Shown in pieces: positions 1 to 44,270 of a stretch of 44,270 nt of DNA (position 1 is the first letter of the stretch; every line of letters starts with the position of its first letter). A program made the position numbers and the translations under genes. The stretch covers positions 1-44,270 of the forward strand of contig SVQH01000028.1 in the NCBI GenBank assembly GCA_015065425.1. The letters run 5' to 3'. The notes beneath the pieces are model-generated. The model made no database searches, was not told where the DNA came from, and worked only from the letters and a program-made list of their open reading frames with translations. The DNA is from Oscillospiraceae bacterium. GTDB lineage: Bacteria > Bacillota > Clostridia > Oscillospirales > Acutalibacteraceae.

Positions 1-372
1 AAGGGTCATGTACTTCCTGCAGAACCCTCAGAAACAGTTGTTGAATTTGAAGTAACATGCACAGAAGACGGTGTTCTTAAGCACATCTATAACTGTGAAG
101 ATTGCGGAGAATTCCTTACTTTCAAGAGAGAAACAGTAGAAGCTCTTGGTCATGATTTCACAGCTCCCACTTGTACAGCTCCCTCAACTTGTACAGTTTG
201 CGGTGAAACAGAAGGTGAAAGCCTCGGCGGTCATGTAATGGGTGAACCCGTTGTTGAAGATTACAAGGCTCCCACAGCAACAGAAAGCGGTTCTTATAAA
301 AACGTTTTCTATTGCACAGTATGCGGTAAGCTTCTTACAAAGAGACCTGTAGTTCTTGATCCCGTTGCTTAA
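1..372 (+). CDS. CxxC-repeat surface protein, 3' end only
   Basis: An open frame runs from the window edge to a TAA stop and gives 123 residues of the C-terminus of a larger protein. The visible part contains repeated modules of roughly 40 residues with paired cysteines (YNCEDCGEF, CTVCGET, FYCTVCGKL) separated by Gly-His steps (ALGHDF, GGHVMGE). The same kind of module is repeated in the secreted beta-helix protein at 35374-37839, so this is probably also an exported cell-surface protein. The function of the module is not known to me; the CxxC pairs could bind metal or form disulfides. The start and any catalytic domain lie outside the window. A rho-independent terminator follows the stop. 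Codon use resembles the neighbouring genes. Confidence 0.8.
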   Translation, partial: KGHVLPAEPSETVVEFEVTCTEDGVLKHIYNCEDCGEFLTFKRETVEALGHDFTAPTCTAPSTCTVCGETEGESLGGHVMGEPVVEDYKAPTATESGSYKNVFYCTVCGKLLTKRPVVLDPVA

Positions 373-398
373 TTAAATTATTGAATTAATACTAAATA

Positions 399-431
399 AG
401 CCATCGGTTTAATCGGTGGCTTTCATTTTTT
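399..431 (+). terminator. Rho-independent terminator of the CxxC-repeat gene
   Basis: An 8-bp stem (AGCCATCG with CGGTGGCT, one G-T pair) with a 7-nt loop is followed by a T-rich run. It lies 27 bases past the stop codon and separates the upstream gene from the parAB locus. Confidence 0.8.
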
Positions 432-434
432 AAA

Positions 435-450
435 TGTTTCATGTGAAACA
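435..450. promoter_or_regulatory. parS: parS centromere site
   Basis: TGTTTCATGTGAAACA matches the near-universal bacterial parS consensus TGTTTCACGTGAAACA at 15 of 16 positions; only one central base differs. It sits directly upstream of the parA promoter. In known systems ParB loads at such sites as a CTP-dependent clamp and spreads. The location suggests that the window is near the replication origin. Confidence 0.88.
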
Positions 451-461
451 ATAATATAATA

Positions 462-490
462 TTGATTTTTACATTGATTTTTGGTATACT
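462..490 (+). promoter_or_regulatory. Sigma-A-type promoter for parA-parB-serS
   Basis: TTGATT and TATACT are separated by 17 bp. The site lies between parS and the parA ribosome site, so ParB bound at parS 12 bp upstream could influence it (inference). Confidence 0.65.
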
Positions 491-580
491 ATTTTTATTA
501 TGAAAAATAATGTTCAAAACGAAAACTGATAGATATTATCTCTCAGAAAAGGAAATTTATATAAAAGGAGGGAGCCGCTG

Positions 581-1351
581 TTGGCAAAAACGATTGCCGT
601 GCTCAATCAGAAGGGCGGAGTAGGAAAGACAACTACTGCAGTAAATCTCGCCGCCTGCATCGGAGCAGAAAACAAAAAAGTGCTTTTGGTAGATATTGAC
701 CCTCAGGGAAATTCCACAAGTGGCTTTGGTATAGATAAAAGATCGATAAAAGTTTCGTCTTATGATGTTCTTGTAGGCAATAACAAGGCAAAAGAAGCTA
801 TAATACATACAGAATTTCAATGTGTTGACCTTATGGTATCAAATATGAATCTCGCAGGTGCGGAACTTGAAATTATTGATATCAAAAACCGTGAAAGTCT
901 TCTTAAAAATGCTCTTGCCGGAGTATGGGAAGATTATGATTACATATTCCTTGACTGTCCTCCTTCATTGGGGCTTATTACACTCAATGCTCTTACTGCA
1001 TCGGATTCGTTTTTGGTACCGATTCAGTGTGAATACTATGCTCTTGAAGGTCTCTCACAGCTTATGGCAACAGTGAGAAACATAAAAAGGCTTTATAATC
1101 CTTATATAGAGCTTGAAGGTGTTCTTCTTACAATGTATGACGGAAGACTTAATCTTACACAGCAGGTTGTGGAAGAGGTCAAAAAATTTTTCCCGAAAAA
1201 GGTATATTCCACAACGATACCGAGAAATGTCCGTTTGTCTGAAGCACCAAGCTTCGGTCAACCTATTATATATTTTGATAAGCGATCTAAAGGTGCAGAG
1301 GCTTATATGGACTTTGCAGATGAATTTTTGTCTAAGCAGGACAGGAGGTAA
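581..1351 (+). CDS. parA: Chromosome partitioning ATPase ParA/Soj
   Basis: This 256-residue Walker-type ATPase works with ParB and parS in chromosome segregation and, in Bacillus-like relatives, in control of replication initiation. The deviant Walker A motif KGGVGKTT is at residues 11-18, followed by the VDIDPQGN box near residue 40 and FLDCPPSLG (Walker B region) near residue 125. The length is normal for chromosomal Soj proteins that lack an N-terminal helix-turn-helix. The start is TTG, supported by AAGGAGG eight bases upstream. parB follows after three bases, so the two are translationally close. The parS site lies 130 bp upstream. Confidence 0.97.
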   Translation: MAKTIAVLNQKGGVGKTTTAVNLAACIGAENKKVLLVDIDPQGNSTSGFGIDKRSIKVSSYDVLVGNNKAKEAIIHTEFQCVDLMVSNMNLAGAELEIIDIKNRESLLKNALAGVWEDYDYIFLDCPPSLGLITLNALTASDSFLVPIQCEYYALEGLSQLMATVRNIKRLYNPYIELEGVLLTMYDGRLNLTQQVVEEVKKFFPKKVYSTTIPRNVRLSEAPSFGQPIIYFDKRSKGAEAYMDFADEFLSKQDRR

Positions 1352-1354
1352 ACT

Positions 1355-2212
1355 ATGGCAGCAAAAAAAGGCGGTCTCGGAAAAGGTTTTGACAGTCTTT
1401 TTCTTGATAATTCATCGGATGTACTTTCAGAAGGCGGTTCTGTAATGCTTTCAATAAGCGAAATAGAGCCTGACCGCGGTCAGCCGAGAACAAATTTTTC
1501 AGAAGAAGCCCTCAGTGAACTGGAGGCATCAATAAGGGAGTTCGGCGTTCTTCAGCCGCTTCTTGTTCGTCCCATGTCTGACGGGTCTTACAAAATAGTT
1601 GCAGGTGAAAGACGCTGGAGAGCCGCAAGAAGAGCAGGTCTTTCCGAAGTTCCCGTAATAATTAAATCTCTTACGGATGCTCAGGCAGCAGCCATTGCAC
1701 TTATTGAAAATTTGCAGCGAGAGGACCTGAATCCCATAGAAGAAGCCGCAGGTATTAAAAAGCTTATTGAAGAATACGGTTATACTCAGGAAGAGGCTTC
1801 CGAAAAGCTTTCTAAATCCCGTCCCGCAATAGCAAATGCTCTTAGACTTCTTTCACTTCCGAAAGATGTTTCAAAACTTGTTGAAAACGGAACTTTGTCT
1901 GCAGGTCATGCAAGAGCTTTGCTCGGTCTTGAAGACGAAAAATTAATTTCCGACATTGCGACAGAAATTGTTGAAAAACAGTTATCTGTAAGACAGACTG
2001 AACAGCTTGTAAAGGCTCTTAAGAAGCCAAAAAAAGTACCTGCTCCTAAAAAATCAAGAGACAAGTTCTATGATGAGGTTGAACTTGCCCTTTCAGGTGT
2101 CCTTGCAAGAAAAGTTGTTGTTTCAAATTCAGGAAAAGGCGGTAAACTTGAAATAGAGTTTTTTGATGAAGACGATCTTCAGAAACTGGCAAAATTATTC
2201 AGTGAAGACTGA
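1355..2212 (+). CDS. parB: Chromosome partitioning protein ParB/Spo0J
   Basis: This 285-residue CTP-dependent DNA clamp binds parS. The N-terminal part has the nucleotide-binding signatures ENLQREDLNP and GERRWRAARRAG (about residues 85-94 and 117-128 on my rough count; their order in the chain is GERR first). A helix-turn-helix follows around YTQEEASEKLSKSRP, and a basic linker (KALKKPKKVPAPKK) leads to the C-terminal dimerisation domain. The start is ATG with an AGGAGG site inside the end of parA. The short N-terminus KKGGLGKGFDSLF is typical and is the region that stimulates ParA. It lies between parA and serS in one transcription unit. Confidence 0.97.
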   Translation: MAAKKGGLGKGFDSLFLDNSSDVLSEGGSVMLSISEIEPDRGQPRTNFSEEALSELEASIREFGVLQPLLVRPMSDGSYKIVAGERRWRAARRAGLSEVPVIIKSLTDAQAAAIALIENLQREDLNPIEEAAGIKKLIEEYGYTQEEASEKLSKSRPAIANALRLLSLPKDVSKLVENGTLSAGHARALLGLEDEKLISDIATEIVEKQLSVRQTEQLVKALKKPKKVPAPKKSRDKFYDEVELALSGVLARKVVVSNSGKGGKLEIEFFDEDDLQKLAKLFSED

Positions 2213-2229
2213 TTTAAGGAGAAATAAAG

Positions 2230-3516
2230 ATGATAGATATAAAATTTTTAAGAGAAAATCCCGATGTTGTAAAAGAGAATATCAAGAAAAAGTTTCAGGA
2301 CAGCAAGCTTCCCCTTGTTGACGAAGTATTGGAACTTGATATTGAAAGCAGAAAGAATAAGACAGAGGCAGATAATCTCAGAGCCTCAAGAAACAAATAT
2401 TCAAAGCAAATAGGTGCTTTGATGGCTCAGGGCAAGAAGGAAGAAGCCGAAGAGATGAAAAAGCTCGTAAATGAGCAGTCTGCCGCTCTTGCCGCTGCAG
2501 AAGAAAAAGAAGCAGAGCTTCAGGAAAAAATTAAGAAGATAATGATGATAATTCCTAATATCATCGACGAATCCGTACCTATAGGCAAGGATGACAGTGA
2601 AAATGTAGAGGTACAGCGTTACGGCGAACCCGTTGTTCCTTCTTTTGAGATTCCCTATCATACAGATATAATGGAACGCTTCAACGGTATTGACCTTGAC
2701 TCTGCAAGAAGAGTTGCAGGTAACGGTTTTTACTATCTTATGGGAGATATCGCAAGAATTCACTCCTCAGTTATTTCCTATGCGAGAGATTTCATGATTG
2801 ACCGCGGCTTTACCTATTGTATTCCTCCTTTCATGATAAGAAGCGATGTTGTAACAGGTGTTATGAGCTTTGCTGAAATGGAAGCCATGATGTATAAAAT
2901 CGAAGGTGAAGACCTCTATCTTATCGGAACCAGCGAGCATTCAATGATAGGTAAGTTTATTGATACTATTATCCCCGAAGATACTCTTCCTCAGGCTCTT
3001 ACAAGCTATTCTCCCTGCTTCCGTAAGGAAAAGGGTGCCCACGGAATTGAGGAGAGAGGCGTTTACAGAATTCATCAGTTTGAAAAGCAGGAAATGGTTG
3101 TCGTTTGTAAGCCCGAAGACAGCATGATGTGGTTTGATAAGCTCTGGCAGAACACTGTTGATTTGTTCAGAAGCCTTGATATACCTGTTAGAACTCTTGA
3201 GTGCTGCTCAGGTGACCTTGCAGACCTTAAGGTAAAATCAATTGATGTTGAAGCATGGTCTCCGAGACAGGGTAAGTACTTTGAAGTCGGTTCATGCTCA
3301 AATCTCGGTGATGCACAGGCAAGAAGACTTAAGATAAGAGTAAACGGCAAGGACGGAAAATATCTTGCACATACGCTTAACAACACTGTTGTTGCTCCTC
3401 CGAGAATGCTTATTGCCTTCCTTGAAAATAATCTTAATGAAGACGGCAGCGTAAACATTCCCGAAGCACTTCGTCCTTACATGGGCGGCAAGGAAAAGAT
3501 AGTTCCCGTAAAATAA
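2230..3516 (+). CDS. serS: Seryl-tRNA synthetase
   Basis: This class II aminoacyl-tRNA synthetase charges tRNA-Ser in the cytoplasm. The 428-residue length is standard. Residues about 30-110 form the long antiparallel coiled coil that contacts the tRNA-Ser long arm. Class II motif 2 is visible as CFRKEKGAHG with RIHQFEKQEM, and motif 3 lies near the C-terminus around NNTVVAPPRMLIAFLEN. The start ATG is preceded by AAGGAG and lies 17 bases after parB. The parA-parB-serS neighbourhood is common in Clostridia. No T-box leader precedes it here; the gene reads from the parA promoter. Confidence 0.97.
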   Translation: MIDIKFLRENPDVVKENIKKKFQDSKLPLVDEVLELDIESRKNKTEADNLRASRNKYSKQIGALMAQGKKEEAEEMKKLVNEQSAALAAAEEKEAELQEKIKKIMMIIPNIIDESVPIGKDDSENVEVQRYGEPVVPSFEIPYHTDIMERFNGIDLDSARRVAGNGFYYLMGDIARIHSSVISYARDFMIDRGFTYCIPPFMIRSDVVTGVMSFAEMEAMMYKIEGEDLYLIGTSEHSMIGKFIDTIIPEDTLPQALTSYSPCFRKEKGAHGIEERGVYRIHQFEKQEMVVVCKPEDSMMWFDKLWQNTVDLFRSLDIPVRTLECCSGDLADLKVKSIDVEAWSPRQGKYFEVGSCSNLGDAQARRLKIRVNGKDGKYLAHTLNNTVVAPPRMLIAFLENNLNEDGSVNIPEALRPYMGGKEKIVPVK

Positions 3517-3585
3517 CTAATTATATTGCAAAAAGTAAAAGATTATGGTAAAATAATCTTTACATATATAAAAGGAGCTGACACT

Positions 3586-5466
3586 ATGGATCCTATCAAG
3601 GTAGATTTTTCTGACAGCGGAAAAAAGAAAAGTGTAAAAGATGTGCTTATTCCCCCTGAAAAAGCAGGTCTTAAAATCGTTATCAATATTGTAGTAATGC
3701 TTATAACTGCAGTTGTTGCTTACTACTTTATGCTCCCCCCCATGAATTTACAGTCTTATGACTTCTACATTTACTGGGCAGTTGTACTTGCTTCTTATGT
3801 AATAAGTGCATTCATAACATCAGGTGCTTTTGCAAAGCCGGAATATGTGCCTTATGTAAAGCGTCAGGCAACAGTTCCCGTAATTATTGCTATCGTTCTC
3901 GGTCTTATTGTAGGTGTGGGATATCTTATATCCAGTCCCTTCTTCAGAGCAAAGGATTATTCCGAGATTCTTACCATCGAAAATGCTGATTTTGATGATA
4001 CCATTTCTGTTATTGACAGCATTTCCGACTTTGATAAGGTTCCACTTATTGATAAGGATGCAGCACGTGCACTTGCTGATAAGACTATCGGTGATTTCTC
4101 CGCACTCGGACTTGAATCTCAGTTTGAAATTCTTGAAAATGATTCAACACAGATAAACTACAAGGGCTCTCCCTACAGAGTATATCCCCTTCAGTACGGT
4201 GATATTTTCAAGTGGTTCACAAACTCCGTTGCAGGTGAAAATTATGAAGGTATTCCCGGATATGTCAGAGTTAACCTCAATACACAGGAAGCACAGCTTA
4301 TAACTGATTTTGATATTAAGTATTCAACCGCTGAACATTTCGGTGAATATCTTGAAAGACATCTTCGTTTTAAGTATCCCACATACATTTTCGGTGATAC
4401 ATCCTTTGAAATTGATGACTCAGGTAAGCCCTATTGGGTAGTTGAGCACATCAAAAAGACTGTCGGACTTGTCGGCGGTGACGATGTTGTAGGTGTTATT
4501 CTTATTGATGCAGTTTCAGGTGATGATGTTTATTATACAGCAGAGGAAATCGGTGCCGATAATTCAGAAATTGCATGGATAGACCAGGCTTATGATGCTG
4601 ACCTTCTTGTTCAGCAGTACAATTATCTCGGTAAGTATGCAGGCGGTTTCTGGAACTCCATTATCGGTCAGTCCGGTGTTAAGCAGGCTTCTCAGGGATA
4701 TTCATTCATTGCAGTAGGCGATGACGTTTACCTTTATACAGGTGTAACATCAGTTACATCCGACGACTCTATTCTCGGTTTCTTCTTTATTAATCAGAGA
4801 ACCAAGGAAGGTTTCTTCTATAATACCACAGGTGCTACTGAAGCTGCAGCACAGCAGTCTGCACAGGGTAAGGTTTCCGACAAGGGCTGGAAGGCTGCGT
4901 TCCCCATCCTTCTCAACATTGACGGCGAAGCTACCTACTTTATGGCTCTTAAGGATAACGCAAATATTGTAAAATCTTATGCAATGGTTAATGTTCAGCA
5001 GTATAACGTTGTTGCTATTCCCACAGAAGAAAATGCAGACCTTGCAAGTGCTGTAAGCGAATATATCAAGGGTCTTAAGGCTCTGAGCCCCTCCGTTATC
5101 ATTGACATCAATTTTGATGTATCGGGCAATAAGCCTTCAACAGGCGAGGATACTCCCGATTCAGGTCTTGCACAGATAACAGGTACTGTTACCGACATCC
5201 GTACAACCGTTGTTTCAGGCAACACATATTTCTACATCGAACTTGACAATTCAGGGGTTTACTATTATGTAGCAGCAGATGTTGCTGATATGGTGGTTCT
5301 CTTCAATGTTGGCGATACAATCACCGTTACAATAGATGAAGCAAGTGAAGGTCAGCTCGTAGAAGCACTTCAGATGGTAATGGGTACTGTTACCCTTCCC
5401 GAAGAAGATGTAAATGAACCTGTTGAAGAAACAACTGAAGCAGTTGAAGAAACAACAGCCGCATAA
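3586..5466 (+). CDS. Membrane protein of unknown function with OB-like C-terminal domain
   Basis: The protein has 626 residues from an ATG preceded by AAAGGAG. A TTG 60 bases further upstream keeps the frame open but has no ribosome site. I do not recognise the family. Three membrane helices are predicted at about residues 30-50, 59-80 and 96-117, followed by a large, probably external domain of about 400 residues with many aromatic-rich beta-type segments. Near the C-terminus, GTVTDIRTTVVSGNTYFYIE with DVGDTI-like spacing resembles an OB-fold beta barrel. The last 25 residues are an acidic Glu/Thr-rich tail (VEETTEAVEETT). It lies 69 bases after serS and probably shares its transcript, and it is closed by a strong terminator. 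Confidence 0.85.
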   Translation: MDPIKVDFSDSGKKKSVKDVLIPPEKAGLKIVINIVVMLITAVVAYYFMLPPMNLQSYDFYIYWAVVLASYVISAFITSGAFAKPEYVPYVKRQATVPVIIAIVLGLIVGVGYLISSPFFRAKDYSEILTIENADFDDTISVIDSISDFDKVPLIDKDAARALADKTIGDFSALGLESQFEILENDSTQINYKGSPYRVYPLQYGDIFKWFTNSVAGENYEGIPGYVRVNLNTQEAQLITDFDIKYSTAEHFGEYLERHLRFKYPTYIFGDTSFEIDDSGKPYWVVEHIKKTVGLVGGDDVVGVILIDAVSGDDVYYTAEEIGADNSEIAWIDQAYDADLLVQQYNYLGKYAGGFWNSIIGQSGVKQASQGYSFIAVGDDVYLYTGVTSVTSDDSILGFFFINQRTKEGFFYNTTGATEAAAQQSAQGKVSDKGWKAAFPILLNIDGEATYFMALKDNANIVKSYAMVNVQQYNVVAIPTEENADLASAVSEYIKGLKALSPSVIIDINFDVSGNKPSTGEDTPDSGLAQITGTVTDIRTTVVSGNTYFYIELDNSGVYYYVAADVADMVVLFNVGDTITVTIDEASEGQLVEALQMVMGTVTLPEEDVNEPVEETTEAVEETTAA

Positions 5467-5484
5467 AATAATATTTAAAAGTTA

Positions 5485-5520
5485 AAGGACGCACTCCACA
5501 GGGAATGCGTCCTTAAAAAT
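5485..5520. terminator. Bidirectional terminator between convergent genes
   Basis: A perfect 9-bp stem (AAGGACGCA with TGCGTCCTT) encloses a 12-nt loop. A-rich and T-rich sequence lies on both sides. It separates the plus-strand membrane protein from the minus-strand regulator. Confidence 0.85.
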
Positions 5521-5527
5521 TTATTAA

Positions 5528-6193
5528 TCAGAGTCTTCTTCTTTTGTTTATAAGGGTTACTGTTATACCTGTTACAATAAAAACGGCAAGTATTATAAAT
5601 ATGTAGTAGTACATACCTACTATACCATAGTTGTGATATGAACCTTTGCCGAAAAAAACAAGGAATATAATGCAGTTGCTTGCAGTTATTGCAATAAATG
5701 TACTTATAATGCAGTTTATAAAACCATTGATTGAACGGTTTGCTTTTGTTGTGAGCATAAATAAAGAATATAAAATGACAGATATCAATGTAATAACAAG
5801 TGTTATAACTGCCCCAGTCACACTGTCTAAAAATAACATCATGGTTATCAAGGAAATTACCCATGAAGAAAAACCCGTTATCAATATCAGAATCAATTTT
5901 CTCAAAAGTAATTTTTCCTTCAGCCTGCCGTAATCGGCGGCATAAGAAACGGCGTCGGATTGAATACTGTCTGATTCCTCTTTTTTTCTTTCACCGTCAA
6001 GGATTTCACGGATATCTACATTATAGTATTCCGAAAGTGTAATCAGAATATCAAAATCCGGCATATTGATACCTGTTTCCCACCGTGAAACAGTTCTGCC
6101 TGAAACATTAAGAAATTCAGCGAGCTGCTCTTGTGTCAGACACTTTTCTTTTCTGAGTATTTTTAAGAACATGCCGATTTTTTTCTGGTCCAT
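5528..6193 (-). CDS. Membrane-anchored XRE-family regulator
   Basis: The protein has 221 residues from the ATG at 6193, which is preceded by AAAGGCGGAG; the longer open frame upstream has no ribosome site. Residues about 6-60 are a Cro/CI-type helix-turn-helix (LTQEQLAEFLNVSGRTVSRW). A charged linker follows, then four hydrophobic segments in roughly residues 90-215, ending in NKRRRL. This build suggests a one-component regulator tied to the membrane, possibly sensing envelope or membrane state (inference). A perfect 6-3-6 inverted repeat lies just upstream and may be its own operator. It is transcribed toward the serS unit and away from the decayed XRE gene. Confidence 0.88.
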   Translation of the reverse strand: MDQKKIGMFLKILRKEKCLTQEQLAEFLNVSGRTVSRWETGINMPDFDILITLSEYYNVDIREILDGERKKEESDSIQSDAVSYAADYGRLKEKLLLRKLILILITGFSSWVISLITMMLFLDSVTGAVITLVITLISVILYSLFMLTTKANRSINGFINCIISTFIAITASNCIIFLVFFGKGSYHNYGIVGMYYYIFIILAVFIVTGITVTLINKRRRL

Positions 6194-6230
6194 AATATCT
6201 CCGCCTTTCAATAATATTTTACGGTGAGAA

Positions 6231-6245
6231 GTGTAAAAATTACAC
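6231..6245. promoter_or_regulatory. Inverted repeat, possible XRE operator
   Basis: GTGTAAAAATTACAC is a perfect 6-3-6 inverted repeat 38 bp upstream of the regulator start. On the minus strand a TAAAAT -10-like box lies at 6216-6221, so the repeat overlaps the expected -35 position. That fits autorepression, but no binding data can be seen in sequence. Confidence 0.5.
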
Positions 6246-6344
6246 GACACAAAACAGGAACATTGAAATTTACAGTATATTTTTTGAATTACAGCTTTCA
6301 ACGAAGAAAAAAGATGTAGTATACAAAAAGAAAGAATCAATCGT

Positions 6345-6565
6345 CAATGTTATCTCTGTTAAAGAGCGGAGAATTAAAATATCCTGTAAAGAAATTTCAA
6401 ACCCCACAAATTTCATAAATAATTCTCAGTTTCATTCCGGGAAATTTGCAGTTAGCAATAGAACTGAGTGTTGATTGAGGCATTCCGGACAATTTATGTA
6501 GTACGTATTGCGTCCGGCTCTCTTTTACTGCCGAGCTCTGCTATTCTTTTTGCAACAGCTTCGCC
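6345..6565 (-). pseudogene. Decayed XRE-family regulator gene
   Basis: Reading the minus strand gives pieces of one helix-turn-helix protein in three frames: EAVAKRIAELGSKRE, then after a +1 shift LHKLSGMPQSTLSSIANC with FPGMKLRIIYEICG, then after another shift GFEISLQDIL. The order and spacing match the short clostridial XRE family in which a KLxxxSGMPQSTLSSI recognition helix precedes KLRIIYEICxGLxISLxxFF. At least two frameshifts and in-frame stops make it non-functional. No complete open frame covers it. The exact ends are uncertain. Confidence 0.75.
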
Positions 6566-6868
6566 TTACAGTATTAATATCACCCAATACTTTAAATACT
6601 TGATAAATATAGATTGCAATGAAAATAAAATGCTTCAAGTACTTGATATTTCAAGAGAAAATTGCGTAAAATTTTTCTTGAGATGATTAATAGCGATATG
6701 CGAAAATAAGTTTTGTCTATTTCAAGAAAACGATGAGTGCTTGTTGGAGGAAATTGAACTTGATATATTCGGTAGTTGCAGAACCTGCATTTATGTTAAT
6801 TTTTACTGATGCAGAACTAAAAAAAGAAAAAATACATATTGATAAACATAAAAGATATTAAAAATAGG
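6566..6868. other. AT-rich intergenic stretch, no supported gene
   Basis: About 300 bases lie between the decayed XRE gene and the toxin-antitoxin promoter. A 42-codon ATG frame at 6733-6861 lacks a ribosome site and a recognisable product. I see no RNA gene. The stretch is probably debris of earlier insertions or deletions (inference). Confidence 0.5.
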
Positions 6869-6897
6869 TTGAATTTATCCTATATTTTGAGTATAAT
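6869..6897 (+). promoter_or_regulatory. Promoter of the phd-doc module
   Basis: TTGAAT and a perfect TATAAT are separated by 17 bp. The -10 box ends 20 bases before the antitoxin start, giving a very short leader. Its position rules out the more upstream start codon at 6839. Confidence 0.75.
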
Positions 6898-6916
6898 AAT
6901 AACAGAGGTGATAATA

Positions 6917-7168
6917 ATGATGGTTGATACTGAGAATCTTATTTCAATGAAAGAAGCAAATCAGAATTTTTCAAAGGTTGTGCATACCGTTGATGAAAAC
7001 GGTATGGCTGTTATTCTTAAAAATAATAAACCGAGATATATTGTAGTTGATTTTGATGAATATGATAAAATAAATTCAGCTTTGCAAATGCGAAAAGAAA
7101 TGATAGAAAGTACTGCCGAAAAAATTCTTGATGATAATATTGAAGCATTTCTGGAGTTAGCCAAATGA
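6917..7168 (+). CDS. phd: Phd/YefM-type antitoxin
   Basis: The 83-residue protein starts at the first of two adjacent ATG codons behind GAGGTG; the second (6920) is equally possible. The N-terminal part, ISMKEANQNFSKVVHTVDENG with ILKNNKPRYIVVDFDEYD, is the classic Phd/YefM fold that binds operator DNA as a dimer. The C-terminal part, rich in Glu, Lys and Ala, would wrap around the toxin. The stop codon overlaps the toxin start (ATGA), the usual coupling in toxin-antitoxin operons. Phd proteins normally repress their own promoter, here at 6869-6897. Confidence 0.92.
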   Translation: MMVDTENLISMKEANQNFSKVVHTVDENGMAVILKNNKPRYIVVDFDEYDKINSALQMRKEMIESTAEKILDDNIEAFLELAK

Positions 7169-7551
7169 TGCTGCTGACTGTTGAAGAAATTAAAGGTCTG
7201 CACGGTAAACTGATTGCAAGAACCGGCGGCAGTGACGGACTTCGCGATGAGAATCTTCTTGAATCCGCAGTTTACAGTGCCCTTGCTTCCTTTGGAAATG
7301 AGGAATGTTATCCGACCACTGAAGAAAAAGCGGTAAGGCTTATGTTTGCTCTGACAAATAACCATGCTTTTACAGACGGAAATAAAAGAATCGGTGTGCT
7401 TGTGATGTTAATGACACTGAAACTCAACGGCATTGAAATTAAATATACACAAAAAGAGCTTATTAAATTGGGGCTTTCTGTTGCAGATTCAAGCTGTGAT
7501 TACGACGGCATTCTTGATTGGATAATAAGTCACAAAATCCGGCAAATGTGA
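7165..7551 (+). CDS. doc: Doc-type Fic-fold toxin
   Basis: The 128-residue protein starts with an ATG that overlaps the antitoxin stop. It has the Doc signature HAFTDGNKRIG at about residues 73-83, in which the canonical Fic GNGR is replaced by GNKR. Doc enzymes with this motif phosphorylate elongation factor EF-Tu instead of adding AMP. The upstream LRDENLLESAV and the later DGILDWI helix are also typical of the family. The catalytic His, the Lys-Arg pair and the frame are intact, so the toxin should be active if released from its antitoxin. Confidence 0.92.
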   Translation: MMLLTVEEIKGLHGKLIARTGGSDGLRDENLLESAVYSALASFGNEECYPTTEEKAVRLMFALTNNHAFTDGNKRIGVLVMLMTLKLNGIEIKYTQKELIKLGLSVADSSCDYDGILDWIISHKIRQM

Positions 7552-7671
7552 AGGGACACCATGCTGAAAATGTTCACTTCCGATATCTGAATCAAGATGA
7601 CTCTGGGATAAAGATCGCAGCAGATATTTGTAAACAGCTAATACTTTTTATATAGCGAAATTAAAAAAGTA

Positions 7672-7700
7672 TTGTTACACGAATAAAAGTAATATATAAT
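7672..7700 (+). promoter_or_regulatory. Promoter of the carbamoyltransferase cassette
   Basis: TTGTTA and a perfect TATAAT are 17 bp apart. Transcription would begin near 7707 and leave a leader of about 80 bases before the SGNH gene. The remaining bases between 7552 and 7671 show no gene or clear structure. Confidence 0.7.
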
Positions 7701-7788
7701 GAATATTAATAAAACATTGTTTTTTTATATGCTTGTGTTTTGTTTTGGCTGACCGTATTACGAAACAATAATTTATATGGGAGCAAGA

Positions 7789-9336
7789 ATGAAAATGAAA
7801 AATAAGAGTCAGTATTTGTATGTTTTGAGAAATCTGTTATTATTCTTTCTTGTTTTGGCAGTTACTGTTATTGCTATTGAAAAGGTTTTAGCTGTCAAAA
7901 ATGCACCTGTTGAAGATTTGCAGAGTATTGAAGAGGAAAATTACAGAATTTTATTGATGAATACAGAGGGGACAAAGATTTCTCCTGCAACAAAAAAAGC
8001 ATTGCAAGAGCATTTCGGCGTTTCAAATAAGGTTATTCGAGGACTTGAAAATCAAAATGATTATCCGTTGAATGATATGCATAGTGATGATATTTTTGAT
8101 GTTGATGAAGCAATAAACATAGTTGTTGTCGGAGACTCTTTTGTTTGGGGCGCAGGATGCACAAACAGAAATGAATTATTCTGGAATATACTCGAATTAT
8201 CTTTAAGAAATCAGGGGTATAAATGTAATGTTTTTGGTGTTGGTTTTGGCGGAGCGAGTTCCGTTGATGAGTTATCATGGGTAAGAGATACATCACTTAT
8301 CGAGGACTTGAATCCGGATATTGTTATTATAGGCTATGTGTATAATGATGCTGAAGATTTGTCCTCTGCTCAAAAAACGGAAGTGATACCATTTGATTTC
8401 GCTCTCTCTTCTTCTTCGTTTATGAATAAATATTTTCCAAACATTACAGACAGTTTTGTAAATTTTATAAGGGCAAAAACTATGTATAACGGCAAATATG
8501 GTTCTTCGTATTATGATGGAATCACAACCTTGACAGATGAAGTTTTTGCAGAGTATGAAAAACAATTTTTGCAGCCACTTGATGAATTTGCAAAAAATAC
8601 AGATTTCCCGGTGGTTCTGATGACATTACCGGGTGAGCCGAATAAAGTATTTTATTCGGAACATTATGCTCCTTTTTATGCAAATATGAACAAGTATGAA
8701 AACGTTGCTTTTTATGATTGCTCAAAAGCTTTATACACTGATTTATCTGGTTCTGAACATAGAAATAATTATCATATAAATTCGGTTAACGGACATCCCG
8801 GTACGGCAACAAACAGGTTTTATTCCGATTATATAGAGGACTTTTTAAAAAAGGATTTTAACTATATATTGGGTGAACCTACAATTCAATATGAGGCTCC
8901 TTTCAGAATCAATGATTATCTTCCTTATAATATATCTTTGAATCTGCTTTCTAAAACAGAAGATGAATTGATTTATAGCTTGACATATCCTTCTGAAAAA
9001 AAGAATTATCAAATTTTTGAACAGCATATTTTTTCGTATTTCCTGAATTATCCGATTGGTGACAATTATATAAAGCTGTCATTTGAATCACCTGTTGATA
9101 TTGCTGATGTAGAAATTTTATGTGATTCAGCTTCAGGGATTGAATTATATTATACCGGATACAACAATAAGCTTGGATATGACGACCACATTTATTCATT
9201 GTTCGGCAAGAAAAAAGAAAATAGCTTTTTATGGGAGGATACAAAAAAAGAAAAGGTTTCTTCATTATGCATATGTGCAGATACCAAGGATGGAAAAGAA
9301 GCTGAAATTCAAATCAGAATTAAAAAAGCAAAATAA
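7789..9336 (+). CDS. Membrane-anchored SGNH/GDSL-type hydrolase
   Basis: I chose the ATG at 7789 (515 residues) because GGGAG lies five bases before it; ATG codons at 7777 and 7795 are alternatives. An N-terminal membrane helix (LLLFFLVLAVTVIAIEKVLAV) anchors the protein with its body outside. The catalytic block I is VVGDSFVWGAG near residues 112-122, with the Ser nucleophile. A C-proximal HINSVNGHPGTATNRFYSDY segment supplies a candidate catalytic His in a GHP context. A second beta-rich domain of about 150 residues closes the chain. Family members are esterases or acetyltransferases acting on glycans. It is the first gene of a three-gene unit with a carbamoyltransferase and an SxtJ/SxtK-like protein. 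Confidence 0.85.
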   Translation: MKMKNKSQYLYVLRNLLLFFLVLAVTVIAIEKVLAVKNAPVEDLQSIEEENYRILLMNTEGTKISPATKKALQEHFGVSNKVIRGLENQNDYPLNDMHSDDIFDVDEAINIVVVGDSFVWGAGCTNRNELFWNILELSLRNQGYKCNVFGVGFGGASSVDELSWVRDTSLIEDLNPDIVIIGYVYNDAEDLSSAQKTEVIPFDFALSSSSFMNKYFPNITDSFVNFIRAKTMYNGKYGSSYYDGITTLTDEVFAEYEKQFLQPLDEFAKNTDFPVVLMTLPGEPNKVFYSEHYAPFYANMNKYENVAFYDCSKALYTDLSGSEHRNNYHINSVNGHPGTATNRFYSDYIEDFLKKDFNYILGEPTIQYEAPFRINDYLPYNISLNLLSKTEDELIYSLTYPSEKKNYQIFEQHIFSYFLNYPIGDNYIKLSFESPVDIADVEILCDSASGIELYYTGYNNKLGYDDHIYSLFGKKKENSFLWEDTKKEKVSSLCICADTKDGKEAEIQIRIKKAK

Positions 9337-9354
9337 AAGAAAGGAAAGCATAAA

Positions 9355-11139
9355 ATGAGAGAAAAATATATTCTTGGTCTTTCCGCATTTTATCACAATT
9401 CAGCCGCCGCTCTTATTGCCGATTCTAAAATAATTGCAGCTGCAGAAGAGGAAAGATTCACCAGAATAAAGGGCGATTCCGGCTTTCCCATTAATTCAAT
9501 AAAGTTTTGTCTGGATAAAGCAAGAATTTTTCCGGAGGATTTAGAATGTGTTGTTTTTTATGAGAATCCTGTCAGAAAATTTGAACGCATTTTTACGGGA
9601 GCTTTTTTAAATGCTCCAAAAAGCATAACACAGTTTTCTTTGGCTATGCCTGACTGGATAACCAATAAGCTCTGGATAGAAAAAACGATAAGAAAAGAAC
9701 TTATGATAAAGAATGATGTACCTGTTCTTTTTCCGGAGCATCATATAAGCCATGCTGCTTCCGCTTTTTATCCGTCTCCATATGAAGAAGCCGCAATAAT
9801 TACCATAGACGGTGTAGGAGAATGGACTACTACAGCATACGGAACAGGAAAAAAGAATCAGATACAAATGATAGGAGAGTGCCGATATCCTAATTCTTTA
9901 GGACTTTTATATTCAGCTTTTACATTTTATACAGGATTTAAGATTAATAACGGTGAGTATAAAATGATGGGATTAGCTCCCTACGGCAAACCAAAATATG
10001 CAGATATTATAAAAGAGAAACTTGTTACAATTGGTGAAGACGGAAGCATTCTGCTGAATCAGCAATATTTTTCTTTTACCTATTCAATGAAAACAATAAA
10101 TAAAAAATTTGAAGAATTATTCGGTAGAAAAAGGCGTAAACCTGATGAACCCATTACGGAGTTTTTTTCTGATATTGCATCCAGCATACAAGAAGTGACA
10201 AATGAGATAATACTCAAAATGGCACAGTTTGTCAGAAATAAAACAAATATGAAGAATCTTGTTATGGCCGGAGGTGTTGCTCTTAATGTAACAGCCATCG
10301 GAGAATTGAAAAAAAGCGGGATTTTTGATTCTATCTGGATTCAGCCTGCTGCAGGTGATTCAGGGGCGGCATTAGGCGCTGCTTATTATGGATATTATTC
10401 AGACAAAAACAGAAAACGGTATGTTAGTGTTTTTGACAGTATGAGAGCGGGATACCTTGGCTATTCTATCGAAAATAATTCCGTTGAAGATGATAAGACA
10501 TTGGAAAAGCTTAAAGTTTCATGGAAGTCATACAGTGACGAAAAATTGGCACTGCTTATTGCAGAATTTATAAGCAAGGGAAAAATTGTAGCGATAGCCA
10601 GAGGCCCTGCTGAATTCGGGCCAAGAGCTTTGGGCAACAGAAGTATTCTTGCTGATGCCAGAGATGCGAAAATGCTTCAGAGGCTGAACAGCAAGATAAA
10701 ATTCAGAGAGGGTTTCAGACCCTTTGCCCCTGCTGTTATCAAAGAGGATGCTTCGCAGTTTTTTGATATTGAAGAAGAGTCAAAATATATGCTTTTGGCA
10801 GTTCCGGTAAAAGAAGAAAGAAGATTACCGTTAAAATATGGTAAAACTTTAGCTGAAACGGCTTCTTTCGCAAGATCTGATATTCCTGCTGTTACACATA
10901 TTGATTATTCTGCCAGAGTTCAGACTGTTGATAAGAAAGATAACCCGTTTTTTTACCGTGTATTGACGGAATTCAAGAAGCTCACAGGTTTGGGCGTTGT
11001 AATCAATACTTCATTTAATATAAAAGGGGAACCAATTGTAAATAATGCATGTGATGCCTACCACAGTTTTATCAATTCAGGGATTGATTGTGTTGTAATT
11101 GGTAACAGAATTATAATGAAAGATGATATGGAGGGGTAA
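9355..11139 (+). CDS. NodU/CmcH-type O-carbamoyltransferase
   Basis: The 594-residue protein transfers a carbamoyl group from carbamoyl phosphate, through carbamoyl-adenylate, to a hydroxyl of a sugar or other acceptor. The N-terminal Kae1-like domain shows LGLSAFYHNSAAALI (residues 8-22), the metal-binding HHISHAASAFYPSP and TIDGVGEW, and VMAGGVALN. The C-terminal domain has the family hallmark GPAEFGPRALGNRSILADAR and then FREGFRPFAPAV. The start ATG is behind AAAGGAAAG, 18 bases after the SGNH gene. The acceptor cannot be read from the sequence; the membrane-bound neighbours suggest a surface glycan or exported product (inference). Confidence 0.93.
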   Translation: MREKYILGLSAFYHNSAAALIADSKIIAAAEEERFTRIKGDSGFPINSIKFCLDKARIFPEDLECVVFYENPVRKFERIFTGAFLNAPKSITQFSLAMPDWITNKLWIEKTIRKELMIKNDVPVLFPEHHISHAASAFYPSPYEEAAIITIDGVGEWTTTAYGTGKKNQIQMIGECRYPNSLGLLYSAFTFYTGFKINNGEYKMMGLAPYGKPKYADIIKEKLVTIGEDGSILLNQQYFSFTYSMKTINKKFEELFGRKRRKPDEPITEFFSDIASSIQEVTNEIILKMAQFVRNKTNMKNLVMAGGVALNVTAIGELKKSGIFDSIWIQPAAGDSGAALGAAYYGYYSDKNRKRYVSVFDSMRAGYLGYSIENNSVEDDKTLEKLKVSWKSYSDEKLALLIAEFISKGKIVAIARGPAEFGPRALGNRSILADARDAKMLQRLNSKIKFREGFRPFAPAVIKEDASQFFDIEEESKYMLLAVPVKEERRLPLKYGKTLAETASFARSDIPAVTHIDYSARVQTVDKKDNPFFYRVLTEFKKLTGLGVVINTSFNIKGEPIVNNACDAYHSFINSGIDCVVIGNRIIMKDDMEG

Positions 11140-11143
11140 TATA

Positions 11144-11755
11144 ATGAAAAAGCAAAAAAATATAGAAAAACCCCTCTTTTCGGCCTATAAGGATTTTTCG
11201 GATAAAAGAAAGAGAATTTCCGAAAGTAATATTTTCGGTATGTTTTTTAGTTTTGTTATTTTTATTACTTCCTTGATAAGAGCGTTGTATTCCGTAGGTG
11301 TTGAGGAAAAAATAAGTCTCTGCATGATGCTTTTGGGAGGAATACTGTTCTTACTTGCGGTTATTTGTCCGGTTGTTTATAATATACCGTTAAGATATGT
11401 ACAAAAGATAGTAAACCGTGTTGGTAAAATTATTATTATCGTATTGATTTTTCCTGTCTTTTTATTTATATCTCTTATGTCTCTTCTGACAAAAAAGAAA
11501 ATTTTGCCGAGGTATAGTTTTGAGCAATGGCAAGAAACATATAATAAGACTTTGTCCTTTGAGGAGTTTCGCTATAGTGACTTTATGAATAAAAAAAGTC
11601 CGCTTGTTACGGTTATCTATAATTTATTTGTTTTTTTTGCTTCAAACAGTTTTCTTTTTTTGTTGCCTGCCGTTATCATATTATTGTGTCTGGGTTTTGT
11701 TTTTTTCTTTTTATCAACAAGTTCTGTTTTTTCTTTTGTTTATACCCTATTTTAG
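11144..11755 (+). CDS. SxtJ-like and SxtK (DUF5989)-like membrane protein fusion
   Basis: The protein has 203 residues from an ATG behind GGAGGGG; the frame's earlier ATG lies inside the carbamoyltransferase gene. The N-terminal two thirds have an SxtJ-like plan: a charged start (KDFSDKRKRISESNIFGM), helices at about 30-48, 54-76 and 92-115, and a cytoplasmic segment. The C-terminal 50 residues repeat the plan of the separate small SxtK/DUF5989 proteins: a short amphipathic start, one membrane helix, and the ending SSVFSFVYTLF, close to the usual ending SSxxxPFIYTLF. In most clusters I know these two partners are separate genes beside a carbamoyltransferase. Their exact role is unknown. Confidence 0.72.
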   Translation: MKKQKNIEKPLFSAYKDFSDKRKRISESNIFGMFFSFVIFITSLIRALYSVGVEEKISLCMMLLGGILFLLAVICPVVYNIPLRYVQKIVNRVGKIIIIVLIFPVFLFISLMSLLTKKKILPRYSFEQWQETYNKTLSFEEFRYSDFMNKKSPLVTVIYNLFVFFASNSFLFLLPAVIILLCLGFVFFFLSTSSVFSFVYTLF

Positions 11756-11785
11756 TATCGTTGATAAGCCAGACCTTTATAAAAC

Positions 11786-11826
11786 ATGGCGTAAGTTTAC
11801 TTTTTTGCAGAGTAAACTTACGCCAT
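11786..11826. terminator. Long hairpin terminator of the carbamoyltransferase cassette
   Basis: A perfect 16-bp inverted repeat (ATGGCGTAAGTTTACT and its complement) has a 9-nt loop. The downstream sequence is T-rich but interrupted (TTTAATTTGCATTTTT). It sits between convergent genes and may serve both. Confidence 0.75.
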
Positions 11827-11863
11827 TTAATTTGCATTTTTATAAATTATAATTAAGTTGATA

Positions 11864-13144
11864 TCAACCGATTTCAACAAGTCCCTGCTCGTACATTCTT
11901 TGGAGGGACATCATAATTCCGAATTTTGCGTGATACCAGGTAAGTCCTCCCTGGAAATATATTGCATAGGGCTCATTTACGGGGCCGTCGGCTGAAAGCT
12001 CAATGGATGAGCCCTGAACGAAAGCGCCTGCCGCCATGACTACATCACAGTTGTAGCCGGGGATGGGGTAGGGAATGGGAGTTACATAGCTATCCACGGG
12101 AGCAGCTTTTTGTATACCCTCGGCGAAGGCGAGCATTCTTTCACGGGAGCCGAGAAGAACAGACTGAATGATATCGTGACGGCTTTCTGTGGAATTCGGA
12201 ACACACTTGAAGCCGAGATTTTCATAAATATTAGCGGCAAAAATGGCACCCTTGAGCGCACCTGCAACCACGGTGGGGGAGAGGAAGAAGCCCTGATAGA
12301 AGTTTGTAAGAAGAGAGAGGCTCGCACCTACATCCTGACCGATTCCGGGGGCTGAAAGGCGATAGTGACAGCGGTCTATGCATTTCTTTGTGCCTGCAAT
12401 ATAACCGCCTATGGGAGCAAGACCGCCACCGGGGTTTTTGATAAGAGAACCGACTATCATATCCGCACCCACATCAGAGGGTTCAATTTCTTCAACAAAT
12501 TCACCGTAGCAGTTGTCAACCATAACGGTAACATCCGGTTTTACTCCTTTACAGAAGGAAATCAGCTTACCTATCTGCTTTACGGAGAAAGAAGGTCTCA
12601 TCTGATAGCCTTTTGAACGCTGAATGGTTATGAGCTTTGTTTTTTCGTTGATGGCTTTTTCTATATTTTCATAGTCAAAGGTTCCGTCTTCGAGTAAATC
12701 CACCTGACGGTAGGAAACACCGTATTCTTTAAGAGAACAGGAGGATTCACGGATACCTATGACCTCTTCAAGGGTGTCATAAGGCTTACCCACAGGGGAG
12801 AGGAGCTCATCACCGGGGAGAAGATTTGCAGAAAGAGCAATGGCGAGAGCGTGTGTGCCGCAAGTAATGTGAGGACGAACAAGAGCTGCTTCGGTGTGAA
12901 ACACATCTGCATACACCTTTTCAAGGGTATCTCTGCCGATATCGTCATGACCGTAGCCGGTAGTACCTGCAAAACAGGCAGCATTTACACGGTTGTCCTG
13001 CATGGCTTTCAGAACCTTTGCCTGATTGAATTCCGCAATTTCGTCAATGGAGTCAAAACGCTCCTTAAGTGAAGAAAGTATCTTTTCACTGTAAGAAAGA
13101 ACAGCATCGGAAATGCCCATTTCTTTATAGATATTATTGTTCAT
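11864..13144 (-). CDS. PLP-dependent methionine gamma-lyase-like protein (YnbB / aluminium-resistance family)
   Basis: The 426-residue protein starts at the ATG behind AAGGTGA; the open frame continues 34 codons upstream without a ribosome site. It belongs to the fold-type I PLP family annotated as Met_gamma_lyase or YnbB. The PLP-binding lysine is in SLIKNPGGGLAP, with VMVDNCYGEF supplying the Asp that contacts the ring nitrogen. TCGTHALA is the phosphate loop. The true substrate of this family is unsettled; the name aluminium resistance comes from an old phenotype. It is a single-gene unit with its own consensus promoter. Confidence 0.9.
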   Translation of the reverse strand: MNNNIYKEMGISDAVLSYSEKILSSLKERFDSIDEIAEFNQAKVLKAMQDNRVNAACFAGTTGYGHDDIGRDTLEKVYADVFHTEAALVRPHITCGTHALAIALSANLLPGDELLSPVGKPYDTLEEVIGIRESSCSLKEYGVSYRQVDLLEDGTFDYENIEKAINEKTKLITIQRSKGYQMRPSFSVKQIGKLISFCKGVKPDVTVMVDNCYGEFVEEIEPSDVGADMIVGSLIKNPGGGLAPIGGYIAGTKKCIDRCHYRLSAPGIGQDVGASLSLLTNFYQGFFLSPTVVAGALKGAIFAANIYENLGFKCVPNSTESRHDIIQSVLLGSRERMLAFAEGIQKAAPVDSYVTPIPYPIPGYNCDVVMAAGAFVQGSSIELSADGPVNEPYAIYFQGGLTWYHAKFGIMMSLQRMYEQGLVEIG

Positions 13145-13177
13145 GTATATCACCTTAAATATAATTTCTGAATGCAG

Positions 13178-13206
13178 ATTATACCATATAAAAATAATTA
13201 TTGCAA
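13178..13206 (-). promoter_or_regulatory. Promoter of the PLP lyase-like gene
   Basis: On the minus strand TTGCAA and TATAAT are 17 bp apart. The -10 box lies 34 bases upstream of the ATG. Confidence 0.75.
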
Positions 13207-13234
13207 CAACATAAGATTTTTTGATTTTTACCCC

Positions 13235-13263
13235 TTGACATATCAAGGTAATTTGTGTATAAT
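13235..13263 (+). promoter_or_regulatory. Consensus promoter of the tRNA-Gly/tRNA-Val unit
   Basis: TTGACA and TATAAT, both perfect, are 17 bp apart. The -10 box ends 20 bases before the mature tRNA-Gly. Confidence 0.9.
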
Positions 13264-13283
13264 ATTTCCTGTTCCTAAGATAT

Positions 13284-13359
13284 GCGGATGTAGCTCATCT
13301 GGTAGAGCGCCACCTTGCCAAGGTGGAGGTAGCGAGTTCGAGCCTCGTCATCCGCTCCA
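13284..13359 (+). tRNA. tRNA-Gly (GCC)
   Basis: The 76-nt gene has acceptor arms GCGGATG and CATCCGC, the D arm GCTC-GAGC, an anticodon stem CCACC-GGTGG around the loop TTGCCAA with anticodon GCC, the T arm with GTTCGAG, and an encoded CCA. Confidence 0.97.
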
Positions 13360-13360
13360 T

Positions 13361-13395
13361 AAAAAGCCCTTTTGCATAAGCAAAAGAGGCTTTTT
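13361..13395 (+). terminator. Hairpin between the two tRNA genes
   Basis: A long stem (AAAAAGCC-TTTTGC paired with GCAAAAG-GGCTTTTT) with loop ATAA ends in a T run. It could attenuate transcription into tRNA-Val or act in processing. Confidence 0.75.
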
Positions 13396-13401
13396 CAATA
13401 A

Positions 13402-13478
13402 GAAGGCATAGCTCAGTTGGTTAGAGTACTTGCTTGACATGCAAGGGGTCGGTGGTTCAAGTCCACTTGTCTTCACCA
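13402..13478 (+). tRNA. tRNA-Val (GAC)
   Basis: The 77-nt gene has acceptor arms GAAGGCA and TGTCTTC (one G-T pair), anticodon stem CTTGC-GCAAG around the loop TTGACAT with anticodon GAC, the T arm GGTGG-TTCAAGT-CCACT, and an encoded CCA. Confidence 0.95.
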
Positions 13479-13480
13479 CG

Positions 13481-13520
13481 AAAAAGTCCTTGAAAACCTT
13501 AGGTTTTCAAGGCTTTTTCT
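13481..13520 (+). terminator. Terminator of the tRNA unit
   Basis: CCTTGAAAACC pairs with GGTTTTCAAGG around a 3-nt loop, flanked by A and T runs that extend the stem. It lies directly after tRNA-Val. Confidence 0.88.
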
Positions 13521-13559
13521 CTTTTATCACTTGCCATAAAAATCTCGAAAAACGCAAAA

Positions 13560-13601
13560 AGATCAACAAAAGGTCAACAATGAATCACCAAAGGTCAACA
13601 A
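13560..13601. repeat. Short direct repeats AGGTCAACAA
   Basis: Three copies (one with AGATCAACAA) begin at 13560, 13571 and 13592, spaced 11 and 21 bases, close to one and two helical turns. They follow the tRNA-Val terminator. They could be protein-binding arms or remnants of a repetitive coding region; no function is shown. Confidence 0.4.
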
Positions 13602-13651
13602 AAACACCAAAATTTTACTTGCTTCCGGTATGGGAAAAGGGTGAATATTAA

Positions 13652-13807
13652 TGGCAAATATCACATCAAACAAGAAATGCCGATGTGGACGAAACAACTG
13701 GTATAATTGCCGCAGATGCAAGATTAATATTAAGAGCATCTGTTGGATTAGAGACATTATACATGCACGAGTGGGGCAACCCCACGTGTATCACACGCCC
13801 TTGCGAA
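13652..13807 (+). pseudogene. Decayed dockerin-domain gene fragment
   Basis: Frame 2 from 13652 reads NADVDETTGIIAADARLILR followed by ASVGLE, then a stop at 13805-13807. The stretch aligns without gaps over 22 residues with the second dockerin loop of the intact protein at 33534-34406 (DLNSDGDITAADARISLRLSIG-type), sharing the Asp positions, the AADAR helix and the final SxG. A stop codon lies directly upstream in the same frame. A broken first loop (GEY, frameshift, NGK) can be seen in another frame. There is no start or signal peptide. I read it as the 3' end of a lost dockerin-tagged secreted protein. An 81-codon ATG frame over the same bases gives no recognisable protein. Confidence 0.65.
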
Positions 13808-13834
13808 CTCTGACACGTTCAGAGTTCCGTTTTT
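13771..13834 (+). terminator. Two tandem hairpins, the second terminator-like
   Basis: A GTGGGG-CAA-CCCCAC hairpin (13771-13785) is followed by GAACTCTGA paired with TCAGAGTTC around CACGT (13805-13827) and then a T run. It is probably the old terminator of the decayed dockerin gene, or the end of a small RNA. The bases from 13835 to 13960 show nothing further. Confidence 0.55.
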
Positions 13835-13960
13835 ATATGAGGGATAGTGCTTCAGGAATATTGCCGGAATGTTATCGGGTGTTGTTCGTGCCCTGAACTC
13901 CGACCTATCATAATTTATCTCTAATTTATCTGTGAAGAACCATTTTATCGGATATCTATA

Positions 13961-15154
13961 TTAATTTTTCACATTGCCATACAGACATTTTGTAGGTTCT
14001 TTTTCAATAACCAATCCGCAGAAATTGCACATAATACATTTTGCTTCAGCCTGACCGTTTTTCAGTTTTGCCGCAAGGTCGGGTTCGCATATAAACGGTC
14101 TGCACATCGAAATGAAATCAGCTTTGCCTTTGGTCAGAATTTTCTCCATATCACTGACTTTATGTATTCCTCCGACGACAATTATGGGAATCGAAACATT
14201 TTTCTTTATCTCAGAAGCGTTGCCAACATTGAAATTTTCAAGCGGTTTCGGTTGTCTGATCAGAGGGTTTATGAGATTTGCAGCAGGTAACGCAATTTTA
14301 TTGAGCAATTTCGGAAAGGATGCACAGGGTTCTCTGTATCTGAAAACGGCATCCATCGGCATTAATTTGCTTCTCATTGTGTTCATTCCGTCCTGAACCG
14401 TACCGCAGGAAACCTCAATAGCATCACAGCCTACCGCTTCAAGTCTTCTGCAGATTTCAACTGATGACTGAAGATTCATTCCGTTTTTTCTGTTATCCTC
14501 TGCACTGAGCTTTATCCATACGGGAAGATTTGTTTTCTCTTTGATACCCCTGATAATCAGCTCAACTATTCTGCATCGATTTTCAAGACTGCCACCCCAG
14601 TTATCTTTTCTTCTGTTTCCGTATGGCGAAAGAAAATCATGAAGCAGATAACCGTGACCGCCGTGAAGCTGAACACCGTCAAATCCCGCTTTCTCTGTTC
14701 TTACTGCGGCTGAAATAAAATAGTCAATGATACAGTAAATTTCATTTTCGGTGAGCTCTTTTGCTTTGTCGGGATAAAATGTGTGAAGAACATCTGACGG
14801 TGCAACTTTGGGCATACCAATAGCCTTTGATGAAGTCTGCCTGCCACAATGTGCTATCTGCAAAACAACGGGCGTACCGAGACGGTGAACAGCATCGGTT
14901 AATTCCTTGTACTTATCAATTACATCGTCATTATAAATTTTCAGCATTCCGGGATAAGGAGAAACACCGTTTTTGCTGACGGCGGCATATCCTGTAATTA
15001 TGCATCCGATCTCATTCTGTGCAAGATGCTCGTATTTTTTTATCAGTTTGTCGCTCGGTGCACCGTTTTTATCTGCAAGACCGTCATGAGTTGCACTTCG
15101 TATTATTCTGTTTTTTACGTTGATACCTGAAATTTTTGTTTCATTAAAAAGCAT
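13961..15154 (-). CDS. Old-yellow-enzyme family NADH:flavin oxidoreductase
   Basis: This 397-residue TIM-barrel flavoprotein of the 2-enoate reductase/BaiCD group reduces activated double bonds or related substrates. The signatures are FDGVQLHGGHGYLLHDFLSP and NRRKDNWGGSLENRCR (FMN and substrate site), then WIKLSAED, and FISMCRPFICEPDLA near the end. The C-terminus carries CIMCNFCGLVIEKEPTKC, a cysteine set (C-x2-C-x2-C-x10-C) expected to hold an iron-sulfur cluster. The chain stops right after it, so the NAD-binding half of long family members is absent. An electron partner or short-form enzyme is implied. The ATG at 15154 is behind AAAAGGA. The substrate is not readable from sequence. Confidence 0.92.
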   Translation of the reverse strand: MLFNETKISGINVKNRIIRSATHDGLADKNGAPSDKLIKKYEHLAQNEIGCIITGYAAVSKNGVSPYPGMLKIYNDDVIDKYKELTDAVHRLGTPVVLQIAHCGRQTSSKAIGMPKVAPSDVLHTFYPDKAKELTENEIYCIIDYFISAAVRTEKAGFDGVQLHGGHGYLLHDFLSPYGNRRKDNWGGSLENRCRIVELIIRGIKEKTNLPVWIKLSAEDNRKNGMNLQSSVEICRRLEAVGCDAIEVSCGTVQDGMNTMRSKLMPMDAVFRYREPCASFPKLLNKIALPAANLINPLIRQPKPLENFNVGNASEIKKNVSIPIIVVGGIHKVSDMEKILTKGKADFISMCRPFICEPDLAAKLKNGQAEAKCIMCNFCGLVIEKEPTKCLYGNVKN

Positions 15155-15271
15155 ATTTGCCTTGTCCTTTTCCTGAATTTTATAAATTTATCCTACCATA
15201 AACATATTTGTATTTCAACAGAAAAGAAAATAATTGACAGAGCAGATTTCAGGCTCTTTGAAGGAGTTATT

Positions 15272-15299
15272 AAGCCGCAGACAAGTTATCTGCGGCTTT
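15272..15299 (-). terminator. Terminator behind the 59-residue gene
   Basis: A perfect 10-bp stem (AAGCCGCAGA with TCTGCGGCTT) encloses a 7-nt loop. It overlaps the stop codon of the small minus-strand gene. Its T tract is weak on both strands, so the direction is a guess from position. Confidence 0.65.
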
Positions 15300-15477
15300 A
15301 ACTTTCTGATATCAGTTTATTTATATATTGCTGCATTTCTTCTTTTGATTTTACATTATGTGTTCCGTTTATTATTTTTTGCTTCTGTGTTTCATTTAGC
15401 AATGCAAATTTTTGCATTGCCTCAGGGTTAAGGGCTAAAGCCATGGAAAATCCTACAGGCATTTCATAAGGGTTCAA
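15298..15477 (-). CDS. Small conserved-looking protein, 59 residues, TTG start
   Basis: The minus strand encodes a 59-residue protein from a TTG codon with a perfect GGAGG at 15484-15488, seven to nine bases upstream. The product begins (M)NPYEMPVGFSMALALNPE and continues with AMQKFALLNETQKQKIING and a Lys/Glu-rich end. I recall similar short proteins, with a PMGFGMALAQN-type start, in many clostridial genomes, but no function. The composition is that of a soluble helical protein. It lies divergent to the oxidoreductase operon at 15596. It is easy to miss because it is short and lacks an ATG. Confidence 0.8.
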   Translation of the reverse strand: MNPYEMPVGFSMALALNPEAMQKFALLNETQKQKIINGTHNVKSKEEMQQYINKLISES

Positions 15478-15595
15478 TGTTATTCCTCCAGATTTTTTGG
15501 TGTTAATATTTTTTCACTGAACTCACATACTATACATGCTATAGTTTTGAATAATGTGATATTTTTGTGCAAAATTAAAATAAAAAGGAGTTTTT

Positions 15596-16723
15596 ATGGT
15601 TCAGTCCACAAAAGTAAACAAGCACCGAGCGAGCTATGCGGTTGACCTTCCTCTTGTTAATGAAAACGGATGTTATGAAATGAGGCTTGAAAGTATCGGA
15701 GGGTTGGGTGCAAATCTTTGCGGAAAATTACTCGGAGAACTGGGTGCCCTTTATTTAGGAATGAATTCGGCGGCATTTTCAAGCTACGGCTCGGAAAAAC
15801 GTGGGTCACCGGTTAAGTCTTATGTGCGTTGGAGCATACCTGAACGTGACATTTTACACAACAGTCCTGTAGAACAGCCGCATCTTCTTATTCTGTTTCA
15901 TCAGATACTTTCAAAAACACTGCCTGTGACTGCAGGTGCAGATGAGAATTGCATTTTAATTGTGAATACAAATGCTTCTCCCGAAAAGATGCGGGATGAA
16001 TTGCGTTTGTATGGCGGTACGGTATACTGTGTTGATGCCTTGCAGTTAGCTTTACAAAGTAAAAGCCGCGTTAATATGGTGATGCTTGGTGCAGTTGCAA
16101 AGGCATCGGGTTTTATTCCCCTTGAAGCGGTGAGGGAGCTGGTTTCGGATACATTGGGAAAAAAGTATCCTGCCATGCTTGAAAACAATCTTGCAGGGTT
16201 AGAACTCGGATTTAAAAATGTGAGAGGACAGACTTTCTCTCCCGACGGAAAATATGAAAAAGTCCCGTACCGTGAAATAAAAAGCAAATGGGGATATGAG
16301 AATGCTCCGCTCGGAGGTGCCAATCCTCATTTCGGCAGTACGGTGTCAAATGATTTGTCTGCATCAAGAGAAGGATTTATTCCTCTGTTTTTGCCTGAAA
16401 AGTGTATTCATTGCGGATTATGCGACACCGCCTGTCCCGATATGGTATTTCAATTTTTACCCGGTGAATACCGCGGAAAACCTTCTATGATGAACAGAGG
16501 ACTTGATTATCATCACTGCAAAGGGTGTCTGCGTTGTGTGGATGTATGTCCTACCGGTGCTTTGGTAAGCGGAAAAGAACAGGAACATCCCCATAAGAAA
16601 TGGTTTGTCCGTAACAAGGATTTAATTACAGATAATCTTGATTTTGAACCTGCAGGTGCAGATCCTTCGGTTACGGGTGAATCCTATTTAACCGAAAAGC
16701 GTATGGACGGAGGGTTGATGTAA
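15596..16723 (+). CDS. 2-oxoacid:ferredoxin oxidoreductase, fused gamma and delta subunits
   Basis: The 375-residue protein joins two subunits. Residues about 20-215 are the gamma domain (LESIGGLGANLCGKLLGELG, then FSSYGSEKRGSPVKSYVR), which supports the active complex and CoA handling. Residues about 255-330 are a delta-type ferredoxin with two 4Fe-4S motifs, CIHCGLCDTACPD and CKGCLRCVDVCPTG. The enzyme class oxidatively decarboxylates a 2-oxoacid to acyl-CoA with reduction of ferredoxin. The ATG is behind AAAAAGGAG. The alpha-beta partner starts one base after its stop. The second cysteine cluster is complete, so electron relay should work. Confidence 0.93.
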   Translation: MVQSTKVNKHRASYAVDLPLVNENGCYEMRLESIGGLGANLCGKLLGELGALYLGMNSAAFSSYGSEKRGSPVKSYVRWSIPERDILHNSPVEQPHLLILFHQILSKTLPVTAGADENCILIVNTNASPEKMRDELRLYGGTVYCVDALQLALQSKSRVNMVMLGAVAKASGFIPLEAVRELVSDTLGKKYPAMLENNLAGLELGFKNVRGQTFSPDGKYEKVPYREIKSKWGYENAPLGGANPHFGSTVSNDLSASREGFIPLFLPEKCIHCGLCDTACPDMVFQFLPGEYRGKPSMMNRGLDYHHCKGCLRCVDVCPTGALVSGKEQEHPHKKWFVRNKDLITDNLDFEPAGADPSVTGESYLTEKRMDGGLM

Positions 16724-16724
16724 T

Positions 16725-18953
16725 ATGGAAAAAGCCAAACAAAAACTATTATTTGAAAGCGGTAATGAATTGGCAGCCTATGCTGCAAAACAGATAAATT
16801 ATCATCTGATGGGGTACTATCCCATCACACCGTCTACACAGATTGCAGAATACTTAGACAGGATGGGAGCAGACGGTGAGCATAATATTGACTTGATACC
16901 TGCGGAAGGTGAACACAGTGCCGCTGGAATTTGCTACGGTGCATCTGTCGGCGGCGGCAGAGTTTTTAATGCAACCTCTGCCAACGGGCTTCTTTATGCA
17001 CTTGAACAGCTTCCCGTGCAGTCAGGTACACGGCTTCCCATGGTGCTTAATATTGCCTGCCGCAGTGTATCGGGACCTCTTTCCATAAAAGGGGATCACA
17101 GCGATATAATGTATACCCTTAATACGGGTTGGGTTATCCTTTTTGCAGATTCTCCACAAGAGGTGTATGACTGCAACATCTGTGCAATAAAAATAGCTGA
17201 AGGACTGCGGCTTCCCGTTATTGTTGCATTTGACGGTTTTTTTACAAGCCATCAGAAACGCAACTGTTATGTGTTTGAAGATGATAATGTTGTCAGGAAT
17301 TTTATCGGTCCCGTAAACTATGATTATACGGTGCTGAATCCTGAGCATCCCATAACTGTCGGTTCATATATGAATGAGCCTGATCTGATTAACAATAGGT
17401 ATCAGCTCCACTTAGCAATGGAAAAAGCACGTACTCTGATTCCCGATGTGTTTTATGAATATGAAAAGTTGTCAGGGCGTACACTTGAAACCTTGAAATC
17501 CTACAAAACGGAGGATGCCGAAGTGCTCCTGTTTATATTGGGCTCAGCATATCTTACAGCCAAAGCGGCTGTTGACAAGCTTCGCAGTGAAGGCAAAAAA
17601 GCGGGTGTGTTTTCTCTTGTAACACTCAGACCGTTTCCGTCAGAGGAAATTGCAGGGCTATGTAAAAACGCACATACGGTTATTGTGGCAGACAGGCAGG
17701 ACAGCTTCGGTGCAGGCGGCGGTAATATGTCCTTGGAAATACGTGCTGCTCTTCAGAGTAAAGGACTTACTCAGCGTGTTATCAGCCGTATATACGGACT
17801 TGGCGGGCAAGATTTTTATGAACATGATGCCGTTGAATTGCTTGAAAGCGGTTACAAAAAAGATGCTCCGAAATTTGATTATCTCGGTATCTATCCCGGA
17901 GAAGCTGATTTTCAACCAAAACCTTATTTTCAGCCCGTCGCAGATTATGAGGATAATCCCCGGCTTGTTTCGTGCAGTGAAGAAAACGGAAAGGTTGTGG
18001 TGAAAGGCGGTACGGTTCGTGATACCACCGCAAGGCCTAAACGTCTTGCACCGGGGCACGGGGCTTGTCCCGGCTGCGGAATACCTGTCAATGTCAATTT
18101 GCTGCTTCGGGGAATTGAAGGAAATGTTGTTCTCTTATTTCAGACAGGCTGCGGCATGGTAGTAACTACGGGATATCCGAAAACTGCATTTAAAGTGCCC
18201 TTTGTTCATAACCTCTTTCAGAACGGAGCCGCTACTTTAGCAGGTCTGTCTAAAATGTATCATAAAATGCAGGAGAGAGGGGAACTGCCTGAGGGGGATA
18301 TTACCTTCATTATGGTAAGCGGTGACGGCGGTATGGATATCGGTATGGGCTCAGCCATTGCAACTGCGTTGAGAGGAGATCCTGTTATACTTTTTGAGTA
18401 TGACAACGGCGGGTATATGAATACGGGTTATCAGCTATCTTATTCCACTCCCATGGGAGCGAAAAGTGCAACCTCCCATCTTGGAGAAAAGCAATGGGGA
18501 AAAACATTTTTTCATAAGGATATGCCGCAAATTTTAGCTGCTACAGGTATACCTTACGTAGCAACTGCCGCTGAGTCTGACCCTAATGACTTTATTAAAA
18601 AAGCAGCCAAGGCTCAGTATTATGCAAAGACACACGGTACGGCTTATATCAAATGCCTTTCTGCTTGTCCGCTTAACTGGGGCGACAAACCGAATACCGA
18701 GAGAAAGGTTATTTCTGCGGCGGTAAACAGTTGTTATTTTCCGCTTTATGAGGTGGAACAGGGCTATACAACACTGTCTTATGACCCTGAAAAGAATAAT
18801 AAAAAAATTCCCGTGACTGATTGGCTTAAAATGATGGGTAGAACCAAGCATTTATGTACAGAAAAGTACAGTGAAATAACAGATGTTGTTCAACTTGAAG
18901 TCAATAGCCGTTGGAAGCGTTTAAAGATTCAGGCTGAACATCCTGAATTATAA
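16725..18953 (+). CDS. 2-oxoacid:ferredoxin oxidoreductase, fused alpha and beta subunits
   Basis: The 742-residue protein joins the alpha subunit (residues about 1-400, with [14 protein letters not shown] and [11 protein letters not shown]) to the thiamine-diphosphate beta subunit (about 440-720). The beta part shows [23 protein letters not shown] and the cofactor motif SGDGGMDIG ending at [10 protein letters not shown]. The linker in between is acidic and aromatic-rich. With the neighbouring gamma-delta fusion, the whole four-subunit enzyme is made from two chains. Pyruvate, 2-oxoisovalerate or an aryl-pyruvate are all possible substrates; the sequence alone does not decide. The ATG follows GGAGGG near the end of the upstream gene. 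Confidence 0.93.
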
Positions 18954-18969
18954 TAATGGAGGTAACAGA

Positions 18970-20916
18970 TTGAGTAACCGTTTACAATATGAAACAAGCC
19001 CGTATCTGCTTCAGCATAAAGAAAACCCCGTTGATTGGTATCCATGGTGTGATGAGGCATTCCAACGGGCAAAAAAAGAAGATAAGCCTGTCTTTTTAAG
19101 TATAGGATACAGTTCATGTCATTGGTGCCATGTTTTAGCCCATGAGAGTTTTGAAGATAACGAAATCGCTGAACTTTTGAATCGTTATTTTATATCAATA
19201 AAAGTGGATAAAGAAGAACGCCCCGATATTGACAGTGTTTATATGACGGTGTGCCAGGCATTTACGGGAAGCGGAGGCTGGCCTACAAGTATTTTTATGA
19301 CGGCAGAGAAAAAACCGTTTTTTGCAGGCACATATTTCCCGAAAACATCCCGCGGCGGAATGATAGGTTTTAAAGAACTTCTTATTGCCATACATGAAAA
19401 TTGGGATAATGACAGGGATTCATTGCTGAAACAGTCAGATGAAATTATTTCATATCTGAATGATGTGCAGAGCACACCTGAAGTTGCCGATTTGAAGCCG
19501 GTGCATTCAGCGGTATCGATCTATGAGCGTATCTATGACAGCAGATATGGTGGTTTTGGCCGTGCTCCGAAATTCCCTGCACCGCATAATCTTCTTTTTT
19601 TGCTTTCTTACTATGAGCGATATAAAAAAGCCGAGTGCTTACAAATGGCAGAGCATACACTTCTGCAGATGTATCGGGGAGGAATTTTTGACCACATAGG
19701 TTTTGGATTTTGCCGTTATTCCACCGATAAAAAATTCCTTGCTCCGCATTTTGAAAAAATGCTGTACGACAACGCTTTATTAATACTTGCATATTGCAGG
19801 GTGCACGGTATAACAAAAAAGAAGTTGTATCTTGAAATTGCTGAAAAAACAGCAGATTATATTCTGCGTGAAATGACATCCGGGCAGGGAGCATTCTTCA
19901 GTGCACAGGACGCTGACAGTGAGGGGGAAGAGGGTAAATACTATTTATTTACCCCCGAAGAAATTGAGAGTGTCCTCGGACAAAAGGATGGGCATATCTT
20001 TAACCGTCATTTTGATATAAGTGACAAAGGTAATTTTGAAGGTAAGAGTATACCGAATTTATTAAGCAGTGACCCCGCTGACCAATCCTTTGAGACTTTT
20101 TTGCCGCAACTTTTAATATACAGAAAAAACCGATATCCTCTGTATACTGATGATAAAATACTGACATCGTGGAATTCTTTAATGATTACTGCAATGTGTG
20201 AGTTGTACATTGCAAGTAAAAAGTCTGTTTATCTTAATGCGGCAAAGCAGGCAGATTCTTTTATCCGAAAATTTCTTTGTGAGGGCACAACATTATATGT
20301 AAGTTTTCGGGACGGCAGACGCGGAGTAACAGGTTTTCTGGATGATTATGCCGCATATATTTTTGCCCAGCTGGGGTTATATAAAGCAACATTGGACGAT
20401 GAATATCTGAATCGTGCAAAGCATCTGTGTGATAAGGTCTCGGCAGATTTCAGTGATAATTGCGGCGGATTTTATTTATACAGTGATGACAGCGAAGAAC
20501 TGATATTGCGACCGAAGGAAACCTATGACGGTGCAATTCCGAGCGGAAACTCACTGATGGCATATAACCTTGTAAGATTGTGGCTTTTAACTTCAGATGA
20601 AAAATATAAAATTGCGGCAGAGCAGCTCATGGATTTTATTGCATCCGACGCTTCACACAGTCCCGTAAATCACGCTATGTTTCTGACTGCTCTTTTAGAA
20701 TATAACGAACCGCCCGTAAAAATAACGGTTGTGTCTGATGAAAAGACAGACAAAGCTTCTTTACCGCTTAAAGTACCGTCAGATGCAGTGGTAAAGTTTT
20801 TATCGCAACCTACAGAGGAATATCCGATGAAAAACGGACAGACTACCTATTATGTCTGCAAAGGTCATACCTGTAAGCCACCCGTTAATGACCTGAATGC
20901 AGTTTTATTGCAATAG
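18970..20916 (+). CDS. YyaL-type thioredoxin-fold protein with six-hairpin domain
   Basis: This 648-residue protein of the YyaL/SSP411 family starts at TTG, supported by GGAGG seven bases upstream. Residues about 1-165 form a thioredoxin-like domain ([13 protein letters not shown], then SCHWCHV with the CxxC pair at 50-53, then GWPTSIFMT). The rest is an alpha/alpha barrel of the six-hairpin glycosidase type ([47 protein letters not shown]). The family function is not firmly known. It follows the oxidoreductase genes by 16 bases and is co-transcribed. A terminator closes the operon. Confidence 0.92.
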
Positions 20917-20951
20917 TTACCGTTTAATATGAAACACAAATTAAGTTAAAT

Positions 20952-20995
20952 AAAGCATTGAGTGAAAAAAACGCACTCAGTGCTTTCATTTTTTT
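20952..20995 (+). terminator. Terminator of the 2-oxoacid oxidoreductase operon
   Basis: A 13-bp stem (AAAGCATTGAGTG with CACTCAGTGCTTT, one G-T pair) is followed by CATTTTTTT. Confidence 0.92.
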
Positions 20996-21045
20996 GCTGA
21001 TAAATTGAATAAAATGAAGAAAAAACTATTATGAGCTATTGAGTG

Positions 21046-21074
21046 TTGATAATGATATTTTATTGTGTTAAAAT
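21046..21074 (+). promoter_or_regulatory. Promoter of the GH36 gene
   Basis: TTGATA and TAAAAT are 17 bp apart, ending 46 bases before the chosen start codon. This also argues against the longer reading frame that begins at 21043. Confidence 0.65.
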
Positions 21075-21120
21075 AAAATCGTTATTCATAAAATGCTTTA
21101 TGATTTGGCGGTGGAAATTT

Positions 21121-23580
21121 ATGAAAAAAATTAAGAACAAAGAAATAATTGAAAGTATTGTTACCACGGTGCTCTTCGGGCTTCTCATTTATGCGGCTTA
21201 TTCACTCTGGTACATATTCCACGGAACAGACAGTGCTCCCGATGTACATCTTTATACCGTTCTTTCAGGGTTGGCACTGGGATGGTTTCTGATGCTTTTT
21301 GTACAGACGGTTTTGGAAAAAAGCGGTTGGATAGGAAAGCTTATCGCATTTGTTGCAGGTAATGCCATTTTTCACGGTGTTTTGTGGGGAATTAATGCGA
21401 AAATCAACCCGAGTAATACGGATAATGACGCGGTTATTATAAAAACATTTACAGTTGCATTCGCTTTGACTGCAGTTGTTCTTCTTATAACCTTTATTTT
21501 AAGAGCAAGGAAAAAATATAAGGCTTTGAATATCATTCTTGCACTTATATATTTCGTTGTTTCATGCGGAGGCTTGTATATTTTTAACGAGGAAAACATC
21601 AAGGCTCTTCAATATAAAAAGAATATCAAGTTTGACACCATCAGTGCCGATGAAATGAGTCTTACCGAAGATGAAAAAGAGCTTAGCAATCATTGGTTTA
21701 AGGATAATTTCTTCTCGGAAGACGGAGAATATCCCTTTACCTTCAAGGTTGACGGTGAAGCTTTTAATCCTGCCGAATGGGAGAAAACCTTTGAAAAGGT
21801 TCCCGAAAAAGGTGCTGTTTATCAAGGCGGAGAGACACATTATCTGATTCTCAAAAACCGTGAAAAGGGACTTGAGGTAAAAGCAGAATTAACTGAGTTC
21901 ACAGAAAAGGCAACCTGTCAGTGGACCGTATACATAAAAAATACGGGTGCGGAAAATTCAGGTGTTATCAGCGATTTCTATGCCCTCGATTCCTCTTTTG
22001 CAACAGGTAAGGCAGAGCTTTACTATTCCATAGGCAGTGACACAGCCGCAAGTGATTTTTCTCTCATAAAGAAGAATTTGTCTTCAGCTGAAAAGACCTT
22101 CTCGGGTAATGAAGGCAAGCCCACAGAAACTTATCTTCCCTATTTTAATATAAACGGCGAAAATTACGGTATGATTCTCGGTATCGGCTGGACAGGTCAG
22201 TGGGCGGCTGCTCTTAAGGAATCAAATAATGAAGCTGAAATTTCCGTAAAGCAGGAATATTTTGAAGCATATCTTCTTCCCGGTGAAGAGGTGCGTTCTC
22301 CTCTTGTATCTCTGAGTTTTTATAAAAATGACAATCCCCTTAAAGGCTTCAATCTTTTCAGAAGCTGGATTATGGATTGTGTATATCCCGAAAGTGTAAC
22401 AAAGAATCATTATACCGTAATGGAGATTGCAGGTCCCATGCACACAAGAACCTCCGATGAAATTATTGAAATTCTTGACAGCATAGATGATAAAATCTAT
22501 GCACAGACTGATGCTTTCTGGATGGATGCAGGCTGGTACAATTATAATGAAGGCTGGTATGACGGTGTCGGCAACTGGACTGTTGATACATCAAGATACG
22601 ATAACGGCATATCGGAGCTTTCGGGCTATGCCGCAAATAAGGGGCTCGGTCACGTGCTATGGTATGAGCCCGAAAGAGTTTATCCCGGAACCCTGTTCCA
22701 TACGGTAGGTTCAGAACACGAGCAGTGGCTTATATCCGCAGGTGATGAAAACATTATGTGGAACCTTGCCAATGAGGAAGCACTTGAATATTACTGCGAA
22801 TATCTTCTGAATTCAATGAAAGAAAACGGAGTCACCGTTTACCGTCAGGACTTCAACTTCGCACCTCTTGAATATTGGCAGAAGGCAGATAACGAATATT
22901 ATGACGGCAGAACGGGTATCTGCGAAAACCATTATGTGACAAATCTTTATAAGTATCTCGATTTCCTTTACGAAAACATTGACGGACTTATAATTGATAA
23001 CTGTGCATCGGGCGGAAAACGCCTTGACCTTGAAATGACCTTCCGCAGTATTCCTTTCTGGAGAAGTGACTATAACTGTGATTATCATTCAGATCTGTTT
23101 GAGGCCACTCAGTCCCATACCTACGGTATTTCATTCTGGCTGCCTATAACGGGAAGTGCACAGTATATGATGAATGAGTATTCCGCACGATCGGATATTA
23201 TGCCCCTGATGCTTATGGACTTTTTTGCACACCAAAATCCTGAATTCGGCTTCTATCACGAACAGAGAGAGCTTATGGCCGGTAACTTCTATCCTCTTGA
23301 ATTCGGAAGCTATGATAAGAATAAGATGCATGCTATGCAGTATTCCACAGAGGATGCTCTGTCAGGTACGGCACTTATCTATAAGCGTGTAAATGTGAAG
23401 GATGCGGAATATACGGTAAAGCTTAACGGTCTTATTCTCTCTGAAAACTATAATGTTTATGACATTGACAATCCCGAAACGGTTTACACCATGACAGGTG
23501 AGAAGCTTATGAATGAAGGTATCACCCTTCCTCTTCCCGAAGGAGAAAAAGCTATTATCTTAATGTACAGTGCCGCATAA
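21121..23580 (+). CDS. Polytopic membrane-anchored GH36 alpha-galactosidase
   Basis: The protein has 819 residues from an ATG behind a weak GGTGG; the longer frame lacks a ribosome site. The N-terminal 160 residues form about five membrane helices (for example GLLIYAAYSLWYIF, LALGWFLMLFVQTVL, FALTAVVLLITFIL). A beta-sandwich of about 270 residues and a GH36 (melibiase) barrel follow. Catalytic features are the nucleophile in YRQDFNF (Asp577), NCASGG at 627-632, and WRSDYNCD with the likely acid/base Asp650. GH36 enzymes remove alpha-linked galactose. Typical bacterial members are soluble, so the polytopic N-terminus is odd and would hold the catalytic domain at the membrane surface. Confidence 0.9.
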   Translation: MKKIKNKEIIESIVTTVLFGLLIYAAYSLWYIFHGTDSAPDVHLYTVLSGLALGWFLMLFVQTVLEKSGWIGKLIAFVAGNAIFHGVLWGINAKINPSNTDNDAVIIKTFTVAFALTAVVLLITFILRARKKYKALNIILALIYFVVSCGGLYIFNEENIKALQYKKNIKFDTISADEMSLTEDEKELSNHWFKDNFFSEDGEYPFTFKVDGEAFNPAEWEKTFEKVPEKGAVYQGGETHYLILKNREKGLEVKAELTEFTEKATCQWTVYIKNTGAENSGVISDFYALDSSFATGKAELYYSIGSDTAASDFSLIKKNLSSAEKTFSGNEGKPTETYLPYFNINGENYGMILGIGWTGQWAAALKESNNEAEISVKQEYFEAYLLPGEEVRSPLVSLSFYKNDNPLKGFNLFRSWIMDCVYPESVTKNHYTVMEIAGPMHTRTSDEIIEILDSIDDKIYAQTDAFWMDAGWYNYNEGWYDGVGNWTVDTSRYDNGISELSGYAANKGLGHVLWYEPERVYPGTLFHTVGSEHEQWLISAGDENIMWNLANEEALEYYCEYLLNSMKENGVTVYRQDFNFAPLEYWQKADNEYYDGRTGICENHYVTNLYKYLDFLYENIDGLIIDNCASGGKRLDLEMTFRSIPFWRSDYNCDYHSDLFEATQSHTYGISFWLPITGSAQYMMNEYSARSDIMPLMLMDFFAHQNPEFGFYHEQRELMAGNFYPLEFGSYDKNKMHAMQYSTEDALSGTALIYKRVNVKDAEYTVKLNGLILSENYNVYDIDNPETVYTMTGEKLMNEGITLPLPEGEKAIILMYSAA

Positions 23581-23600
23581 AAAAGTTCTGTTTAAATTAA

Positions 23601-23640
23601 GGTCTCAGACCTGCTGAAAAGTAAGTCTGAGACCGTTATT
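23601..23640 (+). terminator. Hairpin after the GH36 gene
   Basis: A perfect 10-bp stem (GGTCTCAGAC with GTCTGAGACC) has a 14-nt loop and only a weak T tract (GTTATTCACTTT). It is a probable terminator or attenuator before the MFS gene. Confidence 0.65.
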
Positions 23641-23665
23641 CACTTTATGGAAAACAGGTGATTTT

Positions 23666-24889
23666 ATGAAAAGCCAATCAGTTTTATCGCGACGCAGATT
23701 ATATCTGTTTTCAGGTGTGCTGGTAATGCTCTTTTCGGGTGTTTTATATGCCTGGTCTATTCTGAAAATTCCCTTTGCGGAAGAATATCAATGGGAAGCA
23801 GGTTTTCTTGCATTAAATTTCACGCTGACAATGTGTTTCTTTTGCCTCGGTGCATTTTTCGGAAGTCTTCTTAATAAAAAAATCGGTATAAGATATACAT
23901 TACTGATATCGGCATTTTTATCAGGGGGCGGGTTTGTTCTTACGGGATTTATTCCTGCTGAATTTCCGTTTTTATTAATTATTTCTTATGCGTTTTTGTC
24001 GGGTACGGGGATCGGTATTTCATACAATGTGGTTGTTTCTTCCGTAACATCATGGTTTCCCGACAAAAAAGGCATCAGTTCGGGCTGTCTCATGCTCGGC
24101 TTCGGACTGAGTACTCTGATTCTCGGAAATGTCATTGATTTTTTATATAAAAGTGAATCAGTCGGTTGGAATAAAGCTTTTATTCTCCTCGGTGCAGTTT
24201 TGTTTACCGTTTTGATTTTTGCCGCGTTTACTCTAAAAATGCCTGATGCAGATATGCAGCTCCCCGTATCGGGAAATAAACGTATAATACAAAAGGAAGC
24301 CTTTGAAAGAAGAGATTTTACAACATCCGAAATGCTCCGTAATTTTACCTTCTGGCGTGCTTTTATATGTATGACCCTTCTTACCGCTGTGGGTAATTCT
24401 GCAATAAGCTTTGCAAGAGACCTTGTGTTGTCTGTTGATGCTTCACCTGATATTGCCACAACAATGGTCGGAGTGCTTGCAGTCTGTAACGGCTTCGGAA
24501 GAATTCTTACGGGAATTCTGTTTGACAGAGCCGGACGCAGATTTGCTATGTATTCAGCAAATATCATTACAATTATTGCCGCAGGTGTAACACTTATGGC
24601 GGTAAATATGAATTCTCTTCCGATTTGTATTATAGGTCTTTGTCTCACGGGCATCTCTTACGGCTCCTGTCCTACGGTAACTTCGGCATTTACGTCAGCT
24701 TTTTACGGACAGAAGCATTTTTCCGTAAATTACAGCCTTATAAATTTCAATCTGATTTTTGCCTCGTTCATTGCAGGCTTCAGCAACACCTTAATGATAA
24801 ATACAGGCAGCTATTCTTCACCGTTTATCATGCTGCTGATTCTTGCTTTTGTGGCTATGGGACTGAATATTTCCATAAAAAGACCATAA
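23666..24889 (+). CDS. MFS transporter, OFA (oxalate/formate antiporter-like) group
   Basis: The 407-residue protein has about twelve membrane helices. The N-terminal LFSGVLYAWSILKIPFAEEY and the later FLSGTGIGISYNVVVSSVTSWFPDKKG region (SWFPDKKG motif) are typical of the OFA group, which includes YhjX. The C-terminal half has the loop RILTGILFDRAGRRFAM and GISYGSCPTVTSAF. Members exchange carboxylates, but the substrate here is unknown. The ATG is behind AGGTGA. A strong terminator follows. The 25-bp gap after the upstream hairpin leaves little room for its own promoter, so it may be read through from the GH36 gene. Confidence 0.9.
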   Translation: MKSQSVLSRRRLYLFSGVLVMLFSGVLYAWSILKIPFAEEYQWEAGFLALNFTLTMCFFCLGAFFGSLLNKKIGIRYTLLISAFLSGGGFVLTGFIPAEFPFLLIISYAFLSGTGIGISYNVVVSSVTSWFPDKKGISSGCLMLGFGLSTLILGNVIDFLYKSESVGWNKAFILLGAVLFTVLIFAAFTLKMPDADMQLPVSGNKRIIQKEAFERRDFTTSEMLRNFTFWRAFICMTLLTAVGNSAISFARDLVLSVDASPDIATTMVGVLAVCNGFGRILTGILFDRAGRRFAMYSANIITIIAAGVTLMAVNMNSLPICIIGLCLTGISYGSCPTVTSAFTSAFYGQKHFSVNYSLINFNLIFASFIAGFSNTLMINTGSYSSPFIMLLILAFVAMGLNISIKRP

Positions 24890-24944
24890 ATTATGATGTA
24901 TGTTTTATCCTTCCGTAAAAAAGGAAAAAATTGTGTCTGAAGTG

Positions 24945-24993
24945 AATCTCCCCGTCTTGCGGATAACGATAGTCCGTCGGGGAGATTTTTTCT
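24945..24993 (+). terminator. Terminator of the OFA-type transporter gene
   Basis: The stem AATCTCCCCG with CGGGGAGATT encloses an inner GGA-TCC pairing and ends in a T run. Confidence 0.9.
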
Positions 24994-25095
24994 GTTTTCA
25001 GGTAGAATTATACTGCTTCTTTTTCAATTAGCAGGTTATTTACTAAGGCTTTTTCAGCTGCTAAAATATAAGCATAAAAAGAACGGAGGGGTATT

Positions 25096-25623
25096 ATGAA
25101 TATTATAAAAATCGGTGAACAGATTGCTGTTCTGAGAAAAAACAAAGGGATTACACAAAGCGAACTCGGAGAGAGAGTGGGAGTTTCCTTTCAGGCTGTC
25201 AGCAAGTGGGAAAGAGGGGAGAGTCTTCCTGATGTGACTGTGCTGCCATTACTTGCAAGGGTTCTTGAAACTACGATTGACCATATTCTTCTCGGCGGTG
25301 AAAAAACAGTTGAATATAAAGGAAAAATCACCGTTTCAGATATGAGAAAGGGTATAAAAAGTCTTCAGAGTATGGGTGAATATCTCGGTAAAGAAAATAT
25401 TATCTACCGCAGTGCCGTCAAGGGAATAAATGTAGAGATGAACACTGATATTGAAAAAGCCTTCACGGATGATTATGTTTTTGAAGCGTTTCTTGCCGAA
25501 GCCATAATACAGAATCTGATATCCGGTGTGTATATAGATGTCAGCGATGTAAAGAATAATTTCAGATATGAACACTTTAAGAATATTGTTCTTGAATACT
25601 GTGGCAGATACGGTATTATGTGA
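25096..25623 (+). CDS. XRE-family transcription regulator
   Basis: The 175-residue protein has a Cro/CI helix-turn-helix at residues about 7-61 (ITQSELGERVGVSFQAVSKW, ESLPDVTVLPLLARVL). The C-terminal 110 residues are a soluble alpha/beta region that I do not recognise; it has no membrane helix, unlike the regulator at 5528-6193. The ATG is behind GGAGGGG. It lies alone between a terminator and the promoter of the Gfo/Idh gene, so its target could be that gene or itself (inference). Confidence 0.9.
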   Translation: MNIIKIGEQIAVLRKNKGITQSELGERVGVSFQAVSKWERGESLPDVTVLPLLARVLETTIDHILLGGEKTVEYKGKITVSDMRKGIKSLQSMGEYLGKENIIYRSAVKGINVEMNTDIEKAFTDDYVFEAFLAEAIIQNLISGVYIDVSDVKNNFRYEHFKNIVLEYCGRYGIM

Positions 25624-25746
25624 GAAAAAACATTCCGTTCTGAAAAATACAGAAAAAATCTTATAATTATCTTAAGCCTTTCATTTTTTTCTGATATTTC
25701 AGTGATAATAAGGTGATTTTAAGTACAACTTTTAGTTTTTTGCAAG

Positions 25747-25775
25747 TTGACAATAGGAACATGCTTTGCTAAAAT
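25747..25775 (+). promoter_or_regulatory. Promoter of the Gfo/Idh/MocA gene
   Basis: A perfect TTGACA and TAAAAT are 17 bp apart, ending 46 bases upstream of the start codon. Confidence 0.8.
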
Positions 25776-25821
25776 TAAAACGATATCTAAAAGGCTATAT
25801 TAATATTAACGGAGTTTTTAT

Positions 25822-26835
25822 ATGGAAAAGAAAATAGTTGCTGCAAACATAGGCATGAAATTCGGGATGTCTCACGTTGAAGGAGCTTTGAGCTACGGTG
25901 CGGAGATTGCCGCTATATGCGACTCGGATGAGGAAAATCTGCGTTTCGCAGGTGAAAGATATTCTATTCCCGAGGAAAAACGCTTCACCGATTATATGGA
26001 TATCGTCAATAATAAGGAAATAAATGTTGTAACGGTGGCGGTTCCCGATCAGATGCATAAAAAGATTTCCTGTGATCTGCTGCGTGCGGGTAAGCATGTT
26101 CTTTGTGAGAAACCTCTTGCACTGACAAGAGAGAACCTTGAGGAAATTATAAAGACAGCAGATGAATCGGGTTGCAAATTTATGGTAGGACAGATTTGCA
26201 GGTTTACTCCCTCGTTTATAAAAGCAAAGGAAATTGTGGAATCGGGTACTATAGGTGAGATTTATTTTATAGAATCCGAATATGCCCACGATTATATGAA
26301 GCTTTGTGACAGTTGGAGAGCGGACCCCCTTCGTCACGGTGTTATCGGCGGCGGCTGTCACGCAGTTGACCTTATCCGTTGGCTTGCAGGTGACCCTCGG
26401 GAAGTTTTTGCTTACGGTATGCACAAGCTCTTACCGCAGGTGCCTTATGATGATGCTACTATTGCAATTATGAAATTCCGTGAGAATGTGGCAGGCAAGG
26501 TGTTTGTTTCAACAGGCTGTAAGCGTGATTATACAATGCGTACCTGTATTTACGGAACAAAGGGCACTCTTATCTGTGACAACACATCTCCTGCAATGAC
26601 GCTGTTTACAACGGACAGCGAGGGTGTTGTAAACGAAAAGCCCGAAATAATTGAGGTCGAGGTCAACAACCACAATGCTGCCAAGGAATTTAAGGTTTTC
26701 GCCGATGCCATTCTTAATGACAAGCCCGTGCTGACAGATGCGAGAGAGGGTGCAAAAACTGTCGAAGTATGTCTTTCTATTGTAGAATCTTCAAAAACAG
26801 GTAAAATAGTTTACCCGAATTATAGTTTCAGATAA
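25822..26835 (+). CDS. Gfo/Idh/MocA-family oxidoreductase
   Basis: The 337-residue protein has an N-terminal nucleotide-binding Rossmann domain. The usual GxGxxG is altered to NIGMKFGMSH (residues 9-18), so cofactor binding may differ. The family EKP motif is at 96-98 (HVLCEKPLAL), and GGGCHAVDLIRW at 177-188 supplies the catalytic-site His180. Family members oxidise or reduce sugars, inositol or sugar acids with NAD(P). The ATG follows a GGAG site. Its neighbours are an XRE regulator and a sugar-type MFS carrier on the other strand, consistent with carbohydrate use. Confidence 0.92.
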   Translation: MEKKIVAANIGMKFGMSHVEGALSYGAEIAAICDSDEENLRFAGERYSIPEEKRFTDYMDIVNNKEINVVTVAVPDQMHKKISCDLLRAGKHVLCEKPLALTRENLEEIIKTADESGCKFMVGQICRFTPSFIKAKEIVESGTIGEIYFIESEYAHDYMKLCDSWRADPLRHGVIGGGCHAVDLIRWLAGDPREVFAYGMHKLLPQVPYDDATIAIMKFRENVAGKVFVSTGCKRDYTMRTCIYGTKGTLICDNTSPAMTLFTTDSEGVVNEKPEIIEVEVNNHNAAKEFKVFADAILNDKPVLTDAREGAKTVEVCLSIVESSKTGKIVYPNYSFR

Positions 26836-26855
26836 TAAAATATTTTGCGAAAAAA

Positions 26856-26916
26856 TCAAGGGGGCTGTATCAAAACATCGTAATGATGTTTTTGATACAG
26901 CTCCCTGAGGTTTTAT
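26856..26916. terminator. Bidirectional terminator between convergent genes
   Basis: A long stem, GCTGTATCAAAACATC with its near-complement GATGTTTTTGATACAGC, is extended by GGG-CCC pairs. A-rich and T-rich flanks serve both strands. Confidence 0.88.
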
Positions 26917-26943
26917 TTATCTGTTATTTTACTTACAAATATA

Positions 26944-28848
26944 TCAGTCGCCTGATTCTTCAGCTTCTTTTATAAGTTCGTCGGGAATTGCTTCGCCGTG
27001 TTTTACGAGGACAATGAGAAGTGCTGCAAGGGCGAACATTATGGGACTGTAATAGAACAGTGACATATATGTTCCGGCAAACATTCTTATAAAACCGTAG
27101 AGGATGGGGGAAGCAATCTGTGCGGAGAAGGTTGCTGTGTAATAGTAACCTGTGAATGTGCCGACCTTTTCAACACCGCCGATTTCAAGAACAAGGGGAA
27201 GTGTGTTTACTGTGATGAACATATTGGCAGCACCGCCGAGAATGAGAACGGGGAAAATAAGTATACCGAGTATCTGAGTAACATTTTCAACACTTCCGTA
27301 AAGCATTTCGAGAGCTGAGCCGAAGGAGACATCTTCCGCAGCACCGAGCTGCTCCTGAGCAACTTTGACTATGGAAGCATACATATCAAGAACGGTATTT
27401 TTGTCTGCACCGTTTGCTACTGCAGTTGCAACAGATTCATCGGAAGCGGCTTTGAGGAATTTATCAAATTCTTCATATTTTGCATCGTTTTCAGAAGTCT
27501 TGCAGTAGTTGATATAACCGTCCATTGTGATAAGCATATCGTCAGTGACTTTTGTACCGTTTTCTTTTGCTGCTGCAGAGATTTCGGCATTATAATCGTT
27601 TAACTGGTCATTTACGGTGATATAAGCATTATTTACGGTTACATAGGAGTTGATTGAAAGTCCCTTGCCGCCGAGCATTGCAATGAACACACCGAAGAAT
27701 ACGACGAATGCTGCGAGGAATACACAAAGACCGCCGAGGATGGTCTTCTTTCTTCCGAACTTTTTGCCAAGCTTACCTGCAGGAATTGCAGCTACACCTG
27801 AAACGACAGCAAAGATAAGCATGAGGAATGTGGCTTCAGATGTGATTTTGTGAAGGATTTCCTGTGCAAAAAGTGAGAAGAATGTTGTGATTGCGTTTGT
27901 ACCGCAGAAGAGGAAGAACAGACATCCGAGCATGAAGATAAGGCTTTTCTTTTCGCCCTTTGAGAGCTTTATGGCTTTTCTTGCTGCCTTCTCAGCCTTC
28001 TTTTCAGCCTTTTCAGCCTGTTTCTTGGCTTTTGCATCAACATAAGAATTTATATCGCCCTTAAGCTTTATGCTTGTGTCCTGCTCCTTGACAAAGAACA
28101 TGAGCACGAGCATACCGATTAACATAATAACGGAGCCTATAGCGAAAACATAGGGGAAGGAGACTGTTTCGTTGTTTTTTATCTCAGTACTGCTCATTCC
28201 TGTGAATATGCCGCAGAGTGCAATGGCTATTGTACCTGCAACCATACCGACTGCGGAACCGACACCGCCCATGAGATTGATTATGGCATTACCTTCACTT
28301 CTGAGAGCAGGGGGGGTGAGGTCAGGCATAAGAGCAACAACGGGGGCTCTCCACAGTGACATGGTGAACACGAAAAGTATAATGCATATCATTGTAAGGG
28401 GGAGAGAGTGGGTTCCAAGGAATACCACGGGAATAAGGAAGAAAAACAGTGCGGAAATGGGAGCACCGATAAGAATGAAGGGACGGCGTTTGCCGAGTTT
28501 TGAATGGCATTCATCGGAAAGTCTTCCGAAGGTGGGCTGGAAGATAACACCGAAGATGTTATCAAAGGTCATAATAAAACCAATAAAAAGAGGAACAAGT
28601 GTGAATCCGCCGCCTGCAAGAGCAACATTTTCACCCTGTGCAGCCGCAAAATCAGCAAGGAAGGGGAATGCTTCAACAAGCTTGTTACTGAGATTTGTAA
28701 TTGCTTCACTTTTTGAGAGAAGTTCATTGAGTATTTTTGTGATATACGGGTCATAAATTGCCCATGCTATAGAGGTTGCAAGGAAACCGAAACCGGTAAG
28801 AACGGTTTTCTTTACATCGAGTTTACCGTTTTTGACATTCATTGACAA
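26944..28848 (-). CDS. Sugar-type MFS/GPH carrier with extra external domain
   Basis: The 634-residue protein starts at TTG, six bases after AAAGGAG; an ATG two codons later is too far from the site. It resembles GPH/SLC45-type sugar carriers: FQPTFGRLSDECHSKLGKRRPF lies after helix 2, and twelve helices can be placed. A Lys/Ala-rich cytoplasmic loop is at about 271-301. Unusually, about 130 residues (394-522) are inserted between helices 9 and 10 on the outer side, rich in Asn, Asp and Ala and predicted helical. Family members of this type have no such domain as far as I know. A sigma-A promoter precedes it. Confidence 0.88.
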   Translation of the reverse strand: MSMNVKNGKLDVKKTVLTGFGFLATSIAWAIYDPYITKILNELLSKSEAITNLSNKLVEAFPFLADFAAAQGENVALAGGGFTLVPLFIGFIMTFDNIFGVIFQPTFGRLSDECHSKLGKRRPFILIGAPISALFFFLIPVVFLGTHSLPLTMICIILFVFTMSLWRAPVVALMPDLTPPALRSEGNAIINLMGGVGSAVGMVAGTIAIALCGIFTGMSSTEIKNNETVSFPYVFAIGSVIMLIGMLVLMFFVKEQDTSIKLKGDINSYVDAKAKKQAEKAEKKAEKAARKAIKLSKGEKKSLIFMLGCLFFLFCGTNAITTFFSLFAQEILHKITSEATFLMLIFAVVSGVAAIPAGKLGKKFGRKKTILGGLCVFLAAFVVFFGVFIAMLGGKGLSINSYVTVNNAYITVNDQLNDYNAEISAAAKENGTKVTDDMLITMDGYINYCKTSENDAKYEEFDKFLKAASDESVATAVANGADKNTVLDMYASIVKVAQEQLGAAEDVSFGSALEMLYGSVENVTQILGILIFPVLILGGAANMFITVNTLPLVLEIGGVEKVGTFTGYYYTATFSAQIASPILYGFIRMFAGTYMSLFYYSPIMFALAALLIVLVKHGEAIPDELIKEAEESGD

Positions 28849-28891
28849 GGGTCACTCCTTTATTTTTTTCTTAAAATAGAATTTCATGTTT

Positions 28892-28920
28892 ATCTTATCA
28901 AAAAGAATATGTATTTTCAA
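28892..28920 (-). promoter_or_regulatory. Promoter of the GPH-type carrier
   Basis: On the minus strand TTGAAA and TAAGAT are 17 bp apart. No terminator is visible between this site and the end of the upstream pseudo-ATPase gene, so some readthrough is possible. Confidence 0.6.
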
Positions 28921-28947
28921 TAAGTGTTAAGAAACTGTAATTTAATA

Positions 28948-31900
28948 TCAGCGTTTAGTCCAGAAATCAAATTCCCCCTCACTTTCAGCTTCTTCTCTCT
29001 TTCTTCTGATGTCGGAAAATGCTTTGTCATCTTCTTTTGTGTCGAAGGAAGAGAAGAAGTCATCATTATATACAGCAGAAGCGGTATCCGTTTCGGGCGG
29101 AATAAATTTAGCCTTCAGCGGATCGTTTTCCGTTTCTTTCTTTTTCTTTGAAAGATCGAATTTAGGAGGATCGGGTATTTTTTCATCAAGGAATGAAAGT
29201 ATGGATTTTTTCTGTGTGCCGTTTGCCTCAGTTTCACTGTTATCTGAAGTACCTTTTCCGATTCTTTCAAAAAGATTTTGTTTTTTGCGGATATTCTGAG
29301 TTCGAGGATGTCTTTCTGAAGCAGATGCGTATGAATCAAGAAGCTCATCGCTTACCGTCTGTTTGGAAGGCCCTTCATCCTCAGTTGTTTCAAGACCTGT
29401 AATTGCATTGAAATCTATAACTTCAGGGGGTTTTGTATAAGGAGCTCCCTGCATTATGAGCTGCTCGGTATTATCTTTGAATTCAATGGGGGAATTGTCT
29501 GAAAAAACCGGAGGAGCAGGGAAAATATTTTCTTCGTTGATTTCTGCGTTTTCTGAAACGGGAGCAGACTGTGTTTTTGTCTGTTCTTTTTTTTCTTTTG
29601 AGGGTGAAGTCTTTCTGACAGGTATTGAAACCTCATAAACTTCATCTTTTTCGGTTATGTCCGTTTCTTTTTCTTCCGGTTCTTCGTATATTTCTCTTTC
29701 CTCTGCTTTTGCCATACCCTTTATTCTCTCACCGAGGTTTTCAGGGAGATGTATTTTTGATTTGAGAGGAATGTTGAGTAAGAGAGGAGTTATTACAAAT
29801 CCGAGAAGAATCCATAAAAGCTGAAGTATCATTACAAGCCAGCCGTTGATACCTGCATTTGCCTTTGCAATAACAAGGATGAGACCGAAGATTCCGCCTG
29901 CAAGAGCACCTGCTTCGCCGATTATTTTTGATATTTTCTTTACTTTGTCAAGCTTTATTGCACTTGCCATAATGCGGCAGAAGGCATCAAATGAATCTGA
30001 GAAAACAAGCCCCGTGTCTTCGGAATCCGTAACGGTATTTTTCTGAGCAGCGAATTTTTCGTTTGCCGATTGTCTGATTATTCTGAGCGAATCATTGGGA
30101 AGAGAGAGGAGATTTTCGGCAAATTCCTCAGTGATGTTGGGTTCATTGATGCTTATCAGTATGTTTGTGCCGTTTTCTGCAAGAGTTGAAAGGCTTCTTG
30201 CTGCAAGAGCGTTGCATGAATATCTCACGGCGAAAACAGCGGCAAAATGTCCTTCTATTGAAAGGAAGAGGGTTCTTTCGTTTTCTTCAAGAATAAAAGG
30301 AGTTAAATTTTCAGGCGGAAGCTCGACATTATGATTTGTAAGATAGTCTCTTGTGCCGAGAAGCACCTTGCAATCACTTATCCAGGCAGATATCCCCATT
30401 TTGTCTTCATATACAAGCCCTTCTACATTGGGGAGCTTCTCTATTGAACTGTCATTAAGTTTGGAGAAAGCCTTTTTAAGTAAGCCTTCTGTTTTATCTG
30501 TAAGTACTGCGGCACAGAATTCAGCCTGTTTTTTTGCAACATTCTTACTGCAGGCAATATTGGTGATTTCGGCATTGAACAGTTCATTTCCGTCAAGAAC
30601 GATATCATCGGCACGGCAGAAATTTCCTGCATCGGAAAAACTGCTGATAAACGAAGATTTTACTGAAAGTGAACTGTTTTCTCCCGAAAGAACATATCCC
30701 GTAAATACAAGGGAGCTTATGGGGAAGGAGAGTGCGGCACATAAGGTAAGACAGCCCATTGCATAAACGAAACTGCCTGAGGTAATAAGACCGATAAGAC
30801 CGGCAATAAGTGATATAGCCATGGATATTGCCACAATCTTGGATGAAGCCTGTGCTGAAAATGCACCCGCGGCACATCTTTTGAGGAAACCTGAAATAAA
30901 ACGGGTCTTTCCCGCATAGATAACATTTGTTTCCGTGTCGGAACGGTCTTTAAGAAGCTGTGCCCTCATGTTGTCGTCAGAAACTTTTCTGAAATAAGAC
31001 TTATCACTGGAGGCTGATACTGCCTTGAAACAATGCCTTGTGCTGTCGGAATAAAAGATTTTTGACAGAAGCACGGGAACGCACAGGAGAATTGCCGCAC
31101 CGGAAAGCATGTGATAGTCACTTTCAGGCTTGAGAAGAGTAAAATATGCTGTGATGTTCTGAATGAGAGCACCTGCATATACAAATAAAAGTGCACTGTC
31201 TGTTTTTGGTCTTATTTTAAGTACGGAGAAGACACCTTTTTTAAGGTCGTCAAACAAAAGAACTCCGCACAATAGCAAGAACATAAGATTTACAGAATTG
31301 TAAACTGTCGGATTGCCGCCGAAAACTTCAAAAAATCCGTTGTGCATTGCAGCAGAAATTGATGTTATGATATTTATAAGAAGAAGTATTACTCCGAGAA
31401 GCCCTACGGCAAAGGTTCTGAATAAGAGATTTTTTCTTATATTTATCAGAGCGGAGAATATTTCTTTTCTTTTTGCAGGGTCAGTATATTCCGTATTTCC
31501 CGTAGGTACAAAGTCTGTGTTGAGATGGCGGAATTTCTTTTCAATATCAGATATGAAAGAGGGAAGCTTTTTATCTTCTCGGGGAGCAGAAAAGCTTTCG
31601 TCCTCGCTCTCGCCCGTGGGAACATTCTGTTTTGACCAGAATCTGAAGTTGTTTATCCTTTTTTCTCTTGCCTGAGTAAGTTCTTTTTCAAGGATGTTTT
31701 CGTCCTCGGAAACTACGGGATTGTCGGCACTCAATTCTTCAAAGCCTTCCATGGTGAGCTGCTGCTCATCCTCTTCGGTGAGAGTCCCCGATGTTTTTGC
31801 TATCTGCCTTAAAAGATTTCCCTTGCTGTTTATGACCTTTGTTTTATCGGAAGTCTCATTTTCGGGAAGCTTTTCAATAATTACCTTGGGTTCGCCTATT

Positions 31901-32457
31901 TCAGGTTCTTTTGTTTCAATGAGAGTGGGTATAATTCTGGTCTGTGCTTCGGCAGTTTTTTCGGGAGTTTGCTTAAGCTTTGTTTTTTCTCTTGCCATCT
32001 GCTTTTCTTCCTCGTTTGCAGGAATGAATTTCGGAGCATCCGCCGATGGGGAGTGATTTGCAGCATAAGTATTGATTTTACCCGTGTAGCCCGTGTGCTT
32101 TTTCTTTTCAGGCTTTTTAAGGGAGAGACGGTCTGTGTATTTTTCAACACTTGTAGGAACATCGGGAACAGTCTCACCTTTCACGGAAATAAACTCGGTG
32201 GTATTTGTTTTAATGAAACGTTCTTCTGTTATGGTATCTGAAAAATCTCCCACTGTCTCGAATGCCTCTGCAGGTGAATTTTCATCAAACATTTTCTGCT
32301 GTTCCTCGTTTACAACAGGAGTGCTGTCGGATTTTTCTGTGTCCGCAGAAGACAGATTGCTGTTAACGGGAATTATATCTTCACGCTGAGAAGCATCATC
32401 GGAACCGGAGTTTTTTATTTTATTGAAATGCTTTAAGAAATTATTATATTCACTCAT
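28948..32457 (-). CDS. Degenerate P1B-type ATPase-like membrane protein with long charged tails
   Basis: The 1169-residue protein starts at the ATG behind AGAAGGAG; the frame is open further but enters rlmB. Residues 1-340 are charged and probably disordered. Helices then come in pairs, at about 345-371/385-403, 420-441/449-469, 541-560/562-590 and 846-866/871-897, the 2+2+2+2 plan of P1B ATPases. Between helices 4 and 5 lies an actuator-sized segment without TGE. Between 6 and 7 is a 250-residue domain in which DKTGTLT is replaced by VLDGNELFNAE (Asp622), TGDN by SINEPN, and GDGxND is absent. GISAWISDCKVLLGTRDYL (from 688) still resembles the N-domain. Residues 898-1169 are another charged tail. 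It is probably a non-pumping relative. Confidence 0.78.
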   Translation of the reverse strand: MSEYNNFLKHFNKIKNSGSDDASQREDIIPVNSNLSSADTEKSDSTPVVNEEQQKMFDENSPAEAFETVGDFSDTITEERFIKTNTTEFISVKGETVPDVPTSVEKYTDRLSLKKPEKKKHTGYTGKINTYAANHSPSADAPKFIPANEEEKQMAREKTKLKQTPEKTAEAQTRIIPTLIETKEPEIGEPKVIIEKLPENETSDKTKVINSKGNLLRQIAKTSGTLTEEDEQQLTMEGFEELSADNPVVSEDENILEKELTQAREKRINNFRFWSKQNVPTGESEDESFSAPREDKKLPSFISDIEKKFRHLNTDFVPTGNTEYTDPAKRKEIFSALINIRKNLLFRTFAVGLLGVILLLINIITSISAAMHNGFFEVFGGNPTVYNSVNLMFLLLCGVLLFDDLKKGVFSVLKIRPKTDSALLFVYAGALIQNITAYFTLLKPESDYHMLSGAAILLCVPVLLSKIFYSDSTRHCFKAVSASSDKSYFRKVSDDNMRAQLLKDRSDTETNVIYAGKTRFISGFLKRCAAGAFSAQASSKIVAISMAISLIAGLIGLITSGSFVYAMGCLTLCAALSFPISSLVFTGYVLSGENSSLSVKSSFISSFSDAGNFCRADDIVLDGNELFNAEITNIACSKNVAKKQAEFCAAVLTDKTEGLLKKAFSKLNDSSIEKLPNVEGLVYEDKMGISAWISDCKVLLGTRDYLTNHNVELPPENLTPFILEENERTLFLSIEGHFAAVFAVRYSCNALAARSLSTLAENGTNILISINEPNITEEFAENLLSLPNDSLRIIRQSANEKFAAQKNTVTDSEDTGLVFSDSFDAFCRIMASAIKLDKVKKISKIIGEAGALAGGIFGLILVIAKANAGINGWLVMILQLLWILLGFVITPLLLNIPLKSKIHLPENLGERIKGMAKAEEREIYEEPEEKETDITEKDEVYEVSIPVRKTSPSKEKKEQTKTQSAPVSENAEINEENIFPAPPVFSDNSPIEFKDNTEQLIMQGAPYTKPPEVIDFNAITGLETTEDEGPSKQTVSDELLDSYASASERHPRTQNIRKKQNLFERIGKGTSDNSETEANGTQKKSILSFLDEKIPDPPKFDLSKKKKETENDPLKAKFIPPETDTASAVYNDDFFSSFDTKEDDKAFSDIRRKREEAESEGEFDFWTKR

Positions 32458-32482
32458 ATATTCTCCTTCTTTCCCGTTATTT

Positions 32483-33349
32483 TCAGTTTCTTGTATGTGC
32501 GGCTTCAAAAATGAGTATGGCAGCTGCGACGGATGCATTGAGAGAATTGACATTTCCTCTCATGGGAATGGAGAGAACACCGTCACAGTTTTCTTTTACA
32601 AGCCTTGAAACTCCTGCACCTTCTCCGCCTACCACAAGTGCTATGGCACCCGAGAGGTCAGCCTTCCTGTAGGGTGTGCCGTCCATATCGGCACAGTATA
32701 CCCAAAGTCCTTTTTCTTTAAGAAGCTTTATTACGGATGTTATGTTTTTTACCCTTGCAACGGGCACATATTCAAGTGCTCCCGCAGATGTTTTTCCTAC
32801 TATCCCGGAGAGACTTACGCTTCTTCTTTCAGGAATTATGACACCGTGTGCCCCTGCGGCATCGGCTGTCCTTATTATTGCACCGAGATTGTGAGGGTCT
32901 TCAAGAGAGTCGCATATAATGATGAAGGGAGCCTCTCCTTTTTCCTCTGCTTTTTTCAGAATATTTTCAACGGTGGAGTATTCATGTGCCGCCGCAATCA
33001 TAATAACACCCTGATGGTGTGCATGCCCGCACATAAAATCAAGCTTTTTACTGTCGACTTCTTTTACAATGATGCCTTTTTCCTTGCATTCTGCAATAAT
33101 GGGACGGATACTGCCTGAAAGCTCTCCTCTTTGTATAAGAAGAGAATCAGCAGGTCTTCCTGCCTTCAGGGCTTCTTTTACGGCATTCCTTCCTATTATA
33201 AGGTTTGTTCTCGGTTCATTCTGCCTGTCAGATCTGTTTTCACTGTCATTTTCCCGGTCATTGCGTCTGTTGTATTTGTCGGAGGCCTCTCTTTTTCCTC
33301 CGATTTCCCTGTCGTTTTTTCTGTCTTTGCTGAATTTATCGTAAGCCAT
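32483..33349 (-). CDS. rlmB: 23S rRNA (guanosine-2'-O)-methyltransferase RlmB-type (TrmH family)
   Basis: The 288-residue SPOUT methyltransferase probably modifies the conserved guanosine of the 23S rRNA peptidyl-transferase loop. The ATG at 33349 is my choice; a GTG two codons earlier is possible, and no strong ribosome site is visible for either. Residues about 1-48 are an extremely charged, Arg/Asp/Asn-rich extension. The substrate-binding domain begins at LIIGRNAVKEAL. The knot motifs are DPHNLGAIIRTADAAG, VVGGEGAGVSRL and SIPMRGNVNSLNASVAAAI. It heads an operon with the pseudo-ATPase gene 25 bases downstream. Confidence 0.93.
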   Translation of the reverse strand: MAYDKFSKDRKNDREIGGKREASDKYNRRNDRENDSENRSDRQNEPRTNLIIGRNAVKEALKAGRPADSLLIQRGELSGSIRPIIAECKEKGIIVKEVDSKKLDFMCGHAHHQGVIMIAAAHEYSTVENILKKAEEKGEAPFIIICDSLEDPHNLGAIIRTADAAGAHGVIIPERRSVSLSGIVGKTSAGALEYVPVARVKNITSVIKLLKEKGLWVYCADMDGTPYRKADLSGAIALVVGGEGAGVSRLVKENCDGVLSIPMRGNVNSLNASVAAAILIFEAAHTRN

Positions 33350-33385
33350 AAGCACTCAACTCTCAAATATAATTATACAGAATAC

Positions 33386-33414
33386 ATTATATATTATATA
33401 ATACCTTATTTCAA
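33386..33414 (-). promoter_or_regulatory. Promoter of the rlmB operon
   Basis: On the minus strand TTGAAA and TATAAT are 17 bp apart. The -10 box ends 36 bases before the start codon. Confidence 0.75.
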
Positions 33415-33490
33415 GTTTTTTTGTAAAATTAAACTCTGAATAAATGCAAATAAAAAGCATGTCAACACAGCTGCGGTTTGCTTCGGATTT

Positions 33491-33526
33491 GCAAAAAATC
33501 TCCCTGTCGCAAACAGAGAGATTTTC
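33491..33526 (-). terminator. Terminator of the dockerin D,D-carboxypeptidase gene
   Basis: A 13-bp stem (AAAATCTCTCTGT with ACAGGGAGATTTT on the minus strand, one U-G pair) is followed by a T run on that strand. Confidence 0.88.
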
Positions 33527-33533
33527 TGAGCTT

Positions 33534-34406
33534 TTATTGATATTTTGATGTAATACCGTAATATTCCTCGAGACACAGACCGCTTTCATATATTTTTGTT
33601 GCCTTTTCCACTCCCACATATCTCAGGTGCCACGGTTCGTAGCTGTACCCTGTGATGTGTTCTTTGCCTTTTGGATATCTTATTATAAATCCGAATTCAT
33701 GGCAGTGAGAAGCTACCCATTTACCTTCAGCGGTGTTTCCGAATGCCTGTGTGATGGTGTTGAGGTCTATTGCAAGTCCCGTCTGATGTTCGGAGTGTCC
33801 GGGACGGGCTGAATATGTATCAGCAAGACTTCTTCCGTCCTGTCGTACATAACGATTATAAATACTGTCCTGAGAAGAATAGGAACGGTAGCCTGAGCTT
33901 ATATAAATGGAAAGACCTTTTGAAAATGCAGCATTCTGCATTTCTCTGAATGCGGCTTTACAATCGGGAAGAATGTCACCCGGGTCATAAGCAGAAGGAA
34001 GAGAATAAGTTTTGTTTGCAATTATTATACCGTCAACATAAGTTATGCCGTTTTTTTCATATATTGGGTAATTTTTTTCGGTGAGACCGAGAAAGTCGGC
34101 ATCGGTACCTCTTCTGAATACTGTAGCCTCCTCATAAAGGCCTATTGAAAGCCTGAGACTGATTCTTGCATCCGCTGCAGTGATATCACCGTCTGAATTG
34201 AGGTCTGCAAGTATGAGCATTTCATCTGTTATCTCCTCAATCCCCACACTCATGCGAAGAATTGAGCGGGAATCATTGGCAGAAAGAATACTGTCGCCGT
34301 CAACATCACCGAAAACCGTGGCGGAAACGGAAAAAACAGGTGCGGCAAAAGAGCACAGAACAAGAAAAACAGATAAAAATAATTTGATTTTTGCAGGTCT
34401 TTTCAC
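33534..34406 (-). CDS. Dockerin-tagged VanY-type D-alanyl-D-alanine carboxypeptidase
   Basis: The 290-residue secreted protein has a GTG start behind GGGGGCGG. A signal peptide (IKLFLSVFLVLCSFAAPVFS) precedes a type I dockerin at residues about 32-92 with two calcium loops, GDVDGDSILSANDSRSILRM and ADLNSDGDITAADARISLRL. The C-terminal VanY/LAS metallopeptidase has SSGYRSYSSQ, the zinc-site SARPGHSEHQTGLAIDL, and EPWHLRYVG with the last His. It trims peptidoglycan stem peptides. Dockerins normally bind cohesins on a scaffold; no cohesin is seen in this window. A dockerin on a cell-wall peptidase is less common than on glycosidases. Confidence 0.93.
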   Translation of the reverse strand: MKRPAKIKLFLSVFLVLCSFAAPVFSVSATVFGDVDGDSILSANDSRSILRMSVGIEEITDEMLILADLNSDGDITAADARISLRLSIGLYEEATVFRRGTDADFLGLTEKNYPIYEKNGITYVDGIIIANKTYSLPSAYDPGDILPDCKAAFREMQNAAFSKGLSIYISSGYRSYSSQDSIYNRYVRQDGRSLADTYSARPGHSEHQTGLAIDLNTITQAFGNTAEGKWVASHCHEFGFIIRYPKGKEHITGYSYEPWHLRYVGVEKATKIYESGLCLEEYYGITSKYQ

Positions 34407-34530
34407 AGCACCGCCCCCTTTGTTTTCTTACAATTAAATTTTATACCCGAAACAGCCATAAATCAATATATTTTGACAATAATGACTAAATTGTAATAAA
34501 TAAAACAAAAAAATTCATATATATCTTACA

Positions 34531-34599
34531 AAGATTACAATTAGTTACAAAACTAACAAAAACACAAAACAATTTCATATTTTGTTTTTTTGTAATCTT
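34531..34599. other. Intergenic inverted repeat upstream of the tRNA-Pro unit
   Basis: AAGATTACAA and TTGTAATCTT form perfect 10-bp arms 49 bases apart, with inner AAAACAA-TTGTTTT pairing. The surrounding 34407-34618 stretch is very AT-rich and holds no gene. The hairpin may terminate stray plus-strand transcription or bind a protein. Confidence 0.5.
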
Positions 34600-34618
34600 A
34601 TTTTTCTTTCCATATTCC

Positions 34619-34647
34619 TTGACACCTTGCCCGATTTATGATATATT
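34619..34647 (+). promoter_or_regulatory. Strong promoter reading into the repeat array and tRNA-Pro
   Basis: TTGACA and TATATT are 17 bp apart. The transcript would begin a few bases before the first 200-bp repeat. Confidence 0.85.
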
Positions 34648-34657
34648 AATCAAGCTG

Positions 34658-35165
34658 AATATTTTAGAGGGAGAAGCGACTGCTTGTAAAGCAGGTGTGA
34701 AAAAAACTCTCAGCGAGATGTAAAACTTAATATTTATTTTTATTTTCGGGGTGTAGCGCAGTTGGGCGAAGCAGCACACCGCTGCCGGTGGCAGATGAAG
34801 GTGTGGTGCTGAGGTGAGAAAATACAGAGTATCAGACACGGCAGTGGCTGAGACGACAATATTTTCGAGGGAGAAGCGACTGCTTGTAAAGCAGGTGCGA
34901 AAAAAACTCTCAGCGAGATGTAAAACTTAATATTTATTTTTATTTTCGGGGTGTAGCGCAGTTGGGCGAAGCAGCACACCGCTGCCGGTGGCAGATGAAG
35001 GTGTGGTGCTGAGGTGAGAAAATACAGAGTATCAGACACGGCAGTGGCTGAGACGACAATATTTTCGAGGGAGAAGCGACTGCTTGTAAAGCAGGTGCGA
35101 AAAAAACTCTCAGCGAGATGTAAAACTTAATATTTATTTTTATTTTCGGGGTGTAGCGCAGTTGG
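34658..35165 (+). repeat. 200-bp tandem repeat with tRNA-like segments
   Basis: Two full units (34658-34857, 34858-35057) differ at only two bases, and a third partial unit (35058-35165) runs into the real tRNA-Pro. Each unit holds an anticodon-arm-like piece, GCGACTGCTTGTAAAGCAGG, whose 7-nt loop TTGTAAA contains TGT as in tRNA-Thr. It also holds an exact copy of the first 19 bases of tRNA-Pro (CGGGGTGTAGCGCAGTTGG). In units 1 and 2 that copy is followed not by the rest of the tRNA but by a GC-rich hairpin-forming segment (CAGCACACC-GGTGTGGTGCTG). The reverse-strand frames over it are not real genes. Confidence 0.85.
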
Positions 35166-35222
35166 TAGCGCGCCTGCTTTGGGAGCAGGATGTCGGGAGT
35201 TCGAGTCTCTTCACTCCGACCA
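35147..35222 (+). tRNA. tRNA-Pro (TGG)
   Basis: The 76-nt gene has acceptor arms CGGGGTG and CACTCCG, an anticodon stem CCTGC-GCAGG around loop TTTGGGA with anticodon TGG, T arm with GTTCGAG, and an encoded CCA. Its first 19 bases are also part of the tandem repeat upstream. Confidence 0.95.
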
Positions 35223-35225
35223 AAT

Positions 35226-35277
35226 AAGCACGATAGTCATGATTCCAAGGTATCTGAACTGTCGTGCTTTCATTTTA
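35226..35277 (+). terminator. Terminator of the tRNA-Pro unit
   Basis: AAGCACGA pairs with TCGTGCTT, with further TAGT-ACTG pairing inside, and is followed by TCATTTTAT. Confidence 0.85.
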
Positions 35278-35281
35278 TACG

Positions 35282-35310
35282 GGAAATTACTTGCGTTGCG
35301 GGTAATTTCC
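35282..35310. other. Additional hairpin after the tRNA-Pro terminator
   Basis: GGAAATTAC and GTAATTTCC form a perfect 9-bp stem with an 11-nt loop and a short T run. It may be a backup terminator for the tRNA unit. Confidence 0.55.
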
Positions 35311-35319
35311 TTTATAATG

Positions 35320-35356
35320 AAAAAATTCCCGCCCTCGTAAAAAGGTGGGAATTTTA
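35320..35356 (-). terminator. Terminator of the beta-helix gene
   Basis: AAAATTCCC-CC pairs with GG-GGGAATTTT. The minus strand continues into a T run. Confidence 0.88.
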
Positions 35357-35373
35357 AATTTCTTCGTATGAAC

Positions 35374-37839
35374 TTATTTGACCGTGATGTAGTTTACTGC
35401 TTCATCTGTGAAATAGTTCATTTTGTTGGAGTCAACTACGGGAGTTCCGCCGCAGGTGGTGTTTTCAAATGTAACATTTGTAATGGAGCCTGTTGCGGAG
35501 TATGATACGATTCTGTTTTCAACTGCGTTTGACTGATAGGAAATGTTTTTAAAGAGGATATTATCAACTACAAAGTTGTTTGTAACCTGATTATAGATAA
35601 GAACATTTGCAGCCGCAGCCTTGTTTCTCGAAATTTCGATATTTTCAAATGTGATGTCCTTGTAAGTAATAGTACCGTTGTTGGGATCTACTGTTTCAAT
35701 CACCATACCGATTGCGGGGATTCTGTTTTCATCCCATGTAGCATCGTGCATAAGAACGAAGTTGTCCTTGAAAGTAACACCTGTTACGGAACGGTGGCTT
35801 TCACCGAAAAGACCGAAGGCTCTTGCCTTTGAAGCCCAGGCGTAGCAGTTTTTGAAGGTGATGTCTGATGCAGTTGCGTTTTCATCACCGCCCAGAGCTT
35901 TGACGCTGAATATATCGTCACCGCTTCTTGCAAAGCATCCGTCAACGGTTACGTTGTTTGAGTTACATATATCGAAAGCATCGGAATTCTGACGGTAACC
36001 GAATATATCAACATCCTTTATGGTAACATTGTTACATCTGTAGGTGATGAATGACCATTCAGGAGCGTTTATAATCTTGATACCTCTTACTTCAATATTG
36101 TTTGTGAATGAGAATACAACGCCTCTTCTTTCACCGCGGTCAAGATGTGTAAGGTCAAGTACACCGTAACCGAGAATCTTGATGTCGGATGAATTATGTG
36201 TATTTACGAAGGGGAAACGGTTAAGACCGATGCCGTTGTGGACAGCGGCGGGCTGTCCGTCGTCTGCAGTTTCGGGGTTGCCGTTGTTATCTGCATCACT
36301 GTTTATCTCAAACTTGTGATTTGCCGTTACATAAGAGCCCTTTTTGAGATAAATTACATTCTTTGCGACTCCCGCACCGCTGAAAGCAGTGTAATCGTGA
36401 GTCATAAAGCCGTCAACAACATGAACAGTATAGCCTTCAGCCTGAAGTTTTGCAATTTCAGCAGCATCATCAACCTCTTCACGGACGAAAATCGTGTATG
36501 TGTATGCCTGATTTTCGTTGTTGAAAAGGAAGGTGTGAGCACCGAAGCCTGAAAGTATAGCTGTTACCTTACCTTCTGTTACAACTGCTTCTTCGCCGTA
36601 TGCCTCCGGAAGAACTTTTGCATCGGTAATATTAAGAGCACCGGAATTGATTTCAATTTCAAATGTGCAGTATTCGCCCTTTTCTACATAAATTTCCGAG
36701 TATGAGTGAAGTGCACCCTTGCCTGTTTCGCCCACATAAACCGTAGCACCGTAAACGGGAACGGAAACACCGTCAACCTTAACTGTGTAATAGGGGGATA
36801 TGATAACACCGTTTGTATCTGCATAACCCTGAGATGAAGCATAAATATCATCATTCTTGTCTGCTCTTGCGGTTATCTTTTCAACGCTGAGTCCCCAGTC
36901 TTCTGCTTTCTTTACAGCTTCGGCAGGGTAAGTCAGATGTGTAAACTCCATAAAGAGCTCTTCACCGCCGTGGTCACAGTGCTTATCATTATTTTCGTCA
37001 ACATGGGGAAGCTTTGAGCCCTCATCTATCAATGTGCTGATGTTACCGCAGCCGTTGTCACAGTAAGCGGTTTTTGTACCGTCATATCTGCAGGATGCGT
37101 TGCCGTCGGGAATATAATTTGTGAAGCTGTGACCGAGTGCGGGAGTTTCATCTGCTGTATAAGAATCATCGCAGCCGGGACAGGTATATGTGGTATATCC
37201 GCCGTCTCTGCATGTGGGAGCTGTAACTATTGCCTTATAATTATGTCCCAGAGCAGCATCGGTTTCTACCTTGTAGCTGTCACCGCAGTTAGTACAGGTG
37301 AAAGTTATATACCCCTTGTTTACACAGTCGGGAGCAGTTTCGCCCATATCTTTATAATCATGACCGATTTTGGGAGTTTCATTTTCACTGTAGCTGTCGC
37401 CGCAGTATTCGCATACATAAACTGTTCTGCCGTTTTCGGTACATGTGGGTTCAATTACTCTGCTCTTATAAGAATGACCTGTAGCCTCTTTGTTGTCACC
37501 TACATAATTGTCGCCGCATACTCTGCAGGTATAATCAGTATAGCCGTCCTCGGTGCAGGTGGGAGGAGTTACAACAGCAGTGTATTTGTGTGTTCCGCCG
37601 TCACCGTATTCTTCACCGCAACGGATACATACTGCCTTTGAAGTACATGACGAAGTACCGCCGATGTGTTTACAGCCCTGAGGAAGAGTTGAAGGTGTTT
37701 CGGTTGTTTCCTCTTCGACAATGCCGCTGGAAGGCTCGTCGGGAGCATCGGGTGTGGGTGTGTTTACGGACGGGAACAGGAATGAAAAAATCGAAAAAAT
37801 CGACATAAGTATCATTATTATTCTTGATATAATGTCCAT
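35374..37839 (-). CDS. Secreted beta-helix glycosidase-like protein with CxxC repeats
   Basis: The 821-residue protein starts at ATG behind GGAGG. A hydrophobic N-terminus (IIMILMSIFSIFSFLFPS) exports or anchors it. A Thr/Pro/Glu spacer follows, then about five CxxC modules (residues about 55-275, such as CTEDGYTDYTCRVCGDNY) separated by ATGHSY-like steps. A beta-sandwich region of about 200 residues leads to a right-handed beta-helix (residues about 515-821). The helix has the GH28/GH49-like site pair NSDAFDIC and RSGDDIFSVK (Asp641, Asp642). It would cleave a polysaccharide, probably pectin- or dextran-like; the exact substrate is uncertain. The partial protein at 1-372 shares the CxxC modules. 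Confidence 0.88.
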   Translation of the reverse strand: MDIISRIIMILMSIFSIFSFLFPSVNTPTPDAPDEPSSGIVEEETTETPSTLPQGCKHIGGTSSCTSKAVCIRCGEEYGDGGTHKYTAVVTPPTCTEDGYTDYTCRVCGDNYVGDNKEATGHSYKSRVIEPTCTENGRTVYVCEYCGDSYSENETPKIGHDYKDMGETAPDCVNKGYITFTCTNCGDSYKVETDAALGHNYKAIVTAPTCRDGGYTTYTCPGCDDSYTADETPALGHSFTNYIPDGNASCRYDGTKTAYCDNGCGNISTLIDEGSKLPHVDENNDKHCDHGGEELFMEFTHLTYPAEAVKKAEDWGLSVEKITARADKNDDIYASSQGYADTNGVIISPYYTVKVDGVSVPVYGATVYVGETGKGALHSYSEIYVEKGEYCTFEIEINSGALNITDAKVLPEAYGEEAVVTEGKVTAILSGFGAHTFLFNNENQAYTYTIFVREEVDDAAEIAKLQAEGYTVHVVDGFMTHDYTAFSGAGVAKNVIYLKKGSYVTANHKFEINSDADNNGNPETADDGQPAAVHNGIGLNRFPFVNTHNSSDIKILGYGVLDLTHLDRGERRGVVFSFTNNIEVRGIKIINAPEWSFITYRCNNVTIKDVDIFGYRQNSDAFDICNSNNVTVDGCFARSGDDIFSVKALGGDENATASDITFKNCYAWASKARAFGLFGESHRSVTGVTFKDNFVLMHDATWDENRIPAIGMVIETVDPNNGTITYKDITFENIEISRNKAAAANVLIYNQVTNNFVVDNILFKNISYQSNAVENRIVSYSATGSITNVTFENTTCGGTPVVDSNKMNYFTDEAVNYITVK

Positions 37840-37868
37840 AATAGACCTCCGTTATATTTAATAAAAAT

Positions 37869-37897
37869 ATTTTATCATAAGAGAAAAATTCCGTCAA
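37869..37897 (-). promoter_or_regulatory. Promoter of the beta-helix gene
   Basis: On the minus strand TTGACG and TAAAAT are 17 bp apart, 30 bases upstream of the start codon. Confidence 0.7.
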
Positions 37898-37995
37898 CAA
37901 CAAATTAATACGAACTTATACTAAGTATGAAATTCTGATGTTGCAAGACAGAGTTTTTGCAATTCGTTACATAACGAGGATAGATTTTTTTCTCA

Positions 37996-38032
37996 TAAAA
38001 AACAACCCCGAAGAGGATAGCTCCTTTTCGGG
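37996..38032 (-). terminator. Terminator of the acetyltransferase gene
   Basis: An 11-bp stem (CCCGAAGAGGA with TCCTTTTCGGG, one G-T pair) is followed on the minus strand by TTGTTTTTT. Confidence 0.9.
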
Positions 38033-38039
38033 TAAATTT

Positions 38040-38651
38040 CTACAGTTCCGAATGATTTATTTTTTTATTCTTGAAATAATATTCTCTGTCATGTTCGTTT
38101 ATTTCACGAAGTACCCGACAGGGATTGCCTACAGCCACAACATTTGCGGGAATATCCTTTGTTACAACGCTTCCGGCACCGATAACGGAGTTGTCTCCTA
38201 TTATAACGCCCGGCATAACGAGAACCCCTGCTCCGAACCAGCAGTTTTTTCCTATATGTATAGGCATATTGAACTGATACTGTTTTTCACGAAGCTCGGG
38301 AAGAATGGGATGTCCTGCTGTTGCTAAAACCACATTGGGACCGAACATGGTACCGTCACCGACATATATATGGGTATCGTCAACCATGGTAAGACCGAAA
38401 TTGGCATATACATTTTTTCCGAAATGCACATGCTTTCCTCCCCAGTTTGCATGAAGCGGCGGCTCGATATAGCAGTTTTCACCGATTTCGGCGAACATAT
38501 TTTTAAGCATTTCTTCTCTTTTTTCAGGTTCCGACGGTCTTGTTAAATTGAAATCATAAAGCTTTTCAAGACACAGAAGCTGTTCTCTCATTATTTCATC
38601 ATCCCCCGGAGCATAAATATCTCCCGAATGAAGCTTTTCCATATTGGTCAT
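38040..38651 (-). CDS. Maltose/galactoside O-acetyltransferase family protein
   Basis: The 203-residue protein starts at ATG seven bases after AAGGAG. It is a left-handed beta-helix acyltransferase of the maltose/galactoside group (LacA/Maa). The N-terminal helical cap (MEKLHSGDIYAPGDDEI) and the hexapeptide turns (HFGKNVYANFG, ATAGHPI with the catalytic His, CWFGAGVLVMPGVIIGDNSVIGAGSVV) are complete. It transfers acetyl from acetyl-CoA to a sugar hydroxyl, often to detoxify non-metabolised sugars. It is a single-gene unit with its own promoter and terminator. Confidence 0.94.
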   Translation of the reverse strand: MTNMEKLHSGDIYAPGDDEIMREQLLCLEKLYDFNLTRPSEPEKREEMLKNMFAEIGENCYIEPPLHANWGGKHVHFGKNVYANFGLTMVDDTHIYVGDGTMFGPNVVLATAGHPILPELREKQYQFNMPIHIGKNCWFGAGVLVMPGVIIGDNSVIGAGSVVTKDIPANVVAVGNPCRVLREINEHDREYYFKNKKINHSEL

Positions 38652-38680
38652 AGGACTTCTCCTTTATTTTTTCTGCATTG

Positions 38681-38709
38681 ATATTATTATGAAAACCGGA
38701 AAAAGTCAA
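38681..38709 (-). promoter_or_regulatory. Promoter of the acetyltransferase gene
   Basis: On the minus strand TTGACT and TAATAT are 17 bp apart, just past the tspO stop codon. Confidence 0.65.
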
Positions 38710-38718
38710 CAATGAAAA

Positions 38719-39207
38719 CTAATGGTTAAGGATATATATCCCGAAATTGAGATATCCTGCAAAGGTTACCCAGAGGATATATGGAATCTGAAGATATGCT
38801 GCCACAGGAGAGAGTTTTTTGTATTTTATTGCAGTAAGAATTATGAGAACAAGAAGGACAATAAGCCAGAGGAATGAGAAAAGGAATAAACGGAAATTAA
38901 AGAAAATCAAACTCCAGATAAAATTAAAAACAAGACCGGCGGCATAGATAAGAAGAGCATTCTCCGCCTTTTCATTATCAATACTTCTTTTTTTCCATAT
39001 CAAAGCGGAGCTTACCCCCATCAGCACATAAAGAATTGTCCAGACCACAGGGAAAAGAAAAGATGGCGGAGACAGGGGTGGTGTGTTTAATTCTTCATAT
39101 ATATTCATACTGTTCCTTGTAAGAAATGCAGAAAGTCCACCGACTGCAAGGGGAATAATAATCGCAATAACAAAAGTGCTTATCGTATTTTTTGTTTCTT
39201 TTTTCAT
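38719..39207 (-). CDS. tspO: TspO/MBR family membrane protein
   Basis: The 162-residue protein has five membrane helices. The family signature is clear: NTPPLSPPSFLFPVVWTILY after helix 1, FNFIWSLIFF in helix 3, and YILWVTFAGYLNFGIY in helix 5. TspO proteins bind porphyrins and sterol-like ligands and take part in stress or tetrapyrrole handling. The ATG is behind AAAGGGAG. The gene lies between terminators and appears to be a single-gene unit. Confidence 0.95.
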   Translation of the reverse strand: MKKETKNTISTFVIAIIIPLAVGGLSAFLTRNSMNIYEELNTPPLSPPSFLFPVVWTILYVLMGVSSALIWKKRSIDNEKAENALLIYAAGLVFNFIWSLIFFNFRLFLFSFLWLIVLLVLIILTAIKYKKLSPVAAYLQIPYILWVTFAGYLNFGIYILNH

Positions 39208-39261
39208 AAAATCTCCCTTTCAGCATTTTGTTTTATTGATATGTTGCAAAGAAAAATTTAT

Positions 39262-39291
39262 GCAAAAAAATCTCCCGAAAAAATCGGGAGA
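39262..39291 (-). terminator. Terminator of the flavin reductase-like gene
   Basis: A perfect 8-bp stem (TCTCCCGA with TCGGGAGA) has a 5-nt loop and is followed on the minus strand by seven T residues. Confidence 0.92.
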
Positions 39292-39298
39292 CATGGGA

Positions 39299-39856
39299 TT
39301 ATTTAAGTTTTTTTCCGTCGGAGAATGCTTTGCCTGCTTTTTCACCGAGTGCTACATAATCGTGATTTGCGGGGTCGAAGGTTATGGGACGGAATTTCTG
39401 CAGATCAACTTTTCCGTCGGTGAGAATGTTTTCATCTGCAGAGACATTGAGTATCTCACCCACAAGGCGGCAGGAATCGGAATCATAAGAAGTGAGCTTA
39501 CATTCAAGAGTAAAGGGAAGTTCATTAAAGACGGGAGCATTTATAATTTCACTTTTAACATAAGTCCAGCCTGCTTTTTCTATTTTATCGGGTGTGTCAT
39601 TACCCGAAGCAATACCCACATAGTCCGCCGCCACAGTCTGTTCAACTGTGGGAATGCTTACCGTAAAGCATTTCTGAAAAAGAATGTTCTTTGTGGTTTT
39701 GTGTCCCTCGGAAATGCAGATGGAAATTTCCTTTTCTTCGCTTATACCGCCCCATGCGGCATTCATGGCATCGGGGATGCCGTTTTCATCAAAAGTACCG
39801 ATAATCAATACCGGCATAGGATAAATCATAGGCTTTGCACCAAAATTTTTTCTCAT
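39299..39856 (-). CDS. Flavin reductase-like FMN-binding protein
   Basis: The 185-residue split-barrel protein binds FMN and probably reduces flavin or a small substrate with NAD(P)H. Typical segments are PMPVLIIGTFDENGIPDAMN, AAWGGISEEKEISICI and KTTKNILFQKCFTVSIP, followed by VAADYVGIASG. The ATG is behind AAGGAG. It is monocistronic with its own terminator. A partner protein cannot be named from the context. Confidence 0.9.
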   Translation of the reverse strand: MRKNFGAKPMIYPMPVLIIGTFDENGIPDAMNAAWGGISEEKEISICISEGHKTTKNILFQKCFTVSIPTVEQTVAADYVGIASGNDTPDKIEKAGWTYVKSEIINAPVFNELPFTLECKLTSYDSDSCRLVGEILNVSADENILTDGKVDLQKFRPITFDPANHDYVALGEKAGKAFSDGKKLK

Positions 39857-39894
39857 ATTTGTTTCTCCTTTTTATAATTTTCATTCTCATTAAT

Positions 39895-39923
39895 ATATTA
39901 ACTCAAAAAACGGAAACAAGCAA
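39895..39923 (-). promoter_or_regulatory. Promoter of the flavin reductase-like gene
   Basis: On the minus strand TTGCTT and TAATAT are 17 bp apart. The -35 box adjoins the asnA terminator. Confidence 0.55.
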
Positions 39924-39924
39924 C

Positions 39925-39957
39925 AAAAAACTATCCGAAGAAAATTTCCTCGGATAG
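39925..39957 (-). terminator. Terminator of the asnS-asnA operon
   Basis: CTATCCGA and TCGGATAG form an 8-bp stem and are followed on the minus strand by six T residues. Confidence 0.92.
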
Positions 39958-39964
39958 TAATTTT

Positions 39965-40975
39965 TTACAGAAGAATTATTCCGTTTTCGGCACATTCTTC
40001 TCTCATATCGTCGGGCCAGATGGACACTTGAACTTCACCTACATGGGCTTTGCCGAGAAGCAGCATACAGATTCTTGACTGTCCCAGGCCTCCGCCGATT
40101 GTAAGGGGGAGTGTGCCTGAAAGTACGCCCTGATGGTAGGGGAATGAGCTTCTCTCTGTGGCATTTGCAATTTCGAGCTGCTTTTTGAGGCTGTCACTGT
40201 CAACTCTTATGCCCATTGAAGAGATTTCAAGAGCGGCATTAAGCTCTTTGTCCCACACCAAAATGTCACCGTTGAGGCTCCAGTCATCATAGTCGGGGGC
40301 TCTGCCGTCGTGGCGGTGACCGCTTTTAAGTCTTGCTCCGATTCCCATAATAAACACTGTTCCGTGCTCTTTTGTTATGAGATTTTCTCTTTCCTTGCCC
40401 GATTTGTCGGGATACATATCCTCAAGCTCCTGAGAGGTTATAAAGAAAATATCTTCGTTGATTTTTGTAGTGAGTACAGGATATTTTTCCTGTAAAATCG
40501 CATTCGTTTCTGCCAGTGCCTTGATTATTGCACTTACAGTAGCCTGTAAATACTCAACTGTTCTCTGCTCTTTGGTGATTACCTTTTCCCAGTCCCACTG
40601 GTCAACGAAAAGAGAATGGGTGTTGTCGCAGTCGTCATCACGGCGGATGGCGTTCATATCGGTATATATTCCTTCACCCTCGGTATAACCGTAGCGGTGA
40701 AGTGCCATTCTCTTCCACTTTGCAAGGGACTGCACAACTTCAGCGGTGCCGTCAATCTCTTTCATTGTAAAGTGAACCTTTCTTTCAACACCGTTGAGGT
40801 CATCGTTTATGCCCGATGCCTTTGTTACCATAAGGGGAGCTGTAACTCTGTCGAGGTTAAGTGCCTCGGCAAGTTTAACCTGAAAAGTATCTTTTATTAT
40901 TTTTATTGCCCTTTGGGTGTCCTTCTGGGAGAGAGAGGAACTGTACCCGTGGGGGAAAACTAAGTTTTTAGCCAT
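39965..40975 (-). CDS. asnA: Aspartate-ammonia ligase (asparagine synthetase A)
   Basis: The 336-residue enzyme makes asparagine from aspartate, ammonia and ATP. It is a class II synthetase-like fold, with TAPLMVTKASGINDDLNGVE near residues 45-64, HKWKRMAL-type substrate loop (KWKRMALHRYG), and the closing GGGLGQSRICMLLL motif 3. The ATG follows AGGTGG, which overlaps the asnS stop nine bases upstream, so translation is coupled. Joint control with asnS by one asparagine-sensing T-box makes biological sense: charging and synthesis of the same amino acid. Confidence 0.97.
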   Translation of the reverse strand: MAKNLVFPHGYSSSLSQKDTQRAIKIIKDTFQVKLAEALNLDRVTAPLMVTKASGINDDLNGVERKVHFTMKEIDGTAEVVQSLAKWKRMALHRYGYTEGEGIYTDMNAIRRDDDCDNTHSLFVDQWDWEKVITKEQRTVEYLQATVSAIIKALAETNAILQEKYPVLTTKINEDIFFITSQELEDMYPDKSGKERENLITKEHGTVFIMGIGARLKSGHRHDGRAPDYDDWSLNGDILVWDKELNAALEISSMGIRVDSDSLKKQLEIANATERSSFPYHQGVLSGTLPLTIGGGLGQSRICMLLLGKAHVGEVQVSIWPDDMREECAENGIILL

Positions 40976-40984
40976 AATACCACC

Positions 40985-42361
40985 TTATCTGATGTTTCCG
41001 ACTGTTCTCGGATAGAAGATAACGTCACGGATATTTGCCATACCTGTGCAGTACATAATTACTCTTTCAAATCCGAGACCGAAGCCTGAGTGAGGAACAG
41101 TACCGTACTTGCGAAGGTCAAGGTAGTCAGAGTATTCCTCTGTACCCATGCCCTTTGCCTTCATGGCGGCAAGGAGCTTGTCGAGGTCTGCTTCTCTCTC
41201 GCTGCCGCCGATGATTTCACCGATACCGGGAACGAGAAGGTCGGTTGCGGCAACCGTTTTGCCGTCAGCATTCTGCTTCATATAGAAAGACTTTATCTCC
41301 TTGGGATAGTTTATGAGGAATACGGGCTTGTTGTAAACCTGCTCTGTGATATATCTTTCGTGTTCGGACTGTAAGTCACAACCCCATTCAACAGGGAATT
41401 CAAATTTAACGTCTGCTTTTTTAAGAATTTCAATGGCATCTGTATAATCAACAACCGCAAAATCATTGTTTACAACATTGAGAAGCTTTTCTGTAAGTCC
41501 CTTTTCAAATCTCTCTTCAAAGAATTTTAATTCATCGGGACATTTTTCCATATAGTCACGGATGATGTATTTAATCATATCTTCCGCAATTTCAATAAGG
41601 TCGGGAAGCTCTGCAAATGCAATTTCGGGTTCAACGTGCCAGAATTCTGCTACGTGACGCAGAGTATTGCTCTTTTCAGCTCTGAAAGAGGGACCGAAGG
41701 TATAAATCTTACCCATTGCCATAGCGGCAACCTCTCCCTCAAGCTGACCTGAAACACTCAGCCCCGCTTTCTTGCCGAAGAAATCATCTGCATAGTATTC
41801 TTCCGCATTCTTATAGTCCTCGGAATAACCGATTGTGGTTACCTTGAACATTTCACCTGCACCCTCACAGTCAGAACCCGTGATAAGGGGAGTGTGAACA
41901 TAAACATAGCCTCTGTCCTGGAAATATCTGTGAATAGCCGCTGCCATAACACTGCGGACTCTGAAAACAGCATTGAAGGTGTTGGTTCTAACACGGATGT
42001 GGGGATTTTCTCTTAAGGTTTCAAGCTTCTGGAACTTCTTCTGAAGAGGATAGTCGGGAGGGCATTTGCCTAAAAGCACGATTTCTTCTGCATTGATTTC
42101 AACTGTACCGTTGTTTTCATTCTTTACAACAGTTCCCACAACCTTTAAGGAGGCACCGAGCTTTGTTGCTTCCGCATCAACTTCAATACCTGTTGATTTG
42201 TCGATAACTATCTGAAGATGATTCAGTGTAGTACCGTCATTGAGTGCCAGAAAGCCCATATTCTTTGAATCTCTCGCAGTTCTTACCCAACCGCAGACAG
42301 TAACACTCTTACCGATAAATTCTTTGTTTGTGAAAATTTCTTTGATGTCGATGTGTTTCAT
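40985..42361 (-). CDS. asnS: Asparaginyl-tRNA synthetase
   Basis: The 458-residue class IIb synthetase starts at the ATG behind AAAGGAAA; the longer frame enters the T-box leader. Residues about 15-105 are the OB-fold anticodon-binding domain (KSVTVCGWVRTARDSKNMGF). The catalytic domain has motif 2 (FGPSFRAEKSNTLRHVAEF), with WHVEPEIAF, and motif 3 (GFGLGFERVIMY) at the end. EFWHVEPE distinguishes it from AspRS. It is the first gene of the asnS-asnA operon. Confidence 0.97.
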   Translation of the reverse strand: MKHIDIKEIFTNKEFIGKSVTVCGWVRTARDSKNMGFLALNDGTTLNHLQIVIDKSTGIEVDAEATKLGASLKVVGTVVKNENNGTVEINAEEIVLLGKCPPDYPLQKKFQKLETLRENPHIRVRTNTFNAVFRVRSVMAAAIHRYFQDRGYVYVHTPLITGSDCEGAGEMFKVTTIGYSEDYKNAEEYYADDFFGKKAGLSVSGQLEGEVAAMAMGKIYTFGPSFRAEKSNTLRHVAEFWHVEPEIAFAELPDLIEIAEDMIKYIIRDYMEKCPDELKFFEERFEKGLTEKLLNVVNNDFAVVDYTDAIEILKKADVKFEFPVEWGCDLQSEHERYITEQVYNKPVFLINYPKEIKSFYMKQNADGKTVAATDLLVPGIGEIIGGSEREADLDKLLAAMKAKGMGTEEYSDYLDLRKYGTVPHSGFGLGFERVIMYCTGMANIRDVIFYPRTVGNIR

Positions 42362-42377
42362 AAAAATTTCCTTTCTG

Positions 42378-42632
42378 AATAAAAAAATAACAGTTGTCCG
42401 TCCGTATAGGACGAGCAACTGTAACCCGCGGTACCACCTATCTTGCCTTAAAGGCCTCTTACGCTTTCATATCAAAAGCTTTTCGCTTAACGCACGAACA
42501 CGGCAGCCCTACTGTTATTTCAGGCAAGCAGCTCCGAAGTGTTATTCAACGAATTGCTTTGTATGTGCTTTCCACCGCCGCACACTCTCTGTGACCGCTT
42601 CATCCGCTTACTTCTCTTCATCATAGCCTGTT
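42378..42632 (-). promoter_or_regulatory. Asparagine T-box riboswitch leader of asnS-asnA
   Basis: The minus-strand leader holds the canonical T-box AGGTGGTACCGCGG (42426-42439) that pairs with the uncharged tRNA CCA end. An intrinsic terminator (ACAGTTG/CAACTGT-based stem, 42389-42423, then seven T residues) lies after it and is alternative to the antiterminator. A stem I candidate has the specifier AAC (complement of 42541-42543), the Asn codon, inside GAATAACAC. Uncharged tRNA-Asn would allow readthrough; charged tRNA-Asn would terminate. Confidence 0.95.
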
Positions 42633-42638
42633 GAAGGT

Positions 42639-42667
42639 ATTATATGCAGTTTTTGCGATTTTGTCAA
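42639..42667 (-). promoter_or_regulatory. Consensus promoter of the T-box leader
   Basis: On the minus strand perfect TTGACA and TATAAT are 17 bp apart. Confidence 0.92.
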
Positions 42668-42748
42668 CATTAAATAAAAGATTTAAAATGAATAAAGAAA
42701 AGAACCATGTATAAAAATAGTCTTAAAGACAAGCAAAAACCGCATCTT

Positions 42749-42856
42749 CCTTGAAAAAGTTAAAATTTTTTTGAAAACTCCATTGAAAAAGTTGCGTAAT
42801 TTCTAAAAAGTCCCTTGAAAAAGTATCAATATTTACAAAAAGTCCCTTGAAAAAGT
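42749..42856 (+). repeat. Four direct repeats at exact 32-bp spacing
   Basis: TTGAAAAAGT occurs at 42751, 42783, 42815 and 42847, each exactly 32 bp after the last. The preceding bases are also similar (AAAAAGTCCC before copies 3 and 4). The intervals are AT-rich and otherwise variable. 32 bp is about three helical turns, so bound proteins would lie on one DNA face. The last copy contains the -35 box of the downstream promoter. Confidence 0.85.
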
Positions 42857-42875
42857 TGTTTGATGTGGTTATACT
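42847..42875 (+). promoter_or_regulatory. Promoter of the DUF4143 ATPase gene
   Basis: TTGAAA and TATACT are 17 bp apart. The -35 box is the start of the fourth 32-bp repeat. Confidence 0.7.
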
Positions 42876-42899
42876 ATATTCGACGGAGGTGTATTGCTT

Positions 42900-44219
42900 A
42901 TGTTAAAGAGAAAGATAGAAAAGCGTTTTCTTGACTGGAAAAACAGTGAAAACAGAAAACCTCTTATAGTTAAAGGTTGCAGGCAATGCGGAAAGACATA
43001 TTCAGTGCTTGATTTTGCAAGGAATAATTATAAAAATGTTGTATATCTTAATTTTTTTGAAAATCCTGATTACATTTCGGTTTTTTCAGGCTCACTTGAG
43101 GTTGATAACATAATAATGCTTCTTTCTGCACTTATGGGAAATAATGCTGTTTTTGAAGCATATAACACAGTTCTTGTTCTTGATGAAATTCAGGAATGCC
43201 CCGGTGCGAGAACCGCACTTAAGTTCTTTTGTACTGACGGCAGATTTGATGTCATAGGGACGGGTTCCCTGTTGGGAGTAAAGGGGTACGGCAAAGAGCC
43301 GCGTTCCGTCCCCGTCGGATATGAAACAGTTATAGATATGTATCCTCTTGATTTTGAAGAGTTTTTATGGGCAAACGGCATAACTGAAAACATTATTATT
43401 TCCTTGAAAAACAGTCTTAATGAGGAAAAGCCCGTAGCTGAAGCTTTGAATAAACGGATGAAAGATCTGCTTTTGCAGTATGCTGTTGTGGGCGGTATGC
43501 CTGATGTGGTTCAGACATTTGTTGAAACCAGACAGATGGACAGGGTTTTGCAGATACAAAGGGATATTGTCCGTTCCTATGAGGATGATATGATAAAATA
43601 TGCTGACAAAAAGGACAAATCAAATATCAGAGAGTGCTTTCAATCCATACCCAAACAGTTGAGCAAGAAGAATAAAAAATTCCAATATTCGGTTATTAAA
43701 AAAGGTTCCTCTGCTGCAAGTTTTGCAGGAAGTCTTCAATGGATAGAGGATGCAGGAATAATATCAAGATGTTACAATCTTTCAATTACCGAATTACCGC
43801 TTGACGGAAATTCACAAAAGGAAATTTTTAAGGTTTATATGCTTGATTGCGGTCTTTTTATCAGTATGCTTGAGGATGGAACACAGTATGATGTGCTTCA
43901 GGGCAAACTTTACGGTTACAAAGGAGCGATTTTTGAGAATCTGATTGCAGATATTTTTAAAAAAATGGGAAGAAATCTTTACTATTTTCATAAGGATTCA
44001 GGGCTTGAGGTAGATTTTGTTATTAGATACAAGGGTGAATGCACTTTGATTGAGGTTAAAGCCACAGGAGGAAACACCAAAAGAACAAAGACAATTCTTC
44101 GTCATCCGGAAAAATATCATGTAAACAGTGCAGTGAAATTCGGGGATTACAACATAGGAAGAAGCGAAGGAATTCTTACCCTGCCACTTTACTGTGCATT
44201 TTTGCTGACTGATGTATAA
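42900..44219 (+). CDS. AAA_14/DUF4143 family ATPase
   Basis: The 439-residue protein starts at ATG ten bases after GGAGG; a TTG at 42894 is only four bases away and less likely. The N-terminal ATPase has Walker A in VKGCRQCGKTYS (residues about 23-34) and Walker B in VLVLDEIQECP. The C-terminal DUF4143 domain begins near residue 200 and includes an EVDFVI-x8-LIEVKA segment, like the D-x(n)-E-x-K core of restriction-type nucleases. The family is widespread, often laterally spread, and its function is unknown. The repeats upstream suggest specific control. A terminator follows. Confidence 0.92.
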   Translation: MLKRKIEKRFLDWKNSENRKPLIVKGCRQCGKTYSVLDFARNNYKNVVYLNFFENPDYISVFSGSLEVDNIIMLLSALMGNNAVFEAYNTVLVLDEIQECPGARTALKFFCTDGRFDVIGTGSLLGVKGYGKEPRSVPVGYETVIDMYPLDFEEFLWANGITENIIISLKNSLNEEKPVAEALNKRMKDLLLQYAVVGGMPDVVQTFVETRQMDRVLQIQRDIVRSYEDDMIKYADKKDKSNIRECFQSIPKQLSKKNKKFQYSVIKKGSSAASFAGSLQWIEDAGIISRCYNLSITELPLDGNSQKEIFKVYMLDCGLFISMLEDGTQYDVLQGKLYGYKGAIFENLIADIFKKMGRNLYYFHKDSGLEVDFVIRYKGECTLIEVKATGGNTKRTKTILRHPEKYHVNSAVKFGDYNIGRSEGILTLPLYCAFLLTDV

Positions 44220-44241
44220 AATTAAATAATTACAAAAAATA

Positions 44242-44270
44242 TCGGGAGGAACTTTTTTGTTCCTCCCGAC
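44242..44270 (+). terminator. Terminator at the window end
   Basis: TCGGGAGGAAC and GTTCCTCCCGA form an 11-bp stem around TTTTTT. The T tract beyond the stem lies outside the window. Confidence 0.75.

Follow-up and report, generated by a model that had tools for sequence, protein, structure and literature searches.

A P1B-derived pseudo-ATPase family without catalytic motifs, encoded behind rlmB in a gut-bacterial order

Results

The pseudo-ATPase gene and its neighbourhood

The window (the whole stretch of DNA analysed, 44,270 nucleotides) carries on its minus strand an open reading frame at 28948..32457, exactly where the initial annotation had placed a P-type ATPase-like pseudoenzyme. It encodes a protein of 1169 residues, and the reading frame, profile comparison, predicted structure and a Shine-Dalgarno sequence together identify this protein as a P1B-derived pseudo-ATPase. 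The start codon, an ATG at 32457, is directly preceded by a strong Shine-Dalgarno (AAGGAGAA; the element AGAAGGAGAA lies at 32461..32470, minus strand); an alternative in-frame ATG at 32553, overlapping rlmB, is the less likely start. In its own genome, the protein is the sole match of its kind.

The rlmB gene (32483..33355, minus strand), encoding the 23S rRNA G2251 2'-O-methyltransferase, was recognized by TIGR00186 with 241.6 bits (cut-off 160.15), and the pseudo-ATPase frame starts 25 nt behind it. The operon proposed from the sequence recurs in relatives: of 113 distinct loci that extend far enough for the check, 112 have rlmB as the immediate upstream gene on the same strand (5 further loci were too short on that side). 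The sole exception, L031, is a copy split in two frames, and its first half also follows rlmB. The link may reflect a shared promoter only. The genes downstream vary between families and include EF-G, acetolactate synthase, an ABC ATPase, MetG, Lon, SpoIID/LytB, GMP synthase and a nitroreductase; no functional lead was found among the downstream proteins annotated (two sets of 10, with two proteins common to both).

A Pfam search of the window protein gave no match and an NCBIfam search nothing above cut-off, the copper-exporting ATPase model CopA (PRK10671.1) being sub-threshold with 24.4 bits (E 7.5e-6), where the cut-off is 1316. When Pfam was run on 73 core relatives, E1-E2_ATPase was found in 6 (best E 0.0012), Hydrolase in 3, mCpol in 2 and SPC12 in 1. 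Searching the PDB by phmmer with the single window sequence returned nothing below E 0.078, so that a family profile was needed to detect homology to known structures: the A2 profile matched CopA (3rfu) at E 3.6e-29 and HMA4 at E 9.4e-14.

A P1B frame with a shortened actuator domain

Hydropathy analysis resolved the eight helices in four pairs that had been read from the sequence (residues 349-367/384-402, 423-441/450-468, 541-559/567-585 and 845-863/874-892). The structure prediction and fold search proposed by the initial annotation agree: the core model (pLDDT 92), which was built with an alignment of the protein's own family and contains no ligand, shows P1B membrane, P and N domains, and its closest structures are ATP7B and CopA (PDB 7si7 and 3rfu; AfCopA domains). 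Together with the profile match to 3rfu, this makes the description of the protein as a former pump well supported.

From the N-terminal side, and all on the minus strand, the core comprises helices 1-4 (residues 349-468, 31054..31413; predicted structure and hydropathy), a remnant of the actuator (A) domain without TGE (residues 470-540, 30838..31050; profile alignment, structure, hydropathy and motif scan) and helices 5-6 (residues 541-585, 30703..30837; alignment, hydropathy and motif scan), where x-P579-x stands instead of CPC. Loop 586-844, the cytoplasmic domain of about 250 residues noted earlier between pairs 3 and 4, is the P and N region. It consists of a first P-domain segment (residues 591-628, 30574..30687), with D622 at the place of the phosphorylated Asp and no KTGT, the N domain (residues 629-745, 30223..30573) and a second P-domain segment (residues 746-842, 29932..30222), in which E/D772-x-N774 replaces TGDN and the GDGxND segment is missing. 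Helices 7-8 (residues 845-892, 29782..29925; predicted structure and hydropathy) close the core.

The P1B plan is not exact. The eight-helix topology and the P and N folds hold, but the segment between pairs 2 and 3, thought to be actuator-sized, spans only 72 residues (469-540) versus 133 and 136 in L228 and L230, the only intact pumps of the order with all four preceding helices detected; the A domain is thus largely deleted, and about half of it is left as a remnant. Similarly, 73 residues separate residue 772 from helix 7, versus 109 from TGD to the helix-7 YN in those pumps (9 of 12) that showed both landmarks.

The core is flanked by two charged tails, at the N terminus (residues 1-329, 31471..32457) and the C terminus (residues 906-1169, 28951..29742; reading frame and motif scan). 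Their lengths, about 325-345 and 264 residues, are close to the 340 and 270 first estimated.

Catalytic and metal-site motifs are lost throughout the family

After removal of duplicates, we aligned 117 distinct family members. DKTG, TGES/P and GDGxND were found in the core of none of the 117, and a metal-site tripeptide of the CPC/CPH/SPC type ([CST]P[CH]) was likewise absent from helix 6 in all of them, although one member carries one in another part of the core. The SEHP His column (658) holds His in 0/117 and Gly in 81, with a His one column earlier in 2/117. The motif replacements first noticed in the window protein therefore belong to the whole family: VLDGNEL (620-626) stands for DKTGTLT, its D622 aligning with the phosphorylated Asp of CopA, and SINEPN occupies the TGD place, where Gly is outside the five commonest residues at 771. 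No homologue keeping DKTGT and TGE, which in the initial annotation would have marked the window protein as one decayed copy, occurred among the 117 members or among family members of 14 further genomes, in which DKTG, GDGxND and TGES/P are lost as well.

Other proposals held in part. SFPI of the transmembrane CAALSFP does align with CPC, and its Pro579 is Pro in 110/117, but Cys573 is Cys in only 19/117. Likewise, while the motif losses are conserved (117/117), Asp622 is Asp in only 83/117. The N-domain-like stretch GISAWISDCKVLLGT, noted as a retained feature, does align with the CopA stretch that carries the GxG loop of the ATP pocket and the GN motif.

The roles of the P1B catalytic and metal-site motifs are established. 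The absence of DKTG, TGES/P, GDGxND and the metal site thus implies a joint loss of phosphorylation, dephosphorylation, Mg binding and metal binding. Lacking a phosphorylation site, an A-domain motif and a metal site, the protein almost certainly does not carry out ATP-driven transport of the known kind. Of the motifs, DKTGT is named in a review (PMC10654040), as are the Glu of the A domain and the prolines of helix 4.

Conservation has moved to the N domain

In 21 core columns a single residue reaches a frequency of at least 0.8. The N domain, the most conserved part of the protein, accounts for 14 of these columns and the second P-domain half for 4, while the A remnant, helix 6 and the first P segment have a single such column apiece. 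Within the N domain, G688 and G701 are invariant, and Y683 (97/117), E684 (101/117), S690 (104/117), W692 (96/117) and H709 (99/117) are strongly conserved; this patch covers the stretch aligned with the CopA GxG loop. The membrane helices are the least conserved folded part. With 14 of 21 conserved columns in the N domain, constraint has shifted from catalysis and the ion path to a new cytosolic surface. The P domain keeps several acidic positions: besides D622, D/E625 is conserved in 109/117, as are F627 in 105/117, D772 in 114/117 (Glu772 in the window protein) and N774 in 106/117. The state of D622 and D772 leaves room for some P-domain chemistry. Of 37 close pairs, the 25 with the highest similarity gave dN/dS ratios of 0.017-0.172 (some pairs involve a contig seen twice), showing that the family is under strong purifying selection.

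The family is found in nearly all genomes of one order

A protein search of 59 genomes (the window's own and relatives) matched 54, and 54 family proteins, the window's included, were extracted from the loci. A scan of species genomes gave 395 relatives; in the best 80 of these 395, taken as loci, a family frame was found every time. These 80 records are mostly metagenome-assembled genomes labelled Ruminococcaceae, Oscillospiraceae, Clostridiales or Clostridia bacterium, and we infer that the order is Oscillospirales.

A family search across the order, as suggested at the outset, gave matches at E <=1e-25 in 277/295 genomes (220/226 of high quality), mostly one match each. Re-examination of 16 weak matches showed 14 to be the family, without DKTG, GDGxND and TGES/P, and 2 to be intact pumps (G353 and G468, both <90% complete); the family count of 275/295 is an upper bound for these matches, because the motif check covered 16 of the weak ones, and at least two of the 277 are intact pumps. 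Of the six high-quality genomes without a match, G348 has a contig that ends just inside an apparent family gene, behind rlmB, and G380, G405, G418, G447 and G589 seem to be without the gene. That five high-quality genomes seem to lack it counts against the scaffold or sensor reading discussed below.

In a survey of 291 genomes of the class, all 12 members of the order gave full-length matches. Among the matches listed at E <=1e-10, those from other orders cover only about 211-507, as intact pumps do, judged by coverage rather than by motifs. In a tree rooted on a pump, 29 members formed one clade against 12 intact pumps (support 0.8). All together, these results show that the family is monophyletic, derives from copper P1B-ATPases and occurs in nearly all genomes of one order, and the gene is probably a core gene of this gut-bacterial order.

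Terminal tails

An N-terminal tail of at least 60 residues is present in 112/117 relatives. Lineage f10, with frames of about 545-600 residues, is almost tail-less, so that scaffolding by the tails can account for the function only in part at most. Among the 117 members, a C-terminal tail of >30 residues is confined to the window's genus; longer frames exist in other genera of the window's family. The tails are acidic and contain 0.1% Cys.

Near the membrane, the N-terminal tail carries the motif QxxxxGF...E......L...R......F (residues 233-271, 31645..31761, minus strand; column conservation), whose islands Q233, G238, F239, E253, L260, R264 and F271 are conserved in 91-96 of 117 members (G238 in 95, F239 in 92, L260 in 96, R264 in 94 and F271 in 96), in an alignment that is loose outside the window's own family. 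Searched with a strict regular expression, this juxtamembrane motif was found in 38/117 tails and in 3/28 tails from L027-L054, the former figure being far below the column counts. The pattern Q[LIM]...GF occurs in 66/112 tails (shuffle maximum 1). Other lineages carry motifs of the type [FYW][ST][LVIM][DESN][DE][ILM] (32/112 tails; shuffle mean 0.1, maximum 1) and WS..DI..LL (24/112; 0 in shuffles), both found in 0/25 tails of the window's genus, and two further patterns occur in 8/112 tails each (shuffle maximum 1 and 3).

We also considered xDDIxxE[FY] as a docking motif common to other proteins. The degenerate DNA pattern gave 35 matches in 24/59 genomes versus 4 for the reversed pattern; of the 30 loci inspected, about 11 resemble the pseudo-ATPase family itself and the rest looked unrelated by eye, which gives no evidence of the motif being shared by other proteins.

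Discussion

Possible functions

We favour, as the more probable reading, that the protein is a membrane scaffold or sensor without catalytic activity, expressed together with RlmB. Such a pseudo-pump would work without ATP-driven transport: the P1B membrane frame would serve as an anchor, the N domain, remodelled around what was the nucleotide pocket, would bind a ligand or a partner protein, and the long charged tails would recruit cytosolic partners through short conserved motifs. Candidate docking motifs are QxxxxGF...L...R......F in the window's lineage and [FW]S[LIM][DE][DE]I in some other families. We infer reuse as a scaffold or sensor, a reading that fits the retention of the gene and the purifying selection on it. 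A bolder version is possible but distinctly more tentative: a membrane signalling hub with an order-wide core function, in which the N domain would be the receptor and the tails docking platforms, wired to 23S rRNA methylation through the rlmB operon.

Among the alternatives, one would give the rlmB linkage more weight: the protein would tether RNA- or ribosome-related work to the membrane and be coupled to RlmB, with tails like a disordered degradosome scaffold. The position of rlmB directly upstream in 112/113 testable loci, the acidic tails with their conserved motifs and, in 5 of 33 neighbourhoods, a downstream gene cluster in which EF-G is the only annotated member would suit this anchor; synteny alone, however, indicates co-expression and not interaction, nearly tail-less members exist, and Pfam shows no RNA-binding domain in the window protein, making it an unlikely explanation. 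About equally unlikely, or slightly more so, is a role in regulating, as a partner, the intact P1B pumps that the genome encodes, for example in a hetero-complex or as a sensor of metal status. The P1B frame and the N and P domains are kept, and intact P1B pumps do coexist in the window's own genome, but the CPC-type site is gone in 117/117, conservation within the folded parts is lowest in the helices, and a DKTGT frame of at least 150 residues was found in 0 of 62 loci read. A little less plausible still is that the P1B membrane domain now forms a channel or transporter that works passively, independent of ATP: eight helices and the helix-breaking Pro579 (110/117) persist, but a single one of the 21 columns conserved at >=0.8 lies in a helix, and it is the cytosolic N domain that is most strongly constrained.

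We consider it improbable that the protein is an enzyme with unusual, for example phosphatase-like, chemistry at D622, D/E625 and D772-x-N774. These acidic residues are conserved (83/117, 109/117 and 114/117 for D622, D/E625 and D772), but GDGxND, DKTG and TGES/P are all absent, the window protein has E772, and D622 is missing in 34/117. A sporulation protein is more improbable again. Spo0A occurs in 132/147 genomes of the order and a SpoIID/LytB gene follows one member; against this, G380, G405, G418 and G447 have Spo0A yet seem to lack the pseudo-ATPase, and a role in sporulation only is rejected, since all 9 high-quality genomes without Spo0A match the family (G399 among them also checked for motifs). 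Least credible of all is a decaying pump copy, a pseudogene heading for loss, to which the missing catalytic motifs, the split L031 and a few matches with one stop inside the matched stretch (in L009, the stop is the frame's own end) might point; matches in 277/295 genomes (at least two being intact pumps), uniform motif loss, a dN/dS of 0.017-0.172 and new family-specific invariant residues rule out a decayed single copy.

Relation to known P-type ATPases

CopA and ATP7B are the best profile and structure matches of the window protein, which shares with them the eight-helix plan including the two extra N-terminal helices, the P and N folds and the sixth-helix Pro. Unlike them, the family lacks DKTGT, TGE, GDGxND, the CPC-type site and the SEHP His; its A domain is about halved, its P domain is about 35 residues shorter before helix 7, and it has long charged tails and a new conserved N-domain surface. 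The intact pumps of the order (L224-L232) and the two of the window's own genome (L240 and L241) have the same fold plan and P/N region and co-occur with the family in genomes, but keep all catalytic motifs; they match the family profile in pieces (best about 215-498, weaker at the first helices) and, among the matches listed, never in one full-length match. The window protein is thus of P1B lineage by descent, yet by the defining features is no functional P1B member.

Pseudoenzymes are a familiar feature of kinases, proteases and other enzyme groups. Our literature search, mostly of open-access papers and without bioRxiv, found nothing on an order-wide, syntenic, motif-less family of P-type ATPases. 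Long termini on a P1B frame recall eukaryotic ATP7A/B and HMA, which differ from the present family in pumping actively and in sensing metal through their termini; in the pseudo-ATPases, the tails are nearly Cys-free and the catalytic motifs gone. Excerpts of the 2023 review (PMC10654040) discuss long-tailed eukaryotic P1B-ATPases as possible transceptors, ask when such functions arose and describe prokaryotic sequences as without such terminal domains; these excerpts make no mention of a motif-less prokaryotic P-type family. With the pseudo-ATPase family, it can be tested directly whether a P-type frame remains useful once pumping is lost, a matter close to the transceptor question as it appears in those excerpts. 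The family also points to a gene that is probably core to a gut-bacterial order and whose product in the window has no Pfam and no above-cut-off NCBIfam match.

In order-family f19, a second motif-less P-type protein is encoded at the rlmB locus, near the same gene pair, and also lacks DKTGT at the P site, TGE and GDGxND. It matches the pseudo-ATPase family profile only weakly (28 bits, five genomes examined), and we read its sequence as probably P2-like.

A second motif-less P-type protein near rlmB

In the order-family f19, another P-type protein without motifs, 736-822 aa long, was found in five genomes. It lies within about 3 kb of the pair formed by rlmB and the pseudo-ATPase (locus L051, 7551-9761, minus strand; also loci L168, L169, L170, L171 and L174), and at L051 it adjoins rlmB, directly upstream. 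From its sequence, this second protein is predicted to be P2-like. A motif check of these five genomes, besides which 36 others gave a match, detected neither TGE nor GDGxND, and the place of the phosphorylation motif is occupied by IYFDASEL, LFFDAGEL, IYYSTKEL, YDKGSEI or FDKSSEI.

Neighbouring genes and residue 772

In the window, the next gene upstream of rlmB (33534-34406, minus strand) encodes a peptidoglycan carboxypeptidase of the VanY/LdcB type, which also matches Dockerin_1 weakly, just under the cut-off (E 2.8e-4). Downstream of the pseudo-ATPase, the next gene (26944-28848, minus strand) encodes a GPH/MFS sugar transporter that, judged by eye, seems to carry a long inter-helix insertion of roughly 130-150 residues; in one genome, a SpoIID/LytB-domain protein (L041, 6841-8523, plus strand) directly follows the pseudo-ATPase. 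Residue 772 of the pseudo-ATPase (30142-30144) is Glu in the window, whereas 114 of the 117 aligned family members carry Asp.
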